A stretch of 64,000 bases of DNA from Rhodothermales bacterium (GTDB lineage Bacteria > Bacteroidota > Rhodothermia > Rhodothermales > VXPQ01): positions 1-64,000 of the forward strand of contig JAJDWX010000049.1 of assembly GCA_022825385.1 (NCBI GenBank), in the 5' to 3' direction. The notes under the pieces were generated by a model that was not told the origin of the DNA, made no database searches, and saw only the letters and a program-made list of their open reading frames with translations. A program made the translations under genes and the position numbers. How positions within the stretch are numbered: position 1 is the first letter of the stretch; every line of letters starts with the position of its first letter. Shown here piece by piece: positions 1-64,000 of this stretch.

Positions 1-148
1 GCGTTTGGGGCGCCCCCTTCGTGTGGTTGCGTGGGGTGGGTTGGCTGTGTCTTCCATATTTTTGGGGGGCCTCCCACTTCGCTGCGTATTTCCTTGCCCG
101 CGCACCCCTCGCAAGCCTCTGAGCTTCGCGGACTTAATCAGAGTATCC
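1..148 (+). repeat. GGATAC-family structured repeat, copy A (right half, diverged, cut by window start)
   Basis: Diverged right half of the repeat seen in full at 8101-8354, 18118-18370 and 49273-49525. Shared blocks include GGCTGTGT, CGCACCCCTCGCA, CTCTGAGCTTCGCGGA and the terminal TTAATCAGAGTATCC. The terminus at 148 lies 3 bp before the ATG of the first gene. The left half would lie outside the window. Confidence 0.75.
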
Positions 149-151
149 CTT

Positions 152-1399
152 ATGCGCAGCGCAAGCACATGGATAGCCCGCCTCGGGGCGACGATCGTTC
201 TCGCTTCGGCGGGATGCGGCGGTTCGGGGGACGCCCCGTCCCGGACCGAACTGGCGCGCCGCGACGCCGACCCGAAAGCGGTGGAATTTCTGTTCGAGGC
301 GGAGCAGGCCTTCGAGACAAAGTACTACAGCGCGGCGCTCGTGCTGGCGGACAGCGCGGCCCGCTATGCGCCCGATCTCGCAGATATTTCTTTTATGCGC
401 GGGCGTATCTTTACGGCGCTTCGGCAGATGGACCTGGCTACGGAAGCCTACGAAAGGACGCTGGAACTGGACCCGGACTATCCGGGCGTGTGGTTCAACC
501 GGGGAAACGGGGCCTATATGTACGGCGAGTCGGCGCAGGCGCTTGCGCTCTACCGAAAAGAACGCAGCCTCGTTGCGGAAACGACGGACTATCTGACGCA
601 GCTTGGGCGGGCCTATGCGGATACGGGCAAGCCGGACAGCGCGCGCTGGGCGTACGAGCGGGCCATTGCGGCGGATTCCGCCAACCCCACGGCGTACATG
701 TGGCTTGGGCAACTCCATGAGGACGCAGGCGATTTCCAGGCGGCCCTTGCATACTCCGCCCAGGGCCTTGCACTGGACCCGGACAACCTGAACTACGCCT
801 ACGTGTACGGCGTACAGCATTTGCGCAGCGGCGACCTGGAGGCTGCCGCAAGCACCCTCGCGCGCGTAGCCGACGGGATTCCATGGCACTATCCGGCGCA
901 TTACAATCTTGGGCAGGCGCTGAATGGCCTTGGCGAGACGGAACGCGCCGCGCGATACCTTGCCCGCGCCGATACGCTGCTGGATATGCAGCGCGACGTC
1001 GAACAGTGGGTGGAACGCATCAAGACGAACAGCATGGAACCCCTGCTCTGGGTGCAGTACGGGGAATCGTTGCGCAGGTCGGGCCGCGTGGGGGAGGCCA
1101 TCGAGGCGCTTACGGTGGCGCTTTCCCTGCGCCCGGGGTGGCTGGAACTGCACAACAATATCGCCAACCTGCATCTTGCCGCCGGAGACACCGCCACGGC
1201 GCTGGGGCGATACGAAGCCCTGTTGCAACACGCGCCCACCCAGCCGGACGTCTGGTTGAACCTGGGCACCCTTCATGCGCTCTCCGGCCATTACGAAGCC
1301 GCCCGCGCCGCCTGGGAAACCGTGCTCGAACATGCCCCCGGCCACGAAGAAGCGGCCTCGTATCTGGCGCAACTTCCTCCTCCGTCCCCTGCGCCGTGA
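152..1399 (+). CDS. TPR-repeat lipoprotein (first of three in cassette)
   Basis: A 415-residue protein built almost entirely of tetratricopeptide repeats. The ATG at 152 was chosen because it gives a lipoprotein signal (hydrophobic stretch, then LASAGC with the lipidated Cys near residue 21). An upstream in-frame extension would be translated repeat DNA. TPR motifs recur about every 34 residues (for example AYERTLELDPDYPGVW and ALSLRPGWLELHNNIANLHL). TPR domains are protein-binding scaffolds, and this one should be anchored in the periplasm or outer membrane. It is clearly paralogous to the TPR protein at 4454, sharing ADSAA..P.LADI.F.RGRI and YPGVW.N.GN. Its stop overlaps the GTG start of the next gene by 4 bp, so the two are probably translationally coupled. 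Its partner is unknown. Confidence 0.85.
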   Translation: MRSASTWIARLGATIVLASAGCGGSGDAPSRTELARRDADPKAVEFLFEAEQAFETKYYSAALVLADSAARYAPDLADISFMRGRIFTALRQMDLATEAYERTLELDPDYPGVWFNRGNGAYMYGESAQALALYRKERSLVAETTDYLTQLGRAYADTGKPDSARWAYERAIAADSANPTAYMWLGQLHEDAGDFQAALAYSAQGLALDPDNLNYAYVYGVQHLRSGDLEAAASTLARVADGIPWHYPAHYNLGQALNGLGETERAARYLARADTLLDMQRDVEQWVERIKTNSMEPLLWVQYGESLRRSGRVGEAIEALTVALSLRPGWLELHNNIANLHLAAGDTATALGRYEALLQHAPTQPDVWLNLGTLHALSGHYEAARAAWETVLEHAPGHEEAASYLAQLPPPSPAP

Positions 1400-3123
1400 T
1401 CGCTCTTCGTCCCCTGATTCCGGCGCTTGCGGGCGCGCTCCTTGCCTTGGGCGGGTGCGGGGCGGACGGCGAGCGTCGCGCCGAAGAGGCGTCTGCTCCG
1501 GCAGCGCCGTCGGAGGGGCTGCGTTTTACGCATGTTACGGAGGAGGCCGGGCTGGGCGCGTTTCGGCATGTTACCGGCGCCTTTGGGGAAATGTGGTTTC
1601 CCGAAACGATGGGCGCGGGCGCAGGTTTTCTGGATTACGACGGGGACGGATGGCAGGATATTGCGCTGGTTGCCGGGGGCGCGTGGCCGGGCCGGGGGGA
1701 CGTCGCGCCGCCCGCCGTGCGCCTGTATCGGAACGAAGGCGGCTATTTCAGGGAAGTTACCCAGGAAACCGGTTTGGCCAACGCGCGCGCGTACGGCATG
1801 GGTCTCGCCATTGCCGACTACGACAACGACGGGGACCCGGATATTTTCCTGACGGCCCTCGGGCGGAACCTGCTGCTAAGAAACGACCGGTCGCCGGACC
1901 CCGGCGGACAGGTTTCGTTCAGCGACGCGACGCAAGCGGCGGGGCTTGCGGACGACGAAGCATGGAGTACGTCGGCCATCTTTTTCGACGCCGACCTGGA
2001 TGGACGGGTTGATTTGTACGTAGCGAATTATGTCGCCTGGTCCCCGGAGACCGATATGTGGTGCACCATGAACGGGCGCGACAAAACCTACTGTACGCCC
2101 AAGTTGTACGATGGTGTCCCCAGCCGCTTTTACCGAAACGAGGGCGGCGTTTTCGCGGACCGGACCGCCGAGGCCGGGTTTTTGCCTGCCCCCGGCAAGA
2201 CGCTGGGCGCCGCCGAATGGGATTTCAACGAGGATGGCTGGCCGGACCTGGTGGCGGCGAACGATACGCAACGGGATTTGCTGTATATGAACGACGGAAC
2301 CGGCGCATTCGTGGAAACGGGGGTGGCCAGCGGCGTCGCCTACGACGCGGACGGCCAGGCGCGCGCGGGGATGGGGGTGGACGTGGGCGTACTGGACCGT
2401 ACGGGCGCCCCCTCGGTCGTCGTCGGGCATTTCGCCAACGAACCGGCGGGGCTGTATCGCCAGATTGCGCCCGGGGTTTTCGTGGATCGGGCGGCCCAGT
2501 CGCAGGTGGGGTTGCCGTCGCTTCCCACGCTTACTTTCGGGCTATGCCTTTTTGACGCCGACCTGGACGGCGATCTGGATATTTTCCTGGCGAACGGACA
2601 TATTTCGCCGGACGTGGAAGGGACTGCGGAGGGCTTGTCGTATCGGCAGGCGCCCCAGATTTTCCTGAACGACGGGGACGGTCTTTTTTCCGAATACGCG
2701 TTCTCCATTGCTGCGCCGATGGTGGCCCGCGGGGTGGCGCTGGCCGATTACGACCGGGATGGGGACGAGGACGTGCTGGTTACGGAGAATGCCGGACCTG
2801 TGCACCTGTTGCGTAACGAGACGCAAGGGGGCGCTTCGTTGCGCGTACGCCTCGAAGGCGTTCGGGCCGCACGGGACGCTTTGGGCGCGCAGGTAACGGC
2901 GGTCGCGGGGGCGCGGCGGATGACGCGGCGCGTACGGACCGGGTCGAGCTATCTCGTTTCTTCGGAGAAGGCGCTGACGTTCGGACTGGGCGCCGCCGCG
3001 CAGGCGGACACGCTGATTGTCAAGTGGCCTGGCGGCGACGCGACGCGGCATGCGAACATACCCGCCGGGCGCGAGGTACATATTATCGAGGGGTCGGGCG
3101 TCGCGGAAGCCGTTACGCCTTGA
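1396..3123 (+). CDS. CRTAC1-like FG-GAP/VCBS repeat and ASPIC/UnbV domain lipoprotein
   Basis: A 575-residue exported lipoprotein. The GTG start at 1396 overlaps the previous stop (GTGA) and yields a signal with lipobox ALGGC, Cys at about residue 21. Six calcium-binding-type FG-GAP/VCBS motifs are visible: DYDGDGWQDIALV, DYDNDGDPDIF, DADLDGRVDLYVANY, DFNEDGWPDLVAAND, DADLDGDLDIFLANGH and DYDRDGDEDVLV. They suggest a beta-propeller. The C-terminus carries an ASPIC/UnbV-type domain (TGSSYLVSSEKALTFGLG and VKWPGG). In Bacteroidota, Acidobacteria and Planctomycetes such proteins often sit beside TPR proteins and TonB receptors, as here, but their molecular role is not established. Confidence 0.88.
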   Translation: MIALRPLIPALAGALLALGGCGADGERRAEEASAPAAPSEGLRFTHVTEEAGLGAFRHVTGAFGEMWFPETMGAGAGFLDYDGDGWQDIALVAGGAWPGRGDVAPPAVRLYRNEGGYFREVTQETGLANARAYGMGLAIADYDNDGDPDIFLTALGRNLLLRNDRSPDPGGQVSFSDATQAAGLADDEAWSTSAIFFDADLDGRVDLYVANYVAWSPETDMWCTMNGRDKTYCTPKLYDGVPSRFYRNEGGVFADRTAEAGFLPAPGKTLGAAEWDFNEDGWPDLVAANDTQRDLLYMNDGTGAFVETGVASGVAYDADGQARAGMGVDVGVLDRTGAPSVVVGHFANEPAGLYRQIAPGVFVDRAAQSQVGLPSLPTLTFGLCLFDADLDGDLDIFLANGHISPDVEGTAEGLSYRQAPQIFLNDGDGLFSEYAFSIAAPMVARGVALADYDRDGDEDVLVTENAGPVHLLRNETQGGASLRVRLEGVRAARDALGAQVTAVAGARRMTRRVRTGSSYLVSSEKALTFGLGAAAQADTLIVKWPGGDATRHANIPAGREVHIIEGSGVAEAVTP

Positions 3124-3243
3124 TCTCGACCGTCCCTGACGCCGGGCTGCTCCGGGCGTTTGCGGCAAGCGGAGGCGGGCAAGCGAATGCGGCATGCCTA
3201 TCCTTTTCTTATACGAAATATCGTCCGCAAGGTTACGCTTGCG

Positions 3244-3340
3244 GGATACGCTGATCAAAATCGCTTCGCCCGGCGCGTCGCCATCGTCCTGAAAGCCGTT
3301 ATGCCTCACTTGTTGAAACCAGCGGAAAAAGCCGCGGATT
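3244..3340 (+). repeat. Degraded left-half remnant of the GGATAC repeat family
   Basis: Begins GGATACGCTGATCAAAATCG and runs through CTTCGCCCGGCGCGTCG, GTTGAAACCAGC and CCGCGGATT. It aligns in order with the left 102 bp of the full copy at 8101. The internal and right halves are missing. It runs into the 5' end of the following TPR gene. Confidence 0.65.
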
Positions 3341-4449
3341 TGGCGCCCGGCGGGCTGCATCGGCGTATGCTTGCGCCGGCGTGCTTCGCGGCGCTGTGCG
3401 CATGGGCGGGGTGCGGCGCGCCGCCCGAGACGCCGGCGGAACGCTTGCAAGCCGCAGACGAGGAAGTCCTCCGCCTGCTTGTGGAAGCGCGGGCGGAAGA
3501 GGCGGCGGGGCGGTACCCGGAGGCGCTTGCGCTGACGGACCGCTTGCTGGGCCGCGCTCCCGACCTGCCGGAAGCCTACCTTCTCATGGGGAGTATTCGA
3601 ATGCGCACGTATCAGCTGGCGCCAGCGGACGAGGCGTTTGCCCGCGCGGTGGCCCTGGATCCGTACTTGCGCGACGGGTGGTTTTGGCGGGGGCATATCG
3701 CGTTCGAAGCCGGGCGCTACAGCGAGGCGATCCGGCGGTATCGGCTTCAGCGAGAAGCCATTGCGTCTTCTCCGGCGTCTGTGCGGGGGTTTTATCGGCG
3801 GACGGACGCCGCCGCGTTGTCCCGTGTCTGGGCGCAGACGGGGCGCGCGTACGAACTGCTGAACCTTCCCGACAGCGCGGCCTGGGCGTACGGGGAAGCG
3901 CTTGCGCATGATTCGGCCCATGCGCAGGTTCATGCCTGGCTGGCCGAATTGTACGACGAGGCGGGGCGGACGGAAGAGGCGCTGCCGCATGCGCGGGCGG
4001 CCTGGGCGCAGGATGGGGAACAGGCGGATTTTGCGTATCGGCTGGGCGCGTTATTGCTCAAAACCGGCGACGCGGCGCGCGCGTTGCCCTTGCTGGAGCG
4101 CGCCGCGCGCGAAAAACCCTGGGAATCCTCGTTTCGGTATAATTACGGGCGCGCGTTGATTGCGCTTGGCCGCCTCGAAGAAGGGCAGCGGCATGTGGAC
4201 GCTACGGAAGCGCTGGAGGAGCTGGATAACCAGATCGGCATGGCCCGCGCCGCGGCGGCGTATTATCCCGACGATCCGGCGCGGTGGCGCGCGCTGGCCC
4301 GCTGGTTTGCGCAAGCCGGACGCGAAACCGAACGGCGACAGGCGCTGGAGATAGCCCGGGCCGCTGCCGCCCGGCAACGCGCAGAGGGCAAGACGCTGGA
4401 GGACGTTCCGGTCGAATCGCCGCCCGCATCCGACGCCGCAACCCGATAG
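3301..4449 (+). CDS. TPR-repeat lipoprotein (second)
   Basis: About 382 residues, mostly TPR-like helical repeats (for example DEAFARAVALDPYLRDGW and AALSRVWAQTGRAYEL). A lipoprotein signal ends at CAWAGC. Two starts are plausible. ATG 3301 gives a basic n-region (HRR) before the hydrophobic segment. ATG 3367 gives a shorter signal with little positive charge. The 3301 start lies inside degraded repeat DNA, so 3367 cannot be excluded. This protein is more diverged than the other two TPR proteins of the cassette. It is separated from the ASPIC gene by 177 bp that include the repeat remnant, and ends 4 bp before the next gene. Confidence 0.8.
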   Translation: MPHLLKPAEKAADLAPGGLHRRMLAPACFAALCAWAGCGAPPETPAERLQAADEEVLRLLVEARAEEAAGRYPEALALTDRLLGRAPDLPEAYLLMGSIRMRTYQLAPADEAFARAVALDPYLRDGWFWRGHIAFEAGRYSEAIRRYRLQREAIASSPASVRGFYRRTDAAALSRVWAQTGRAYELLNLPDSAAWAYGEALAHDSAHAQVHAWLAELYDEAGRTEEALPHARAAWAQDGEQADFAYRLGALLLKTGDAARALPLLERAAREKPWESSFRYNYGRALIALGRLEEGQRHVDATEALEELDNQIGMARAAAAYYPDDPARWRALARWFAQAGRETERRQALEIARAAAARQRAEGKTLEDVPVESPPASDAATR

Positions 4450-4453
4450 CGCC

Positions 4454-5818
4454 ATGCGAAAAAACGCGTTCCTGTGTGCGATTCGCGGCGGCGGGCGGCG
4501 CCTTGCCTGCGCCTCGTCGTCTCGCAAGCCCTCGCCGCCGATCCGGGTCAAGACGGGTTTGCGGGGCGCGGCGCTATGCCTGCCCCTGCTTGTCCTGGTG
4601 TGCTTGCCGTGGGTCGGGGGGTGCGCAAACGAACCGCGCCATCAGGAATCTATGGAAGATCGGGACGCGCCCGGCCTGCGGGATGCGCAACCCATGTCCC
4701 CTGCGGCTAGCCGTTTTCTTCGGCTGGGCAGCGAAGCCCTGAGCCGGAGCGACTTCGCGCAAGCCTTCGCTTTCGCGGACAGCGCGGCGGCGGCGGCCCC
4801 GGAACTGGCGGACATTCCGTTTTTGCGCGGCCGCATTTACGCCGGACTGCACCGGCTGGACAAGGCGGATTCCGCGTACCGGGCCGTCCTGGCGATTCGT
4901 CCGTCGTATCCGGGGGTCTGGAACAACCTGGGCAATACGGCCTGGCTTCGGCAGGAGTACGGAAAATCGGTAGCGCGCTACCGCCGCGAACTGGCGCTGG
5001 CCCCCGATCCCCGTCCCTGGCTGGGCATGGCCCGCGCCTACATCGAACTGGGCGAGACGGACAGCGCCCGCCATGCTTTCGACGAGGCGCTGGCGCTCGA
5101 CAGCACGTTTGCGCAGGCCCATTTCGGGGTGGCGTTGCTCATGGACGATTTGGGGGATTTCGAGGGCGCGCTCCATAGTGCCCGCCGCGCGCTGGCGCAT
5201 GCCCCCGATAATCTCGAATATCGATACCATACTGCTTCGTACCTTGTCAAACTGGGGCGATGGGAAGCGGCGCTGGCTCCGCTGGAAGCCGTTGCGCGGG
5301 CGTGGCCGTGGCATCAGGGCGCGCATTACAACCTGGGGCAGGCGCTGATGCGCCTGGGCCGGGCGGACGAGGCGGAAGCGATGCAGCGGTACGCCGAGGA
5401 ACTCCGTACGCTCCAGGCGCAAATTACGAACCAGACCACCGCGTCCCGGACCTATGCGGAAGACCCTTACGCGCATGCGGGCCTGGGCGCGTTATTGCGG
5501 CAGGCCCGCCGATACGACGAAGCCATGAAAGCCTACGGCGTAGCCCTTTATCTGGACCCCGGGAATGCCGATTTTCGGAACAATGTGGCCGTGCTGCATT
5601 TGTTGCAGGGCGACACCCTGTCCGCGATTCGGTCGTTCGAGCGCATGGCGCAGGCGGACGCCGCCAATGTCCACGCGCTCATCAACCTGGGCAGTTTGTA
5701 CGCCCTGTCGGGGGATTCGGACCCTGCGCGGCGGGCCTGGGAAGCCGCCTTGCGCATCGAGCCGGACAATGCCATGGCGCGCCGTTCGCTGGCTCGCCTT
5801 GCCGCTTCCGGGCCATGA
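4454..5818 (+). CDS. TPR-repeat lipoprotein (third, paralogue of the first)
   Basis: A 454-residue TPR protein. It has a long basic N-terminus followed by a hydrophobic segment and lipobox PWVGGC, Cys near residue 57. The unusually long n-region means the true start could lie downstream. TPR units such as AVLAIRPSYPGVWNNLGN, ALALDSTFAQAHFGVALL and ALRIEPDNAMARRSLARL fill the mature part. It is more similar to the TPR protein at 152 than to its immediate neighbour, which suggests duplication within the cassette. Its TGA overlaps the ATG of the TonB-dependent receptor gene (ATGA), so the receptor is probably translated by coupling. A scaffold or partner role near the receptor is inference. Confidence 0.85.
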   Translation: MRKNAFLCAIRGGGRRLACASSSRKPSPPIRVKTGLRGAALCLPLLVLVCLPWVGGCANEPRHQESMEDRDAPGLRDAQPMSPAASRFLRLGSEALSRSDFAQAFAFADSAAAAAPELADIPFLRGRIYAGLHRLDKADSAYRAVLAIRPSYPGVWNNLGNTAWLRQEYGKSVARYRRELALAPDPRPWLGMARAYIELGETDSARHAFDEALALDSTFAQAHFGVALLMDDLGDFEGALHSARRALAHAPDNLEYRYHTASYLVKLGRWEAALAPLEAVARAWPWHQGAHYNLGQALMRLGRADEAEAMQRYAEELRTLQAQITNQTTASRTYAEDPYAHAGLGALLRQARRYDEAMKAYGVALYLDPGNADFRNNVAVLHLLQGDTLSAIRSFERMAQADAANVHALINLGSLYALSGDSDPARRAWEAALRIEPDNAMARRSLARLAASGP

Positions 5819-8100
5819 GGTTGCGGGGCGTACATAGCGCGCATGTCCGCCTCTGGGCGCTGGCGGTCCTCGCGGGGATCGCCGGATTGGCGGCGGGCCT
5901 GGCGCCCGACGCGCGGGCGCAATCCGCCTCTGTTCGGGGTTTCGTTACCACAGAGCCGGGCGGAGAATCGCTTCAGGGCGTCAATGTGTCCCTCGATAAC
6001 CTGACCGGCGCGCTGAAGGGCTCGGCGTCCAACGAAGACGGATTTTTTCTTATCGGACGCATTTCGCCCGGTCGCTACGCGTTGCAGGCTTCCTTCGTGG
6101 GGTTCGTTACGTATGTGGATACGCTGGACATAGCCGCCGACGACCGCCTGCTGGTCAATATCGTCCTTCGGGAAGACGCCCTCGCCATGGAGGGCATTTC
6201 CGTCGAGGCGGAGCGCGAGGACGGCGCGGCCCGCGTGACGGCCGGCCAGCAAACCATCCGCCCGGAAGATATCGACCTGATTCCGTCGCCCGACGTGTCG
6301 GGGGACCTGGTGTCCTACCTTTCCACGATACCCAGCGTCGTGCTGATGGGGGATCGGGGCGGGCAGGTGTTCATTCGGGGCGGCGAACCCACGCAAAACC
6401 TGACGCTGCTGGACGGCATCGAGATTTACCAGCCCTTCCACGTGCTGGGTTTTTATTCGGCGTTCTCTTCCGAAATCATCAGTCGGGCCGATGTGTACGC
6501 CGGGGGATTCGGGGCGGAATTTTCGGGCAGAATCTCCTCGGTCATCGACGTGCATTCCCGCAACGGCAACAAGCGCGAATTCCATGCTTCCGCGGCCCTG
6601 TCGCCGTTTACCAGCGCAGGGCATCTCGAAGGGCCGCTTTTGCCGGGCCGCATCTCTTTTCTGGGGTCCGCCCGGTATTCAATGCTGGACGCGTTGGCTT
6701 CCCGGTACGTGTCCGCGCCCCTTCCCTACGTATTCGACGACGCGTTCGGCAAGATTCATGCGCGCCTCGGACCGAATCGCCAGCTCTCCGTAACGGGACT
6801 CAGGACGTTTGACCGGGGTACGCTTACGCCCACCGACGACCCCTTGCGGCGGAGCGACGAGGTCAGCTGGCGCAACACGGCGCTCGGCGTCCGCTATCTT
6901 TCCGCGCCCCGCATCCTTCCGATCCTGAGCGAAGTGCTCGTGTCCGTTTCTCGCCTGGAAAGTTCCTTTGGGCCGCGCGGGGAGCCGACCCGGATTTCCG
7001 ATCTTGAATTGTTCAACCTGGCCGTCAATATGACGAATTTCGCCCAGCGTTCGGAGGTCAAGTGGGGGTTTTTCCTGCGTACGCCCCTTACGGAAACCGT
7101 GCTGGGCGGGTTGTTTCAGAACCTTACGATCGGGCGGGGCGCGCCCACGAACGTCGGCGCGTACATTCAGCCGGAAATATACGCGGGCGGCGGGCTCTAC
7201 GTACGGCCCGGCCTCACCGTGCAAACGATGGGCAACACGGGCGATTATTTCGAGCCCCGGCTACGCTTGCGCCTGCAGCGCGGCATTCACGAATGGAGCG
7301 CGGCGGCGGGCGTTTACAGGCAGGTTACGGTGGGCCTGAGCGACCGCCGCGACGCCACCAACATTTTTACCGCGTGGGTTCAAACGCCTTCGAGCGAGGC
7401 CATGCGCTCCCTGCACGCGCTGCTTGGCTACCGGGTCGAACCTGCCGCCTGGCTGGAATGCTCCATCGAGGGGTTTTACAAGAACATCGACCACATTTTC
7501 ATTGGGGAATGGACGGCGTTTCCGGGCTTTACCACGCGCTTGCAAGAGGCCCACGGCGCCGCGTACGGGTTCGATTTGCGGCTGGAAGTGCGCCGCCCCC
7601 GTTTTTACGGGTTTGTGAATTACGGACTGTCTTCTACCCGCTACGAAATCGATCCGGCGAGTCCGGCGGTGAACAATCCCGGACGGTTTCGTCCGCCCCA
7701 CGACCGGCGCCATCAGTTCAACGTGCTGGGCAAGGCGGCGCTATACGGTTTCGACATCAGCGCCCGGTGGCAATTCGGCTCCGGATTGCCGTATACGCCC
7801 GTCTCGGGCTTCGACGGGTTCGTGTTGATGGACGGCCCCGTCGACGTCCGCAACGTCCGCGGATTTCCCCGCGTCATCTACGAAAGCATTCCGTACCAGG
7901 GTACGCTTCCGACGTATCACCGGCTGGACGTCACCGTGGAACGGGCCTTCGATCTGCCCGCCGGGGTGGAAATGACCCTGCAGGCCGGCGTGATGAACGC
8001 CTATGACCGGGCGAACCTCTTTACGCTGGATTTGCTTACGGCCCGCCGCACCGATCAATTGCCCCTCGTTCCCATCGCGGGCCTGAAGGTCCAGTTTTAG
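5815..8100 (+). CDS. TonB-dependent outer-membrane receptor with carboxypeptidase-like N-terminal domain
   Basis: A 761-residue outer-membrane receptor. The signal peptide ends near DARAQ, residue 36. A carboxypeptidase-regulatory-like domain follows (residues about 38-120, with GVNVSLDNLTGALKGS and SFVGFVTYVDTL). The plug domain is at about 145-260 (GGQVFIRGGEPTQNLTLLDG and VYAGGFGAEFSGRISSVIDV). The rest is a beta-barrel ending in LKVQF with a terminal aromatic residue. Start at ATG 5815 overlaps the previous stop. Such receptors import ligands with energy from TonB-ExbBD. No SusD-like gene is present, so this is not a canonical SusCD pair. A DUF4249 lipoprotein follows across the repeat, a pairing common in Bacteroidota. 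The ligand cannot be inferred. Confidence 0.92.
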   Translation: MRLRGVHSAHVRLWALAVLAGIAGLAAGLAPDARAQSASVRGFVTTEPGGESLQGVNVSLDNLTGALKGSASNEDGFFLIGRISPGRYALQASFVGFVTYVDTLDIAADDRLLVNIVLREDALAMEGISVEAEREDGAARVTAGQQTIRPEDIDLIPSPDVSGDLVSYLSTIPSVVLMGDRGGQVFIRGGEPTQNLTLLDGIEIYQPFHVLGFYSAFSSEIISRADVYAGGFGAEFSGRISSVIDVHSRNGNKREFHASAALSPFTSAGHLEGPLLPGRISFLGSARYSMLDALASRYVSAPLPYVFDDAFGKIHARLGPNRQLSVTGLRTFDRGTLTPTDDPLRRSDEVSWRNTALGVRYLSAPRILPILSEVLVSVSRLESSFGPRGEPTRISDLELFNLAVNMTNFAQRSEVKWGFFLRTPLTETVLGGLFQNLTIGRGAPTNVGAYIQPEIYAGGGLYVRPGLTVQTMGNTGDYFEPRLRLRLQRGIHEWSAAAGVYRQVTVGLSDRRDATNIFTAWVQTPSSEAMRSLHALLGYRVEPAAWLECSIEGFYKNIDHIFIGEWTAFPGFTTRLQEAHGAAYGFDLRLEVRRPRFYGFVNYGLSSTRYEIDPASPAVNNPGRFRPPHDRRHQFNVLGKAALYGFDISARWQFGSGLPYTPVSGFDGFVLMDGPVDVRNVRGFPRVIYESIPYQGTLPTYHRLDVTVERAFDLPAGVEMTLQAGVMNAYDRANLFTLDLLTARRTDQLPLVPIAGLKVQF

Positions 8101-8354
8101 GGATACTCTGATCAAAGCCACTTCGCTCAGCGCGTCACGTTTGCCTGTACAAGTCGTCATGCTTGTATCGTTGAAATCAGCAAAAAATACCGTAGATTCG
8201 TGTCGCGGGGTACGTGACGCGCCCTTCGGGAGGCTGCGAGGGGCACGCTGGCTGTGTCATTCCTCATTATGTGGGGCCTACCACATCGCTTCGTCATTCC
8301 TTGCCAGCGCACCCCTCGCAGCCTCTGAGCTTCGCGGATTTAATCAGAGTATCC
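8101..8354 (+). repeat. GGATAC-family structured repeat, full copy B
   Basis: A 254-bp element with imperfect terminal inverted repeats: GGATACTCTGATCAAAG at the left and, read on the other strand, GGATACTCTGATTAAATCC at the right. Internal inverted repeats nest inside. GCGCGTCAC (8131-8139) pairs with GTGACGCGC (8214-8222), TACAAG pairs with CTTGTA within that arm, and 8230-8252 pairs with 8303-8325 over 23 bp with one or two mismatches. It begins directly after the receptor stop codon and ends 7 bp before the next ATG. There is no ORF of its own. Confidence 0.9.
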
Positions 8355-8361
8355 CTTAGCT

Positions 8362-9471
8362 ATGCCCGTTGCAGATACGATTGCGAAGCGCCTGCGCAAG
8401 AAATGGCTTACCCGGCTTCTTCCGGCGGTTCTGCTGCCGGTTTTGCTCCTTTCGACCGCTGGTTGCGAGGAAAGCGTGGACGCCATTACCGGGACAGACA
8501 TTCCCTTTACGATCTGGGGTTTTCTGGATTCCGCCGCCGACACGCAGTACGTTCGCGTCTTCGAGGTGGCGGACGAACTGATCCCCGACCGGGAGGCCGG
8601 GATCGACGCTCGCGTGTTTTCCACGCATCTTGCGACGGGCAAGCGCCTGGAATGGACCTACGAGCGCGTGCATTTCGACAGTCTGATCTCCGGGCATTTT
8701 TTCATGGCGCCTTTCCGCCCGGAATACGAGGCGCGGTATTTGCTGGAAGTGGTTCGTTCGGACGGCGAAACGGCGCGCGTCGAGTTGACCGTGCCGCCCG
8801 CAGCGCAGTTTACGCTGGACAGCGGCGAGTCCAGCGTACAGATTCCTGTCTTTATCGACGGGGACGTGCCGAACCTTATCGGGCTGCGCGTAACGTACCA
8901 CGCCATCAATGTGCCTCCCCCGCAAGCCTGGCCGCAGGGGTCCCCGGTGGCCCCCGCCGTGCAGTTGCCGGTGATCGTTTCGTACGACGACCGGGTCGAA
9001 CGCATCCCCGGAGGCTGGCGTTTCACGATAGATATAGCGGGAGATTTCGAGATTGTCCGGGCGGCCTACCAGATCAATTGCCTGATCACCGATCCGGAAG
9101 AAAGCGCGCCGGACATATGGCTTCGCAAGGTGGAATTCTCGGGCCTGCTGGCGGATTCGTCCTGGTCGCCCCCTGGCCGGGTGTTCGACGCGAACCTGCT
9201 TGCGGTGCCGGGTACGTTCTCCAACGTGCAGAACGGCTACGGCTTTTTCGGGGCCGGGGAGGGCATAGGCCTGGAATGGACCCCTTCGACGGAAACGAGT
9301 CTTCAGGCCGGTTATAATTTCCTGCCTCGGTGCACGGGCCTGACGCCTCGCAACGTGCCGGAGTGCCATAACCCCCCGGAACCGTGCGTAAGCGAAATTT
9401 TTCAGGGGATCGAAGGCTTTGCCCAGGGAAAGAGCGGAAACGTATTGCATCCGAGCGATAAACGTCGTTAA
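8362..9471 (+). CDS. DUF4249-family lipoprotein
   Basis: A 369-residue lipoprotein with a basic N-terminus, hydrophobic stretch and lipobox STAGC (Cys 35). The layout matches the DUF4249 family of Bacteroidota. An Ig/Fn3-like first half follows the lipobox (PFTIWGFLDSAADTQYVRVFEVADELI region), then YLLEVVRSDGETARVELTVP. DUF4249 proteins are cell-surface or periplasmic lipoproteins of unknown function that often lie next to TonB-dependent receptors, as here. The ATG lies only 7 bp beyond the right end of repeat copy B, so its 5' untranslated region, and perhaps its promoter, must lie in the repeat or upstream of it. No convincing Shine-Dalgarno sequence is present. Confidence 0.75.
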   Translation: MPVADTIAKRLRKKWLTRLLPAVLLPVLLLSTAGCEESVDAITGTDIPFTIWGFLDSAADTQYVRVFEVADELIPDREAGIDARVFSTHLATGKRLEWTYERVHFDSLISGHFFMAPFRPEYEARYLLEVVRSDGETARVELTVPPAAQFTLDSGESSVQIPVFIDGDVPNLIGLRVTYHAINVPPPQAWPQGSPVAPAVQLPVIVSYDDRVERIPGGWRFTIDIAGDFEIVRAAYQINCLITDPEESAPDIWLRKVEFSGLLADSSWSPPGRVFDANLLAVPGTFSNVQNGYGFFGAGEGIGLEWTPSTETSLQAGYNFLPRCTGLTPRNVPECHNPPEPCVSEIFQGIEGFAQGKSGNVLHPSDKRR

Positions 9472-9537
9472 ATACAGTGTGCGCGGCGGTCGCCGCTGTC
9501 GCGTTCCCGTTTTCCCGTCGATTTATTTTCGAATTTT

Positions 9538-11256
9538 ATGCGACATATCGTCAATCCCGATATCTACGACGTGGTGATTGTCGGCTCGGGCGCCGGCGGG
9601 GGCATGGCGGCGTACGTACTGGCCCAGGCGGGCGCGAAGGTGGCGATGCTGGAGGCAGGCCCCATGTGGGACGCGGCTGCGGACGGCGATATGTTCACCT
9701 GGAATTATACGTCGCGGGCGCGCGGGGCGTCTTCCAAAGAGAAACCGTTCGGCGAGTTCGACGGGTGCATCGGGGGCTGGGAAATCGAGGGCGAGCCGTA
9801 CACCCGCGCCGAGGGGACGGAATGGGACTGGTTCCGGGCGCGCATGCTGGGAGGGCGCACGAACCACTGGGGCCGCATTTCGTTGCGGTTCGGCCCGGAC
9901 GATTTTCGCGGATATAGCCTGGACGGCCTGGGGGACGACTGGCCCATAGGGTACGAAGACCTTGCGCCGTGGTACGACAAGCTGGATCGCCTCGTGGGTA
10001 TTTTCGGCAACCGGGACGGGTTTTACAACGAGCCGGACGGGGATTTCCTGCCGCCTCCCGCGCCGCGTTTGCATGAACTGCTTGTTATGCAGGGCGCTGC
10101 CCGGCTGGGCATTCCGGTGCTGGCGAACCGCCTTTCGATCCTCACGAAAGCCCGCAACGGGCGGGTTGCGTGCCATTTTTGCGGGCAGTGCGGGCGGGGG
10201 TGCGCCACGGGTTCGAATTTTTCCTCGCCGACGGCGCTGCTGCCTCCGGCTCTCGATACGGGGCGGTTGACCATCGTGGACCAGGCCATGGCGCGGGAAA
10301 TTCTCACGGACCAGGAGGGGTTGGCCACCGGCGTGTCGTACGTGAACCGGAACGACATGCAGGAATACGCGGTGCGCGGCCGGGTCGTCGTGCTGGCGGC
10401 CAGCGCATGCGAAACGGCCCGGTTGCTGCTGAACTCGACCTCGTCCCGGCATCCGGCGGGTCTGGCCAATGCAAGCGGCGTCGTAGGACGGTATCTTATG
10501 GATTCCACGGGCGCCAGCGTGGCTGGAATTTTTCCGCAACTGGTCGGGCGCGCGGCCTACAACGAAGACGGCGTAGGCGGAGCGCACATTTACATTCCCT
10601 GGTTCGGGCAGGACGCCCGCCGCGATTTCGCCCGAGGGTACCACCTTGAAGTGTGGGGAGGACGCGACCAGCCCAGCTACGGCTTCATGGGCGGGATTCA
10701 TACGATCAATAATCTTTTCGAGGATCGGCCCCGGGGCGGGGGCGGGTACGGGATGCAGCTCAAGCAGGATTACCGGGATTTGTACGGTTCTGTGGTGGGC
10801 TTTTCCGCCCGGGGCGAGATGATCGCCCGCTACGACAACTATTGCGAAATCGATCCGGACGCGACGGACCAGTACGGCATCCCCGTCTTGCGCTTCCATG
10901 TGCGCTGGAGCGACGAAGAGTATCGCCAGATCAAACATGCCCAGGAAGCAAGCCGCCAGCTGGTGGAAGCCATGGGGGGCGAGGTCCTTACGCCCATGCC
11001 TTCGGAGGAAGAGGGGTATGGCATTTTGGCGCCGGGCCGGATCATTCACGAGGTCGGGACCGCGCGCATGGGGAACGACCCGGCCCGGGCCCCGCTGAAC
11101 GCATGGTGCCAGGCGCACGACGCCCGGAACGTGTTCGTGACGGATGGGGCGCCTTTCGTGTCGCAGGCGCACAAGAACGCGACCTGGACCATTCTGGCGC
11201 TGGCGTGGCGCACGGCGGATCGCATTGTCGAACTCCGCAACGCAGGCGCCTTGTAG
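9538..11256 (+). CDS. GMC-family FAD-dependent sugar/alcohol dehydrogenase, large subunit
   Basis: A 572-residue flavoprotein of the glucose-methanol-choline oxidoreductase type. The N-terminal Rossmann FAD motif is VVIVGSGAGGGMAAY, followed by MLEAGP. The second flavin motif is RMLGGRTNHWGR. The C-terminal domain has HEVGTARMGNDP and VTDGAPFVSQAHKNATW, the latter holding the probable catalytic His and Asn. There is no signal peptide. The next gene encodes a Tat-lipoprotein small subunit, the arrangement of gluconate, fructose and glucoside-3-dehydrogenases in which the flavoprotein is exported by hitchhiking on its partner. The expected reaction is oxidation of a sugar or polyol hydroxyl. 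A cytochrome subunit is not adjacent. The exact substrate is not readable from sequence. Confidence 0.9.
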   Translation: MRHIVNPDIYDVVIVGSGAGGGMAAYVLAQAGAKVAMLEAGPMWDAAADGDMFTWNYTSRARGASSKEKPFGEFDGCIGGWEIEGEPYTRAEGTEWDWFRARMLGGRTNHWGRISLRFGPDDFRGYSLDGLGDDWPIGYEDLAPWYDKLDRLVGIFGNRDGFYNEPDGDFLPPPAPRLHELLVMQGAARLGIPVLANRLSILTKARNGRVACHFCGQCGRGCATGSNFSSPTALLPPALDTGRLTIVDQAMAREILTDQEGLATGVSYVNRNDMQEYAVRGRVVVLAASACETARLLLNSTSSRHPAGLANASGVVGRYLMDSTGASVAGIFPQLVGRAAYNEDGVGGAHIYIPWFGQDARRDFARGYHLEVWGGRDQPSYGFMGGIHTINNLFEDRPRGGGGYGMQLKQDYRDLYGSVVGFSARGEMIARYDNYCEIDPDATDQYGIPVLRFHVRWSDEEYRQIKHAQEASRQLVEAMGGEVLTPMPSEEEGYGILAPGRIIHEVGTARMGNDPARAPLNAWCQAHDARNVFVTDGAPFVSQAHKNATWTILALAWRTADRIVELRNAGAL

Positions 11257-11312
11257 CCTGGGCTTTGCCAAATGCGCGCCTTTTGCAGAATATTTGCCCG
11301 AAAACATACGCT

Positions 11313-11936
11313 ATGAATCGACGCGAATCGCTTAAATTGCTGGCGCTGGCCCTGGGGGCCACGGCGCCGGGCGCGCTGACGGCGGCAGGATGCCGGTGGA
11401 CGGCTTCCGACGCCGAACGCGCCGCCCGCCAGGCGGAGTCCGCCCGCGCCGAGGGGGATTTTTCGCCGTCGTTTTTTACGGACGAGGAATACGAGACCGC
11501 GCGCGTCCTCGCGGACCTGATTATTCCGGCGGACGAGCGGTCGGGCAGCGCGACGGAGGCGGGCGTGCCGGAATTCATGGACTTCATGGTCCTGGATCGG
11601 GTCGCCATGCAGCAGCCCATGCGCGAGGGATTGGCCTGGCTGAACGCCTGGTCCCGGGAGCGATTCGGGGACTCCTTCGCGGCGTGCGCCCAGGCGCAGC
11701 GCATGGAACTGGTCGAGGCGATCGCCTGGCCGGAGGACGCCGATCCGGCGCTTGCAGAGGGCGTCGCGTTTTTCAATTTCTTTCGCGACTTGACCGCGTC
11801 CGGCTTCTGGACTACGGAGGCGGGCATGGCCGACCTAGGGTATATGGGGAACGTATTCGTGCACGAATGGACGGGCGCCCCGAAATCCGAAATCGAACGA
11901 CTGGGGTTGTCGGAAGCGCCCTGGGAGACGTTATGA
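11313..11936 (+). CDS. Gluconate 2-dehydrogenase subunit 3-family protein (Tat lipoprotein)
   Basis: A 207-residue small subunit. The N-terminus has a twin-arginine signal (NRRESLKLLALALG) ending in a lipobox-like TAAGC, so it is probably exported folded and lipid-anchored. The mature part matches the gluconate 2-dehydrogenase subunit 3 family: FFTDEEYETARVLADLIIP and PEFMDFMV early, and GMADLGYMGN with W at the end. In known three-subunit dehydrogenases this protein is required for export and membrane association of the FAD subunit, which is the gene immediately upstream (56-bp gap). It is the strongest indication that the GMC enzyme acts in the periplasm. Confidence 0.87.
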   Translation: MNRRESLKLLALALGATAPGALTAAGCRWTASDAERAARQAESARAEGDFSPSFFTDEEYETARVLADLIIPADERSGSATEAGVPEFMDFMVLDRVAMQQPMREGLAWLNAWSRERFGDSFAACAQAQRMELVEAIAWPEDADPALAEGVAFFNFFRDLTASGFWTTEAGMADLGYMGNVFVHEWTGAPKSEIERLGLSEAPWETL

Positions 11937-11963
11937 CGAGGCGAAAGCGCGTAAAGCAGGCAT

Positions 11964-11990
11964 AAAGTGGACATAATTTGTGTCCACTTT
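11964..11990. terminator. Perfect 10-bp inverted repeat (terminator or operator)
   Basis: AAAGTGGACA, a 7-nt loop TAATTTG, then TGTCCACTTT, 27 bp after the stop of the small-subunit gene and 105 bp before the next gene. The flanking AAA and TTT make a weak bidirectional terminator. There is no long T run, so an operator is also possible. Confidence 0.4.
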
Positions 11991-12095
11991 TACGCCATTT
12001 AACCATGATCGGCGGATATCGCGATGAAACAGGAAGGATGTCGGACGCCCGCCGAACCATGTGACCGTGTTTTTTGAACCGAAATCCGTAGAACC

Positions 12096-13034
12096 ATGCA
12101 ACGACGACGTTTTTTGCGCTCCCTTGCGGCGGCCTCTGCTGCGTTTCCCCTGACGTATGCGGGCTTCGCATCCGGTTTGTCCGGGCGCAACGAACCGCCT
12201 GGCTTTTCCGCCGCCCGACCCGCGTTCACGCTGGATTATGCGCCCCATTTCGGGATGTTCAGGCACCACGCAGGGGAGGACCTCCTCGACCAGTTGCGCT
12301 TTATGGCGGAGATGGGATTCCGGTCCATGGAAGACAATGGCATGGCGGGGCGCGACCCCGGGACGCAGGAATCCATTGCGCAGGAAATGACCCGGCTGAA
12401 TATGCGCATGGGCGTCTTCGTCGCGCACCAGATCGATTGGCAAGGCCCGAACCTGGCGAGCGGCGACGCGGACAAGCGGGAGGCCTTTCTGGCGGATATT
12501 CGGGCGTCCGTGGACGTGGCGAAACGCGTGAACGCGACCTGGATGACCGTCGTGCCCGGGCGGGTGGACCAGCGTCAGGAAATGGAGTACCAGACTGTGC
12601 ATGTGGTGGAATCGCTGAAGAGGGCGGCAGAGATTCTGGAGCCGCACGGGCTGGTCATGGTGCTGGAACCCCTGAACTGGTGGTCGAACCACCCCGGCAT
12701 GTTTCTGAGCCGGGCGCCCCAGGCCTATATGATCTGCAAGCATGTGGACAGCCCCGCCTGCAAGGTGCTTTTCGATATCTATCACCAGCAGATCAGCGAG
12801 GGCAACCTGATCCCGAACATCGAAAAGTCATGGGACGAGATCGGGTATTTCCAGATCGGCGACAACCCGGGGCGCAAGGAGCCGACCACGGGCGAGATCA
12901 ACTACCGCAACGTGTTCCAATACATCCACGAGCGCGGATACGAGGGCATTCTCGGCATGGAGCACGGCAACGCCGCCCCCGGCGAAGAAGGGGAACAAGC
13001 GCTGATCGACGCGTATGTTTCGGTGGATCCTTGA
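12096..13034 (+). CDS. Exported TIM-barrel sugar isomerase/epimerase-like protein (hydroxypyruvate isomerase-like)
   Basis: 312 residues with a Tat-type signal (QRRRFLRSLAAASAAF), then a xylose-isomerase-like TIM barrel. Recognisable elements are FGMFRHHAGEDLLDQLRFMAEMGF, EPLNWWSNHPG (probable metal ligand Glu in VLEPLNWW), VLFDIYHQQISEGN (Asp/His pair), GYFQIGDNPGRKEPTTGEIN and LGMEHG (late Glu ligand). Relatives include hydroxypyruvate isomerases and sugar phosphate isomerases. Exported members accompany dehydrogenases of 3-keto-glycoside pathways, where TIM-barrel proteins act as epimerases or lyases. It follows the GMC dehydrogenase pair in the same direction but beyond a hairpin, so co-transcription is uncertain. 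Confidence 0.85.
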   Translation: MQRRRFLRSLAAASAAFPLTYAGFASGLSGRNEPPGFSAARPAFTLDYAPHFGMFRHHAGEDLLDQLRFMAEMGFRSMEDNGMAGRDPGTQESIAQEMTRLNMRMGVFVAHQIDWQGPNLASGDADKREAFLADIRASVDVAKRVNATWMTVVPGRVDQRQEMEYQTVHVVESLKRAAEILEPHGLVMVLEPLNWWSNHPGMFLSRAPQAYMICKHVDSPACKVLFDIYHQQISEGNLIPNIEKSWDEIGYFQIGDNPGRKEPTTGEINYRNVFQYIHERGYEGILGMEHGNAAPGEEGEQALIDAYVSVDP

Positions 13035-13077
13035 GGGGTATTCGCACGCTGCAAAACAGGCGTCGCCTTGCCCCTCA
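13032..13077. terminator. Possible bidirectional terminator between convergent genes
   Basis: TGAGGGG at 13032-13038 pairs with CCCCTCA at 13071-13077. The two arms contain the stop codons of the convergent isomerase-like and oxidoreductase genes. The stem is short, the loop is long (32 nt) and there is no T run. Confidence 0.3.
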
Positions 13078-14211
13078 CACTTCCACCCAGCGTCCGCCCC
13101 GGTCGATTGAGCGGTAGATTGCTTCGATGACTTTCATGTCTCTCAGGCCTTCTTCGCCGGAGACCCTGCTTGTTTCGTCCGCCGCGATGCATCGGGCGAA
13201 GTCGTCCATTTGAAGGGCTTGCTGCGTTACTTCCGGGAAATCCATGGGTCCCTCGTTCGTGCGGCCGGCTACGCTATTGTACATAAAAGCCGGCTCGATG
13301 CGCGCCCATCCCCGGGGAGCCATCATATACAGGCGATTCACGTTGGCGGAATAGGACGTGCTGTGCGTGGATACGGCCCCGCCGGGGAATTCCATGTCCC
13401 ACAGGATGGTCTCGTAAATTTCCGTAAAGACGTCCGGGCGCGTGTTGTACCCCGTCGCCCGTACGCGGACCGGCTCTTCGCCGATCGTATACCGGGCGCC
13501 CTGAATGGCGTAGACGCCTACGTCCAGCAGGGCGCCGCCGCCCGCCATTTCCTTGCTGAATCGCCAGGCCTCGGTGTTGCGCGAAGTAAAACTGAAACTG
13601 GCCTCGATCACCGTGACCCGTCCGTAGACCTGTTCCCGCCCCAGTCGCATGATTTCCTGGTGATGCGGTTCGAAGTGGAGCCGGTATCCCACCGAAAGTT
13701 TCACCCCGGCCTTTTCGCACGCCTCGATCATGCGTTCGCAGTCGCGGACGGACGTGGCCATGGGCTTCTCCGTAATGACATGTTTGCCCGCCTCGGCAGC
13801 CCGGATCGCATATTCCGCGTGCATGCTGTTCGGCAGCACGACATATACGACGTGGATATCCGGATTGTCGGCTATCTGGTCGAACGTTTCGTAATTATAG
13901 ACGTTTTTTTCGGGGATATCGTACTCGCTTCGCCAGCGGTCGATCTTGGAGGGCGTGCCGGTAACGATGCCCGTCAGGCGGCACTGCTCCGTTTCCAGAA
14001 GCGCCGGGGCCAACTGGTTCGTGGCGTAATTGCCCAGGCCCACGAGGGCTACGCCAAGGGGCTTTGCGTGGGAAGACATCGCGCGCGGGCGCCGGCGCGC
14101 CCCGCGTGCAGAGGCAGGCAGGGCCGTTCCCGAGAGAGCGAGTCCGCCGAGGGCGGCGCCGGTTTTTTGCAAGAAGTCGCGCCGCGTGCGGCGAGCGTCC
14201 GTATTGGGCAT
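13075..14211 (-). CDS. Tat-exported Gfo/Idh/MocA-family oxidoreductase
   Basis: 378 residues. A Tat signal (RRTRRDFLQKTGAALGG) precedes an NAD(P)-binding Rossmann domain (GVALVGLGNYATNQLAPALL). The family lysine motif follows as EKPMATSVRDCERM, then GYRLHFEPHHQEIMRL and a C-terminal alpha/beta domain with GGALLDVGVYAIQGARY. This layout matches glucose-fructose oxidoreductase, a periplasmic family member with tightly bound NADP. Last gene of a reverse group that starts at 17907, with a 45-bp gap to the upstream gene. The expected reaction is oxidation or reduction of a sugar or cyclitol hydroxyl. The substrate is unknown. Confidence 0.88.
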   Translation of the reverse strand: MPNTDARRTRRDFLQKTGAALGGLALSGTALPASARGARRRPRAMSSHAKPLGVALVGLGNYATNQLAPALLETEQCRLTGIVTGTPSKIDRWRSEYDIPEKNVYNYETFDQIADNPDIHVVYVVLPNSMHAEYAIRAAEAGKHVITEKPMATSVRDCERMIEACEKAGVKLSVGYRLHFEPHHQEIMRLGREQVYGRVTVIEASFSFTSRNTEAWRFSKEMAGGGALLDVGVYAIQGARYTIGEEPVRVRATGYNTRPDVFTEIYETILWDMEFPGGAVSTHSTSYSANVNRLYMMAPRGWARIEPAFMYNSVAGRTNEGPMDFPEVTQQALQMDDFARCIAADETSRVSGEEGLRDMKVIEAIYRSIDRGGRWVEV

Positions 14212-14256
14212 GACAGGATAGGGATATAGGGTTTTCGGGCGGATAGGTTGTCCGGT

Positions 14257-15525
14257 TCAGATCGCAAACAGGGCGTCGTCGTAGGCAAGGCGCGTTCGCT
14301 GCAGGATGGCCTCGTTGGCCCGGATCGCGATGACGGCGGCCTCAAAGCCCACTTCGTAGGACGCCGCCGGCAGGTAGGGTCCGAAGGCATGGTTGTCGAC
14401 GAAGTCCCGCATCGCATACCACAACGGCGTCTCCAGGTTGGGATCGTCTTCGGTCGGCGAAATGTCTTGCGCGTCCAGCTGCGTGGCGTTCGCCGCCAGC
14501 GCAATGCCGAGTTCCTTGTAGAACTGGTCTTTGCGGGCGTAGACCTCCCAGCCGAGCAACGGGGCGTCCACTTCCTTGAACATCCAGGCCCGGTGATCGC
14601 GGAACATGATGGTGCTGTCGCGCCCGGAATAGGTGTCGTAGGCGCCGTCGAACGAACTGGTCAGCGTGGCGTCGTACAGGAGGGGGACCCCGTCTTCCAG
14701 TTCGAATATGGCCTGAATCGTGTCCGGCGTCTTGCGTCCGTCGTCCCACAACATGATTTGCCCCAGACCGGTAACCGCCGCCGGGCGTTTGCCCAGAAAC
14801 CAGAAGGCCGGGTCCAGCTGATGCATGCCGACCTCTCCGACGAGTCCGGTAGAGACCCCGGCGTCCAGCCGCCAGTTTAGCGCCATTTCGCGCTCGGCGT
14901 TCGGAGAGACCCTGCGCCAGCTTTCCTTCGAATGCCACTGCGCCCGGGCCATGGTGGCCCTTCCCAGGGCGCCGCTCCGAATGAACTGGAAGACGGACCG
15001 GTAGTTCGGATGGGATCGGGTGAGCAGGCCCACCTGAAAGATGAGGTTCGGGTTGTCGCGGGCGGCTTGCGCCATCGCCCGCGCGTCTTCGATGGTCGAG
15101 GCCATCGGCGCTTCTACGTACACATGCTTTCCGGCGGACAAGGCGTCCAGCGCAATCTGCCGGTGCGTGTGCGTTGGCGTGGCGACGAAGACCGTGGAAA
15201 TATCCGGATTGTCCAGCACGGCGCGGTAGTCTTCGAACACAGGCACTTCGGGCATCGAACGTTGCGACCGCCGCAGCATGACGTTGTAATGGTCCGCCAC
15301 CGCCGCGAGGGTCGCTTCCGGGATGCGCGCGAGGGTCGCCGCGATGTCCCGGCCCTGCGGCCCGAAGCCGATCAGCGCGGTTTGCACTTGCTCCTCGAAG
15401 CCCGCGCTGCGTGCGGCGGCGCCGATGGCGGGGCTTTGCGCAAGCAGGCCCGAAAGGGGAATGAGGGAGCTCCGTTTCAGAAAATTCCGGCGGCTCAGCA
15501 GGCCGCCGCGCGTACGGTCGTTCAT
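14257..15525 (-). CDS. Tat-exported Gfo/Idh/MocA-family oxidoreductase
   Basis: 422 residues with Tat signal LSRRNFLKRSSLIPLSGLL. The Rossmann motif is TALIGFGPQGRDIAATLA. The family motif is TPTHTHRQIALDALSAGKH followed by VEAPMASTIEDA, where the usual Lys of E-K-P is replaced (EAP). In canonical members that Lys is catalytic, so this copy may use altered chemistry or be non-catalytic. The C-terminal part includes GLVGEVGMHQLDPAFWFLGK, a typical His-containing active-site segment. It is third in the reverse group and only 9 bp downstream of the ApbE gene, so it is very probably co-transcribed. Confidence 0.87.
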   Translation of the reverse strand: MNDRTRGGLLSRRNFLKRSSLIPLSGLLAQSPAIGAAARSAGFEEQVQTALIGFGPQGRDIAATLARIPEATLAAVADHYNVMLRRSQRSMPEVPVFEDYRAVLDNPDISTVFVATPTHTHRQIALDALSAGKHVYVEAPMASTIEDARAMAQAARDNPNLIFQVGLLTRSHPNYRSVFQFIRSGALGRATMARAQWHSKESWRRVSPNAEREMALNWRLDAGVSTGLVGEVGMHQLDPAFWFLGKRPAAVTGLGQIMLWDDGRKTPDTIQAIFELEDGVPLLYDATLTSSFDGAYDTYSGRDSTIMFRDHRAWMFKEVDAPLLGWEVYARKDQFYKELGIALAANATQLDAQDISPTEDDPNLETPLWYAMRDFVDNHAFGPYLPAASYEVGFEAAVIAIRANEAILQRTRLAYDDALFAI

Positions 15526-15534
15526 GGCGTGTCG

Positions 15535-16515
15535 TTAGGCTGGAGTGAAATTCAGGCGCGCTGCATGGCCGTTCGACGCAGGGGCCGCAGGCGTCGCAAC
15601 ATGGTTTACAGGCGAATGGAGGGGCATTCCGTTCTGCAAGATACGACGGGGCGCGCCCGGTTCAATGATCAGGGATCGGTATTCGGGAGACGGGCGCGCT
15701 TCCGCCAGCAAGGCCGTCGAAACGGCGTCGCCCGTCTCGGCGGAGGCGGCTACGGCGGCCGCCAGCGCGGCGCCGCGCACCGGCTTTCCGAGGCGAGGGT
15801 CCAGTACGTGGCCGTAGCAGACCCCCTCGAATTCGAACGATTTGCCCGACGCGGCCGAAACCGACAAGGCTTCGTCCCGCAGCGCGACCACGGCGACGGG
15901 TTCGTCCGCCGCCCCGGGATCGACGATGGCGACGTTCCAGGCTTCGGCGTCCGCGGGCTGTCCCAGTCCGTACATCGTACTGGTTCCGCCGTGCAAAAAG
16001 GCCCGTTCTACGCCGGCCTCCCGCAATATATGTATGGCTTCGTCCACTGCGTATCCTTTTCCGATCGCCCCGAAATCCAGTGCGACGCCCTCCCGCGCAA
16101 AGCGCACCGTGCGCTGCGCCTCGTCCAGATTTACCAGGCGCATGCCTGTGCGCCGCCGCGCCTCGGCCAAGGCGTCGGCGTCCGGCACGCGCCCGCCGTC
16201 GCCGTAAAATCCCCATGCCTGCATGAGCGGCCCGACCGTCAGGTCGAACGCGCCGTTCGTGCGATCATGCAGGCGCCGGCACCGTTTCAGCAGCTCGAAC
16301 AGCCACGACTCGACCGGCACGGCCTCTGTCGCGGCGCGGGCATTGATCCGGGACGTGTCGGAGGCGGGAAGAAACCTGGAAAGCCTCGTTTCCAGCCATT
16401 CGATTTCGCGCAGCGCCGCTTCGCCGGCGGCCCGCAGCCGCGGCGCGTCCTCGCCCTCGAGGACCAGCTCGAAGCGACAAGCCATCGCCCTGCGCGCCAA
16501 TCGAATCGTCTCCAT
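15535..16515 (-). CDS. apbE: FAD:protein FMN transferase (ApbE family)
   Basis: 326 residues matching the ApbE family across its length. Seen: RRAMACRFELVLEG at the N-terminus, TNGAFDLTVGPLMQAWGF, the FAD-binding FGAIGKGYAVDEAIHIL, GGTSTMYG and the Mg-site region AETGDAVSTALLAEA. ApbE enzymes attach FMN from FAD to a Thr or Ser of flavoprotein substrates, usually in the periplasm. No signal peptide or lipobox is evident here, which is atypical and may point to cytosolic action or an uncalled start. It sits between two Tat-exported oxidoreductase genes (9 bp and 33 bp gaps). No classic target (Nqr, Rnf or FMN-binding domain protein) was recognised in the window. Confidence 0.9.
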   Translation of the reverse strand: METIRLARRAMACRFELVLEGEDAPRLRAAGEAALREIEWLETRLSRFLPASDTSRINARAATEAVPVESWLFELLKRCRRLHDRTNGAFDLTVGPLMQAWGFYGDGGRVPDADALAEARRRTGMRLVNLDEAQRTVRFAREGVALDFGAIGKGYAVDEAIHILREAGVERAFLHGGTSTMYGLGQPADAEAWNVAIVDPGAADEPVAVVALRDEALSVSAASGKSFEFEGVCYGHVLDPRLGKPVRGAALAAAVAASAETGDAVSTALLAEARPSPEYRSLIIEPGAPRRILQNGMPLHSPVNHVATPAAPASNGHAARLNFTPA

Positions 16516-16548
16516 CCCCGCCTCCGCCGTTTGCCTGCCGGAACGAAC

Positions 16549-17907
16549 TTACGACAGTTCGAGCGTGCCGTAGGTGATCGGCTCGACTTCCCGTCCGCTG
16601 CCCGTCGTCATCTTGCGCGTAGCTTCGTCGAAGTACAGCATTTCGCCCAGGCGCGTCGACATTTCGGCCATGCAGATGATCGTCTGCGCCTTGATCGAGA
16701 GGTCAATGTTGCCGTTGGGCTGCGTGTTCTCGCGGATGGAGGTCAGCCAGTTTTCCACGTGCGCGGGCACGCTTACGCCCGGCTCGATGTTGTCCTCGAT
16801 CTGCTGGTCGATGAATTCGGCGAAGGGCCGCTCCGGACGCAGTTCGATGCTGTTGCCGCTAAAGTACAGCGTACCTTCGTGGCCCCGGATGACCTGTCCG
16901 AGCCCTTGCTCGTTGACGGTGCTGCCGATCACGAGGAGGGTCAGGCCGCTTTCGAATTCGGCGAGCACCTGCGTGTTGTCGGGCACGTCGCGGTCCGGCG
17001 TAATCTTGCGCGTGCCGAGCGAGGCGACCCGCACCGGGAATTCCGGCGCGCCCGTGGCGATCATCAGCGGGTGGATCCGATGGGCCAGCAAGTCGCCGAG
17101 GATGCCCGCGCAGTACGGATAGTATTTGCGCCAGCGGTGATATTCGTCCGCGCTGAACGGACGATCCGAAACCGGGCCAAGCCACGCGCTCCAGTCGATA
17201 TTGTCCGCGTTGGAATCTTCGTCTATCGAATAATTCCATTCCCCGTCGGGGTTGTTGCGGCAGTAGGAGTCCTGCCCCAGCACGAGCGGGCCGATCATGC
17301 CGTCCTGAATCATTTCGGCGGCGCGATGCCACTTGCCTTCCGTGCAATACTGGGAACCGATCTGGAAAATCTTCCCGGTTTCCATCGTCTTGTCGTAGAT
17401 ATCGAAGGCTTCGTGCAGGTAGCGCGTCATCGGCTTTTCGCAGTACACATGCTTGCCTGCGTCCATGGCGTCGGTAGCGATCGCCGAATGCCAGTGGTCC
17501 ACGGCGCCGATGAAGACCGCGTCCACATCGTCCCGCTCCAGCAGGTTTCGGTAGTCGGCGTACGCATCCGCTTCGGTAAGGCCAAGGCGTTCGACGGCGC
17601 GATCCCGCCGCTTGTTGAATACGTCGGCCACGGCCACGCCCGCCGCGTTGAACTCCGCGCCATGATTGTCGATGGCGCCGATATGGGCATTGTATCCTTG
17701 GCCGCCAACGCCTATGAACCCGATGTTCAGGCGGTCGTTGGCGCCGAGGACGGACGCGGGGGCCATTTTGCGCGCGGCGGCGCTCCGGCGCGGGGTGTTG
17801 GCCAGGGCCGGGGTGTATCCGGCCAGCATGGCGGCGGCGCCGAGCGCGCTCTTCTTGACGAATTCACGCCGGGAACCGGCGTCTGTGGACGTTTTTTTCC
17901 TGTTCAT
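16549..17907 (-). CDS. Tat-exported Gfo/Idh/MocA-family oxidoreductase (first gene of reverse operon)
   Basis: 452 residues. The N-terminus carries a Tat signal (GSRREFVKKSALGAAAML), then GFIGVGGQGYNAHIGAID (Rossmann), DAVFIGAVDHWHSAIATDAM and the family motif EKPMTRYLHEAFDIYDK with catalytic-type Lys. The C-terminal domain includes GILGDLLAHRIHPLMIATG, the His segment of this subfamily. Such long, Tat-exported members with the VDHWH motif are abundant in Planctomycetes, Verrucomicrobia and Bacteroidota. It is the promoter-proximal gene of the group of four ending at 13075. The promoter should lie in 17908-18117, which holds a 9-bp-stem hairpin at 17976-17997. Confidence 0.9.
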   Translation of the reverse strand: MNRKKTSTDAGSRREFVKKSALGAAAMLAGYTPALANTPRRSAAARKMAPASVLGANDRLNIGFIGVGGQGYNAHIGAIDNHGAEFNAAGVAVADVFNKRRDRAVERLGLTEADAYADYRNLLERDDVDAVFIGAVDHWHSAIATDAMDAGKHVYCEKPMTRYLHEAFDIYDKTMETGKIFQIGSQYCTEGKWHRAAEMIQDGMIGPLVLGQDSYCRNNPDGEWNYSIDEDSNADNIDWSAWLGPVSDRPFSADEYHRWRKYYPYCAGILGDLLAHRIHPLMIATGAPEFPVRVASLGTRKITPDRDVPDNTQVLAEFESGLTLLVIGSTVNEQGLGQVIRGHEGTLYFSGNSIELRPERPFAEFIDQQIEDNIEPGVSVPAHVENWLTSIRENTQPNGNIDLSIKAQTIICMAEMSTRLGEMLYFDEATRKMTTGSGREVEPITYGTLELS

Positions 17908-18117
17908 GATGGGAAGTGGGTTGGTAGGTATGTTGCTTCCGCGCGGCTATCGCAACGAAGCGGCGAAGGAACCGAAAGCCTTTCCGGCGAAAGGCTTCCT
18001 GCGTATGGCGTCGGTTATTTCAGTCCGGTTTGTTTCCGAAACGTACGGGATTCGCATGAATCTACTAAATAAGGTACATTTTTGCATATTGTCAAGCAGG
18101 AAAAGCATTGTCGCTAA
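17908..18117. other. Intergenic region between reverse oxidoreductase operon and repeat copy C
   Basis: Part of a 572-bp gene-free gap that also contains repeat copy C and about 110 bp before the YceI gene. It contains a perfect hairpin, AAGCCTTTC-CGGC-GAAAGGCTT at 17976-17997, and an AT-richer stretch at 18057-18110. The latter is a candidate promoter region for the reverse operon. No ORF is credible here. Confidence 0.5.
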
Positions 18118-18370
18118 GGATACTCTGATTAAATCCGCGAAGCTCAGAGGCTGCGAGGGGTGCGCTGGCAAGGAATGACGAAGCAGCGTGGCAGGCCCCA
18201 CGTAATGAGGAATGACACAGCCAGCGTGCCCCTCGTAGCCTCCCGCAGGGCGCGTCACGCCCCCTAAGACACGAATCTACGGTGTTTTCTCTGATTTCAA
18301 CGATACAAGCATAACACCCTTGACATGCGACAGTGACGCGCTGAGCGAAGTGGCTTTAATCAGAGTATCC
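18118..18370 (-). repeat. GGATAC-family structured repeat, full copy C (inverted orientation)
   Basis: 253 bp, opposite in orientation to copies B and D. It starts GGATACTCTGATTAAATCC on the plus strand and ends GGCTTTAATCAGAGTATCC. The 23-bp hairpin arms are present (GAGGCTGCGAGGGG and CCCCTCGTAGCCTC). Within the left arm about 20 bp differs from copies B and D (TGTCGCATGTCAAGGGTGT in place of the TACAAG hairpin), so the arm loop tolerates replacement. Confidence 0.9.
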
Positions 18371-18479
18371 ATAAAGACGAACGATCAGGACCCGGGCGCG
18401 GCGGCGCAACAACCTGCGCCGAAAAGCGTCCAATATCAGGACCCTACTGGAAAAACGCAGCCCAACGGATACCGACGCC

Positions 18480-19088
18480 ATGAAACAAGCCACGACGAAA
18501 CACGGAACGGCCAGAAAGATTGGAGCGATTCGCGCAGCGGCCTTGCTTGCGCTGGCGATGCTTGCGTCGCCGGGCGCCGCCGAGGGGCAAACGATGGCCC
18601 TGTCGCCCGAGAGTTCGATCTGGATAGACGGTACCTCGAACCGCAGCGACTGGACCGTACGCGCCCATGAAATCGCCGGGGTCGTCCGGACGGGCGAGGC
18701 GACGGCGCCGGACAGCCTTGCGCTTACCGTGGCCTCCGGCGAGATCAAGGGCGACAAGGGGACGATCATGAATCGCAAGATAACCGGCGCCCTGAAGAGC
18801 CGCGAGCATCCGGAAATCGTCTATCGGTTGACGGGCGCCGCCGTTTCCGAGGCGGACGCGGCGACGTTGCTTACCGAGGGCGAGCTGACCATTGCGGGCG
18901 TAACGAAGACGATAACCATGGAAGTGACCGCCGAGCCGCTCGAGGGCGGGGCGGTGCGCTACATGGGCATGACCCCGATCCTCTTCACGGATTACGGGAT
19001 GCGGCCGCCTTCGGCCCTGGCCGGCGCCTTGCGTACGGGCAACGAAGTGACCGTGCATTTCGACGTGACGTTCGCGCCGGGCGAATAA
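18480..19088 (+). CDS. YceI-family periplasmic protein
   Basis: 202 residues with a cleavable signal peptide (basic start, AAALLALAMLASPGAAEGQ). The mature domain matches the YceI-like lipocalin fold: SIWIDGTSNRSDWTVRA at the start, a central conserved KITGALKSREHPEIVYRL, GELTIAGVTKTITMEVTA and a C-terminal VTVHFDVTF strand. YceI proteins bind amphiphilic or isoprenoid ligands in a beta-barrel pocket. It stands alone, about 110 bp beyond the left terminus of repeat copy C, and converges with the siroheme gene. The physiological ligand is unknown. Confidence 0.88.
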   Translation: MKQATTKHGTARKIGAIRAAALLALAMLASPGAAEGQTMALSPESSIWIDGTSNRSDWTVRAHEIAGVVRTGEATAPDSLALTVASGEIKGDKGTIMNRKITGALKSREHPEIVYRLTGAAVSEADAATLLTEGELTIAGVTKTITMEVTAEPLEGGAVRYMGMTPILFTDYGMRPPSALAGALRTGNEVTVHFDVTFAPGE

Positions 19089-19147
19089 GCGGGAAGCCCC
19101 CGGAATCGGCCCGGGCGTTGCGCCGGTTTCCGCCCCGGCTTGTTTGC

Positions 19148-19167
19148 TCGCTTTGATCAGCGTATCC
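19148..19167 (-). repeat. Short terminal remnant of the GGATAC repeat family
   Basis: On the minus strand GGATACGCTGATCAAAGCGA, a 20-bp match to the left terminus. It starts 2 bp after the stop of the siroheme synthase gene. No further homology is visible. Confidence 0.45.
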
Positions 19168-19169
19168 TT

Positions 19170-19874
19170 TCACATTCGAGTCGTATCCGGGCGCGATGCG
19201 CGCGCGGGGTATCCTTCTCGTACGATTTTTGCATTTGCCACCACTTCCCGGCCAGCGAGAGCGATCAGGCGTTGCACGGCGTCCGCGGTCCGTTCTTCCT
19301 TTAGTAATTCCAGCACGTCGCTATCGACAATAGCGTACCAGACGCTCCTTCTCGCATCGAAATCCGGGTATCGGATGGACATCGGTTTGCGCAGGGCCGC
19401 CATCCAATCGAGGAAGGTCTCGTAATGGGTCCCGAATTCCGTTTCCAGGCGTTGACGCAGCCGCACGGAGAGCGCCGGCGCCGCGCCGCTGGTGGAAATG
19501 GACAACGCCAGTTTGCCGCGCCGCACGACGGATCCGGCCACGAACGAGCAATGGGGGATATCGTCCATTGCGTTTATCAATACGTTTTTTTGCTGCGCTT
19601 CTTCCCAAACGGGTCTCGTTTTCGAAGGATTGGTCTCGCAGACGATAACGAGAAAGGCGCCGTCGAGGTCTCCGCAGCGGTACGTACGCGGGATCCATTC
19701 GACCCGGTCCTGCGCGGCGAGCCTTTTGGAAAAAGAGGGGCTGATCACTTTTATGCGGGCGCCGCACGCCAGAAGCTCCTGGACCTTGCGTTCGGCTTCT
19801 CCGTCGTGCCCTCCTCCGAGGACGACGCATTGCCTTTGCCCAAGGTCGCTAAGCCACACCGGGTACATATTCAT
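19170..19874 (-). CDS. Precorrin-2 dehydrogenase / sirohydrochlorin ferrochelatase (Met8/CysG N-terminal type)
   Basis: 234 residues. The ATG at 19874 was chosen because it overlaps the upstream stop by one base and begins with MNMYPVWLSDLGQRQ, the normal family N-terminus. NAD-binding motif VVLGGGHDGEAERKV at about residues 17-31, then INAMDDIPHCSFVAGSVVRRG and LALSISTSGAAPALSVRLRQ, which match the dimerisation/ferrochelatase core. It converts precorrin-2 to sirohydrochlorin and inserts iron, making siroheme for the sulfite reductase three genes upstream. The methyltransferase half of CysG is a separate gene (20590-21411), so together the two supply the full route from uroporphyrinogen III. 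Confidence 0.9.
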   Translation of the reverse strand: MNMYPVWLSDLGQRQCVVLGGGHDGEAERKVQELLACGARIKVISPSFSKRLAAQDRVEWIPRTYRCGDLDGAFLVIVCETNPSKTRPVWEEAQQKNVLINAMDDIPHCSFVAGSVVRRGKLALSISTSGAAPALSVRLRQRLETEFGTHYETFLDWMAALRKPMSIRYPDFDARRSVWYAIVDSDVLELLKEERTADAVQRLIALAGREVVANAKIVREGYPARASRPDTTRM

Positions 19875-20593
19875 CAGCTGCCGAGCGTTTTTTCCTCGAT
19901 TGCATACGAATGAATTCCGCATTCCATCTTGTCGTGCTCCTGCCAACGGCCCGAACGAATATCCTGGCCGTTCTTGACGGGCTTTGTGCAGGGAATGCAA
20001 CCGATACTCGGGTATCCCCAGTCATGCATCGGGTTGTAGGGCAACTCGTGCAAGGTTATGTATTGCCGGACATCCTGGTCTGTCCAGGATGCTATCGGAT
20101 TGATTTTGACGATATTATGGGTGGGTTCCCATTCCACGACCGCAGTATTTCTGCGCGTGGGGGACTGGTCGCGCCGGACCGCAGTGACCCAGGCGTCTTT
20201 CGAGGCCAGAAATTGCCTGAGCGGCTGCACCTTGCGAAGAAAACAGCAACGGTCCGGATTGGCGCGCCACAGGTTGTCGCCTTCCCGGGCTGCCTGGTCT
20301 TGCAGGGATAGTTCCGAATGAAGACGAAGAATTTTAATCCCCAGACGCTTTTCAAGTCGGATTTTCAGGTCGTATGCTTCAGGAAAGAGGAGGTCCGTGT
20401 CCAGATAGAACACGATAGCGCTCGGCCGGACGCGCGAAAGTATATGCATCAACGCCACGCCGGACAGACCGAAGCCGGTGCCCGTGGCCACGTTCGAACC
20501 AAAGGTTTCGAAGGTCCATGCGAGTACCTCTTCCGGCCAGGCATTCTCCAACCGCGCATTCGCTTCGCGAATTTCGTTTTGGGTCAAACTCAT
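19874..20593 (-). CDS. cysH: Thioredoxin-dependent adenylylsulfate (APS-type) reductase
   Basis: 239 residues of the PAPS/APS reductase family. Iron-sulfur ligands of the APS-reducing subgroup are present: Cys116-Cys117 (DRCCFLRK) and Cys199/Cys202 (IGCIPCTKP). The catalytic C-terminal motif is ECGIH (Cys225). The paired cysteines predict a [4Fe-4S] cluster and preference for APS over PAPS (known for the family). ATG at 20593 overlaps the upstream methyltransferase stop (ATGA), and its own stop overlaps the siroheme gene start. It reduces activated sulfate to sulfite. ATP sulfurylase genes are not in the window. Confidence 0.93.
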   Translation of the reverse strand: MSLTQNEIREANARLENAWPEEVLAWTFETFGSNVATGTGFGLSGVALMHILSRVRPSAIVFYLDTDLLFPEAYDLKIRLEKRLGIKILRLHSELSLQDQAAREGDNLWRANPDRCCFLRKVQPLRQFLASKDAWVTAVRRDQSPTRRNTAVVEWEPTHNIVKINPIASWTDQDVRQYITLHELPYNPMHDWGYPSIGCIPCTKPVKNGQDIRSGRWQEHDKMECGIHSYAIEEKTLGS

Positions 20594-21411
20594 AATAATA
20601 CAGAAGCAGTTGGGGATGGATTGTAAACGAACGAATCATGCAATGCTCCGTCTGAAGATACGATTCCTTCGTTAAACCAGGTTATTCGGGAATGAAGCGA
20701 CGCCACTTCGCCGATAACGACGGTTGCGGGCGCGGCGCATCCGACACCGAGCAGGCCAATGGTACCGAGCGTGCCGGACACGGTTCTCTGGTTTTCCGTT
20801 GCAGCGGATTCCACGATTGCCACTGGAGTTTCGGGATCGAGTCCCGCCCCGATCAATTGCCCGGCAATCCAGTTGAGGCGGCCAAGGCCCATCAAAATGA
20901 CCAGGGTGCCTACCCGCGCCAGGGCGTTCCAGTCCGGCGCCCGCCCGGCCGTACACGAATGCCCTGTTACGACAGCGAATGCGGGGGATACGTTGCGGTG
21001 CGTGACGGGAATACCGCCAAAGGCGGGCGCAGCGATCGCGCTCGAAACGCCGGAGATCACCTGAAACGGGATGTTTGCCTCAGCGAGCGCAAGGCATTCT
21101 TCGCCGCCGCGTCCAAATACGAAAGGATCGCCGCCTTTCAGGCGAACCACGCTCCGGCATTGTCGGGCCCGGTCGATGAGTATGCGATTAATGTCCTCCT
21201 GCGGCATGGAATGCTGCCCGGGCGCTTTTCCGGCATAGATGCGCTCGGCGTCCATGCGGATGCAATCCAGAAGGTCCGGGTGGACGAGCCTGTCGAATAC
21301 CACCACCTCGGCATGGCGGAGCAGGCGGAGCCCGCCCGCGGTGATCAAATCAGGATCTCCGGGCCCCGCGCCTACAAGATAGACGGTTCCATGTTCAGGT
21401 CGGTAGTGCAT
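20590..21411 (-). CDS. cobA: Uroporphyrinogen-III C-methyltransferase (SUMT)
   Basis: 273 residues. The start at 21411 (HYRPEHGTVYLVGAGPGDPD) places the SAM-binding GAGPGDP at the usual N-terminal position. It overlaps the 3' end of the sulfite reductase gene by 17 bp. Diagnostic motifs: VVRLKGGDPFVFGRGGEE, GVSSAIAAPAFGGIPVTHR and VTGHSC. It methylates uroporphyrinogen III at C2 and C7 to precorrin-2, the first step of siroheme synthesis. Position between sulfite reductase and APS reductase shows a siroheme rather than cobalamin role here. The C-terminal 30 or so residues beyond the core are poorly conserved in appearance. Confidence 0.93.
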   Translation of the reverse strand: MHYRPEHGTVYLVGAGPGDPDLITAGGLRLLRHAEVVVFDRLVHPDLLDCIRMDAERIYAGKAPGQHSMPQEDINRILIDRARQCRSVVRLKGGDPFVFGRGGEECLALAEANIPFQVISGVSSAIAAPAFGGIPVTHRNVSPAFAVVTGHSCTAGRAPDWNALARVGTLVILMGLGRLNWIAGQLIGAGLDPETPVAIVESAATENQRTVSGTLGTIGLLGVGCAAPATVVIGEVASLHSRITWFNEGIVSSDGALHDSFVYNPSPTASVLL

Positions 21412-23266
21412 GGCTCCGGTATTTTTCGACGATCCGGTCAAGTTCTTCGTTTCCGACCCGCGCGCAGTAGTTGCCGAATTGTTCTCCCGCCTGCCTGTCT
21501 TTTCGAAACGCATACAAAACAGGGCGGAGCACGGGCACAATGTCGTCGAGCGGCACAAGGTCTTTGAACAGGCTGTTCAGGCGCGTGCCGTCCGATCGCC
21601 CGCCAAGGAACAGCGCGTATCGATCAAGAGATCGCCCTACAAGTCCGATATCGGCTACGTAAGGTCGGGCGCACCCGTTGGGGCAGCCGGTCATGCGGAT
21701 CGAAAGACGTTCGTCCTGCAAGCCCATATTTTCCAATTCTTTCTCAAGGAGGTCGATCACCGAGGGAAGGACCCGCTCGGATTCGCTCAGCGCAAGGCCG
21801 CAGGTTGGCAGCGCAGGACAGGCCATGGAGTATTTCCGGGCATTCGACAGTTCGGCAGGGGAGGCAATCCCGTACGCGTCGAGCAGATCGTTCAGTTCCG
21901 CGCGTACGGCTCCGTCCAGGTCGGTGAGCAAAATGTCTTGATTGGGCGTGAGTCGCACTCCGGGCCGAAACCGTTCGACGATCGCCTTCAGTCCTGCTTT
22001 GAGCCGGACCCCGTCGGTATCCATGATGCGTCCGTTTTCTACGGAAACGCCGAAAAACCAACGCTCGTTCAGCTGTTTGCGCCAGCCAAGGTACAGATTG
22101 TTCTGCAGCGGTTCGGCGCTGCGCGGCGGCTCGAGCGAATAGCCAAGCCGTCTTTCCAGTTCGCGAACGAACCGGTCGAGTCCCCAGTCGTCGATCAGGT
22201 ATTTCATGCGGGCATGACGGCGATCGGTCCGGTCGCCATGATCTCGCTGGATCGCAACGATGGCGCTTGTAACCTCGATCAGTTTCAAGACGGGCACGAA
22301 ACCGATCAGGCTTCCCAGGCGAGGATACGTTTGCGGCTTCTTGTGGGTCATGCCCAGCCCGCCGCCCGCGAGCAGGTTAAATCCGGCGAGCGTTTCGTTT
22401 TCGACGATGGCGACAAGGCCCACATCCTGGCTGTATACGTCAATGCTGTTGTCGCCGGGATACGTTGCGCCTATCTTGAATTTTCGCGGCAGATAAGCCC
22501 GGCCGTACAGCGGCTCTTCGTTTGTTGTCTCCCGGCGATCGTTCAGGGCGCGTTCCCGGGCCGTTTCGGAGAGACTGTTATACACTTTATCGTCATCGAG
22601 CCACACTTCGTGATAGGCGCGCGTCCGGGGCAGCAACGCTTCTGCAAGGCGGTTTACTTCGCGTTCGATCGCTTCGTGCACGGGATGGGTAGCCGGCGCG
22701 GGCGACAACATCGTATTTCGCACTACGTCGCCGCATGCGGCGAGGGTCGTCAGCAGGATATCGTTGATGGCGCGCAGCGTATCCTTCAAATGGGTCTTGA
22801 TTACGCCGTGCAACTGGATTCCCTGGCGGGTTGTGATACGAAGCGTTCCGTTGCCGTAGCGATCCGCAAGCAGGTCGTGCGCCAGATACTGATCTGCCGT
22901 GAGGCGCCCGGCAGGAATGCGCGAACGCACCATGAACATATATTCCTTGTCCCTCTTCTTTTTATCCCGGTCGCGCTGCTGGTAGATTCCGTGGAATTTC
23001 AGGAGTTGCTTCCCCGTTTCGTCGAAGCACTCGGCGGAATCGCGGAGGTTTTCCAGCAGGTTTCCGCGCAGATTCCGTCCGGCGATTTTTATATGCTCCA
23101 CCCCCGATGACCGCTTCGCCCCGGCCTGTCCGTTCGAAGCCGGACCGTCTTTTCTCTTGTCGGGCGACAGATAAGCCTTTCGCTGCCCGACCCCCTGCGC
23201 GTTGCCTCGTCGAGGCGCGGGGGGCGGAAGGGCGGGTTTTCCCGTTTTGATTTTTTTTGACGACAT
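21395..23266 (-). CDS. cysI: Assimilatory sulfite reductase, siroheme [4Fe-4S] subunit
   Basis: 623 residues of the nitrite/sulfite reductase hemoprotein family. N-terminal ferrodoxin-like half with LRITTRQGIQLHGV. Cluster/siroheme cysteines are in CPALPTCGLA (about residue 500) and TGCPNGCARP (about 540), the standard C-x5-C and C-x3-C pairs. The linked siroheme genes and APS reductase support sulfite over nitrite as substrate. No CysJ flavoprotein is nearby, so the donor could be ferredoxin. The first 55 residues are basic and low-complexity. It is the first gene of the operon; its 5' leader contains an intrinsic terminator (23324-23360), suggesting attenuation control. Confidence 0.92.
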   Translation of the reverse strand: MSSKKIKTGKPALPPPAPRRGNAQGVGQRKAYLSPDKRKDGPASNGQAGAKRSSGVEHIKIAGRNLRGNLLENLRDSAECFDETGKQLLKFHGIYQQRDRDKKKRDKEYMFMVRSRIPAGRLTADQYLAHDLLADRYGNGTLRITTRQGIQLHGVIKTHLKDTLRAINDILLTTLAACGDVVRNTMLSPAPATHPVHEAIEREVNRLAEALLPRTRAYHEVWLDDDKVYNSLSETARERALNDRRETTNEEPLYGRAYLPRKFKIGATYPGDNSIDVYSQDVGLVAIVENETLAGFNLLAGGGLGMTHKKPQTYPRLGSLIGFVPVLKLIEVTSAIVAIQRDHGDRTDRRHARMKYLIDDWGLDRFVRELERRLGYSLEPPRSAEPLQNNLYLGWRKQLNERWFFGVSVENGRIMDTDGVRLKAGLKAIVERFRPGVRLTPNQDILLTDLDGAVRAELNDLLDAYGIASPAELSNARKYSMACPALPTCGLALSESERVLPSVIDLLEKELENMGLQDERLSIRMTGCPNGCARPYVADIGLVGRSLDRYALFLGGRSDGTRLNSLFKDLVPLDDIVPVLRPVLYAFRKDRQAGEQFGNYCARVGNEELDRIVEKYRSHALPT

Positions 23267-24000
23267 GGTGCAAGGGGCGTGGGCGTGAATGCTCGAAGTA
23301 TGCGAGAAGCCGGAAAAACGGCCAAAAAAAAACTCGCTACCCTCTGAAGGGAAGCGAGTTGGTATCTTGGGCAGCCGTCAAGCGCGCGTATCGAATTGCG
23401 CATTTTCCGGCAGTACAGGATCGTCAGGTTCGTCGTAATCCCTCCAGAGGCGTCGTATTGCGGGTCATGGCCCGCATACACATACACATACACATGCATG
23501 CAGACATACGCATTCGCATGGGCGTATTCCCGCCGGGGCGAACCGGCAGGCGCTTCCTGTGCGCCGAGGGCGCACAGGCGGTGAAACGATCCGCCGTATG
23601 TATGAAGCCGCACATGGGTACGGGAACGCGTATGGTTTGGGTTGGACTGCGCCGGGCTCGGATATTCAGTTATCGAAACAAGCGCCCGCGCACAAGGGAA
23701 GCGCAATGATACTGCACGGAATGTTGCCATGCAAATCTTTTTTTGCACGGGAAGCGCTTTCATTGCCCGATTTGACAGGTTTTCAACAGATTTGGAGGCA
23801 AAAAATTTTGTTTTCGCGAAAATTGGAAAAAAAGATGCGTCGATGTGTTCCATTTCTTACGTTTACCGTGCCGGACGGGGGTTCCGGGGCGGCCAGGCGA
23901 CATCGCGCGCGATTTGCGCTGGCTTGCCGCGCGGGCGATCCGGCGCGTCGGGCGTTCTGCCCGGGTCAACATTCCTGACAACGCACTTCGCGAAAATTTC
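23267..24000. other. Long divergent intergenic region upstream of sulfur operon and a Gfo/Idh/MocA gene
   Basis: 734 bp without a credible gene. Reading toward the sulfur operon, it contains an AT-rich probable promoter zone (about 23730-23830), hairpin CCTGTGCGCC-GAG-GGCGCACAGG (23556-23578), an alternating purine-pyrimidine tract (about 23472-23501), hairpin GCGGGTCATGGCCCGC (about 23460-23475) and the terminator at 23324-23360. A minus-strand frame stays open across the gap, but its translation is low-complexity and unlike a protein. Confidence 0.6.
23324..23360 (-). terminator. Intrinsic terminator in the leader of the sulfate-reduction operon
   Basis: On the minus strand AACTCGCT, then TCCCTTCAGAGGGT, then AGCGAGTT followed directly by nine Ts. 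The 8-bp outer stem and an inner CCCT/AGGG stem give a strong rho-independent terminator. It lies 58 bp upstream of the sulfite reductase ATG with no gene before it on that strand, so it must act on the leader of the operon itself. Confidence 0.85.
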
Positions 24001-25329
24001 ATGAACAGAGAAAGGTCTTCTCGTCGCGCGTTCTTGCGCAACGCCTCGCTTGCGGCGGCGGGCGTAACCATCGTTCCCAGGCATGTGCTCGGCGGCGCGG
24101 GGTACCGCGCGCCCAGCGACCTGCTGAACATCGCAGGCATTGGCGCGGGCGGCATCGCCAATCAGAACCTGGGGAACGTCGCGTCGGAAAATATCGTGGC
24201 GCTGGCGGATCCCGACTGGGACCGGGCTTCGGGGTCCTTCGAGAAGTATCCCAAAGCGGCCAAATACAAGGATTTCCGCCGCATGCTCGACGAGCGCGAG
24301 GATATCGATGCGGTCATCGTGGCGACGCCGGACCATACGCACGCGACGGCGGCCAGCATGGCCATGCAACTCGGCAAGCATGTGTACGTGCAGAAACCGC
24401 TTACGCGGACGATTCGGGAGGCGCGGCGCTTGCTGGAACTGGCGGAGCAAACCGGCGTGGTCACGCAGATGGGCAATCAGGGGCATTCCCACGACGACGG
24501 ACGGCGCCTCGTCGAATGGGTGCGCGCCGGCGCGATAGGGACGGTTCGGGAAGCGCACATCTGGACCAACCGCCCGATCTGGCCGCAAGGCGTACCCATT
24601 CCGAAGGACCGCATGGCGCCGCCGGAGCATATGGACTGGGACGTCTGGCTGGGACCGGCCCCCGACGTGCCGTACCATGATTCGTATGCGCCGTTTACCT
24701 GGCGCGGCTGGGTCGATTGGGGCACGAGCGCGCTGGGCGATATGGGCGCGCACCTTATCGACCATGCCTACTGGGCCCTGGACCTCGCGTATCCCGAATC
24801 GGTCTGGACCAGTTCCAGTCCGTTCGAGCGCGCGGACCATGCCGCCTGGCCGCAAGCCCAGATGACGCAATACGAATTTACGAGCGGCGGCCAGCCTTTC
24901 CGCATGATGTGGTACGACGGCGGGCTGATCGCCCCGCGGCCCGCGGCGTTGCCCGACGACGTAACGCTCATTCCGGGCGGCGGCGCCCTGCTGGTCGGCG
25001 ACGAGGGCGTGCTGTCGTACGATACGTACGGGCATAATCCGCGTCTGTACCCGGAGACCCTGATGGAAGAATACGCGGATACCCCGCAGACGCTTCCCCG
25101 GATTGCGGACAGCCACGAAATGAACTGGGCGAATGCGTGCAAGGGCCTTGCGGAGGCCACCTGCCCGTTTTCCTACGCCGTCCCGCTTACCGAGGTGATG
25201 TTGCTGGGCGTGGTGGCCTTGCAGGCGAATGCGCTCATTCGGTACGACCCGGAAACCATGGCCATCCCCAACGCCCCGGACGCCGAGCGGTATCTGCATC
25301 GTCCGTATCGCGCGGGCTGGGAAATATAG
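24001..25329 (+). CDS. Tat-exported Gfo/Idh/MocA-family oxidoreductase
   Basis: 442 residues. The ATG at 24001 gives Tat signal SRRAFLRNASLAAAGVTIVP. Rossmann motif IAGIGAGGIANQNLG, then VIVATPDHTHATAASMAMQL, and the family motif VQKPLTRTIREARRLL, with catalytic-type Lys (QKP variant of EKP). The segment GTSALGDMGAHLIDHAYWAL carries the substrate-side His. It belongs to the same long exported subfamily as the reverse-operon gene at 16549. Followed after 23 bp by the propeller/cytochrome c gene, so the two are probably one transcription unit. That suggests electrons from a periplasmic sugar conversion could reach the cytochrome (inference). Confidence 0.9.
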   Translation: MNRERSSRRAFLRNASLAAAGVTIVPRHVLGGAGYRAPSDLLNIAGIGAGGIANQNLGNVASENIVALADPDWDRASGSFEKYPKAAKYKDFRRMLDEREDIDAVIVATPDHTHATAASMAMQLGKHVYVQKPLTRTIREARRLLELAEQTGVVTQMGNQGHSHDDGRRLVEWVRAGAIGTVREAHIWTNRPIWPQGVPIPKDRMAPPEHMDWDVWLGPAPDVPYHDSYAPFTWRGWVDWGTSALGDMGAHLIDHAYWALDLAYPESVWTSSSPFERADHAAWPQAQMTQYEFTSGGQPFRMMWYDGGLIAPRPAALPDDVTLIPGGGALLVGDEGVLSYDTYGHNPRLYPETLMEEYADTPQTLPRIADSHEMNWANACKGLAEATCPFSYAVPLTEVMLLGVVALQANALIRYDPETMAIPNAPDAERYLHRPYRAGWEI

Positions 25330-25352
25330 GAGTTCACTAAAGCCGATAGCAG

Positions 25353-28300
25353 ATGTTCGCTGACGTTCGGACGCGGCGGCGGGGGGCGTTCCGGGGCGTT
25401 TGCTTCGCGGCGCCCGCGGTTGCGCTTGCCATTCTTGCGCATGTCTGGGACCGCGAGCCGGGCGCTTTGCGGGACGGTCCGCCGTACGAACCCGCCGAGG
25501 CGCTCGCCACGCTCGAAATAGCCGAGGGTTTTCGCGTCGAAACGTTCGCCGCAGAGCCGCTCCTTGCCGATCCGGTGGACATGGCGGTGGACGAGGCGGG
25601 GCGGTTGTATGTCGTGGAAATGCCGGGCTATCCGCTCGATACGGGAGGCACGGGGCGCGTGGTCCGGCTCATGGATACGGATGGCGACGGGTATCCCGAT
25701 ACGCGCGTCGTATTCGCCGAGGGGCTTACGTTGCCGACCGGCATTATGCGCTGGAAGGCGGGCGTACTGGTTACCGACGCGCCCGATGTGCTCTATCTCG
25801 AAGACAGCGACGGCGATGGCGTAGCGGATATCCGGCAGGTCGCGCTGACGGGGTTTGCCCTGTCGAATCCGCAGCACAACTTCAATAACCCGCTGTACGG
25901 CCTTGACAATGGCGTTTATCTGGCCAATAACGGGCCGATATACACGGAAGCGTACGCGGATCCCTTCGGGGATTTCGGGGCCGCCGTGCATTTTCCCGAT
26001 CGCCCGGAAATTCCCGCGCTGGCCCGCAACGCCGGCGGGCGCAACGTCCGGTTTCGCCCGGATACGGGGGCGCTCCAGGCGTTGTCCGGGGCTTCGCAGT
26101 TCGGGCACGCGTTCGACCCATGGGGAAGGCATTTTCTGGTCAACAATGCACGGCGTCAGTACCACGAGGTCCTGGCGGCGCGGTATTTGCGCAGAAACCC
26201 CGGGCTTCCGGTGCGCGAGGCGGCGGCGTATACGCCCGGCCCAGGCGATGCGTCGACCGTGTATCCCATTACCATCGACCCGGAGCATCAACTGCTTACC
26301 GACCGCGGCGTGTTCACGTCGGCGGCCGGACCGACGTACTATGCGGGCGGCGCCTTTCCCGAACCGTTCGACCGGGTAACGTTCGTCACCGAATCGGTGC
26401 ATAACCTGGTGCGCGCCGACGTGACGGAGGACGCCGGGGCGACGTTCGCCGCCCGCCCTCTGTACGAAGGGAAAGAGTTCCTGGCGTCTACGGACAGCTG
26501 GTTTCGTCCGGTCAATACGTACGTGGGGCCGGACGGCGCGTTGTACGTAGTGGATTATTATCGGAAGATCGTGGAGCATCCCGAATGGATGGACGAGGCG
26601 GCGATTGCCTCCGGGCAGTTGTACGACGGCGCCGACCGGGGGCGCATGTACCGCGTCGCCGCGCAAGGGGCGCCCGCCCCCGACTGGCTGGACGCCATGG
26701 ACATGGGCAGCCTGTCCGACGGCGCGCTGGCAGACCTCCTCGGAGACGCGAACAGGTGGCGGCGGACGCATGCCCAGCGGCTGCTCGTGGACCGGCAGGC
26801 GGCGGCGGTCGGGCCGACGCTGGCGCGCATGGCGCGGGAAGATGGCCGTCCGCTTGCCCGTTTGCATGCCCTCTGGACGCTGCGCGGGACCGGGGCGCTG
26901 GGGGCGGATGCGCTGCGCGCGGCGTTGTCGGACGCGCATCCCGGCGTGCGCGCCCAGGCGGTTCGGCTTACGGAAATCCTGGACGAAACCCGGGGCGCGG
27001 CGCTTTTCGAAAACGACCTGGTTGCGATGGCGGACGACCCGGATCCGAAGGTGCGTTTTCAGTTGTTGCTGACGCTGGGGGATATGGATACGGACGAGGC
27101 GGCCGCTGCGCGGGATCGGTTGCTGGCGCGGGATTTGGCCGATCCATGGGTGCAAATGGCGGCGCTGACCGCAGGCGTTACCCCGGATTTCGCCAAAATT
27201 TCACAAACAACGCGCAGGTTCGGGGACCGGCCCGAAGGGCGCTCGTACCTGCGTCGCCTGACGGCGCTGGCGGGCGCGTCGGCCTCGGCGGCGGATATTC
27301 GGGAGATCGTCCGGTTCGCTCTGGAGGCGCCGGACGCGCCGGACGCGCTGGTCGGTGGCGCGCCCGACATCCTGCAAGGGCTTGCCGACGGGCTGGGCCG
27401 TCGTACGGCGGGCGGCCCGGACGAGGCGGCGTTCCCGGTCGATGGCGGACGCTTGCTCGAAGCGTTTTATACAGCGGCGGACCCGGCGATGCGCCAGGGA
27501 TTGCTGAACCTGCTGCGCCGCGCCCCGGACATGGACGTCGATCCGGCCCGGGCCATGGCGATAGCCGCTTCCGCGGCGGAGCCGCCTGCGCGGCGCATGG
27601 ACATGCTGGCTCTTGTCGAACTGGGCGATCCCGGGGACGTCGCGGGGGCGTTGCGGGACCTTATCGCGAACTCGTCGCCGGAGGCCGGGGTGCAGGAAGC
27701 GGCGGCGCGCGTCCTGGGGAAGGCGCCCGGAGACGAGGCAGGGCGGTTTTTGCTGAATGCCTATGCCCGGCTTGCTGCGGGCGCCCGCGACGAAGCGCTG
27801 AACGCCCTGTTGCGCTCTGAATCCCGCATGCATCTGTTGCTGGACGCGGTGGAGGCGGGGGATATAAGCCGCTCGGCGCTTGGCTGGAACCGTCGCGTCC
27901 GCCTGATGCGGGATACGGAGGGCGCCGTGAAGGCGCGCGCCCGGGCTTTGTTGCGGGCTTCGGATGCTTCCCGCCCCGACGTCATACGCGCCTACGAAGC
28001 CGCCCTTGACCTGCCGGGCGACGCCGGGCGGGGCCAGGCCGTGTATTTTTCCGTATGCGCCCGCTGCCATGGGGCTGGCCAAGGCGCTGCGCTTTTCGGG
28101 CCGGACCTCGGCACGGTCCGGCACTGGCCGTCCCGGGCGCTGCTCGAAGCGATTCTGGTCCCGGAGCGGAGCATTGCGGACGGCTACGAACTATGGCGAA
28201 TGGAGCGCCGGGGCGAGGCCCCCCTGACGGGTATTTTGCAGGGGGAAACGCCTTCTTCCATTACGCTGGTCACGGAAGAAGGCCGGGAGGAAGTGGCGCT

Positions 28301-28415
28301 GCGCGGGGCCGTCGAAAGCTTGCGGCGGCTGGACGCATCGCCCATGCCGCCGGGCCTTGAAGAGGATATTTCCCTGCAGGAAATGGCGGACCTGCTGGCC
28401 TTTCTGCGGCAATGA
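25353..28415 (+). CDS. Large exported propeller/HEAT/c-type cytochrome protein (PVC-type membrane-bound dehydrogenase family)
   Basis: 1020 residues. An N-terminal hydrophobic signal or anchor (AAPAVALAILAHVW) is followed by a six-bladed-type propeller of the 'membrane-bound dehydrogenase' family (EGFRVETFAAEPLLADPVDM, MDTDGDGYPDT and PQHNFNNPLYGLDNGVYLANN). Next come HEAT-like helical repeats (about residues 450-850). The end is a c-type cytochrome domain with heme motif CARCH (about residue 909) and distal Met in DASPMPPG. Proteins with this order are best known in Planctomycetes and Verrucomicrobia and are thought to take part in periplasmic sugar oxidation, but no activity is proven. Co-directional with the exported oxidoreductase gene 23 bp upstream. 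Confidence 0.88.
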   Translation: MFADVRTRRRGAFRGVCFAAPAVALAILAHVWDREPGALRDGPPYEPAEALATLEIAEGFRVETFAAEPLLADPVDMAVDEAGRLYVVEMPGYPLDTGGTGRVVRLMDTDGDGYPDTRVVFAEGLTLPTGIMRWKAGVLVTDAPDVLYLEDSDGDGVADIRQVALTGFALSNPQHNFNNPLYGLDNGVYLANNGPIYTEAYADPFGDFGAAVHFPDRPEIPALARNAGGRNVRFRPDTGALQALSGASQFGHAFDPWGRHFLVNNARRQYHEVLAARYLRRNPGLPVREAAAYTPGPGDASTVYPITIDPEHQLLTDRGVFTSAAGPTYYAGGAFPEPFDRVTFVTESVHNLVRADVTEDAGATFAARPLYEGKEFLASTDSWFRPVNTYVGPDGALYVVDYYRKIVEHPEWMDEAAIASGQLYDGADRGRMYRVAAQGAPAPDWLDAMDMGSLSDGALADLLGDANRWRRTHAQRLLVDRQAAAVGPTLARMAREDGRPLARLHALWTLRGTGALGADALRAALSDAHPGVRAQAVRLTEILDETRGAALFENDLVAMADDPDPKVRFQLLLTLGDMDTDEAAAARDRLLARDLADPWVQMAALTAGVTPDFAKISQTTRRFGDRPEGRSYLRRLTALAGASASAADIREIVRFALEAPDAPDALVGGAPDILQGLADGLGRRTAGGPDEAAFPVDGGRLLEAFYTAADPAMRQGLLNLLRRAPDMDVDPARAMAIAASAAEPPARRMDMLALVELGDPGDVAGALRDLIANSSPEAGVQEAAARVLGKAPGDEAGRFLLNAYARLAAGARDEALNALLRSESRMHLLLDAVEAGDISRSALGWNRRVRLMRDTEGAVKARARALLRASDASRPDVIRAYEAALDLPGDAGRGQAVYFSVCARCHGAGQGAALFGPDLGTVRHWPSRALLEAILVPERSIADGYELWRMERRGEAPLTGILQGETPSSITLVTEEGREEVALRGAVESLRRLDASPMPPGLEEDISLQEMADLLAFLRQ

Positions 28416-28434
28416 ATCCGCCTGCTTGCGACCC

Positions 28435-29838
28435 CTATTCCGCCGCATTCAGCGCGGCGCGCATGGCTTCCGCGCTCGTGAATTTTATGCGGGGCCGTCC
28501 GGCTTCCTGCCCTCGGGCCGTTTCCAGTTCGTCGATGCGCGTCCAGTCTTCGTAACTGAAATAGCCCGGGCAGCGGCTACGAATCATGCGCTCCGCCGCC
28601 TCGGCGCCCGGCGCTTCCGGCCGAAGCGTCGCGCCCTTTCGCGCATCTTCCAGCATGCAGTTCGCTGTCTCGACAGCGTCCGCTTTGTTCGTGCCGATGA
28701 CGCCGGACGGACCGCGCTTGATCCATCCTCCCGCGTATTCGCCGCGAACAGGCTGTCCGGTTGCCGGGTCTGTGACGCGGCCCCGTTCGTTTGGAATAAC
28801 GTGCCGCGCTTCGTCGAAGGGAACGCCCGCCAGCGGGACGCCCCGGTAGCCTACGGAGCGGAAAACGAGCCCGGCGGGAATCGTTTCGAATTGATCCACG
28901 GGGTGCGGGCGCAGGCGTCCGTCGCCGGTTTGGCGCAGTTCGTTGCGCACGATGCGCAGGGCGGATACCCGGCCCGCCTCGTCGCCGACGATTTCCACGG
29001 GCGAAACGAGAAAGCGTATGCAAAGGCGTTTCGGCTTCCCGGAGGGGCTGCTGGCGGCGAATCCCTGGACGATTTCCACGTTGCGGCGTACGCGACGGCC
29101 TGCGGAGGCCAGCGCTTCCTCGCTCAGCGGGTCCAGCGCGACTTCTTCCGGGCGCACGATGGCGTCGGCGCCTTCGAGCGCGCCCAGTTCCTTGGCTTCC
29201 GGGGGGGTGAACGCCGCCTGAACCGGCCCGCGGCGCCCCAGGATGTGGACCTCGCGAATCCGGCTTTCCCGCAGCGGTTCGAGCGCGTGGTCCGCAATGT
29301 CGGTGGCGGCGAGTTCTTCGGGCGTTCGACACAGGATGCGCGCTACGTCGATCGCGACATTGCCGACGCCGACGACCGTCGCAGAGGATACGGACAAATC
29401 GAATTCCAGCTGCCGGTAGTCCGGGTGCCCGTTGTACCACGCCACGAATTCGGTCGCCGAATGGCTGCCTTCCAGGTCTTCGCCGGGAATGCCGAGGGAG
29501 CGGTCCGTTTGCGCGCCCGTAGCGTAGAAAATCTGGTGGTAATGCCGCCGCAGGTCGCTCGCGGTCACCTCCGACCCGAAACATACGTTGCCGAAAAAGC
29601 GAAATCCGGGCCTGGAGGCAATCTTGTGGTACACCCGAACGACGTTCTTGATGCTCTGGTGGTCGGGCGCCACGCCGCCCCGAACCAGGCCGAAGGGGGT
29701 AGGCAGCCGGTCGAACATGTCTATTTCGACAGGCAGGTCCTTTTGTTTCGTCATATGATCCGCGGCGTAGAAGGCGGCCGGGCCGGCGCCCACGATAGCG
29801 ATGCGAAGCGGTTGATTTTCGGCGCCTGAAGCGGTCAT
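28435..29838 (-). CDS. Adrenodoxin/ferredoxin--NADP reductase-like flavoprotein
   Basis: 467 residues. Start at 29838 (TASGAENQPLRIAIVGAGPA) chosen because longer frames run into repeat remnant DNA. FAD motif IAIVGAGPAAFYAADHM, then PTPFGLVRGGVAPDHQ (hallmark of the adrenodoxin reductase / FprA family), the NADP motif VVGVGNVAIDVARIL and C-terminal AGWIKRGPSGVIGTNKADA. It transfers electrons between NADPH and a ferredoxin. It could reduce the ferredoxin needed by the sulfite reductase, which lacks a CysJ partner, but the two are 5 kb apart and this is speculative. Convergent with the propeller/cytochrome gene (19-bp gap). Confidence 0.92.
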   Translation of the reverse strand: MTASGAENQPLRIAIVGAGPAAFYAADHMTKQKDLPVEIDMFDRLPTPFGLVRGGVAPDHQSIKNVVRVYHKIASRPGFRFFGNVCFGSEVTASDLRRHYHQIFYATGAQTDRSLGIPGEDLEGSHSATEFVAWYNGHPDYRQLEFDLSVSSATVVGVGNVAIDVARILCRTPEELAATDIADHALEPLRESRIREVHILGRRGPVQAAFTPPEAKELGALEGADAIVRPEEVALDPLSEEALASAGRRVRRNVEIVQGFAASSPSGKPKRLCIRFLVSPVEIVGDEAGRVSALRIVRNELRQTGDGRLRPHPVDQFETIPAGLVFRSVGYRGVPLAGVPFDEARHVIPNERGRVTDPATGQPVRGEYAGGWIKRGPSGVIGTNKADAVETANCMLEDARKGATLRPEAPGAEAAERMIRSRCPGYFSYEDWTRIDELETARGQEAGRPRIKFTSAEAMRAALNAAE

Positions 29839-29919
29839 GGGGCGGAAAGACGATGGGTTGGATGGCGCTGGGTCGTTACGGGGCGTGGGCGCGGCTGCGA
29901 CGCCCGCCGCCGAAATATA

Positions 29920-29970
29920 GGATACGTTGAGCAAAACCGCTTCGCCTGGCGCGTCGTTTCGCGCGTACAG
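29920..29970 (+). repeat. Terminal remnant of the GGATAC repeat family
   Basis: GGATACGTTGAGCAAAACCG followed by CTTCGCCTGGCGCGTCG, matching the first 37 bp of the full repeat with several changes. Homology fades by about 29970. It lies between the divergent reductase and SLC13 transporter genes. Confidence 0.55.
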
Positions 29971-29995
29971 GGATGCGCGAAGGCGGCGATAAAGA

Positions 29996-31546
29996 ATGCG
30001 GCCTTCGTTTGCCGGGAAGCCCCGCAATGCCTATCATGCGGCGTCGCGCTGTTTTTATCCTATCCGAGACATCGTACGCGTGGTTAAGGGGACCGCCTTT
30101 TCCTGGACAACGTTCGCCTTGCGCTTCCGGCAGTGGGCGGGCTTCTTCGCAGGCCTGCTTGGCTGCGCGGCGCTGTTGCTCTTGCCTGCGCCCGCGGAGA
30201 TGCCGCTTGCCGCCTGGCGCGCCGCGGCGGTGGGCCTGCTTATGGCCGTCTGGTGGATGACCGAGGCCATTCCCATATCCGCTACGGCGCTGTTGCCGCT
30301 GGCGCTTTTCCCTTTGCTGGGCGTGGCGGACATACGCGCCGCGTCCGCGCCCTATGCGAACCCGCTCGTTTTTCTGTTTCTGGGCGGCTTTCTGATTGCG
30401 GCGGGCATGCAGCGATGGAACCTGCACCGCCGTCTCGCCTTGCGCATCATCGCCAGGATGGGGCCGCATCCCTACGCCATTCTGGCCGGGTTTATGATCG
30501 CCGCCGCGTTCCTGAGCATGTGGGTGAGCAATACGGCCACCGCGCTGATGATGCTGCCGATCGGGCTCTCGGTGGCGGAGTTCGCGCGCCGGGCCGACGC
30601 AAGGAACGTGGAGCATTTCACGGTGAGCCTCATGCTGATCATTGCGTATTCGTGCAGCATAGGCGGCGTCGCCACCCTGGTCGGAACGCCGCCGAATGCG
30701 TTCTTTGCGGGGTTCGTGCTGGAGACGTACGATATTTCCATCGGTTTTGCGGAGTGGATGCAGATTGGCCTGCCCCTGATCCTGATTGCGCTTCCGGCAA
30801 CGTATTTCGTGCTTACCCGGGTGGTTTATCCCATAAATATGAAGGAAATCCCCGGCGGCGCGGCTTTTATCGACGACGAACTGGCCGCTATGGGCCGCAT
30901 GAGCCGGGCGGAAAAGATGGTGATGGCCCTGTTTGCCCTGGCGGCGACATTGTGGATGACGCGGCCCCTGCTTGCTCCGCTGGTTCCCGGCTTGTCGGAC
31001 GCGGGGATCGCCATGGGCGTGGGCCTGCTGTTTTTTCTGTTGCCGGTCGATGCGGCCGAGCGGGTGTTTTTGCTCGAATGGAAGGACGCCGAGCGGTTGC
31101 CGTGGGGGTTGCTCGTGCTGTTCGGCGGCGGGCTTAGCCTGGCCGCGGCGATCAACGATACCGGGCTTGCGGCCTGGTTCGGTGCGCAGGCGGGCCTTAT
31201 CGAGGGGTGGCCGGTTTTCGCGATTATTCTGGTCATCGCCTCCGCGATTATTTTTCTGACGGAATTGACCAGCAATATCGCCACCGTGGCCGCGTTTCTG
31301 CCCGTCGCGGCGTCCATCGGGGTCGGCCTTGGGGAGTCGCCGCTCCTGTTTGCCGTGCCTGCCGTCCTGGCCGCCAGCTGCGCCTTCATGCTGCCTGTGG
31401 CCACGCCGCCGAACGCCATCGTCTATAGCAGCGAGTACGTTACCATTCCCCGTATGGCGCGCGCCGGGATACTGTTGAATATCCTGTTTATTTTCCTGGT
31501 GAGCCTCGTCGCGTACCTGTTAATCCCGCTCGTGGACCTGGGATAG
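29996..31546 (+). CDS. SLC13/DASS-family sodium:carboxylate symporter
   Basis: 516 residues, about 11 to 12 membrane segments. Both substrate/sodium-site motifs of the family are present: SNTATALMMLPIGLSV and TSNIATVAAFLPVAASI. Each is paired with a PPN hairpin region (ATLVGTPPNAFFAG and VATPPNAIVYSS). The family imports succinate, malate, citrate or sulfate with Na+. The carboxylate type is more likely by the SNT/PPN motifs. The first 28 residues are not membrane-like and overlap the border of repeat remnant DNA, so a GTG start at 30080 is an alternative. Followed by another carboxylate/amino-acid transporter in the same direction (116-bp gap). Confidence 0.9.
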   Translation: MRPSFAGKPRNAYHAASRCFYPIRDIVRVVKGTAFSWTTFALRFRQWAGFFAGLLGCAALLLLPAPAEMPLAAWRAAAVGLLMAVWWMTEAIPISATALLPLALFPLLGVADIRAASAPYANPLVFLFLGGFLIAAGMQRWNLHRRLALRIIARMGPHPYAILAGFMIAAAFLSMWVSNTATALMMLPIGLSVAEFARRADARNVEHFTVSLMLIIAYSCSIGGVATLVGTPPNAFFAGFVLETYDISIGFAEWMQIGLPLILIALPATYFVLTRVVYPINMKEIPGGAAFIDDELAAMGRMSRAEKMVMALFALAATLWMTRPLLAPLVPGLSDAGIAMGVGLLFFLLPVDAAERVFLLEWKDAERLPWGLLVLFGGGLSLAAAINDTGLAAWFGAQAGLIEGWPVFAIILVIASAIIFLTELTSNIATVAAFLPVAASIGVGLGESPLLFAVPAVLAASCAFMLPVATPPNAIVYSSEYVTIPRMARAGILLNILFIFLVSLVAYLLIPLVDLG

Positions 31547-31662
31547 CCGAGGGCCTTCGGGCAGGAAATCCGGGGCGGAACATGCCCGGCGCATCCCTGT
31601 TACGATGGTTTCGCCTATGGCGGCGAACGCCCCCCTCGCTCCATAACCCGTAACGAACTGTC

Positions 31663-32925
31663 ATGACGCTTGCAGCAACCGGAACCGTTTGGTGGAAAAA
31701 ACTGCACTGGCAGATTCTGATCGCGATGGCGATCGGCATTGCGGCGGGCCTGTGGGGCGGAGAGTCCTTCGCGGATCGGGTGGAATGGATCGGGCAGCTG
31801 TTCATGAAGCTGCTGCGCATGGTCATCGTTCCGCTTGTGTTTACGTCCATCGTGGCGGGCGTGGCGTCGGTAGGCAGCGGGCGCGCCGTGGGGCGGCTCT
31901 TCTCCAAAACGCTTGGCTACTACGTATTGACGAGTTTGCTGGCCATCGCCAACGGGCTGATTCTGGTGAATATTTTTCGTCCGGGCGAACGGACCGACGT
32001 GACCAGCGCCATCCAGGCCGACGTGCCCGACCTGAGGACGCCCAGTTCGCCGGTGGACATTATCATGGATATCGTGCCGGCCAATGTGTTCGAGGCGGCG
32101 GCGGGCAGCCAGATGCTCGCCATTATTTTCTTCAGCATCCTGTTGGGCCTGTCTATCGTGGGATTGCCAGAGCAGCCCCGGGACACGCTGCGGAATTTTT
32201 TCGAGTCGGCGTTTCAGGCCATGATGAAACTGACCACCTGGGTGATCATGACGGCGCCGGTCGGCGTGTTCGGCCTGATCGCCACGCTGGTGGGGCGTAC
32301 GGGTTTCGAAACGTTCGGCGCGCTCGGCCTCTATATGTTCGTGCTGGCCCTGGGCCTGGCGATCCATTTGTTCGTTACGCTGCCGGGCGTACTGTTCTTC
32401 CTTGGGCGAATTAACCCGATCATACATTTCCGCAACATGATCGAACCCCTCGTTACGGCGTTTTCGACGGCTTCGTCGGGGGCCACGCTGCCCGTAACGA
32501 TGCAGACCGTGGAAACGAAGGTGGGCGTATCCAGCCGCGTATCGTCGTTTACGTTGCCGATGGGCGCTACGGTGAACATGGACGGCACGGCGCTGTACGA
32601 ATGCCTCGGGGCCATTTTCATTGCGCAGGCGCTGGGGGTGTCGCTGGGCTTTACGGACCAGCTCGTGGTGGTGTTTACGGCGCTGCTTGCCTCGATCGGG
32701 GCCGCCGCCATCCCGTCCGCGGGCCTGGTCGTGATTTTTATCGTGCTGGAGGCCGTGGGGTTAACCGGCGCGGGACCGGCGTTCATCGTAGGCGCCATGC
32801 TGGCCATAGACCGCCCGCTGGACATGTTCCGCACCGCCGTGAATGTGTACAGCGACTCGTGCGGCGCCGCGGTCATTGCGCGTTCGGAGGGCGAAGAAAA
32901 CGTGGACACGCAAGTCGTAACGTAG
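31663..32925 (+). CDS. Dicarboxylate/amino acid:cation symporter (DAACS, GltP/DctA-like)
   Basis: 420 residues with the family's full set of signatures: KLLRMVIVPLVFTSIVAG, the serine-rich re-entrant loop AFSTASSGATLPVTMQ (HP1), the sodium-site motif GATVNMDGTALYE (TM7), PSAGLVVIFIVL (HP2) and RPLDMFRTAVNVYSDS (TM8, substrate-binding Asp/Arg region). Aspartate, glutamate or C4-dicarboxylates are the usual substrates. It follows the SLC13 carrier and precedes a STAS gene. Length is normal for the family. The PEP carboxykinase downstream on the opposite strand fits growth on C4 acids or amino acids (inference). Confidence 0.95.
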   Translation: MTLAATGTVWWKKLHWQILIAMAIGIAAGLWGGESFADRVEWIGQLFMKLLRMVIVPLVFTSIVAGVASVGSGRAVGRLFSKTLGYYVLTSLLAIANGLILVNIFRPGERTDVTSAIQADVPDLRTPSSPVDIIMDIVPANVFEAAAGSQMLAIIFFSILLGLSIVGLPEQPRDTLRNFFESAFQAMMKLTTWVIMTAPVGVFGLIATLVGRTGFETFGALGLYMFVLALGLAIHLFVTLPGVLFFLGRINPIIHFRNMIEPLVTAFSTASSGATLPVTMQTVETKVGVSSRVSSFTLPMGATVNMDGTALYECLGAIFIAQALGVSLGFTDQLVVVFTALLASIGAAAIPSAGLVVIFIVLEAVGLTGAGPAFIVGAMLAIDRPLDMFRTAVNVYSDSCGAAVIARSEGEENVDTQVVT

Positions 32926-33043
32926 TTCAGGAGGCCGAAAATCGCCCTGCCTAAATAATTTAACCGCCGGAATCGGCCGCCTTAGAAATTAAGGGGGGCG
33001 TCAAAAAGTCGCTAACGATAAAACCGCTAAAAAGGACTGCGCA

Positions 33044-33754
33044 ATGTCTATACAGGCTGCATGGGAACATAAGGGGGGCGTCTCTATCGCTCAGATTTCG
33101 GGACGCATCGATGGCGCGAACGCTTCCGGCTTTCAGGGTGTTCTGGAGGCCGGTTTCAAGATCGAAAACCGGATATTGATCCTCGATTTCGAGCAAGTCG
33201 CCTATATCAGCAGCGCGGGTCTGCGGGTTATTTTGTCGCTCGCCAGGAAACTTGGCGATCAGGGCGTAAAATTTGCGCTCTGTTCGATGTCCCGACCGGT
33301 TTACGATGTCTTTTCCGCAAGCGGTTTCGATCAGATCATATCTGTTCACGCTTCGCCGGTAGAAGCCATCCGCGACATGGATCATGGCGAAGATCCGCAA
33401 TCGGACGAAGCCGCGTCGCCTCCGGCGAAAAGCGGAAATTCGTTTGATAGCGATGTGGTGGCGAATAACATGCCCGATATCGTGGCGCTTGCCATTGAGA
33501 AATACGAACACAAAAACGACTGTACGCTGCCGGATAAGGCGCGGGAGCAAGCGAAGCAAACGATAGAAAAGGCGTTATGGCGGCAGGCGGAAGCGCTGGA
33601 GGAGCGACGTCGGCGCACTCCCTTTGCGGCCGAAGTGTCGCTGTACGCCGCGCTGACTGCGGAAGAGTTGCAGGAGCGCCGCCAGCGCATCATCAGACAA
33701 ATGCACGCGCTTGCGGAAACTGCGCTGGAGGAAGCGCTCGTCGATCCGGATTGA
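33044..33754 (+). CDS. STAS-domain protein (anti-sigma factor antagonist-like) with helical C-terminal extension
   Basis: 236 residues. Residues 1-110 form a STAS domain: VSIAQISGRIDGANASGF, LILDFEQVAYISSAGLRVIL, with the phospho-acceptor serine motif ISSAG, and RPVYDVFSASGFDQII. The remaining 125 residues are predicted helical and charged (EKYEHKNDCTLPDKAREQAK and AEELQERRQRIIRQMHALAE). The same architecture is found in the paralogue at 40785. STAS proteins take part in partner-switching regulation and are usually phosphorylated by an anti-sigma kinase. No kinase or PP2C phosphatase gene is nearby. A weak SD (AAAGGAC) precedes the ATG. Confidence 0.85.
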   Translation: MSIQAAWEHKGGVSIAQISGRIDGANASGFQGVLEAGFKIENRILILDFEQVAYISSAGLRVILSLARKLGDQGVKFALCSMSRPVYDVFSASGFDQIISVHASPVEAIRDMDHGEDPQSDEAASPPAKSGNSFDSDVVANNMPDIVALAIEKYEHKNDCTLPDKAREQAKQTIEKALWRQAEALEERRRRTPFAAEVSLYAALTAEELQERRQRIIRQMHALAETALEEALVDPD

Positions 33755-33766
33755 CAAGAATCCGTT

Positions 33767-35353
33767 TCACGGTAGCACGGGCCCGCCGGCAAGCATTTCC
33801 GGGGAGGCTGCGGCCCGGTACCGCTCGAAATTTTCTGCGAAACGCTTCGCCAGGGCGCGCGCTTGCTCGTCGTACGCCGCCGGGTCGGCCCAGGTCGCGC
33901 GGGGGGACAGGAGTTCGGCGGGCAGGCCCGGACAAGCGGTCGGAACGGCGAACCCGAAGACCGGATCGGCGCGTACGGGCTCTTCGCGCAACGATTTGTC
34001 GTGGATGGCGTCGATGATTCGCCGCGTGCGCCTTAGCGCGATGCGCTTCCCCACGCCGTACGGCCCGCCGGTGAGTCCGGTGTTCACCAGCCAGGAATCC
34101 GCGTCGTGTTCGCGCATTTTTTCGGCCAGCAATTCGGCGTACTTGCCGGGGGGCCATACCATGAACGCCGCGCCAAGGCAAGCCGAAAACGTGGCTTCGG
34201 GTTCTTTCACGCCCTGCTCGGCGCCCGCTACCCTGGCCGTGTATCCGCTGATGAAATGGTACATGGCCTGTCCGGGCGTCAGTTTGGCCACGGGGGGCAG
34301 GACCCCGAACGCGTCGTAGGTCAGGAAGACGATATTGCTCGGGTGCCCGCCGACGCAAGGTATCTTTGCATTGGCGACATACTCGATGGGATACGACGCG
34401 CGCGTATTGACGGTAATGCTCGCGTCCGCAAAATCCACCGCCCGCGTAACTTCGTCGTAGACCACGTTTTCGAGGATGGTTCCGTAGCGGATCGCGTCGT
34501 AAATCTCCGGTTCGGCCTTGCGGGAGAGGTTCGCTACCTTGGCGTAACAGCCGCCTTCTATGTTGAAGACGCCGCGGTCGCCCCACCCGTGTTCGTCGTC
34601 TCCGATCAGGCGGCGGCGCGGGTCGGAGGAAAGCGCGGTTTTTCCCGTGCCGGAAAGCCCGAAGAACAGCGTAACGTCTCCGGCCTCTCCTTCGTTGGCC
34701 GAGCAATGCATCGACAGCACATGCTGTTTGGGCATCAGGTAATTCATGATCGTAAAGACGCCCTTTTTCATTTCGCCCGCGTACGCCGTTCCGAGGATGA
34801 CCATTTCCCGGTCCTCGAAACTGATATCGACGCTCGTTTTCGAGGTCATGTGCGAGGTGAGCCGGTTGCAGGGGAATTCGCCGGCGTTGAAGAGGGTGTA
34901 GTCCGGCTCGCCGAAATTCGGCAAGTCTTCCTCCGGAACCCGGATCAGCATGTTGTGCATGAACAGGGCATGGTAGGCGCGCGAGCACACGACGCGCACC
35001 TTGATGCGCCGATCCGGATCCCATCCGGCGTATCCGTCCAGGACGTACAAATGATCCCGGGTGTTCAGGAAGTCGATCGCCCGTTCCCGGTTGACGAGGT
35101 AGGTATGGCGGTCCAGCTCGATATTGACGGGGCCCCACCAGATGTCGCGGATGCTGTCGGGATGCTCCACCAGCCGTTTGTCGGCGGGGCTGCGCCCGGT
35201 CTTGTCGCCGGATCGGATGGCGATGGCGCCGCTATCCACGATGGCGGCGGGCTCCTGCCGGACGATATGTTCGTAGAGCTTGGCCGGGGCGAGATTGCGG
35301 TATACCGGGTCCACGCGTATCCCGGCGTATTCAAGCGAAATATGATGACGCAT
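33767..35353 (-). CDS. pckA: Phosphoenolpyruvate carboxykinase (ATP)
   Basis: 528 residues, typical for the ATP-dependent enzyme. Diagnostic segments: the P-loop FFGLSGTGKTALSSDP, kinase-2 GDDEHGWGD, NIEGGCYAKV, IRYGTILENVVYD, the substrate Arg region GRSPADKRLV, and the C-terminal INTGLTGGPYGVGKR-like LVNTGLTGGPYGVGKRI. It catalyses oxaloacetate + ATP to PEP + CO2 + ADP, the first step of gluconeogenesis. Start at 35353 or 9 bp further upstream (35362). The open frame continues far upstream antisense to the xylulokinase gene, but that part is not family-like. Convergent with the STAS gene (12-bp gap). Confidence 0.97.
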   Translation of the reverse strand: MRHHISLEYAGIRVDPVYRNLAPAKLYEHIVRQEPAAIVDSGAIAIRSGDKTGRSPADKRLVEHPDSIRDIWWGPVNIELDRHTYLVNRERAIDFLNTRDHLYVLDGYAGWDPDRRIKVRVVCSRAYHALFMHNMLIRVPEEDLPNFGEPDYTLFNAGEFPCNRLTSHMTSKTSVDISFEDREMVILGTAYAGEMKKGVFTIMNYLMPKQHVLSMHCSANEGEAGDVTLFFGLSGTGKTALSSDPRRRLIGDDEHGWGDRGVFNIEGGCYAKVANLSRKAEPEIYDAIRYGTILENVVYDEVTRAVDFADASITVNTRASYPIEYVANAKIPCVGGHPSNIVFLTYDAFGVLPPVAKLTPGQAMYHFISGYTARVAGAEQGVKEPEATFSACLGAAFMVWPPGKYAELLAEKMREHDADSWLVNTGLTGGPYGVGKRIALRRTRRIIDAIHDKSLREEPVRADPVFGFAVPTACPGLPAELLSPRATWADPAAYDEQARALAKRFAENFERYRAAASPEMLAGGPVLP

Positions 35354-35431
35354 GCGATGCATACTGGTGAATGATGCGAAGAGTCCGCCGCCGCAACCTA
35401 TCCGAAGGGCGCGTCCCGTCCGCAACGCTGC

Positions 35432-35519
35432 AAATCCGCAGTAGTTTCTGCCGATTTCAACGCCCCGATCAAGGGCCTCGTATGCGCGGGAAAAAGACGC
35501 GCTGGGCGAAGTGGTTTTG
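35432..35519 (-). repeat. Internal left-half remnant of the GGATAC repeat family, lacking the terminus
   Basis: On the minus strand GCAAAACCACTTCGCCCAGC, then GCGTC, GTTGAAATCGGCAGAAAC and GCGGATT, in the order seen in the full copies. The terminal GGATACTCTGAT is absent, so this copy has lost its end. It lies between the PEP carboxykinase and xylulokinase genes. Confidence 0.55.
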
Positions 35520-35532
35520 CGCGCCGCGGCCT

Positions 35533-37029
35533 TTACAAATCCGCGATGGCGCGGAACGAATCGCGCAGGGCCGGATAGAGGCCCCGGTAGGCGCGATAAC
35601 AGGGGCGATAGCGCTTCGCTGTTTCCGGATCGCACGGCGTCGCGCCCGCGATGCGGACGGTCGCGTCGCAGGCTTCGCGGACGTCGCCCCAGGCCCCTGC
35701 GCCCGTCCCGGCGAGCAGCGCGGCCCCGAACGCGGCCCCTTCTGTGGTGTTTACGGTAACCAGTTCTGTTTCCAGCACGTCCGCAAGGATTTGTCGCCAG
35801 AGCGGGCTGCGGGCGCCGCCGCCGGATATCCGCACCTGCTCGATGGACGTCAGCCCCGCGCTGCGCATGAGTTCGAAGATGTCCCGCAGGCCAAACGCGA
35901 CGCCTTCGAGGACGGCGCGCGTCATATGTTTGCTTTCGTGGCGCACCGTGAGGCCCGCAAAGGCGCCGCGGGCCATCGGATCGGCGTGGGGGGTGCGTTC
36001 TCCGGTCAGGTAGGGGAGGAAGAAAAGCCCTTGCGCGCCGGGCCGTACGTCTTGCGCGGGAGCAAGCAGTTCGTCCCAGGACGCGTTCGGGAACAGGGCG
36101 TCCCGATACCATCGCAAACTGCCCGCCGCCGAAAGCATGACGCCCATCAGATGCCAGGTATTCGGCGCCGCGTGGCAGAAAGCGTGCAGGCGTCCGTCCG
36201 GATCGACGAAAGGCTGGTCCGCGGAAGCGAACGCCACGCCGGAGGTTCCGAGCGTGAGGGCCACCACGCCCTCGCGGACCGCCCCGACGCCCACGGCTTG
36301 CGCGCTTTGGTCTCCGCCGCCCGCCACGACCGGCGTTCCGGCGCGCAGGCCGGTGGCTTCCGCCGCTTCCGCCGAAACGACGCCCGTTACGTCCGGGCCT
36401 TCGTGCGTGGGGGGGAGCCAGGCGCGGGGAATGTCGAGCCGGGCGAGGATTTCGTCGGACCAGTCTCGCTTGCGCACATCCAGGAGGAGCGTGCCGGCGG
36501 CGCCCGCCCGGTCCGTTGCGTAGTCTCCCGTGAGCCGAAAGCGTACGTAATCTTTGGGGAGGAGCGCCTGCCGGACCTGTTCGTACACGGCGGGTTCGTG
36601 TCGGCGGACCCATAGAATTTTTGGCGCGGTAAACCCGGCGAGCGCATCGTTCCCCGTGCGCGCGATCAGTTCCGCGCGGCCTGTTCGCCGGGCGATTTCG
36701 TCGCATTCGGCCGCGGTGCGCTGGTCGTTCCAGAGGATGGCTGGACGCAGTACGCGGCCCGCGGCGTCCAGCAAAACCAGGCCGTGCATTTGGCCCGTCA
36801 AGCCGATGGCGGCAATCTCGCGGCCCGGAATATCGGCGCCGGCGAGCGCTTTGCGTATGCTTTCCCTTGCGCCGCGCCACCACAAGGCAGGGTCCTGTTC
36901 GCTCCATTGCGGGCGCGGCGTTTCGAAAGCGTACTCCGTGGAAGCGGCGGACGCCACGGCGCCTTGCGCGTCGATTACGAGGGCTTTGGTCGCCGTAGTA
37001 GAAACGTCTATGCCCAGGAAATACGACAT
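35533..37029 (-). CDS. xylB: Xylulokinase (FGGY family)
   Basis: 498 residues with the FGGY-kinase layout. N-terminal phosphate motif FLGIDVSTTATKALVID, the substrate loop IGLTGQMHGLVLLD (GQMHG is characteristic of xylulokinases), the catalytic Asp region VAGGGDQSAQAVG, LTLGTSGVAFAS, and the C-terminal adenosine motif VRISGGGARSPLWRQILAD. It phosphorylates D-xylulose to xylulose 5-phosphate with ATP. No xylose isomerase or transporter gene is adjacent, so it may serve xylulose made elsewhere. The closely related ribulo- or other pentulokinase activities cannot be excluded. Confidence 0.92.
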   Translation of the reverse strand: MSYFLGIDVSTTATKALVIDAQGAVASAASTEYAFETPRPQWSEQDPALWWRGARESIRKALAGADIPGREIAAIGLTGQMHGLVLLDAAGRVLRPAILWNDQRTAAECDEIARRTGRAELIARTGNDALAGFTAPKILWVRRHEPAVYEQVRQALLPKDYVRFRLTGDYATDRAGAAGTLLLDVRKRDWSDEILARLDIPRAWLPPTHEGPDVTGVVSAEAAEATGLRAGTPVVAGGGDQSAQAVGVGAVREGVVALTLGTSGVAFASADQPFVDPDGRLHAFCHAAPNTWHLMGVMLSAAGSLRWYRDALFPNASWDELLAPAQDVRPGAQGLFFLPYLTGERTPHADPMARGAFAGLTVRHESKHMTRAVLEGVAFGLRDIFELMRSAGLTSIEQVRISGGGARSPLWRQILADVLETELVTVNTTEGAAFGAALLAGTGAGAWGDVREACDATVRIAGATPCDPETAKRYRPCYRAYRGLYPALRDSFRAIADL

Positions 37030-37065
37030 GGCTGGATGGCCGGGAAAAAGGTTCGCTTCGTTGCG

Positions 37066-40000
37066 CTATTTAACCAGCGCCATGGTTTTGACGGCGACGT
37101 CCTCTTCGGTGCGCAGGATGTAGACGTAGGGTCCGCTGGCGAGGCTCTCGGCGTCGAAGCGGACGCGATATCGTCCGGCAGGCCGCGGGCCTTCAAGAAG
37201 AAGGCGCACTTGCTGTCCCAGCATGTCGTGCACGGACAGGGTTACGTGCTGTGCCTTGTCGAGGGCGAATTCAATGGTGGTGGCGGGGTTAAAGGGGTTT
37301 GGATAGTTTTGTTCGAGGGCGAATGCTTCGGGTATTTCGTTGTCCAGGCGTTCCGCGGAGGTTGGCGTGTCGTCGTCGTTGACGGTAATCCGGGCCGTGG
37401 CCGGATCGCCTGGCGTATAGCCGCTGCCGCCTTCTATGGTGGCGACGACGGCGCCGTCGGGTTCGTCGGATTGGTCGTTAACCGTGCGGACGGCGAGGGT
37501 AGCTGTGCCGGAGGTCGGCATGTCCACCGTGTGTACGCCCCTGGTGCTTGAAGAAATGAAGTTGCTGACGCGGTCTTCGACGCGTACGCTCACCGTGATG
37601 TTTGCCGAGGGGGCAGGCGCGGCGGTCAGCGTGAAGTTCGCATTGTCGCCCTCCGTCACGTCCGCTCCGCCTGCGATCGTTACGACCGGGAGCGCGGGAT
37701 CCGTCGGGTTTCCGCCGCCTCCGCCTCCGCCTCCGCCTCCGCCTCCGCCTCCACCACCGCCACCAGAGTCGTCATTGAGGATAGTGTAGGTCGCGGACCC
37801 TGCGGCGGCGGCAATATCGACGCCCTGCGGCGCGTCGCGCAGTTCCACCACGATCGTCTCGTCGGGTTCGACCTCCGTGTCGCCCCGGATGCGCAGCCGC
37901 ACCCTGCTTTGCGTAGCGTTCGCGTCTATCGCGTGGGCGTAACATCCGTTTGTCAGCGACAGCGGCGTGTCGTTATCGAAGCGCACGAACTGGTAGTCTG
38001 CGCTGGCGCCGCGCGTGGCGGTGCTTGCGCTGCCCAGGCAGGTATTAAAGTTTGTGGCCTGGGAGCGCGCCGGGTTCATGCTGACGGTGACCGTGGCGTA
38101 GCTGGCGCCTGCGTTGCCTTCTTGCGCGGAGGCGGGCGAGAGGGCGACGGAGAGCGTGGGCGTCGTCGTCGTTTCGTCGTCGTTTACGTTTACGGTGACG
38201 GAGGAGGCGGTTACGCCGCTGTATCCCCCCGAATTGCTTACGGCGTGGGAGATCGTTACGCTTTCGTCGTTCGCGTCGGAATCCTGCTGCGGCGTAACCG
38301 TTACGGTCTGCGGGCTGCTATAGTTGGAGGTTCTGAAGAGGAGCGTGGCGCTGTTCGCCGCCGTTCTTCCAGGGCCGTGGACCTTGACCTTGCTGCCGTC
38401 GCCGCTCGTGGCCGTTACGGTGACGTTACCGCTCGGCTGCGTATTGAGGGATATTTCGTAACTGCCCGTGGCGCCGCCCTCGGTAAGGTTGAGGGCGTTT
38501 TTGGATACCGTTACCCCCTTCGCCTGGTCGTCGTCGTTTACGTTCACGTCGACGGAGGAGGCGGTTACGCCGCCGTACCCGCCCGTATTGCTTACGGCGT
38601 GAGAGATCGTTACGCTTTCGTCGTTCGCGTCGGAATCCTGCTGCGGCGTAACCGTTACGGTCTGGGGGCTGTTATAGTTGGATGTTGTGAAGGTGAGCGT
38701 GGCGCTGTTCGCCGCCGTTCCTCCAGGGCCGTGGACCTTGACCTTGTCGCCGTCGCCGCTCGTGGCCGTTACGGTGACGTTTGCGCTTGGCTCCGTCAGG
38801 AGGGATATGTCGTAACTGCCCGCGGCGCCGCCCTCGGTAAGGTCGAGGGTGCTTTTGGATACCGTTACCCCCGGCGGGGGCGTTTCGTCATCCTCAATGG
38901 TTATGGTTGCCGAGGCGATCGAGCCTGCCTTGACAAAGCCCGGCAGATTCGCTGTGTCGATCGCCATCGCGAAGGTCTCGTCTCCCTCGTATGTTGCGTC
39001 GTCTATTATCGGGATTGCTACAGAAAACCTGGTCGTGCCTGCGGGAATGGTGTGCGAGGCCTGCGGCGTGTAGTCTGTATTCGCCGTGGCCGTGCCGTCC
39101 GTGAATAGCAGCGGCAAGGCAATGTCCTCGCCCGCCGCCGGACTCACGACGATTGTAGGCTGCGCCGTTGGGGTGTTTTCCGAGACAGAGAATGTGCTCC
39201 GTACGAATTCCATGGTTACCGACGACGGCGGATCGCCAATATCGAACGCAAGCGTATTGTTGTTGAATGTCAGCGTAACCGTTTCTTGCCCTTCCGTCAA
39301 ATTATCCTTAAGGATATCCAATTCCAGTGCAGTGACCCGGCGACCGTTAAACTGTGCGCCGTTGAAGGTTACTTCTGCAGTGCGGCTGTTGAGGTTGCGG
39401 CAGCTAACGCCTGCAGGGCTTGCGCAGCGCATCGTATAGTCGGTGTTGAGCGATGCGGTGCCGCCGTACGTCAGCGGCAGCGTTACGGTCTTGCCGCTTG
39501 GCAGGACGGGGTCGAACGCGATGATAAAGGACACCGTTGCGCCTTCGGGAAAAGTCGTCGTTCCTCTCACCGACAACGTAATATCTGCCTTGGTCGTTAC
39601 CTCGAAGACGGGCGACATGCCGTACAAGTTGTACGAGTTCGTTCCAGGGGCGGCAGTTCCCTTGTACAATGGCCCTTCGTTGCCCGCGCTTTCTGCGCCG
39701 GGGCCATAGGCCGCCGGCGGGATATTGAATATATCATTCGAACCGAGCGGGTTGGCGCCCGCCGTGCAATTGCCGTTCATGCCGGTCCAGACCCTGGCTC
39801 CGCTTTCTGTAGCGCCCCGCTCGTTCTTGATGTGATTTTGCCCGCTGCTCCAGCGGTTGTCCCAGCTTTTGTCGCAGAAGTCAAAATAGTTGTCCGCGAC
39901 CTTGTTTCCGTTCAGCCAGTAGATCGGGATGCCCGAGCTGGAAGCGCTCGTCGAGCCGTCCGTCCAGGCGTTGTTGCTCCACATCCCGGTATGCGTTCGG

Positions 40001-40506
40001 CCACTCGTCCCGTCGGCTGTGTTGACAAACGCTTTGAACGATTGGCCATAGGCGCGGATGTTTGGATGCGCTCTAACGGAGCTCGCGCTGAGCGTGATTG
40101 AGTTGTCATATGTCGAGATGACGGGAAATGTGGCGATTACCGATGATGCTGTCATGAAAAGCAGCCGGAACTGGTCGCCAACGCCGACGCCCGAGGGGAC
40201 GAGGGGCCAGTCGTGGAACACTGTAATGGTCGCGGATGCGGCGTCGCCGTCGTTTTTCGCGTCGCTGCCGTCCGGTTCGGATAGATCCATGGCGGTGGGG
40301 GGCGTGTTTTGCGCGGCGGTCCGGGGCGCGTATCCGGCAAGACCGATCCACAGCGCAAGGAAGATGGTCAGGGCGCGCGCCGTACGCCCCCGCCGGGTTT
40401 GCGCAGGCCCCTCCGAAAGGCTCGTCTGTCCGCCGCCGCCCGAAAGCGTCCCGGCGCGGAAGACAGCTACGTATGCAGGGTATTTCATCGAATGCTTGGC
40501 GGTCAT
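37066..40506 (-). CDS. Giant secreted Calx-beta protein with C-terminal sorting domain
   Basis: 1146 residues. A signal peptide ends near YAPRTAAQ (about residue 66; MKYP at 40488 is an alternative start). Then: an uncharacterised domain (about 97-304; VGDQFRLLF, IPIYWLNGNKVAD, VWTGMNG, VFEV); several Calx-beta-like modules with TVTVTATSGDG and DDD ends, including two near-identical 118-residue units; an 18-Gly linker before a further Calx-beta module; and the C-terminal sorting domain (LEQNYPNPFNPATTIEFALD to the terminal KTMALVK). Such tails direct type IX secretion and cell-surface attachment. Probably an adhesin or matrix protein. The start region overlaps no neighbour; the divergent gene is a STAS protein. 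Confidence 0.87.
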   Translation of the reverse strand: MTAKHSMKYPAYVAVFRAGTLSGGGGQTSLSEGPAQTRRGRTARALTIFLALWIGLAGYAPRTAAQNTPPTAMDLSEPDGSDAKNDGDAASATITVFHDWPLVPSGVGVGDQFRLLFMTASSVIATFPVISTYDNSITLSASSVRAHPNIRAYGQSFKAFVNTADGTSGRTHTGMWSNNAWTDGSTSASSSGIPIYWLNGNKVADNYFDFCDKSWDNRWSSGQNHIKNERGATESGARVWTGMNGNCTAGANPLGSNDIFNIPPAAYGPGAESAGNEGPLYKGTAAPGTNSYNLYGMSPVFEVTTKADITLSVRGTTTFPEGATVSFIIAFDPVLPSGKTVTLPLTYGGTASLNTDYTMRCASPAGVSCRNLNSRTAEVTFNGAQFNGRRVTALELDILKDNLTEGQETVTLTFNNNTLAFDIGDPPSSVTMEFVRSTFSVSENTPTAQPTIVVSPAAGEDIALPLLFTDGTATANTDYTPQASHTIPAGTTRFSVAIPIIDDATYEGDETFAMAIDTANLPGFVKAGSIASATITIEDDETPPPGVTVSKSTLDLTEGGAAGSYDISLLTEPSANVTVTATSGDGDKVKVHGPGGTAANSATLTFTTSNYNSPQTVTVTPQQDSDANDESVTISHAVSNTGGYGGVTASSVDVNVNDDDQAKGVTVSKNALNLTEGGATGSYEISLNTQPSGNVTVTATSGDGSKVKVHGPGRTAANSATLLFRTSNYSSPQTVTVTPQQDSDANDESVTISHAVSNSGGYSGVTASSVTVNVNDDETTTTPTLSVALSPASAQEGNAGASYATVTVSMNPARSQATNFNTCLGSASTATRGASADYQFVRFDNDTPLSLTNGCYAHAIDANATQSRVRLRIRGDTEVEPDETIVVELRDAPQGVDIAAAAGSATYTILNDDSGGGGGGGGGGGGGGGGGGNPTDPALPVVTIAGGADVTEGDNANFTLTAAPAPSANITVSVRVEDRVSNFISSSTRGVHTVDMPTSGTATLAVRTVNDQSDEPDGAVVATIEGGSGYTPGDPATARITVNDDDTPTSAERLDNEIPEAFALEQNYPNPFNPATTIEFALDKAQHVTLSVHDMLGQQVRLLLEGPRPAGRYRVRFDAESLASGPYVYILRTEEDVAVKTMALVK
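37714..37767 (-). repeat. Polyglycine-encoding microsatellite
   Basis: 54 bp of imperfect CCTCCG repeats (minus-strand GGN codons) encoding 18 consecutive glycines between two Calx-beta modules. Such repeats are prone to slippage in multiples of 3 or 6 bp, which would change linker length without frameshift. Confidence 0.85.
38163..38870 (-). repeat. Two tandem 354-bp near-identical Calx-beta units
   Basis: Units 38517-38870 and 38163-38516 share long identical stretches, for example the coding for TVTPQQDSDANDESVTISHA and KVKVHGPG. Period is exactly 354 bp (118 codons). The nucleotide-level similarity points to recent duplication or gene conversion. Confidence 0.85.
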
Positions 40507-40784
40507 CGTTCTGATTGCGCGAGGAGAAAATTTTGATAAAAAAATCCGGCTTGGCGCCTCCGTATAACCATGCTATCGTTAGGAAAGTATGTTATTCGAT
40601 TTCTTTTGTCAAGAATATACGCGGGGTCGGGCCCTGCGCCGCGTCGCCGCGTTTTTCACAAAGTTCCCCTTGATTCAGAATCCAAATCGTTTTATCGTAT
40701 GGACAGGCGGTCATAACCATCCTGGCCTTGGCCGAGTTCGTCCAACGCAAAACACACGTCAACCTTAACAAGAGGAAGCCCGTC
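40507..40784. promoter_or_regulatory. Divergent intergenic region between Calx-beta protein and STAS genes
   Basis: 278 bp. The half nearest the secreted protein is AT-rich (TTTTGATAAAAAAATCC, GTATAACCATGCTATCG, TTCTTTTGTCAAGAATATAC) and should hold divergent promoters. Near the STAS start there is a good ribosome site, AAGAGGAAG, 7 bp before ATG 40785, which decides that start over an upstream in-frame ATG-like codon. Confidence 0.5.
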
Positions 40785-41417
40785 ATGGATATCCAGGCTA
40801 CCTGGGAACGGAAAGAAGGCATCGCCATCGCACATCTTGCGGGCCGCATCGACAGCGCCAATGCGTCGTCGTTTGAGGAGGCGCTGGAAGCCGGGCGCAA
40901 CGACGAAACCCGGATATTGGTCCTCGACTTCGAAGACGTGACCTATATCAGCAGCGCAGGCCTCCGGGTTATCCTGTCCCTGGCCAAGGGACTCAGGAAT
41001 ACGGGCGTAAAACTTGCGCTGTGCTCGTTGACTCCGCCGGTTTACGACGTTTTTTCCGTCAGCGGTTTCGATCAGCTCATCGCGATCCACGCTTCGGCGG
41101 GCGACGCCATTCTTGACATCGACGATGACGCGCAGTCGGGCGAGGGGGCCTTGCCGCCGTTAGAACTCAAGCGCGCGGTCGATCAGGATATCGTCGCGGA
41201 TAACATGCGCGATATCGCGGCCTTCGTCATCGAGAAATACGAATACAGCCATGACTGCGCGCTCCCGGCCAAAACGCGCGCGAAAGCGCAAGAAACGATA
41301 GAAAAGGCATTATGGGCGCGGGTGGAAAAATTGCTGCGCCGCCGTCAGCGCATCCTCGCGGAAATGTTTTCCCTGGCGGAAAATACGCTGAACGAAGTGC
41401 TTGGCGACGCGGATTGA
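40785..41417 (+). CDS. STAS-domain protein with helical C-terminal extension (paralogue of the one at 33044)
   Basis: 210 residues. STAS domain in residues 1-108 (IAIAHLAGRIDSANASSFEE, LVLDFEDVTYISSAGLRVIL and PPVYDVFSVSGFDQLIAIH) with phospho-acceptor ISSAG. The helical tail (VIEKYEYSHDCALPAKTRAK, QETIEKALWARVEKLLRRRQ) corresponds to that of the paralogue but lacks its roughly 20-residue insert. Both proteins share about half their residues over their full length by eye. The stop overlaps the likely TTG start of the PabB-PabC gene. A regulatory role by partner switching is likely. The partner is not in the window. Confidence 0.87.
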   Translation: MDIQATWERKEGIAIAHLAGRIDSANASSFEEALEAGRNDETRILVLDFEDVTYISSAGLRVILSLAKGLRNTGVKLALCSLTPPVYDVFSVSGFDQLIAIHASAGDAILDIDDDAQSGEGALPPLELKRAVDQDIVADNMRDIAAFVIEKYEYSHDCALPAKTRAKAQETIEKALWARVEKLLRRRQRILAEMFSLAENTLNEVLGDAD

Positions 41418-43294
41418 GCGCCCGTGTTTCGGAGGCGCCCGGACAGGTCGTGCTGGCCCCTGGCTGGAACGGATGCGGCGGAGCCGTTCTGCGGGGCCTG
41501 AAGGCAATTCATGCGGCCCATGCGCTCCATGAGGTGCGGCCTGTGCTGGAGGAAGCGTACCGGGCGGCGGAAAGCGGGCTGCACGTGGCGGGTTTCGTGG
41601 CGTACGAGGCCGCGCCCGCCTTCGACCGGGCCATGCGTTGCAAGCCTGCCCGAACGCCGCTCGTATGGATGGCGGCCTTTTCCGACCGCGAGGACTGGGC
41701 CCCCGATCCCGGCCCGCCCGCCGTTGCTGCGCTTCCGGCTCCGCACTCCGTGCGTTTCGCCTACGATCTCGCGGCGTACGCCGCGCTTGCCGACGCTGTG
41801 CGCGAGCATATCCGGGAAGGCGACGTCTATCAGGTCAACCTCACGGGTCCGGCGTCGTTTGTCCCGCGCTCTGCGCCGTGGCCGCTCTTCGAGGCGTTGC
41901 TCCGTCGCCAGCCGGTGCCCTACGCCGCCTGGATGGACGCCGGCTCCGTGCAGATACTCAGTTGTTCGCCGGAATTGTTTTTCGACCGCCGGGGAGATCG
42001 CATCGCCGCCCGCCCCATGAAAGGCACGGCGCCGAGGGGCCGCACCCTTGCGGAAGACGAGGCCCTTGAGGCGTGGCTGGCGCGGGACGAGAAGAACCGC
42101 GCCGAGAACATCATGATCGTCGATTTGCTTCGCAACGATTTGTCCAGATGCTGCGCGCCGGGTTCGGTGCGCACGGAGCAGGCGTTCCGGACGGAGCGCT
42201 ACGAGACCCTCATTCAAATGACCACGTCTGTGGAAGGGCGCTTGTCCCGGGGCGCGTCCACGCCGGATGTGTTCGCCGCCCTGTTTCCGTGCGGCTCCGT
42301 AACGGGCGCGCCCAAGATTCGGGCCATGGACATTATCCATCGCTGCGAATCGTCGCCGCGCGGCGCGTATTGCGGCGCGGCGGGGTATATGCACGGAGAC
42401 CGCGCAGTGTTCAACGTGGCGATCCGGACGGTTGAGATGGATTCCGCGCAGGCCCGCCTCGGCGTGGGCAGCGGCGTGGTGTGGGATTCCGTTCCCGCGC
42501 AAGAATACGAAGAATGCTTGCTCAAGGCGGGGTTTTTGACCGGGTCGAATCGCGCGGGCGCGTCGCGGACCGGCGCTGCGGGCGGCGCGGCGCCTCCGGG
42601 ACTATTGCGGGAGCGGGGCCTGAAAGAGGGCGCGGCCCCGCTACTCATTGAAACCATGCGATACGAAGCGGGCGGCGTCGCGCTGCTCGAATGGCATATC
42701 GCCCGCCTGCGCAGGTCCGCCCGCGCGCTGGGATACGTTTGGGACGAGCAGGTTTTTCGCCGCCGCGTGGGCGCGGCCGCTTGCGGTCCGGATCCGCGCA
42801 GGATTCGCGCTGCGCTGGGGCCTGCCGGCGCCCTGGACGTCTCTGCGCGTCCCCTGCCCGCAACGCATGTCGCGCGGGAATGGCGTATGGGCCTGGCCGA
42901 CGCGCGCATCGATTCCTCCGATCCGCTTCGCCGCCACAAAACGACCCGCAGGGAGCGATACGACCGTTTGCGGCGCAAGGCCGCGCGAGAAGGGTTCGAC
43001 GAGGTGATTTTTCTGAACGAGCGAGGGGAAGTGGCCGAGGGTTCGCGTACGAATATCGTAGCGCAATTCGGGTCCCGCCGGATAACCCCTCCCGTGGATT
43101 CCGGCGCGCTGCCCGGGGTATACCGTCGTTTTTTGCTGGATACGCGAGACGATCTGGCGGAAGGCGTGCTTTTTCCGGAAGATTTGCGCAGGGCGGACGC
43201 GCTTTATGCGTGCAACGCGGTGGCGGGATGCGTTTCGGCGCGCCTCGACGAAAAAGGGGGCTGTATTTACGAAGAATATCCGTCCGGAGCATGA
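41414..43294 (+). CDS. pabB: Aminodeoxychorismate synthase component I fused to aminodeoxychorismate lyase (PabB-PabC fusion)
   Basis: About 626 residues in two parts. Residues 1 to about 385 are a chorismate-utilising PabB domain (REGDVYQVNLTGPASFVP, ELFFDRRGDRIAARPMKGTA, RNDLSRCCAPGSVR, FPCGSVTGAPKIRAMDII, YCGAAGYM). Residues from about 400 are a class IV PLP aminotransferase/lyase domain like PabC (ETMRYEAGGVALLEWHIARL, HKTTRRERYDRL with the PLP Lys, FLNERGEVAEGSRTNI). The fusion makes p-aminobenzoate for folate from chorismate, needing only the glutaminase PabA. The TTG at 41414 was chosen because it overlaps the STAS stop; a GTG about 36 bp downstream is possible. The N-terminal part is shorter than usual. 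Confidence 0.9.
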   Translation: MSARVSEAPGQVVLAPGWNGCGGAVLRGLKAIHAAHALHEVRPVLEEAYRAAESGLHVAGFVAYEAAPAFDRAMRCKPARTPLVWMAAFSDREDWAPDPGPPAVAALPAPHSVRFAYDLAAYAALADAVREHIREGDVYQVNLTGPASFVPRSAPWPLFEALLRRQPVPYAAWMDAGSVQILSCSPELFFDRRGDRIAARPMKGTAPRGRTLAEDEALEAWLARDEKNRAENIMIVDLLRNDLSRCCAPGSVRTEQAFRTERYETLIQMTTSVEGRLSRGASTPDVFAALFPCGSVTGAPKIRAMDIIHRCESSPRGAYCGAAGYMHGDRAVFNVAIRTVEMDSAQARLGVGSGVVWDSVPAQEYEECLLKAGFLTGSNRAGASRTGAAGGAAPPGLLRERGLKEGAAPLLIETMRYEAGGVALLEWHIARLRRSARALGYVWDEQVFRRRVGAAACGPDPRRIRAALGPAGALDVSARPLPATHVAREWRMGLADARIDSSDPLRRHKTTRRERYDRLRRKAAREGFDEVIFLNERGEVAEGSRTNIVAQFGSRRITPPVDSGALPGVYRRFLLDTRDDLAEGVLFPEDLRRADALYACNAVAGCVSARLDEKGGCIYEEYPSGA

Positions 43295-43439
43295 TTTTCG
43301 GGCCCTTGCGGAAACACGAATCCCCGCGCGTCGCTATTTGCAGAAAATTTGTATTGCAGGGTTGCGCGGACTGCCTTCCGCTTTTATCTTTCAGTATAGT
43401 TTTTGCATTTAGCCATCAAACCTTTGCCGCTCCCTTTTG

Positions 43440-46400
43440 ATGTCAGGGAAAGCACCTGAATCCGACTCCCCCATGAGCACAGCAATTACCCCCCCCCCGT
43501 TGCGTGCGCGCAAGGCAAGACAGCGTGCGTTTTCTGCTCGCCGCTTTCGCTATCTGGCGTTATTGCCTGCTCTGTTGTTTGCATGGGCCCCCGTCCCGGA
43601 GGCCGCCGCCCAGACCAACGTCGAATTCGGACGGGCGATCTACAACGCGCGGGAGGGCACGAACGTCCGTCCGACGCTGGAGTTCAGCTCGGGCACGCAC
43701 AGCGGCGGGACGTTCACCATCACGACGACCGCGGGCGCCGATATTTCCGGCACGGACTACGCCACCGGACCGCACTCGATTGTGGTGCCGGCCAACGTCT
43801 CGAGCCACCCGTTCGACATCGCGATCCCGTCGGACACGGAGGTCGAAGACGTCGAGGACTTCACGATCGAGATATCCTCCTCGCTGCCCACGGGGTTCGC
43901 GAGGGGGACCACCAGCTCCGCGACGGTTCGCATCGTGAACGTGAGCGAGGTGGCTTCCAGCTGGGCGCTTACGCCGAGCGGTCTGAGCGTCGGCGATCAG
44001 TTCCGCCTGGTCTTCCTCGGCGATCCTCGGTCAATCAACACGGGCAACATCCCCACCTACGACTCGTACGTGCGAAACGAGGCATCCTCTACGGGCACGA
44101 CGCCCGTGCCGCACACGGAAATACAGGCCTATTCAAGGACATTCAAGGCCCTGGTCAGCGGCCCTACGGACGACGTAGCCCTTCGCACCGCCACGGGGAT
44201 CCGCGAAAGCAACGCGTACAGCCACACGCCGTGGTCGCTCCCCATCTACTGGCTGAACGGCGACAAGATTGCGGACGACCACAACGATTTCTGGGACGGC
44301 ACGTGGGACGCGCAGCTCCAGTCCGACACGCGAGGTCCGGATGGGCAGGTCACGGGCGGGGTCCGGCACTGGACCGGCACGCAGACGGGCACGACCCACG
44401 CCACCGCCGGCGTCGCGTCGCAGCACCCGGTGCAGCTAGGCAGCGTCAACATCACCTATGGCCAGTGGGGCACGGGTACGAACCCCATCAACAACGGGAA
44501 CCAGGAGAGGCAAGGCAACCGCCGCCTTCTGGCCATCTCCGGCATCTTCGAAGTGGTGCTTGGTCCGGGCGTCACGATCACGGAGAGCAGCGGCACAACC
44601 GTGGCGGAGAACGGCGGCACGGATACCTACGACATCGTGCTGGACTCGGCGCCCGCGGCAAACGTAACGGTTACCGTCACCTCCGGGACGCCCGCCGCGG
44701 CGACGGTGAACAAGCAGGGCGGGACGGCCGGCCCCAGCCAGACGTTGACCTTCACGCAAACCAACTGGAATACGGCGCAGACCATCACCGTAACGGGCGT
44801 CGACGACAACATCCACAACCCGGGAGACAGCCGTTCCGTAACGATCAGCCACGCGACGTCCTCGACGGATGCAGACTGGAATAACCTGACGGTGTCGCCC
44901 GTAACGGTTACGGTAACGGACGACGATCCCATAGGGAACGTCCAGTTCGGCCGGGCGAACTACAACGCGCTGGAGGGCGACGCCCTCCAGCCCACGCTGA
45001 TCCTGTCGGCGGCGTCGCAAATCCCGGAGACGTTCCAGGTCACCGCCAGCGGCGGCACGGCGACTTCCGGCACGGACTACGCGGCCGGACCGTATTCGGT
45101 GACGGTGCCCGCGAACGCGACGAGCCACGCCTTCGACATCCCCATCCGGCCGGACGCGGCCATTGAGGCCGTGGAGACCTTCACGCTAACCATCACGGAC
45201 TCGCCGCAGAATTTCACGATCGGCAGCCAGAGTACGGCCGATATCCAGATCGTGAACGTCAGCGTCGTGACGTCGACCTGGGCGCTCGCGCCGAGCGGGC
45301 TGGGTCCCGGCGATCAGTTCCGGCTGCTGTTCAAGACGGGCAACGAACGGAACGGAAATTCCAGCAACATCGGCGACTACGACACGTTCGTTCGCAACCG
45401 CAACAGCAATCATCCGTGGCACAGCGACATCCAGGCATACTCGTCCACGTTCCGCGCCGTCGGCAGTACGCCCACCGTGGGCGCCGCGTGGCACACCGCC
45501 ACCGGCATCATGGTGAGCGGCGAACCCAGCCACACGCCGTTCTCGCACCCCATTTACTGGCTGAACGGTCCCAAAATCGCCGACGATTACAACGACTTCT
45601 GGGACGGCAACTGGGACAACAACAACGACGCGCATATGCGCCACGCCGACGGCCTGGCCGCCACCAACGTGCGCGGCCCGAACACCGGCACCAGTTCCGG
45701 CACGACGCACGCTACTGCCGGCGTCAAGAAAAGCGGCAAGGCCTTGGGAACGACGAACGCCAACACCCGCTGGGGCGGCACCAATGTCCAGAACCCCATC
45801 GACCAGGGCGACATCCCCAAAGGCGACAACAACCTCTACATCGCCCTGTCCGGCGTCTTTGAGGTGCAGGCCGCCTACGGCGTCACGATTACGGAGACCG
45901 GCGGCGGCACGACCGTGGCGGAGAATGGCGGCACGGATACCTATACCATCGTGCTGGACTCGCCGCCCGCGGCGGACGTCACGCTTACCGTCACATCGGG
46001 CAAGCCCACCGTGGCGACGGTGAACAAGCAGGGCGGTACGGCCGGCGCCACGCAGACGCTGACCTTCACATCAGCCAACTGGAACACGGCGCAGACCATC
46101 ACCGTCACGGGCGTGGACGACAACGCCGACAACCTGTTCGACCGTCGCTCCGTAACGATCACACACGCGACCTCCTCTGCGGACCGGAACTACAACAACA
46201 ACCTGAAGGTGTCGTCCGTAACGGTTACGGTAACGGACGACGACACTGTTTCCACGGGATGCGAATCCTCGCGAGGCGTTTGCGTCCTGCCCGGTTCGGC
46301 AATAAACGAGGGCGAGACGGCGGAATTCACCATTATAATGGAACCGGCTCCCGCTACGCCGGCCTCCGTGAATATTGAAGTGAATCAAGATCGCTTTGCG

Positions 46401-49097
46401 GACTGGTTGCCGGATGCGTATACGGGTATGCAGACAGTGCAGGTTGGTTCGACCGGAAGGGCTACCTACTCCATTCCCACGAAAAACAACAGCGTATGGG
46501 ACGGCGGTTCAGGGGAGATAGCAGTCCTTATTCTGGATGGCAACGACTACCGTGTCTCAGAACCCAACCTCGCCCACGTTCAAGTCATGGACAACGAGTC
46601 CGAGCCTGCAACCCCGCGCGTCATTATCACCAGGATGTATACAGGCAACGAAGGCCGGGTCGCCAACATGGACCTGATGGCCCGCCCTGCGCCGGCTGCG
46701 AATATCGACGTCAGCTTTACGGTTACGGAAACAGGCGCGGGGGACTATGTAATGTCCGAGGGTACGCAGACCGTCACGATTGACGCCAGCATGGGCGATT
46801 CAACGGCGACGTATCCGGTCCGCATGAATGACGACATGGTCGACAAAGTCGACGGCGAGGTGCAGGTTACGTTGCAAACCGGCGCCGGGTACGATCTTGG
46901 CCCTGCGCATGGACATTCGCGCACCGTGAAGATCATTGACGACGATCCGACCACGGTGACGCTTGCCTCTACGGCAAGCATGATTTCGGAAGGGGAGCGT
47001 CTGACGTTCACGGTGGAGCTTGGACGGAAACTCTCGGCGGGCGAGGAACTCCAGATCAATCTGCGCCGGGGCGGAACGGCTTCGGCCGAGGACTACGAAT
47101 TGTCGCTCGTTCCGTTGAACGGCGTGACATTCGCCGCTTCCTCGCTGACATTCACCGGCCCCGCGGCGCCTCAAGAAGTCACGCTGACGCTCGCCGCGCT
47201 GACGGATCGCGTGGCGGAAGAGAACGAAACGGTCGAGCTGGGCGTTCGCTCCACGCGAGGTAATCTTGGCGGCGGCGCGACGTCGACGTCCCAACTTGCG
47301 TTCACCCTGGTCGAGGTGCCGCCGGAGCGCCACGTAACCATTGTGGCGGGGGGCGAATACGGCGGCGGCGTGCTCGAAGGTAGTGGCACGCAGTACTATT
47401 TGCAGGTCGATCCGCAGCTGACGCAGGACCTTGACGTCCAGGTTAGCGTGATGGAGACGGCGGGGTCCGATTTCCTGGACGCCGCGGAGGAGGGCACGAG
47501 GACGGTCACTATCCCGTCGTCGAGCGGACAGGCCCTGTTCCCTGTCCCTACGATGTCTAAACAGGGGGTGCAAGCGCGCGGCGGGTTCACGGTCGCCGTT
47601 CTGGAAGGCGCAGGCTACGTCCCGGGAGACCCCGCGTCCTTATTGACGGAGATTCGGGACTCCGATGACAATGTGCCCTGGGCGTACTTCCCCTTTCACT
47701 TTGGCCTTGACCGCCTGCCCGAAAACGCTGGCGGGACGTATGATGTGATGCTTAATGTCTCGCCCGTGTCCTCCGCGGACATTACGGTGAATTACACGCT
47801 GTCCGGCACGGCCTCGCGGGGTACGGACTACGACATCAGCGGGGTTACGAGCAATACGGGGACTGTCCGGGTGCCCGCCAACACGTCTTCGGTGATCATC
47901 CCGGTGGCGATTACGGACGACAGCGACGGCGAGGCCGACGAGACGGTCACGCTGACGCTGACGAGCGGGACGGGTTATGATGTGGGAACCACCGTCGAGC
48001 ATACGCTGACGATCGAAGACGACGACGGCGGTGGCGGCGGTGGCGGCGGCGGCGGTGGTGGTGGCGGCGGTGGCGGCGGCGGTGGAACGCCCGTGGCGAG
48101 CTTTGCCTCGTCTTCGGGCAGCGCGGCGGAGAGCGCCGGGGCGCGGAATGTGGCGGTCAACCTCAGCCCGGCTCCGTCCTCCGCCATCACGCTGAATTAC
48201 AGCCTGTCCGGCACAGCGGTGCGCAACACGGACTATACCATCGCCGGGGTTCAGGGCAATACGGGGACCGTCCAGGCGTCCGCCAACGCTTCTTCGGTGA
48301 ATATCCCGTTGGCGATTACCGACGACAGCGCGGACGAAGGCAACGAGACGGTCATTCTGACGCTGACGAGCGGGACAGGCTACAGCCTGGGAAGCCCCGC
48401 CGCGTATACGCTGACCATCGTGGACGACGACGGAACAGGCCCGCCGCCTCCGCCGCCCCCGCCGCCTGGAACGACTGCGGTTACGCTGTCCGTTTCTCCG
48501 AACCCCGTAACCGAGGGCGAGGAGGCGATCGTTACGGTTACGCTCTCGCAACTGGTCTCCAGCGCGGTAACCATACCGCTCGTTCTGAACGCAGGCAACG
48601 CCGAAGAAGGGGACTATGGCGCGCTTGCCTCCATCGTGATCGCCGCGAACGAGCCGGGCGGGACGGGCGCGATCTCCACGACGTCGGACAACGACCTGGA
48701 CGACGAAACGTTCACGGTGGCGCTTGGAACCCTGCCCGCAGGCTTTGTGGCGGGGGCGCAGACGTCTGTCGAAGTTACGATTACGGACGCCACGGGCATC
48801 ACGTCGATAGAATCGCTCGGCAACGAAATACCCGAGGCCTTCGCGCTGGAGCAGAACTATCCGAATCCGTTCAATCCGACGACGACCATCGAGTTTGCGC
48901 TGGACAAGACGCAGCGCGTCACGCTTTCTGTGTACGACCTGCTGGGCCAGCGGGTGCGGGTGCTGATAGACAGCGTCCAGCCAGCGGCGCGCTACCGCGT
49001 TCCGTTCGACGCGTCGGACCTGGCCAGCGGCACGTATCTCTACGTCCTCAGGACAGAAGAACAGACCGCCGTCAAGACGATGGTGCTGCTGAAATAG
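43440..49097 (+). CDS. Giant secreted Calx-beta protein with duplicated uncharacterised domain and C-terminal sorting domain
   Basis: About 1885 residues. Start at ATG 43440, or ATG 43473 for a shorter n-region; the signal ends near PEAAAQ. Order: two long repeats, each a Calx-beta-like module (NVEFGRAIYNAREG, NVQFGRANYNALEG) followed by the same uncharacterised roughly 200-residue domain as in the 37066 protein (DNA 43951-44563 and 45265-45873) and a VTVTVTDDD module. Further Calx-beta units, a 20-Gly linker, another unit, a nine-Pro linker and the sorting domain (LEQNYPNPFNPTTTIEFALD) complete it. Two large internal duplications share HTPFSHPIYWLNGPKIADD-type text. A surface adhesin or matrix role is inferred from the family and tail. 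Confidence 0.88.
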   Translation: MSGKAPESDSPMSTAITPPPLRARKARQRAFSARRFRYLALLPALLFAWAPVPEAAAQTNVEFGRAIYNAREGTNVRPTLEFSSGTHSGGTFTITTTAGADISGTDYATGPHSIVVPANVSSHPFDIAIPSDTEVEDVEDFTIEISSSLPTGFARGTTSSATVRIVNVSEVASSWALTPSGLSVGDQFRLVFLGDPRSINTGNIPTYDSYVRNEASSTGTTPVPHTEIQAYSRTFKALVSGPTDDVALRTATGIRESNAYSHTPWSLPIYWLNGDKIADDHNDFWDGTWDAQLQSDTRGPDGQVTGGVRHWTGTQTGTTHATAGVASQHPVQLGSVNITYGQWGTGTNPINNGNQERQGNRRLLAISGIFEVVLGPGVTITESSGTTVAENGGTDTYDIVLDSAPAANVTVTVTSGTPAAATVNKQGGTAGPSQTLTFTQTNWNTAQTITVTGVDDNIHNPGDSRSVTISHATSSTDADWNNLTVSPVTVTVTDDDPIGNVQFGRANYNALEGDALQPTLILSAASQIPETFQVTASGGTATSGTDYAAGPYSVTVPANATSHAFDIPIRPDAAIEAVETFTLTITDSPQNFTIGSQSTADIQIVNVSVVTSTWALAPSGLGPGDQFRLLFKTGNERNGNSSNIGDYDTFVRNRNSNHPWHSDIQAYSSTFRAVGSTPTVGAAWHTATGIMVSGEPSHTPFSHPIYWLNGPKIADDYNDFWDGNWDNNNDAHMRHADGLAATNVRGPNTGTSSGTTHATAGVKKSGKALGTTNANTRWGGTNVQNPIDQGDIPKGDNNLYIALSGVFEVQAAYGVTITETGGGTTVAENGGTDTYTIVLDSPPAADVTLTVTSGKPTVATVNKQGGTAGATQTLTFTSANWNTAQTITVTGVDDNADNLFDRRSVTITHATSSADRNYNNNLKVSSVTVTVTDDDTVSTGCESSRGVCVLPGSAINEGETAEFTIIMEPAPATPASVNIEVNQDRFADWLPDAYTGMQTVQVGSTGRATYSIPTKNNSVWDGGSGEIAVLILDGNDYRVSEPNLAHVQVMDNESEPATPRVIITRMYTGNEGRVANMDLMARPAPAANIDVSFTVTETGAGDYVMSEGTQTVTIDASMGDSTATYPVRMNDDMVDKVDGEVQVTLQTGAGYDLGPAHGHSRTVKIIDDDPTTVTLASTASMISEGERLTFTVELGRKLSAGEELQINLRRGGTASAEDYELSLVPLNGVTFAASSLTFTGPAAPQEVTLTLAALTDRVAEENETVELGVRSTRGNLGGGATSTSQLAFTLVEVPPERHVTIVAGGEYGGGVLEGSGTQYYLQVDPQLTQDLDVQVSVMETAGSDFLDAAEEGTRTVTIPSSSGQALFPVPTMSKQGVQARGGFTVAVLEGAGYVPGDPASLLTEIRDSDDNVPWAYFPFHFGLDRLPENAGGTYDVMLNVSPVSSADITVNYTLSGTASRGTDYDISGVTSNTGTVRVPANTSSVIIPVAITDDSDGEADETVTLTLTSGTGYDVGTTVEHTLTIEDDDGGGGGGGGGGGGGGGGGGGGTPVASFASSSGSAAESAGARNVAVNLSPAPSSAITLNYSLSGTAVRNTDYTIAGVQGNTGTVQASANASSVNIPLAITDDSADEGNETVILTLTSGTGYSLGSPAAYTLTIVDDDGTGPPPPPPPPPGTTAVTLSVSPNPVTEGEEAIVTVTLSQLVSSAVTIPLVLNAGNAEEGDYGALASIVIAANEPGGTGAISTTSDNDLDDETFTVALGTLPAGFVAGAQTSVEVTITDATGITSIESLGNEIPEAFALEQNYPNPFNPTTTIEFALDKTQRVTLSVYDLLGQRVRVLIDSVQPAARYRVPFDASDLASGTYLYVLRTEEQTAVKTMVLLK
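48027..48086 (+). repeat. Polyglycine-encoding microsatellite
   Basis: 60 bp of GGC/GGT codons giving 20 consecutive glycines between Calx-beta modules, at the same relative place as the polyglycine tract of the 37066 protein. Codon mix is irregular (GGCGGT units), consistent with repeat slippage and point drift. Confidence 0.85.
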
Positions 49098-49109
49098 GAG
49101 GTTTTTTGA

Positions 49110-49158
49110 GGCCTGGGGCGCGCCGCTGCCCGTTGTTGCAGAAGGCGCGCCCCAGGCC
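49110..49158. terminator. 15-bp perfect stem-loop after the giant secreted protein gene
   Basis: GGCCTGGGGCGCGCC at 49110-49124 pairs exactly with GGCGCGCCCCAGGCC at 49144-49158 over a 19-nt loop, 13 bp after the stop codon. The T run (TTTTTT) lies before rather than after the stem, so it is a non-canonical terminator or an mRNA 3'-end stabiliser. Confidence 0.55.
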
Positions 49159-49272
49159 CCGTTGTTCGCGCTTGCGTTTGCCGCCGTGCGGGCGCGATCT
49201 GATCGATCCGTAAATAAATTTCGCGGCGGAGGGTATATTTGAGGCGTTCGCGTGTCTATGGGGGCAACGTAA

Positions 49273-49525
49273 GGATACTCTGATCAAAGCCACTTCGCTC
49301 AGCGCGTCACGTTTGCCTGTACAAGCCGTCATGCTTGTATCGTTGAAATCAGCAGAAAAACCGTAGATTCGGATCGTTGGGTACGTGACGCGCCCTTCGG
49401 GAGGCTGCGAGGGGCACGCTGGCTGTGTCATTCCTCATTACGTGGGGCCTGCCACGCTGCTTCGTCATTCCTTGCCAGCGCACCCCTCGCAGCCTCTGAG
49501 CTTCGCGGATTTAATCAGAGTATCC
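49273..49525 (+). repeat. GGATAC-family structured repeat, full copy D
   Basis: 253 bp, GGATACTCTGATCAAAGCCA to TTAATCAGAGTATCC, in a 450-bp gap between two genes. The arm hairpin TACAAGC-CGTCAT-GCTTGTA is intact, and the 23-bp hairpin arms match almost perfectly. It ends 22 bp before the next ATG. It is most similar to copy B by eye. The rest of the gap (49159-49272) shows no gene. Confidence 0.9.
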
Positions 49526-49547
49526 TATAACCCTTTCCCGGCATCCC

Positions 49548-50609
49548 ATGCAAATCGATTCGTCTTCCCCTGTTATGGTTACCGGCGCTACCGGATATGT
49601 GGCTGGCTGGATCGTTAAGAAACTCCTTGAAGCAGGCGTGACCGTGCATGCGCCCGTTCGGGACCCGGACAACCCGGAAAAATTGCAATACCTGAACGCA
49701 ATTGCAGAACACGCGCCGGGTTCTATTCGCTACTTCAAGGCGGATTTGCTTGCGGAGGGGTCCTATGCGGAAGCCATGGCCGGGTGTTCGGTCGTTTTTC
49801 ATACCGCTTCGCCTTTTCGGACCGGGGTTGCGGACCCGCAAAAGGAACTGATCGATCCGGCCCTGCTTGGCACCCGCAACGTGCTGGAGGAGGCAAACCG
49901 TACGCCAAGCGTGCAGCGCGTCGTGCTTACCAGCAGTTGCGTCGCGATCTATGGCGACAATATCGACTTGCAAGATACGCCGGACGGCATGTTCACGGAG
50001 GAAATATGGAATACGACCTCCAGTCTGGAGCATCAGCCGTACGCTTTCTCGAAAACGGTGGCCGAACGAGAAGCCTGGAAGATCGCCGGGGCGCAGGATC
50101 GGTGGCGGCTTGTCGTCGTCAACCCCTCGCTGGTGCTTGGTCCGGGGATCAATCCGCATGCCACGTCCGCAAGCTTCGATCTGATTCGTCAGTTCGGGAA
50201 TGGCGCGATGAAGGCGGGCGTACCGGATTTCCGCATCGGCGCGGTCGATGTGCGCGACGTGGCCGAGGCCCATCTTGCCGCCGCCTGGTTGCCGGACGCC
50301 GAAGGGCGCCACATCGTGTCGGGCCACAATACGACCTTTCCGGAACTGGCCCGAACGCTGATCGACCAATACGGAGCGGACTATCCGATTCCGCGTCGGA
50401 CCATGCCCAAATGGCTGGTCTGGCTTGTGGCGCCCATGGTCAACAAGGACATGACGCGCAAGATGGTGTCCCGGAACATCGGGCATCCCTGGATAGCCGA
50501 CAACGCCAAAAGCAAAGAGGCGCTCGGCATCGCGTATCGCCCGCTGCAAGAGTCCATGACGGAGTTCTTTCAGCAGTTGATCGACAGCGGAGCCTTTGGG
50601 GAGGAGTAA
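49548..50609 (+). CDS. NAD(P)-dependent SDR, dihydroflavonol 4-reductase/epimerase-like
   Basis: 353 residues of the extended short-chain dehydrogenase family. The N-terminal nucleotide motif is VMVTGATGYVAGWIVKKLL, then KADLLAEGSYAEAMAGCSVV, the LLGTRNVLEEA helix, VVLTSSCVAIYG with catalytic Ser, and YAFSKTVAE with the Tyr-x3-Lys pair. Specificity region GPGINPHATSASFD. Family members reduce aldehydes or ketones such as dihydroflavonols or methylglyoxal-like carbonyls. The substrate is unassigned. ATG is 22 bp after repeat copy D. Converges with the small sorted protein gene (38-bp gap). Confidence 0.9.
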   Translation: MQIDSSSPVMVTGATGYVAGWIVKKLLEAGVTVHAPVRDPDNPEKLQYLNAIAEHAPGSIRYFKADLLAEGSYAEAMAGCSVVFHTASPFRTGVADPQKELIDPALLGTRNVLEEANRTPSVQRVVLTSSCVAIYGDNIDLQDTPDGMFTEEIWNTTSSLEHQPYAFSKTVAEREAWKIAGAQDRWRLVVVNPSLVLGPGINPHATSASFDLIRQFGNGAMKAGVPDFRIGAVDVRDVAEAHLAAAWLPDAEGRHIVSGHNTTFPELARTLIDQYGADYPIPRRTMPKWLVWLVAPMVNKDMTRKMVSRNIGHPWIADNAKSKEALGIAYRPLQESMTEFFQQLIDSGAFGEE

Positions 50610-50647
50610 GGCGCACTCTGGCTTGTGCTCGGCACGCCCACCGCCGC

Positions 50648-51652
50648 CTACTTCAGCAGCGACATGGTTTTGGCGACGACCTGTTCTTCCGTCTGGATAA
50701 CATACACGTACGTGCCGCTGGCGAGGTTGCCGGCGTCGAACGGGACATGGTAACGACCCGCAGGTTGTACGCCGTCCAGCAACACCCGCACTTCCTGACC
50801 CAGCAGGTCGTACACCGAAAGCAGGACATGCTGCGTCTTGTCCAGCGCGAACGCAATGGTCGTGGACGGATTGAACGGGTTCGGGTAGTTTTGCTCCAGC
50901 GCGAATGTTTCGGGCGTTTCCCGTTCTGCCGATACATCCTCCTCGAACCTGATTCCCGCGTTATCGTCGAGTTCGACCTCGGATGGTCCGTTAGCCGTTT
51001 CCCCTAATTCGTGCGAGACGTCTTCTACAAGGTGTGGCCATCTTGCTCGACAGTTTTGCAAATGCTCCTCATTGATTGGCCGCTCCGTGCAAATATCCGG
51101 ATATTTGACCTTGGGGTCGCTCGTTACGACAATCGGGTCCTTCGGGGGGAGGGCATCCCGCGATTCAACGACGCGGACAAATACAATCAAGGGGTTGCCG
51201 CTGCCGCGCTGAATCGCGATCGTCCCGCGCGATCCGACCTCGCTGTGCCTTTCCGTTACGAAAATCCATTCATGGTCATCCCAGCATTTATGGAAGTTAA
51301 CGCCGGACAGCGTCCCGGACGACTTCATCGTACTGGAGGCAGGAACCCGCATAATCGAAGCGGGCCAGTTGGACGGGGGGCCGTTCTTGCGATCAACGTT
51401 CGGCCATTTTGCGGGATCGTCAATAAGGCCAAGCCCTACTGCAATGTCCTCGCATAGCGTATTGCTGCCTTGTCCTAATTCCCCGGCTCCGTCCTCGTAA
51501 TCGTTCACGCCACGAACGAGGTACACAGTGGCAGTATCTTCCGCTGTCTCCGTCCAGACGGCATCCTCCGTGGAGTAATACTCCCACGTTGTCTGCGCCT
51601 GTGCAGGCACGGTGAACAGCATAGCGATCAGTGCGGCGGCGAAGCGTTTCAT
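50648..51652 (-). CDS. Small secreted protein with C-terminal sorting domain
   Basis: 334 residues. Clear signal peptide (KRFAAALIAMLFTVPAQA). The central part, about residues 20-240, matches no family I recognise. It has several Cys (CEDIAVG, HKCWDDHEWIF, DICTERP, NCRARW) that could form disulfides. The C-terminal sorting domain is intact: LEQNYPNPFNPSTTIAFALD, LLGQEVRVLLDG and the terminal KTMSLLK. Its tail is nearly identical to that of the giant Calx-beta proteins. Expected to be exported by the type IX system and attached to the surface. The function of the central domain is unknown. Confidence 0.8.
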   Translation of the reverse strand: MKRFAAALIAMLFTVPAQAQTTWEYYSTEDAVWTETAEDTATVYLVRGVNDYEDGAGELGQGSNTLCEDIAVGLGLIDDPAKWPNVDRKNGPPSNWPASIMRVPASSTMKSSGTLSGVNFHKCWDDHEWIFVTERHSEVGSRGTIAIQRGSGNPLIVFVRVVESRDALPPKDPIVVTSDPKVKYPDICTERPINEEHLQNCRARWPHLVEDVSHELGETANGPSEVELDDNAGIRFEEDVSAERETPETFALEQNYPNPFNPSTTIAFALDKTQHVLLSVYDLLGQEVRVLLDGVQPAGRYHVPFDAGNLASGTYVYVIQTEEQVVAKTMSLLK

Positions 51653-52168
51653 GCCCTTCCCTCCCTTCTTGTTTACGTTTACTCGATGGCGTAGCCAGTC
51701 GCAGGCGAGCTGTTCATCCTTGGTGGTCTACGCCCTATGCAATAGAATATAAATGAATTTTCAAAAAATGCAAGTGTTTTTTCAAAAAAAATTTATTTAG
51801 GGCCGTTGATGAGGCGTTGCGGTCGAGAGCCGGGGAATTTTCGTCCAGCGCGTCGCTCGCCGTTCCTGCGAAGACATTGTAACGACGGGGCTTGGCAGGA
51901 TGGAATCCGCCTCGCAGCCGACGGTCTCGCTGCTTTCTTTCGCCGACCATGTCTTCCGGGACGCCCACGGTAGCGCGGACTGCCTTGGCGCCTGAATCAG
52001 CCGGGCGTTCGCAATTTTTCCGGCGTTGGGGGCATGCGGATCCTTGACGCGCACCCTCCGATGGCTGGAAACGACTCCCTCTGCGCCTGCTTCGCGGCGC
52101 TGACGCAAGGGGCGTACGTACGAGTGCGAACAAGCAGAATAAAAATTTTGCATTCCTGTAGAACCTTC
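51653..52168. other. Gap upstream of toxin-antitoxin pair, no gene assigned
   Basis: About 570 bp up to the antitoxin start. It starts with the promoter side of the sorted-protein gene, then an AT-rich tract (ATGAATTTTCAAAAAATGCA and TTTTTTCAAAAAAAATTTAT at about 51751-51800), then GC-rich DNA with overlapping minus-strand open frames whose translations look like no known protein. It could be a decayed gene or an RNA. Confidence 0.4.
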
Positions 52169-52207
52169 TTGACATAGATGCATTATATGCTATCATATAT
52201 GTCATAT
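52169..52207 (+). promoter_or_regulatory. Promoter and probable operator of the toxin-antitoxin operon
   Basis: TTGACA (52169-52174), a 16-bp spacer, then TATCAT (52191-52196), a good sigma-70-type match. The perfect palindrome ATATG-T-CATAT (52197-52207) overlaps its downstream edge. Related ATATG/CATTATATG half-sites lie just upstream. Antitoxins of this type repress their own operon by binding such repeats. Confidence 0.6.
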
Positions 52208-52221
52208 CCCTTGAGGTTGCG

Positions 52222-52461
52222 ATGCCTAAAAACTTGCAAGTCCGTAATCTTGACGAGCGTCTGGTTATTCGGCTGAAACGCCGTGCGGCCCGACACGGGC
52301 GTTCGGCTGAAGCGGAGCATCGTGAAATTCTGAGGCAAGCGCTTTCGGCGGAAGTGGAACCTGCATTTGACGAATTAGCGGCTCGACTGCGCGCCATGAC
52401 ACGGGTGCGTTCGCAGACCCCGTCGGAGACGCTCCAGCGTGAAGGGCGAGAGGAACGGTGA
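52222..52461 (+). CDS. Ribbon-helix-helix antitoxin (FitA-like)
   Basis: 79 residues. The N-terminal half matches the FitA/StbC-type ribbon-helix-helix DNA-binding fold: KNLQVRNLDERLVIRLKRRA, then HGRSAEAEHREILRQAL, the typical second helix. The C-terminal tail (ELAARLRAMT and beyond) should wrap the toxin. Start ATG 52222 follows a GAGG ribosome site. The stop overlaps the GTG start of the PIN-domain toxin (GTGA), the normal coupling of antitoxin and toxin. It should neutralise the downstream toxin and autoregulate the promoter at 52169. Confidence 0.9.
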   Translation: MPKNLQVRNLDERLVIRLKRRAARHGRSAEAEHREILRQALSAEVEPAFDELAARLRAMTRVRSQTPSETLQREGREER

Positions 52462-52898
52462 ATCGCTTTGTTATTGACGCCAGCATTGCCATCAAATGGG
52501 TTGTGCATGAGGACGATTCCCTCAATGCCTTGGCCATTTTACAGAAATTTTCCCTTTCGTCCCCGGATCTTTTGATTGCCGAGTGTGCGAATATTCTTTG
52601 GAAGAAGGTAAAACGCGCAGAACTCACCACCGATGAAGCAATCATGGCCGCGCATCTCATACAGAGAGCCGATGTCGAACTGTTGCCAATGCGGCACTTG
52701 ATGGATGGGGCCACACGCCTTGCAATAGCGTTGGATCATGCCGCGTACGACTGTATCTATCTGGCGCTGGCCATTGAGAGAGCGTGCCCTTTCGTTACAG
52801 CGGACGAGCGTTTCCGGCGCAAACTCGGGCAGGTTGCCGATGCGCGCGTGAGCGGGAACGTACTTTCAATGGAGGAAGCCCTTGCAATGCGAACGTAA
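52458..52898 (+). CDS. vapC: PIN-domain ribonuclease toxin (VapC family)
   Basis: 146 residues with all four acidic residues of the PIN active site: Asp7 (FVIDASIAIKW), Glu42 (IAECANILW), Asp98 (AYDCIYLALA) and Asp116 (VTADERF). VapC toxins cleave tRNA or rRNA and stop translation when released from the antitoxin. GTG start overlaps the antitoxin stop. The final residues (SMEEALAMRT) are ordinary. Together with the upstream antitoxin it forms a complete and apparently intact module. Confidence 0.93.
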   Translation: MNRFVIDASIAIKWVVHEDDSLNALAILQKFSLSSPDLLIAECANILWKKVKRAELTTDEAIMAAHLIQRADVELLPMRHLMDGATRLAIALDHAAYDCIYLALAIERACPFVTADERFRRKLGQVADARVSGNVLSMEEALAMRT

Positions 52899-52933
52899 CT
52901 ACATATCCTCCAACTTCGTCTGGTCTCGCCCCC

Positions 52934-53881
52934 CTACGCCCCGTTCCAGCGTTCCAGCCCCAGCAGGCGTTTGCCGAGATCGTTCAGATTGGCCTTTCCG
53001 TACACCTTCTTTTCCAGTTCGCGCGGATCGCCCGGGAAGGCGACGCCCTTGGGCGGTTCGCATTCGCGCCATGACTGGATGCGTTGCCGCCGCAGATCCT
53101 CGTTGTGCTCGCTGGCCGGGTACATGGAAACGTATTGCGCCATGCGCACCCGGTCTTTCGAGGTGTTCGGACGAATGCCATGGGCCTGCAGCGAATTCCA
53201 GATAATCAGGTCGCCGGCGCGCAGCGGGATGAACTTTACCTCGAAACCGCTGGTGTCCGGGCGAAACGGATCCCGGTCCGCAGGCTGCGTCTTGACCCAC
53301 TCGTCAAAAGTGCGGAAGAGTTCCGGCACGCATTGGAGTCCGCCGACCTCGTCGTCCGTATCCACGAGGGACAGGACGCCCTGCACATTCACGGGCAGCG
53401 GATGCTGCGACGTGTCCACATCCCAATGAATGAAGCCCCCGAACTTGCGCGCGTCCCGATTCGGCGTGTTCAGGTTCGCCCGGTCTATGGTGACCCACAA
53501 ATCCTCCCGGTCCCAGATATCCACATAGGCGTCGTATACCCGCTGCGTTTGCCGGGTATCCCAAAGGAGCTGGTGATTGTACGCCTCCACCATGCCCGCA
53601 TTGTTGAGCTCCGCCATGCCGTGCGCTCGCCGGTCCGTTGCGTTCCACGTGGTCGGGTCGCTGGGATCCATTTCCTGAAATTCCCACAAAAAAGCTTTCA
53701 GGCGTTCGATATGGTCGGGGGGAATCGCGTCATGCACGATCACATAGCCCCAGGTGGTCCAGCGCTCCCAGTCTTCTTCGGAAAGCGCCCGGAGGGGAAG
53801 TTTCTTTTCGATATCCTTGAGCTGGAGGCCGCTAAGCGCCTGATTGCCCTCGTGATCCGGGCCTTTCATGGTTTCCCGCAT
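52934..53881 (-). CDS. Phytanoyl-CoA dioxygenase (PhyH)-family Fe(II)/2-oxoglutarate oxygenase
   Basis: 315 residues, start at 53881 or at ATG 53869. The double-stranded beta-helix is seen with metal ligands in FIHWDVDTSQHPLP (His-x-Asp) and QAHGIRPN (distal His), followed by the 2-oxoglutarate Arg region VRMAQYVSMYP. N-terminal WGYVIVHDAIPPDHIERL is typical. PhyH proteins hydroxylate lipids or small metabolites. Bacterial members accompany sugar and phosphonate catabolism. Its gene follows the propeller/HEAT gene with an 86-bp gap containing a TATAAT on the same strand, so it may have its own promoter. Confidence 0.9.
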   Translation of the reverse strand: MRETMKGPDHEGNQALSGLQLKDIEKKLPLRALSEEDWERWTTWGYVIVHDAIPPDHIERLKAFLWEFQEMDPSDPTTWNATDRRAHGMAELNNAGMVEAYNHQLLWDTRQTQRVYDAYVDIWDREDLWVTIDRANLNTPNRDARKFGGFIHWDVDTSQHPLPVNVQGVLSLVDTDDEVGGLQCVPELFRTFDEWVKTQPADRDPFRPDTSGFEVKFIPLRAGDLIIWNSLQAHGIRPNTSKDRVRMAQYVSMYPASEHNEDLRRQRIQSWRECEPPKGVAFPGDPRELEKKVYGKANLNDLGKRLLGLERWNGA

Positions 53882-53938
53882 GGTTTTTCGTACAGGTTGT
53901 TAGGCAAAGGAAAGAAGATCGACGATATGGAACCCCGC

Positions 53939-53967
53939 ATTATATATACTCAATATATACTCTTTTT
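53939..53967 (-). promoter_or_regulatory. Candidate promoter of the PhyH gene
   Basis: AT-rich intergenic DNA with direct repeat TATATACTC-AA-TATATACTC on the plus strand. On the minus strand TATAAT at 53944-53939 sits 58 bp before the PhyH ATG. No good -35 box is visible. Repeated 9-mers could be a regulator site. Confidence 0.3.
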
Positions 53968-56577
53968 TCACTGGTCTTGTTCGCGTTCCGCGGCCTGTTC
54001 CGTCCACGCGTCGATCCCTTCGAGAATCACGGCTTGCAGGCTCGCGTCTTCCAGCGCGCCGAGGTATTCCGACAGCAAGGCGAGTGCTTCCTCGCTGCCT
54101 GTGGCCGCAATGCGGCTGACGGTGAAAGGCAGAATGCGGGGCAGTTTGGCGGCGAGCGCGAGGTCCATGGCGCGGCCCATGTCCGCGGACGCCAGCGGTT
54201 CCATCGCATACCACGCCATCAGGGGAATATTCTGATCCTCGGCGTCTTCGGCCCGCTGCAGAAGCGCCTCCAGCGTTTCCCATCTGCGTTCGGGGGCCAT
54301 GCGCTGGAGGGCGCTGGCGACGTAGAGGCGGACCAGCGCAGAATCGTCTTCCCGGGCCATCCGGGCGAATGCCTGCGCCGCCTCTTCGGGAACCTCCTTG
54401 TCTTCCGCCAGAAGATAGATTGCCCAGGCCCGGATATGTTCGTTGTCGTGGGCCAGCAGGTCGATCAGCGCTTCGTCCGAAAGGCCGCCGGTTACGTGCA
54501 GCACCCAGAGCGCCCGCAATTTCCGCGTTTCGTCCGAATGCGCTTCGAAAAGGGCGCGGAGCGTTTTGTGCACGGCCTCGTCCGGCCCCCGGTCCTGCAG
54601 GATGCGCCGGGCGGTGCGGACGTACCAGTCGTTCGGGTGCGCCTGCAATTCGGCCAGTTCCACGGAAGCGCGCTGCTCCAGATCGACGGATACCCATGCG
54701 TCGTTTTCATGAGAAATCTTGTAAATTCGCCCGGTTTCGTAATCGTGGCTTTCGGGATTCCCGTGATGGCACTGGTTTTTGTCGTACCAGTCGATGACAT
54801 GCACGGATCCGTCCGGCCCATATACCAGGTCCAGCATCTGGGACCAGCTGTCGTGGGTCAACAGAAAATCTTCGCCGTGTCGCCCCGCGTACCCGGACCC
54901 TCTGCGCTCCAGGATGTCCGTGTTGGCCCGGAACCCATGGATATTGTGCATGAAAATGCGTCCATGGTACGTTGTCGGCCACGAGCCGCCCTGGTATATC
55001 ATGGCGCCTGCATGGGCATGCCCGCCGCCCGCCACGCCGGATCGCCGGTTGCCCGCATGCGGTCCCTGGTTGCCCACCCAGTGCACATGGTCGCCGATCG
55101 GGTCCAGGTCGTCGTATACGTACGGATTGAAATGTTCGCCCGCCTGCCGGATCATGCGGGCGCCGGGAATCACATGGTGCAAATGCGGAATGACGCAGGC
55201 CGTAAGAAACAGTTGTCCGTGCGCGTCCCAGTCCAGCCCCCAGGAATTGCTGGTGCCGTACGCAAACACTTCGAAAATGCGCTGCGTGGGGTGATACCGC
55301 CATACGCCTGCATTGATTTTTTCGCGCTCGGCGTCTTCGGCGCCCGGTTTGCCCACGTTCGAGTGCGTGAATACGCCGTGCGTACCGTAGAGCCAGCCGT
55401 CTGGCCCCCACAGGAAGGAATTCAGCGTTTCGTGCGTGTCGTGGTAGCCGAATCCGTCCAGCAATATCTCCGGTTCGCCCGCGGGTCGATCTCCCGAAGC
55501 GTCAATGGGAACGTAGAGCAGATACGGCGCCGCGCCGATCCATACGCCGCCAAACCCCAGTTCCAGGCCGCTCACCAGATTCAGCCCTTCCATGAAGACT
55601 TTCCGTACGTCGAACGCGCCGTCCCCGTCCGTGTCTTCGAAAATGAGTATGCGATCCTTGCCTTCGCCTTCCGGAGCCCGCACCGGATAGGTCCGCCCTT
55701 CGGCGATCCACACGCGCCCCCGATGGTCCAGCGCCATCGCAATGGGATTGACCACGTCCGGCTCCGCCGCCGCCAGTTGTACGCGGAAACCATCCGGCAC
55801 CGTCATGGTTTGCGCGGCTTCCTGCGGGCTGCCCCCTTCCAGCAATACAGGATCCCAGGCTGGCAATTTCGCAATGCCGGAAGGATCCAGTTCGTCCGGG
55901 AAAGCAGGCCGCTCTGCATGCAAGCGAAAATGATCGAAGTTGATGTGCGCATACGCGTTCTCGGGGATATAGGCCGCCGTGGAACCGCCGGCGTCCTCGT
56001 CCACGAGGCGGATGAAAATGGTTTCCCCCACGTGTTCTCGCAGGTCCGCCACGACAGGCCGCAAGGCAAGGTCGTTGTCGCCGCTCGCTGAAAAAAGCAC
56101 GGCCCCGTCTCGCGCCCGGACCAGTTCGGCTCGGGTACTCTCCAGCGCGCCCCCCGAAATCAGAAAACTTGCGTACGGGTGCGTTGCCTCGAACGCCGAA
56201 GAGGTTAGCGTTCCCTTGCTCGCTGGTCCGGTCGTTGCGCCGGAACTGATCCACTGGGCGCCCGCGTGTCCGCTGCGCAAGTCCGCCGGTTCCTGTCTGC
56301 GTCGTTCCCGCAGCGTCTGAATCATTTTCGCGACGACGGCTTCGCCCGAAGCGAACGCGTCGCCTTCGACGAGTCCGTTCCCGAAGGCGTCGCCCTCGGC
56401 GGTCCAGTCGGTCAGGTCCCCCGTTTCGAAATCGACGTTTAATGCGCGCCCGTCGATGGCGGGCGCATGCCCGGCGTCTTGCCCCCATGCGGGCGCAGAA
56501 CCCGTCGCAACGACAAGCAATACGGCTGCGGCAAGGGCGCGGGAAGGGACAGGATTAAAAAATAAGCCTTTGCGCAT
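53968..56577 (-). CDS. Exported propeller/HEAT protein of the PVC-type dehydrogenase family, without cytochrome domain
   Basis: 869 residues with a cleavable signal (SRALAAAVLLVVATGSAPAWG). After a jelly-roll-like region (ALNVDFETGDLTDWTAEGDA, residues about 45-230) comes the propeller of the same family as the 25353 protein (PDGFRVQLAAAEPDVVNPIA, EDTDGDGAFDVRKVFMEGL, DTHETLNSFLWGPDGWLYG, VIDWYDKNQCHHGNPESHD). HEAT-like repeats follow, ending in WYAMEPLASADM and VSRIAATGSEEALALLSEYL. Unlike the other protein it ends without CxxCH, so electron transfer may rely on the cupredoxin encoded two genes upstream. Activity unproven. Confidence 0.87.
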   Translation of the reverse strand: MRKGLFFNPVPSRALAAAVLLVVATGSAPAWGQDAGHAPAIDGRALNVDFETGDLTDWTAEGDAFGNGLVEGDAFASGEAVVAKMIQTLRERRRQEPADLRSGHAGAQWISSGATTGPASKGTLTSSAFEATHPYASFLISGGALESTRAELVRARDGAVLFSASGDNDLALRPVVADLREHVGETIFIRLVDEDAGGSTAAYIPENAYAHINFDHFRLHAERPAFPDELDPSGIAKLPAWDPVLLEGGSPQEAAQTMTVPDGFRVQLAAAEPDVVNPIAMALDHRGRVWIAEGRTYPVRAPEGEGKDRILIFEDTDGDGAFDVRKVFMEGLNLVSGLELGFGGVWIGAAPYLLYVPIDASGDRPAGEPEILLDGFGYHDTHETLNSFLWGPDGWLYGTHGVFTHSNVGKPGAEDAEREKINAGVWRYHPTQRIFEVFAYGTSNSWGLDWDAHGQLFLTACVIPHLHHVIPGARMIRQAGEHFNPYVYDDLDPIGDHVHWVGNQGPHAGNRRSGVAGGGHAHAGAMIYQGGSWPTTYHGRIFMHNIHGFRANTDILERRGSGYAGRHGEDFLLTHDSWSQMLDLVYGPDGSVHVIDWYDKNQCHHGNPESHDYETGRIYKISHENDAWVSVDLEQRASVELAELQAHPNDWYVRTARRILQDRGPDEAVHKTLRALFEAHSDETRKLRALWVLHVTGGLSDEALIDLLAHDNEHIRAWAIYLLAEDKEVPEEAAQAFARMAREDDSALVRLYVASALQRMAPERRWETLEALLQRAEDAEDQNIPLMAWYAMEPLASADMGRAMDLALAAKLPRILPFTVSRIAATGSEEALALLSEYLGALEDASLQAVILEGIDAWTEQAAEREQDQ

Positions 56578-56662
56578 GGCGACTTAAATTATTTAAGGAT
56601 GCGTGATTTCTACTGTGCGGATGCTCCGCTGTTTCGCGCGTTCTGGCGCCCGGCCGGGTGGT

Positions 56663-57877
56663 TTACCGGACATGCTGGCGAAAGATGTACGCGCCTTTCT
56701 TGTTGACGACCAGAATGTCCGGATAGTCATCGCCGTTCGCGTCTTTCACTGCGAGCGCGACGCCGACCCCTGAATCGTCATCGACAAGATGAGGGGTCCA
56801 GACGACATCGCCGCGATCCGTTCGCGCGAGCCGGAACCAGTAGAGGACCGGCGGGGCGTTCGGTTCGGGGTCCATGGCTTCGCCGTGCGCCCGGAATCGT
56901 TTTCCAGTCACGATATCCTTCAACCCGTCCCGGTCCATGTCCGCCAGCGCCACGGCATGCAACTGGGAGAACCGGGCCCTGCCCGACTCCTTCGCTGCAT
57001 CCTCCCGGAGAATAATGTGTTTCTCGAAGCCGCCTTCCGGGAGTTGGCGGAACCATGAAAGTCCCCAGCCGTGCGCGTCGCGGCTTGCGATTACGTCGTT
57101 CAGCCCGTCTCCGTCCACGTCGTAGGCGTACATTTGCGCGGCGCCGAGGGCGAACGCTTCTTCATGGCGTTCCCAGGGCGTATCTGCATCGAATCCCGGA
57201 TTTTCCCACCACCCGTTCGACATAAGCAAATCAGGCAATGCGTCGCCATTCACATCCCCGACGCCGAACCCGTGCGTAAAGCGCGCCAATTCCTCGTACG
57301 GCCCGGCGACCTGCCGGAATGTCCACGGTTCGGTCGGTCGCTCCGGGTCGTACGACGCATACCCCGGATACCCGTCCACATGGGCGACGATTTCCGGTCG
57401 TCCGTCGCCGTCGATATCCAGAATGTGCGGCGATTCGTTGTCCACGGCGGGCAAGGCGAGGTGCTGCGTCCAGTGTCCGGTATCCTCGCTGTCCGGCTCG
57501 CCGGGGTTTTCGTACCAGAACGCCTCTTGTCCCGGAAAGCCGATCACCAGAATGTCGTTCCACCCGTCGTCGTTGAAGTCGTGCACATCGACAATGAAAT
57601 TGTCCGAATACGAAAAGCCCACGATGCTGAAAGGCTTGGGTTCGTAGAACGCATGGCGCGTCTCGAACGCAGGGCCGACGTACCAGTAGGGTCCCGCCAC
57701 CAGGTCTGCCGCGCCGTCCCTGTTCAGGTCTCCGATGGCGCCGCCTTCCGCATAGAATATATCGTCGAGATGCATTTTGTCGAAGGCGGCTTGCCCTGCG
57801 GCGGCGCCCGCCGTCGAGAGCGAGAGGGCGACGCCCAGGGCGGCGTACAGGGTCCGGGTGCAGAGCATGCTGTTCAT
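56663..57877 (-). CDS. FG-GAP/VCBS-repeat exported protein
   Basis: 404 residues with a signal peptide (TLYAALGVALSLSTAGAAAG). Seven or so FG-GAP/VCBS motifs with calcium-type loops: GDLNRDGAADLVAGPYW, HDFNDDGWNDILVIGF, LDIDGDGRPEIVAHVDG, GDVNGDALPDLLMSNGWW, YDVDGDGLNDVIASRD, ADMDRDGLKDIVTGKR and KDANGDDYPDILVVNKKG, evenly spaced as in a seven-bladed propeller. ATG at 57877 overlaps the stop of the upstream cupredoxin gene (ATGA). The function is unknown; members are common beside propeller/HEAT proteins of PVC bacteria. Confidence 0.88.
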   Translation of the reverse strand: MNSMLCTRTLYAALGVALSLSTAGAAAGQAAFDKMHLDDIFYAEGGAIGDLNRDGAADLVAGPYWYVGPAFETRHAFYEPKPFSIVGFSYSDNFIVDVHDFNDDGWNDILVIGFPGQEAFWYENPGEPDSEDTGHWTQHLALPAVDNESPHILDIDGDGRPEIVAHVDGYPGYASYDPERPTEPWTFRQVAGPYEELARFTHGFGVGDVNGDALPDLLMSNGWWENPGFDADTPWERHEEAFALGAAQMYAYDVDGDGLNDVIASRDAHGWGLSWFRQLPEGGFEKHIILREDAAKESGRARFSQLHAVALADMDRDGLKDIVTGKRFRAHGEAMDPEPNAPPVLYWFRLARTDRGDVVWTPHLVDDDSGVGVALAVKDANGDDYPDILVVNKKGAYIFRQHVR

Positions 57878-58914
57878 GGATCGGTTGGCTGGAGGATGCG
57901 GCGGACGCCGTCGAGGAGGATGGTTCGTTGGCCGGGGGTTGCGTTGGGCAAGCGTCCGGTCAGGGTGCGCAGCGCGTCCTGCGATCCTGCTTCGGCGATG
58001 CGTTGCACCGTAAAGGATAAGGCGCGCGGCCATTTGGAGTCCAGCGCCAGCGTCAGCGCCCGATCCGGGTCTACGGGTATGACGGGTTCTGTGGCGTACC
58101 ATATCAGGGTCGGGAGCGCATGCCCGGCGGCCTCTGGCGCATGGCCATGCAGTCCTTCAAGGACATCCCAGCGGCGTTCGGGCGCGACGCTCCGCAACGC
58201 TTCCGCAAGATACGCCCTCACAAGCAAAGAAGTATCCTCGCGCGCCATGCGCGCCCATGCGTTCAGGGTATGTTCCGGGATGTGTTCGCTGCGCGCAAGT
58301 CGCTGCGCGGCCCGCGCCCGGACCTGTTCGTCGGCGTGCTCCAGCCAACTCCGTTCCGCGTCGTTTGGCGGCGCGTCGGGCGCCGTCGAATCCAGGTCCA
58401 GCGGCGGGAGGGCAATATCCTCCAGTGGCGGCAATTCGCTGGGCAAGGGCGCGCGCAGGGCGTCTTCTTCCGAGGCCGCGTCCGCGTCGGCCTCGCCCGG
58501 CGCCCGAATAATTTCGAAGCGTCCTTCCATGCCGGCAGCCCGGTGTCCCGGAATCGTACAGTAATAAACGTCGTCCGCCGCGGCAGTGAACAGAAGGTCG
58601 GTCTCTTCCCCGACGTCCAGGATTATTTTCGTTTGCGCTTGCAGGGTTTCGAACGCCAGGTCGTGCGCCAGCGGCTCCACGTTCACCAGGACGATCCGCA
58701 CGGTCTCGCCCCGCTTCGCCCGCAGCACGGGGTTGCGGACCCCGTCGATGTCGCCGCCCACGCCCCGATAGCCGAGGATATGGGTTTCGAGCACATATTC
58801 CCGATCCGCTTTCGCGGCTTCCTGCGCAAGCGCGGAATGCCGGGCCGCCGAACCCGGCGGGAGGGCGCCTGCCGCCAGACAGGCAAGAAATATGATCGAG
58901 GGAGCGCGTTGCAT
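57874..58914 (-). CDS. Cupredoxin fused to HEAT-like repeats
   Basis: 346 residues. Signal peptide, then a cupredoxin domain (about residues 40-140) with complete type-1 copper ligands: His in EPLAHDLAFE and the C-x4-H-x4-M set in YYCTIPGHRAAGMEGRFEI. A proline/acid-rich linker leads to HEAT-like repeats (about 185-345). They resemble, in order, the C-terminal helices of the propeller/HEAT protein two genes downstream (WYATEPVIPVDPDRALTLAL versus WYAMEPLASADMGRAMDLAL). A periplasmic copper electron carrier that may dock to the same partner as the other HEAT module (inference). First gene of the reverse cluster, divergent from a Gfo/Idh/MocA gene by 95 bp. Confidence 0.87.
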   Translation of the reverse strand: MQRAPSIIFLACLAAGALPPGSAARHSALAQEAAKADREYVLETHILGYRGVGGDIDGVRNPVLRAKRGETVRIVLVNVEPLAHDLAFETLQAQTKIILDVGEETDLLFTAAADDVYYCTIPGHRAAGMEGRFEIIRAPGEADADAASEEDALRAPLPSELPPLEDIALPPLDLDSTAPDAPPNDAERSWLEHADEQVRARAAQRLARSEHIPEHTLNAWARMAREDTSLLVRAYLAEALRSVAPERRWDVLEGLHGHAPEAAGHALPTLIWYATEPVIPVDPDRALTLALDSKWPRALSFTVQRIAEAGSQDALRTLTGRLPNATPGQRTILLDGVRRILQPTDP

Positions 58915-59009
58915 TGCGGGTGTCCTGTAATTTCAGGAAAAATGTAAAATATTTGCAAAGATGATTATATTGCTTCCCGGAATTCACATCATTTGCCTCG
59001 CGTAACCAC

Positions 59010-60119
59010 ATGCCGGACCAAATCAGAGTCGCCGTCGTCGGACTGGGCTTTGGCGCCGAGTTCATACCCATTTACCAACGCCATCCCGACGCGGAACTGT
59101 GGGCGATTTGCAAGCGAGACGAAAAGGGCCTGAACGAAATTGGCGACCAGTTTGGCGTGGCGCGGCGCTATACGGACTACGAAGCGCTGCTTGCAGACCC
59201 TGATCTGGACGCCGTGCACATCAACACCCCGATCGCGGCGCACGCCCCCATGTCCCTGGCCGCGCTGGAGGCAGGCAAGCATACGGCCTGCACCGTGCCT
59301 ATGGCGACCACCGTAGACGAATGCCTCCAGATCGCGGAAGCCCGCCGCCGCAGCGGCAAGGCGTACATGATGATGGAAACGGCCATTTACACCCGGGAAT
59401 TCCTGTATGCCCAGGAACTGCTCGCGTCGGGGCGGCTCGGGAAAATACAATTTTTGCGCGGATCGCATCAGCAGAATATGGGCCTGCCCGGCTGGCCCGC
59501 CTACTGGTACGGATTTCCGCCCATGCACTACGCCACGCACGCGGTCAGTCCGCTCTTGCTGCTTGCCGCCGCCCGCGCCGAATCCGTGGTGTGTTTCGGT
59601 TCCGGGCGCATTCAGGAAGAATACGTCGAACCGTACGGTTCCCCGTTCGCCGTCGAGTCCGCGCTGGTGTCGCTGGCGGATTCGGACCTGTGCTGCGAAG
59701 TAACCCGATCCCTCTTCAACACCATTCGGCAGTATCGGGAAAGCTTTGATGCGTACGGCACGGAAGGTTCGTTCGAGTGGGAACAGGTCATCGGCGAAGG
59801 GCCCGTCGTCTACTCGGGGTACGAAGACGCCGAGCGCATCGAAGTACCCGACTACGCCCACCTGCTTCCCGCCGAAATCGCGCCGTTTACCACCGGGGGC
59901 GTATACGACGACGAGCGCGAGCATACCTCCTTCATTCAGGGGGGCGGGCACGGCGGTTCGCACCCGCACATGGTTCACGAATTTCTTCGGGCGATTCTCG
60001 AAGGCCGCGAAGCGGTTTCCGACGCGGCGGCGGCCGCAAACTGGACGATGACAGGCATTTGCGCCCACGAATCGGCCATGCAGGGCGGGCGGCGCATCGA
60101 CGTCCCCGGATGCTCCTGA
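59010..60119 (+). CDS. Cytoplasmic Gfo/Idh/MocA-family oxidoreductase
   Basis: 369 residues and no signal peptide, unlike the other four family members in the window. Rossmann motif VAVVGLGFGAEFIPIYQRHP, then VHINTPIAAHAPMSLAALEA and TVPMATTVDECLQIAEA, where the usual EKP catalytic Lys is replaced (VPM). The active-site His segment is in GFPPMHYATHAVSPLLLL. C-terminal HMVHEFLRAILEGREAV is typical. It opens a three-gene set with an MFS carrier (31-bp gap) and a DUF1080 protein, suggesting import of a sugar derivative followed by cytosolic conversion. Substrate unknown. Confidence 0.9.
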   Translation: MPDQIRVAVVGLGFGAEFIPIYQRHPDAELWAICKRDEKGLNEIGDQFGVARRYTDYEALLADPDLDAVHINTPIAAHAPMSLAALEAGKHTACTVPMATTVDECLQIAEARRRSGKAYMMMETAIYTREFLYAQELLASGRLGKIQFLRGSHQQNMGLPGWPAYWYGFPPMHYATHAVSPLLLLAAARAESVVCFGSGRIQEEYVEPYGSPFAVESALVSLADSDLCCEVTRSLFNTIRQYRESFDAYGTEGSFEWEQVIGEGPVVYSGYEDAERIEVPDYAHLLPAEIAPFTTGGVYDDEREHTSFIQGGGHGGSHPHMVHEFLRAILEGREAVSDAAAAANWTMTGICAHESAMQGGRRIDVPGCS

Positions 60120-60150
60120 ATTTCCTTTTCATTTACTCTGCAACGCGATC

Positions 60151-61554
60151 ATGGACAACATAATCAACAAAAACCGTCTTTTCACGGGAAGCATCGTGGC
60201 GCTCGTCGCCACGGCTTTCGGCTTCGTTATTCGGGCTCTCATCCTTGACGATTGGGGCAGAGAGTTCAATCTGAGCCAGGAACAGCTGGGATGGATTACA
60301 GGGGCGGGTCTGTTTCCGTTCGCTATTACCATTATTCTTTTCAGTCTGATCATCGACAAGATCGGATACCACACCTCCATTCGTCTTGCCTTCGCAGGAC
60401 ACATTCTTTCTGCGCTCGTAACGATCTGCGCCGGGCATATAGGGGATCCGTTTGTGGTGCTCTACATCGGCACGTTCATCCTGGCGCTGTCGAATGGCAT
60501 CGTGGAGGCAGTCGTCAACCCGGCGGTGGCTACCCTGTATCCCGATTCCAAGACGCACCACCTGAATATCCTGCACGCAGGCTGGCCGGGCGGTCTTGTG
60601 CTGGGCGGTATCCTGCTCATTGCGGCAGGCGACATCGGTTGGCGCTGGCAGGTGGGACTGGTGATTTTGCCGACGCTGGTCTACGGCTGGATGCTGGTTC
60701 GGGAAGCATGGCCGGTGCAGGAGCGCGTGGCGGCGGGCGTCGATTACGCAGGCATGCTCCGGGAATTGTATCGGCCCCTGTTCATTATTCTGCTGATTAT
60801 CATGGTTCCGCTGGCCATCACGGAACTGGGCACGGACAGCTGGATTACGGCGCTGATGACCAGCGTGTTGAGCAATACCCCGGTGCATCCGCTCTGGGTG
60901 CTCGTGTATACCTCGGCCATCATGTTCGTCCTGCGGTTTTTCGCCGGACCCATCGTGCACCGGATCAATCCGTTGGGCCTGCTGGCTTGCAGCGCCGCCA
61001 TCGCTTGCCTGGGTCTTATCTCTCTTTCGCAGGCCGGATCGGCTATTTTGTGGGTATTTCTCGCCGCAACCCTGTACGGCGTTGGCAAGACGTTCTTCTG
61101 GCCCACGACGCTGGGCGTGGTTTCAGAGCAGTTTCCGCATGGCGGCGCCATGACGATCAATACGATCGCAGGCGTGGGTATGCTGGCTGTAGGCGTACTG
61201 GGCAATCCGGTACTGGGCTCTATTCAAGATCAGTTTATCGATAATGAGATCTCGTCTACGGCTCCCGAACTCGTCGAAGAGGTGCTGGAAGCGGAAGGTT
61301 CCGGTTTGCTCGGCGCGCGCACCCTCAACGACGATGCGGTGGCGTTGCTTTCCGAAGAAGATCAGCAGCGTATCGTGGCCGTGCAGTCCGCTTCGAGCCA
61401 ATCCGCTTTGCGGACCGTGGCGTGGCTTCCGGCCTTCATGTTCGTATGCTACGTACTCCTTATTTTGTACTTCCGGTCGAAGGGCGGGTACAAGGCCGTC
61501 GAGCTGAAAACGGAGGAACAGACCGGCGGCCTTGAAGGGGCGGCTGAGTTTTAG
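60151..61554 (+). CDS. Major facilitator superfamily transporter
   Basis: 467 residues with about 12 membrane segments. N-half segments include TAFGFVIRALILDDWGREFN and the loop FSLIIDKIGYHTSIRLAFAG, a diverged MFS signature. A long C-terminal loop (about residues 365-425, acidic: TAPELVEEVLEAEGSG) precedes the last segment, which is unusual for the family. Position between a Gfo/Idh/MocA gene and a DUF1080 gene suggests transport of a sugar or keto-sugar. Efflux cannot be excluded from sequence. Confidence 0.88.
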   Translation: MDNIINKNRLFTGSIVALVATAFGFVIRALILDDWGREFNLSQEQLGWITGAGLFPFAITIILFSLIIDKIGYHTSIRLAFAGHILSALVTICAGHIGDPFVVLYIGTFILALSNGIVEAVVNPAVATLYPDSKTHHLNILHAGWPGGLVLGGILLIAAGDIGWRWQVGLVILPTLVYGWMLVREAWPVQERVAAGVDYAGMLRELYRPLFIILLIIMVPLAITELGTDSWITALMTSVLSNTPVHPLWVLVYTSAIMFVLRFFAGPIVHRINPLGLLACSAAIACLGLISLSQAGSAILWVFLAATLYGVGKTFFWPTTLGVVSEQFPHGGAMTINTIAGVGMLAVGVLGNPVLGSIQDQFIDNEISSTAPELVEEVLEAEGSGLLGARTLNDDAVALLSEEDQQRIVAVQSASSQSALRTVAWLPAFMFVCYVLLILYFRSKGGYKAVELKTEEQTGGLEGAAEF

Positions 61555-61676
61555 TCCCGCGTTTCTGCATTACATTGCAATGAACGGGTCGGAGCGCCGT
61601 CGGAAAATCCGGCGCGCTCCGGCGCGTCTTTGCGATACTCCGTACAACAAATCATTTCCCACACAACCCTGACGCC

Positions 61677-62444
61677 ATGAAATCGACGCGATACGCACTT
61701 TCGCTTTGTATTATTCCGATCCTTGCGCTGTGCGCTATGCCCCGGAAGGCCCATGCCCAGATGGAAGCCCCCGAGGGCTATGCGTCCATATTCAATGGGG
61801 AAAACCTGGATGGCTGGGTTATCCCCGAAGGCGACGGCGGCCACTGGAAAGTGATGGACGGCGTAATCGACTATGATGCGGAAAGCGAGGCCGAGGGAGA
61901 CAAGAGCCTCTGGACGGAAAAGGAGTACTGCGATTACACGCTCAAGATCGACTGGCGCATTACTACGGTGGAGCCGTACACGAATCCCCGCGTACCCATC
62001 ATCCTTGCGGACGGCACCCACAAGATGGATCAGGACGGCAACGCGATGGTGATGGCGGTGCCCGACTCTGATTCCGGCATTCTGCCGCGCGGCCACGGCA
62101 AGGCGCAGCACAACATCTGGAACTGGCCGTACGGTTCGGGAGAAGTGTATGGGTATCGCATGGATCGAAACCAGCCGCCGGAAGTCCGCCGGGCCGCCTT
62201 GCCGCTCGTCCATGCAGACCATGCGATCGGGGAATGGAATACCTCGAAAATCGTCGTTCGGGGCCCGTTCATGACCATCTGGATCAACGGCCAGCTTGTT
62301 ATCGACCGTATTCACCTGAACGAAATTCCCGACTGCGGCCCCATCGGATTGCAGCATCATGGCCACAAGAACGACGCGGGAGAATGGGTCAGCCCGCCTT
62401 CGCTGGTGCAGTTCCGCAATATCTACGTGAAGGAGCACATGTAG
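61677..62444 (+). CDS. DUF1080 (3-keto-disaccharide hydrolase-like) exported protein
   Basis: 255 residues with a signal peptide (ALSLCIIPILALCAMPRKAHA). The concanavalin-like DUF1080 domain is seen in full: YASIFNGENLDGWVIPEGDG, WKVMDGVIDYD, LWTEKEYCDYTLKIDWRI, SDSGILPRG, GEWNTSKIVVRGPFMTIWING and GPIGLQHHGH. The Pfam family is named 3-keto-disaccharide hydrolase from members acting on 3-keto-glycosides. It therefore complements the GMC dehydrogenase at 9538, which could form such keto-sugars, though the two are 50 kb apart. Third gene of the forward set starting at 59010 (122 bp after the MFS gene). Confidence 0.9.
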   Translation: MKSTRYALSLCIIPILALCAMPRKAHAQMEAPEGYASIFNGENLDGWVIPEGDGGHWKVMDGVIDYDAESEAEGDKSLWTEKEYCDYTLKIDWRITTVEPYTNPRVPIILADGTHKMDQDGNAMVMAVPDSDSGILPRGHGKAQHNIWNWPYGSGEVYGYRMDRNQPPEVRRAALPLVHADHAIGEWNTSKIVVRGPFMTIWINGQLVIDRIHLNEIPDCGPIGLQHHGHKNDAGEWVSPPSLVQFRNIYVKEHM

Positions 62445-62465
62445 CGCCTGCGGCGAGGTTTTGCC

Positions 62466-64000
62466 TTACCGCACGACGGTGAACGCCCGCATGGCGGAGA
62501 AATTTTCTCCCTGGATGCGGAGGATATAGACGCCGCTTGACAGGTTCGCCCCGTCCACGGCGAGCGTTTCGACGGTTTCGGAAGGCACCGAGCTGTCCAG
62601 TACGCGGTAGACTTCGCGTCCCAGCATGTCGTACAGCGTGGCGCGGACATGTTGCGTTTTGCCTACCGTAAGGTGGGCGCGGGATATGCCCTGCGTTGGA
62701 TTGGGCCAGGCCGGAGACAGTACGTATTCGCCGAATACGGTCGGGGGGTCGGGCGGGCGTTCGATTTCGCGCACGACAAAAGCGCGCCGGATCGCTGTCC
62801 AGTTCGCCGGGTCGCCGCCCAGCCCGGTCGCGTTGGTCCGGCGCAGCGCCCATCCTTCGCCGTCCGCGTTTTCGGGCCAGGGCGCTGCGTCGCGCCACGC
62901 AACCCGCTCTTCCAGCGTTTCCGGGACGAACGCCGGGTCGTCTTCCGGGGGATCGTCCGGCCGGTTCAGCTCAAGCGTTTCGCCTTCGTTGGCGAGGCGT
63001 CCGTTCCATCCTCCGATAATTCGCCGGGCGTCGTCCCACCCGTACGCCAGCCGGAACGCGGCGGCGATGTCGGGTTCCGTCGCCGGATCGAAGGCGGTTA
63101 CGAACACGCTGTCTCCCGGCGCAAGCTGGATTCCGTCGGGAAACACGAAATCCACGCCTTTCCGCAAGGTCCACCCGGACAGATTTTCCGTCGCGTCGCT
63201 TGCGTTGAAAAGCGCCGCATATTCGAGATTCGGATTGTTGCCCGGGGGATGATACATGATTTCCCGGAAGACGATGCGCGCCGTTCGGGCTGCGCTGTTG
63301 GGCCCGCCCAGCGTAGGTTCCGCGAGGGGTACGAAAGCGTCTTCTCCATCCGCAGGCCGTCCGATCGTTTCTCCGGTGCGCGTCGCCCCGAAAATCGCCT
63401 CGGCGGCAAACAGGGCCGGATGCCCTTGCGGGTCTGTGGCCACGAGCCGGACTTCGTCTCCGTACGCGCTGCTGAAGGCGAAGCCGTTGTCGGCGTCGGG
63501 CGCGTTGAAGTCGTTTTCGTCCAGGACAAGGTAGCCTCCGGCTTCGATGGTCGTACCGTCCGGGATGCGGTATTTGTCGAGGGGCATGCCGTCGCTCAGG
63601 AGCCATCCGCCGACGTCGATCGGCTGGTTCGTGGCGTTGTAAAGTTCTACGGCGTCTACGTCCGGCGGGTCGCTGTGCGCAAGCACCTCGTTAACCACCA
63701 CGTCCCTGAACGCCGCCCGCCCCGGCGCGCCCGGCGCCCCCCCGTATTCGATGCTGGCCCGCCACGCGGCGGCTTGCCCCGGGTCGTCTCTTTGCGCAGG
63801 GTCCAGCGTCAGCGAACTGCCGCCGCCGTCCGCGCGCGCAGGCCAGGCGCCATCGTCGTCGTATTCGATGCGGACGACGGTTTCTCCGGTTGCGTCGGTG
63901 AGCGCAAGGGTTTCTCCGCCGTTGTTAAGCCGTCCCGAGGCGTACCTTCCCGCCACGTTCGCTTCCGGGCCGTATCGCATGCGGAAAGCGCCTTCGCTGG
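62466..64000 (-). CDS. Secreted lamin-tail-domain protein with C-terminal sorting domain (5' end beyond window)
   Basis: At least 511 residues, open to the window edge. Three lamin-tail (LTD)-type segments are visible: the end of one (RLNNGGETLALTDATGETV), a full one (VVNEVLAHSDPPDVDAVELY, PIDVGGWLLSDG) and another (FREIMYHPPGNNPNLEYAAL, ATENLSGWTLRKGVDF). The C-terminal sorting domain has SPAWPNPTQG in place of NYPNPFNP and ends LRIQGENFSAMRAFTVVR. LTD proteins in bacteria are often large secreted or surface proteins, sometimes with a CotH kinase domain, which would lie outside the window. Converges with the DUF1080 gene (21-bp gap). Confidence 0.88.
   Translation of the reverse strand, partial: SEGAFRMRYGPEANVAGRYASGRLNNGGETLALTDATGETVVRIEYDDDGAWPARADGGGSSLTLDPAQRDDPGQAAAWRASIEYGGAPGAPGRAAFRDVVVNEVLAHSDPPDVDAVELYNATNQPIDVGGWLLSDGMPLDKYRIPDGTTIEAGGYLVLDENDFNAPDADNGFAFSSAYGDEVRLVATDPQGHPALFAAEAIFGATRTGETIGRPADGEDAFVPLAEPTLGGPNSAARTARIVFREIMYHPPGNNPNLEYAALFNASDATENLSGWTLRKGVDFVFPDGIQLAPGDSVFVTAFDPATEPDIAAAFRLAYGWDDARRIIGGWNGRLANEGETLELNRPDDPPEDDPAFVPETLEERVAWRDAAPWPENADGEGWALRRTNATGLGGDPANWTAIRRAFVVREIERPPDPPTVFGEYVLSPAWPNPTQGISRAHLTVGKTQHVRATLYDMLGREVYRVLDSSVPSETVETLAVDGANLSSGVYILRIQGENFSAMRAFTVVR

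Follow-up and report, generated by a model that had tools for sequence, protein, structure and literature searches.

The window analysed here (the whole stretch of 64,000 nt from a Rhodothermales bacterium) carries an assimilatory sulfate-reduction operon on the minus strand, in the order sir-cobA-cysH-met8 from 23266 down to 19170 (Table 1). The earlier note had proposed such an operon, and the identification of sir (NF010029), cobA, cysH and met8/cysG-N confirmed it. The neighbour upstream of the operon leader is a Gfo/Idh oxidoreductase gene on the plus strand. The host genus was sampled through six Rhodothermales species, five of which have the operon (G000, G001, G002, G004 and G005), with 87%–96% identity among their sulfite reductases (SiR). 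G003 (95% complete) was the sole examined member of the genus without a detectable sir operon, and sulfur assimilation may have been lost in it.

A sigma-70-like promoter is predicted at a position common to all five operon-bearing genomes, with TATAAT as the −10 element in three of the four relatives; it represents one consensus match, and its score by itself is no better than chance expectation. Transcription from this promoter would start at about 23700, giving a leader of approximately 430 nt between the predicted start and sir. The fold of this leader was more stable than those of shuffled sequences (z −4.2). Directly upstream of the promoter lie two palindrome-like sequences, GAAAGCGCTTCC and TTTTCGCGAAAA, which are mostly kept in the genus even though two genomes have a different gene further upstream, and which constitute a possible operator. 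Aligning the leader with those of orthologous operons, a check proposed in the earlier note, revealed that the promoter, an upstream open reading frame (uORF) and the terminator are kept in all five genomes.

Table 1. Features of the sir operon and its leader (positions in the window; arms and regulatory roles are predicted)
Feature	Position	Strand	Remarks
Gfo/Idh oxidoreductase gene	about 24000..25329	plus	upstream neighbour of the leader
Palindrome-like GAAAGCGCTTCC and TTTTCGCGAAAA	23750..23761 and 23811..23822		candidate operator
Sigma-70-like promoter, predicted	23706..23735	minus	−35 TTTGCA / 18 nt / −10 TATCAT
Leader-peptide uORF, 63 codons, MCGFIHTADRFTACAPSAHRKRLPVRPGGNTPMRMRMSACMCMCMCMRAMTRNTTPLEGLRRT*	23424..23615	minus	conserved ATG, frame and TGA; stop codon 23426-23424
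Putative regulatory codons Cys40-Met-Cys-Met-Cys-Met-Cys46	23478..23498	minus	Cys-Met-Cys-Met core in 5/5 genomes
Antiterminator 5′ arm (region 2) CCTCTGGAGGGA	23439..23450	minus	within the uORF, ends 12 nt before its stop
Conserved middle helix P2, 58 nt	23364..23421	minus	would bring the antiterminator arms together
Intrinsic terminator (regions 3 and 4) and U-run	23324..23360	minus	present in all five genus genomes
Antiterminator 3′ arm TCCCTTCAGAGG	23341..23352	minus	belongs to the terminator hairpin
sir, assimilatory sulfite reductase haemoprotein	21395..23266	minus	NF010029, 721.6 bits; operon gene 1
cobA-type uroporphyrinogen-III C-methyltransferase (siroheme)	20590..21558	minus	Pfam/NCBIfam
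cysH, phosphoadenylyl-sulfate (PAPS) reductase	19874..20593	minus	Pfam/NCBIfam
met8/CysG N-terminal-type siroheme synthase	19170..20000	minus	Pfam/NCBIfam; true start probably within the listed ORF

The uORF, which ends in ...MRMRMSACMCMCMCMRAMTRNTTPLEGLRRT* and was overlooked in the earlier note, is the only frame with a conserved ATG that is open across the five genus genomes. Its indels (3, 6, 12 and 18 nt) are all multiples of three, whereas several of those in the leader around it are 1 nt long. The ATG lies at about +86 (+74 in one relative), with no obvious Shine-Dalgarno sequence. A hairpin previously described at 23556-23578 is present, but it sits within the uORF and its conservation is lower. 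The distinguishing feature of the uORF is a run of alternating Cys and Met codons, CMCMCMCM in G000, which differs in copy number among the genus genomes and retains its CMCM core in all of them. No more than 0.17% of shuffled leaders contained CMCM or MCMC in any frame. The bare Cys count of the genus uORFs was not beyond that of shuffles (P 0.06–0.37), a consequence of the TGTATG repeat that makes up the run. In another frame this repeat encodes Val-Cys; that frame was rejected because it lacks an ATG and is interrupted in three of the five genomes. The distance from the last Cys codon to the stop is 54 nt (18 codons) in all five genomes, and a further 64–66 nt separate the stop from the terminator.

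Apart from Cys and Met, the peptide sequence is unconserved among the genus uORFs. The dN/dS values were mostly 0.6–1.2, with no clear purifying selection on the amino acids; a functional peptide is therefore not claimed. Homologues of the 63-aa peptide were found in the genus only, other matches (E 0.0006–0.1) being chance-like and many of them containing stops. This is the pattern expected of a leader peptide, in which the frame and codons matter and the product does not. A search of the same genome for the pattern TGYATGTGYATG gave three overlapping matches in the sir leader and one elsewhere, which was not above the reversed-pattern control, and the genus leaders of cysS, cysD and a CBS-like gene contained no clear Cys cluster plus terminator.

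The terminator consists of AACTCGCT-T-CCCT-TCAG-AGGG-T-AGCGAGTT and the U-run, located 58–59 nt upstream of the sir ATG (23266). The other four operon-bearing genomes of the genus also have it, and one of its base pairs shows a compensatory change (U-A to C-G, columns 127/150). An intrinsic terminator 58 nt before this ATG with nothing upstream to terminate was the starting point of the earlier note, and both parts of that description stand: no minus-strand gene needs the terminator, because the Gfo/Idh gene upstream runs on the plus strand. Within the uORF, CCTCTGGAGGGA lies 28 nt past the last Cys codon and is predicted to form a 12-bp helix with TCCCTTCAGAGG that is mutually exclusive with the terminator. 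Compared with shuffled leaders, this antiterminator duplex had p values of 0.0005 in G000, 0.002 in G001 and 0.05–0.09 in G002/G004 and G005. G000 and G001 alone have the complete pairing; approximately 10 of the 12 pairs remain in the other genus species, and no compensatory change was found in this helix among the five close genus sequences. Of the competing helix and the covariation that the earlier note had named as support for a riboswitch, the helix was found, whereas covariation was absent from the genus antiterminator and present in the cysK leaders described below. Conservation in the leader is highest in helix P2, which has 96% of cells paired and one compensatory pair (AU/GU/GC, columns 73/110).

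Folding models suggested how the position of a ribosome could decide between the two helices. In G000, the probability of the terminator was 0.01 with a ribosome on the last Cys codon versus 0.95–0.98 with a ribosome at the stop. In the other genus species, the antiterminator was able to form early and lost to the terminator at equilibrium even with a stalled ribosome. The switch in these species would therefore need a co-transcriptional choice. The early contrast between stalled and released ribosomes was small in G002/G004 (0.47 to 0.34) and G005 (0.40 to 0.28). Overall, the modelled antiterminator was free on stalling and masked with the ribosome at the stop in G000 and G001, and this behaviour was weaker in G002, G004 and G005.

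Given this arrangement, the sir leader is very probably a ribosome-mediated transcription attenuator of the trp/his type that senses cysteine and possibly methionine. Transcription would proceed from about 23700, with RNA polymerase followed by a ribosome that reads the 63 codons of the leader peptide. A shortage of Cys-tRNA would stall this ribosome on the Cys-Met-Cys-Met run, leaving CCTCTGGAGGGA free to capture the newly made TCCCTTCAGAGG of the terminator, and the resulting antiterminator would allow the polymerase to continue into sir-cobA-cysH-met8. When Cys-tRNA is ample, the ribosome would reach the stop codon and cover the second half of CCTCTGGAGGGA; the terminator would then fold and shut the operon off. 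Methionine charging is perhaps sensed as well. From the sequence we infer that the uORF is translated, that ribosomes stall on it and in which direction the operon is regulated.

The earlier note had favoured a riboswitch or other attenuator, perhaps an undescribed riboswitch class. The attenuator part of this suggestion is retained, given the leader terminator, the competing helix and the cysteine-biosynthesis operon downstream. The riboswitch part is not, as a translated uORF with Cys and Met codons, recurring before sir and cysK throughout the order, is the best-fitting sensor. The note had recognised no known sulfur riboswitch consensus, and scanning the window with Rfam 15 agreed with this, yielding no family at gathering score for the sir leader; a relaxed search returned weak unrelated matches alone, far under their gathering scores. 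Known riboswitches (SAM and other sulfur classes) and T-boxes were rejected on these strict and relaxed covariance-model searches. Nor was there a gathering-score match in the leaders of 13 related loci. An undescribed riboswitch, in which a sulfur metabolite bound by the 58-nt P2 and its flanks would select terminator or antiterminator independently of translation, could draw on the conservation of P2, its compensatory pair, its placement between the antiterminator arms and the architecture argument of the earlier note. However, the conservation of P2 may merely reflect the closeness of the genomes, as the SiR identities indicate, and what stays constant from genus to genus and from family to family is the Cys-codon uORF, for which an aptamer would have no use. 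Together with the Rfam results, these points make such a riboswitch very unlikely.

Comparison with other lineages showed that the anatomy of promoter, uORF, antiterminator and terminator is not only conserved in the genus but also recurs across the order. The closest sir orthologues outside the genus, in Roseithermus (uORF MVTRSSIAPVGLPRQVCCMCLCDGMCMCCCDAY...) and Rhodothermaceae L040 (uORF ...CPCGACGCMCMPP...), are both preceded by an MCMC/CMCM uORF and then an intrinsic terminator, and CMCM/MCMC appeared in none of 5000 shuffles for either leader. Among 105 sir loci, uORFs with at least four Cys per twelve codons were found on 10 sense versus one antisense upstream strands. The order of parts is alike before sir in a Balneolales metagenome-assembled genome (MAG), an Anaerolineae MAG, another Chloroflexota MAG and two Gemmatimonadota MAGs; the Anaerolineae sir leader (L043, about 180–660) has two tandem Cys-uORF/terminator units, MLLQPCCLCCMM... 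followed by MYRTRCCCMMCCM.... Pooling the region-2 duplex tests over seven lineages gave p of about 1e-5; with the weakest genus member, the value was 4e-4. Most Balneolales relatives and more distant members of the phylum had no clear Cys uORF plus terminator before sir; the design is therefore not universal.

Two further types of sir uORF were observed. In soil Chloroflexota (L052, L053, L056, L057, L061–L063, L070, L074, L079 and L104), the uORF has a conserved end, LTRRRAIDYxRCASCFCS*, usually with no terminator detected, and resembles the actinobacterial poly-Cys type. In Gemmatimonadota L048 and L064, the uORF ATG is within approximately 10 nt of the transcription start predicted from a TTGACA/TAAGGT-like promoter, and these uORFs may be near-leaderless.

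The same organisation was found in the Rhodothermales upstream of cysK. Within approximately 400 nt upstream of this gene (loci L161 and L191–L219; 27 assessed, three more left out), all 27 assessed leaders, from 12 genera, have a Cys-cluster uORF followed by a terminator, the clusters including CCCCCCPCCC, CCCAMCCC, CRCWCRCC and CCCCCC. Windowed Cys codons exceeded shuffles (p ≤ 0.05) in 25 of these leaders, and the antisense control was low. From 9 nt past the last Cys codon, the sequence shows complementarity to the 5′ arm of the terminator; examples are the pairs TGCCCCTC/GGGGGGCA from one genus and AGCCTCTC/GAGAGGCT from a second. The whole-duplex energy of the cysK leaders was not above that of shuffles, and the ungapped-helix test with between-genus permutation was a second statistic, chosen after this duplex-energy test had failed. 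In this second test, the complementarity of region 2 to the terminator exceeded shuffles (z 5.4), and the match was genus-specific (own 19.2 versus mismatched 16.7; permutation p = 0.0011, 12 genera). On this sequence comparison, the putative cysK antiterminator arm covaries between genera. No Rfam family was matched in the seven cysK loci scanned.

Two other explanations accept the leader parts and assign them different roles. The uORF could act by nascent-peptide arrest, ribosome-dependent Rho access or translation coupling rather than through the choice between terminator and antiterminator, as the Cys-rich uORFs of Actinobacteria lack conserved terminators (PMC1262725) and many of the soil Chloroflexota sir leaders ending in ...RCASCFCS* usually have none detected. 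In the sir leader, however, a strong conserved terminator is accompanied by a mutually exclusive helix, and the peptide is unconserved besides Cys and Met; we regard this explanation as highly improbable here. The least probable explanation is that the terminator is a fixed, unregulated partial damper or insulator, with Cys codons that arose incidentally from the TGTATG microsatellite. Although the genus Cys count alone falls inside the shuffle range and the copy number of the run is variable, CMCM persists in each of the five genus genomes and recurs in other families, and the antiterminator complementarity and the recurrence at cysK also speak against this explanation.

Classical ribosome-mediated attenuators comprise the trp, his, leu, ilv and thr leaders of Proteobacteria and the trp leader of Actinobacteria. 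Like these, the sir leader combines codons for the regulated amino acid, a stop close to the antiterminator arm, antiterminator and terminator helices that exclude each other and a biosynthetic operon downstream; unlike these, it uses cysteine with interleaved methionine and is hosted by Rhodothermota, similar leaders being seen in Chloroflexota and Gemmatimonadota. A 2010 study stated that, to its authors' knowledge, its Firmicutes example was the first such attenuator shown beyond Proteobacteria and Actinobacteria (PMC2965389). Another similar arrangement is uORFC-8-2 before cysS in Rhodobacterales, where a short Cys-codon uORF is likewise followed by an intrinsic terminator and stalling through a shortage of charged tRNA-Cys was proposed to lead to read-through (PMC8632094). 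Compared by description, uORFC-8-2 belongs to Alphaproteobacteria and has two tandem Cys codons at about positions 14–15 and a two-stem consensus, whereas the leader studied here is upstream of sir with alternating Cys-Met codons and nothing comparable precedes the genus cysS. Actinobacteria also have Cys-run uORFs upstream of cys genes, as do the sir and cysK leaders, and the mycobacterial poly-Cys leaderless uORFs were later shown to be cysteine-responsive (Canestrari 2020, as described in PMC9031893 and PMC13236596). The actinobacterial type has its Cys run near the stop, a leaderless start and no conserved terminator; in contrast, the sir uORF has 18 codons between the last Cys and the stop, a terminator with a competing helix and an ATG well inside the transcript. 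No report of Cys attenuators in Rhodothermota, Chloroflexota or Gemmatimonadota was found in openly searchable papers. The mechanism is thus already known, and its occurrence in these three phyla appears to be unreported in the searchable papers. That Cys-codon attenuation is ancestral or has evolved repeatedly for sir and cysK in the three phyla, with Met codons making the sir leaders dual sensors, is a tentative and rather doubtful extension.

A leader that has a terminator but no Rfam match is not necessarily a riboswitch, and a short ORF should be looked for first. Amino-acid attenuation, best known in Proteobacteria and Actinobacteria, would be extended by these leaders to cysteine in Rhodothermota, Chloroflexota and Gemmatimonadota. 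For the Rhodothermales, the proposed attenuator would provide a concrete and testable control circuit, matched by no Rfam family, for the sulfite reductase and cysteine synthase genes of the whole order.
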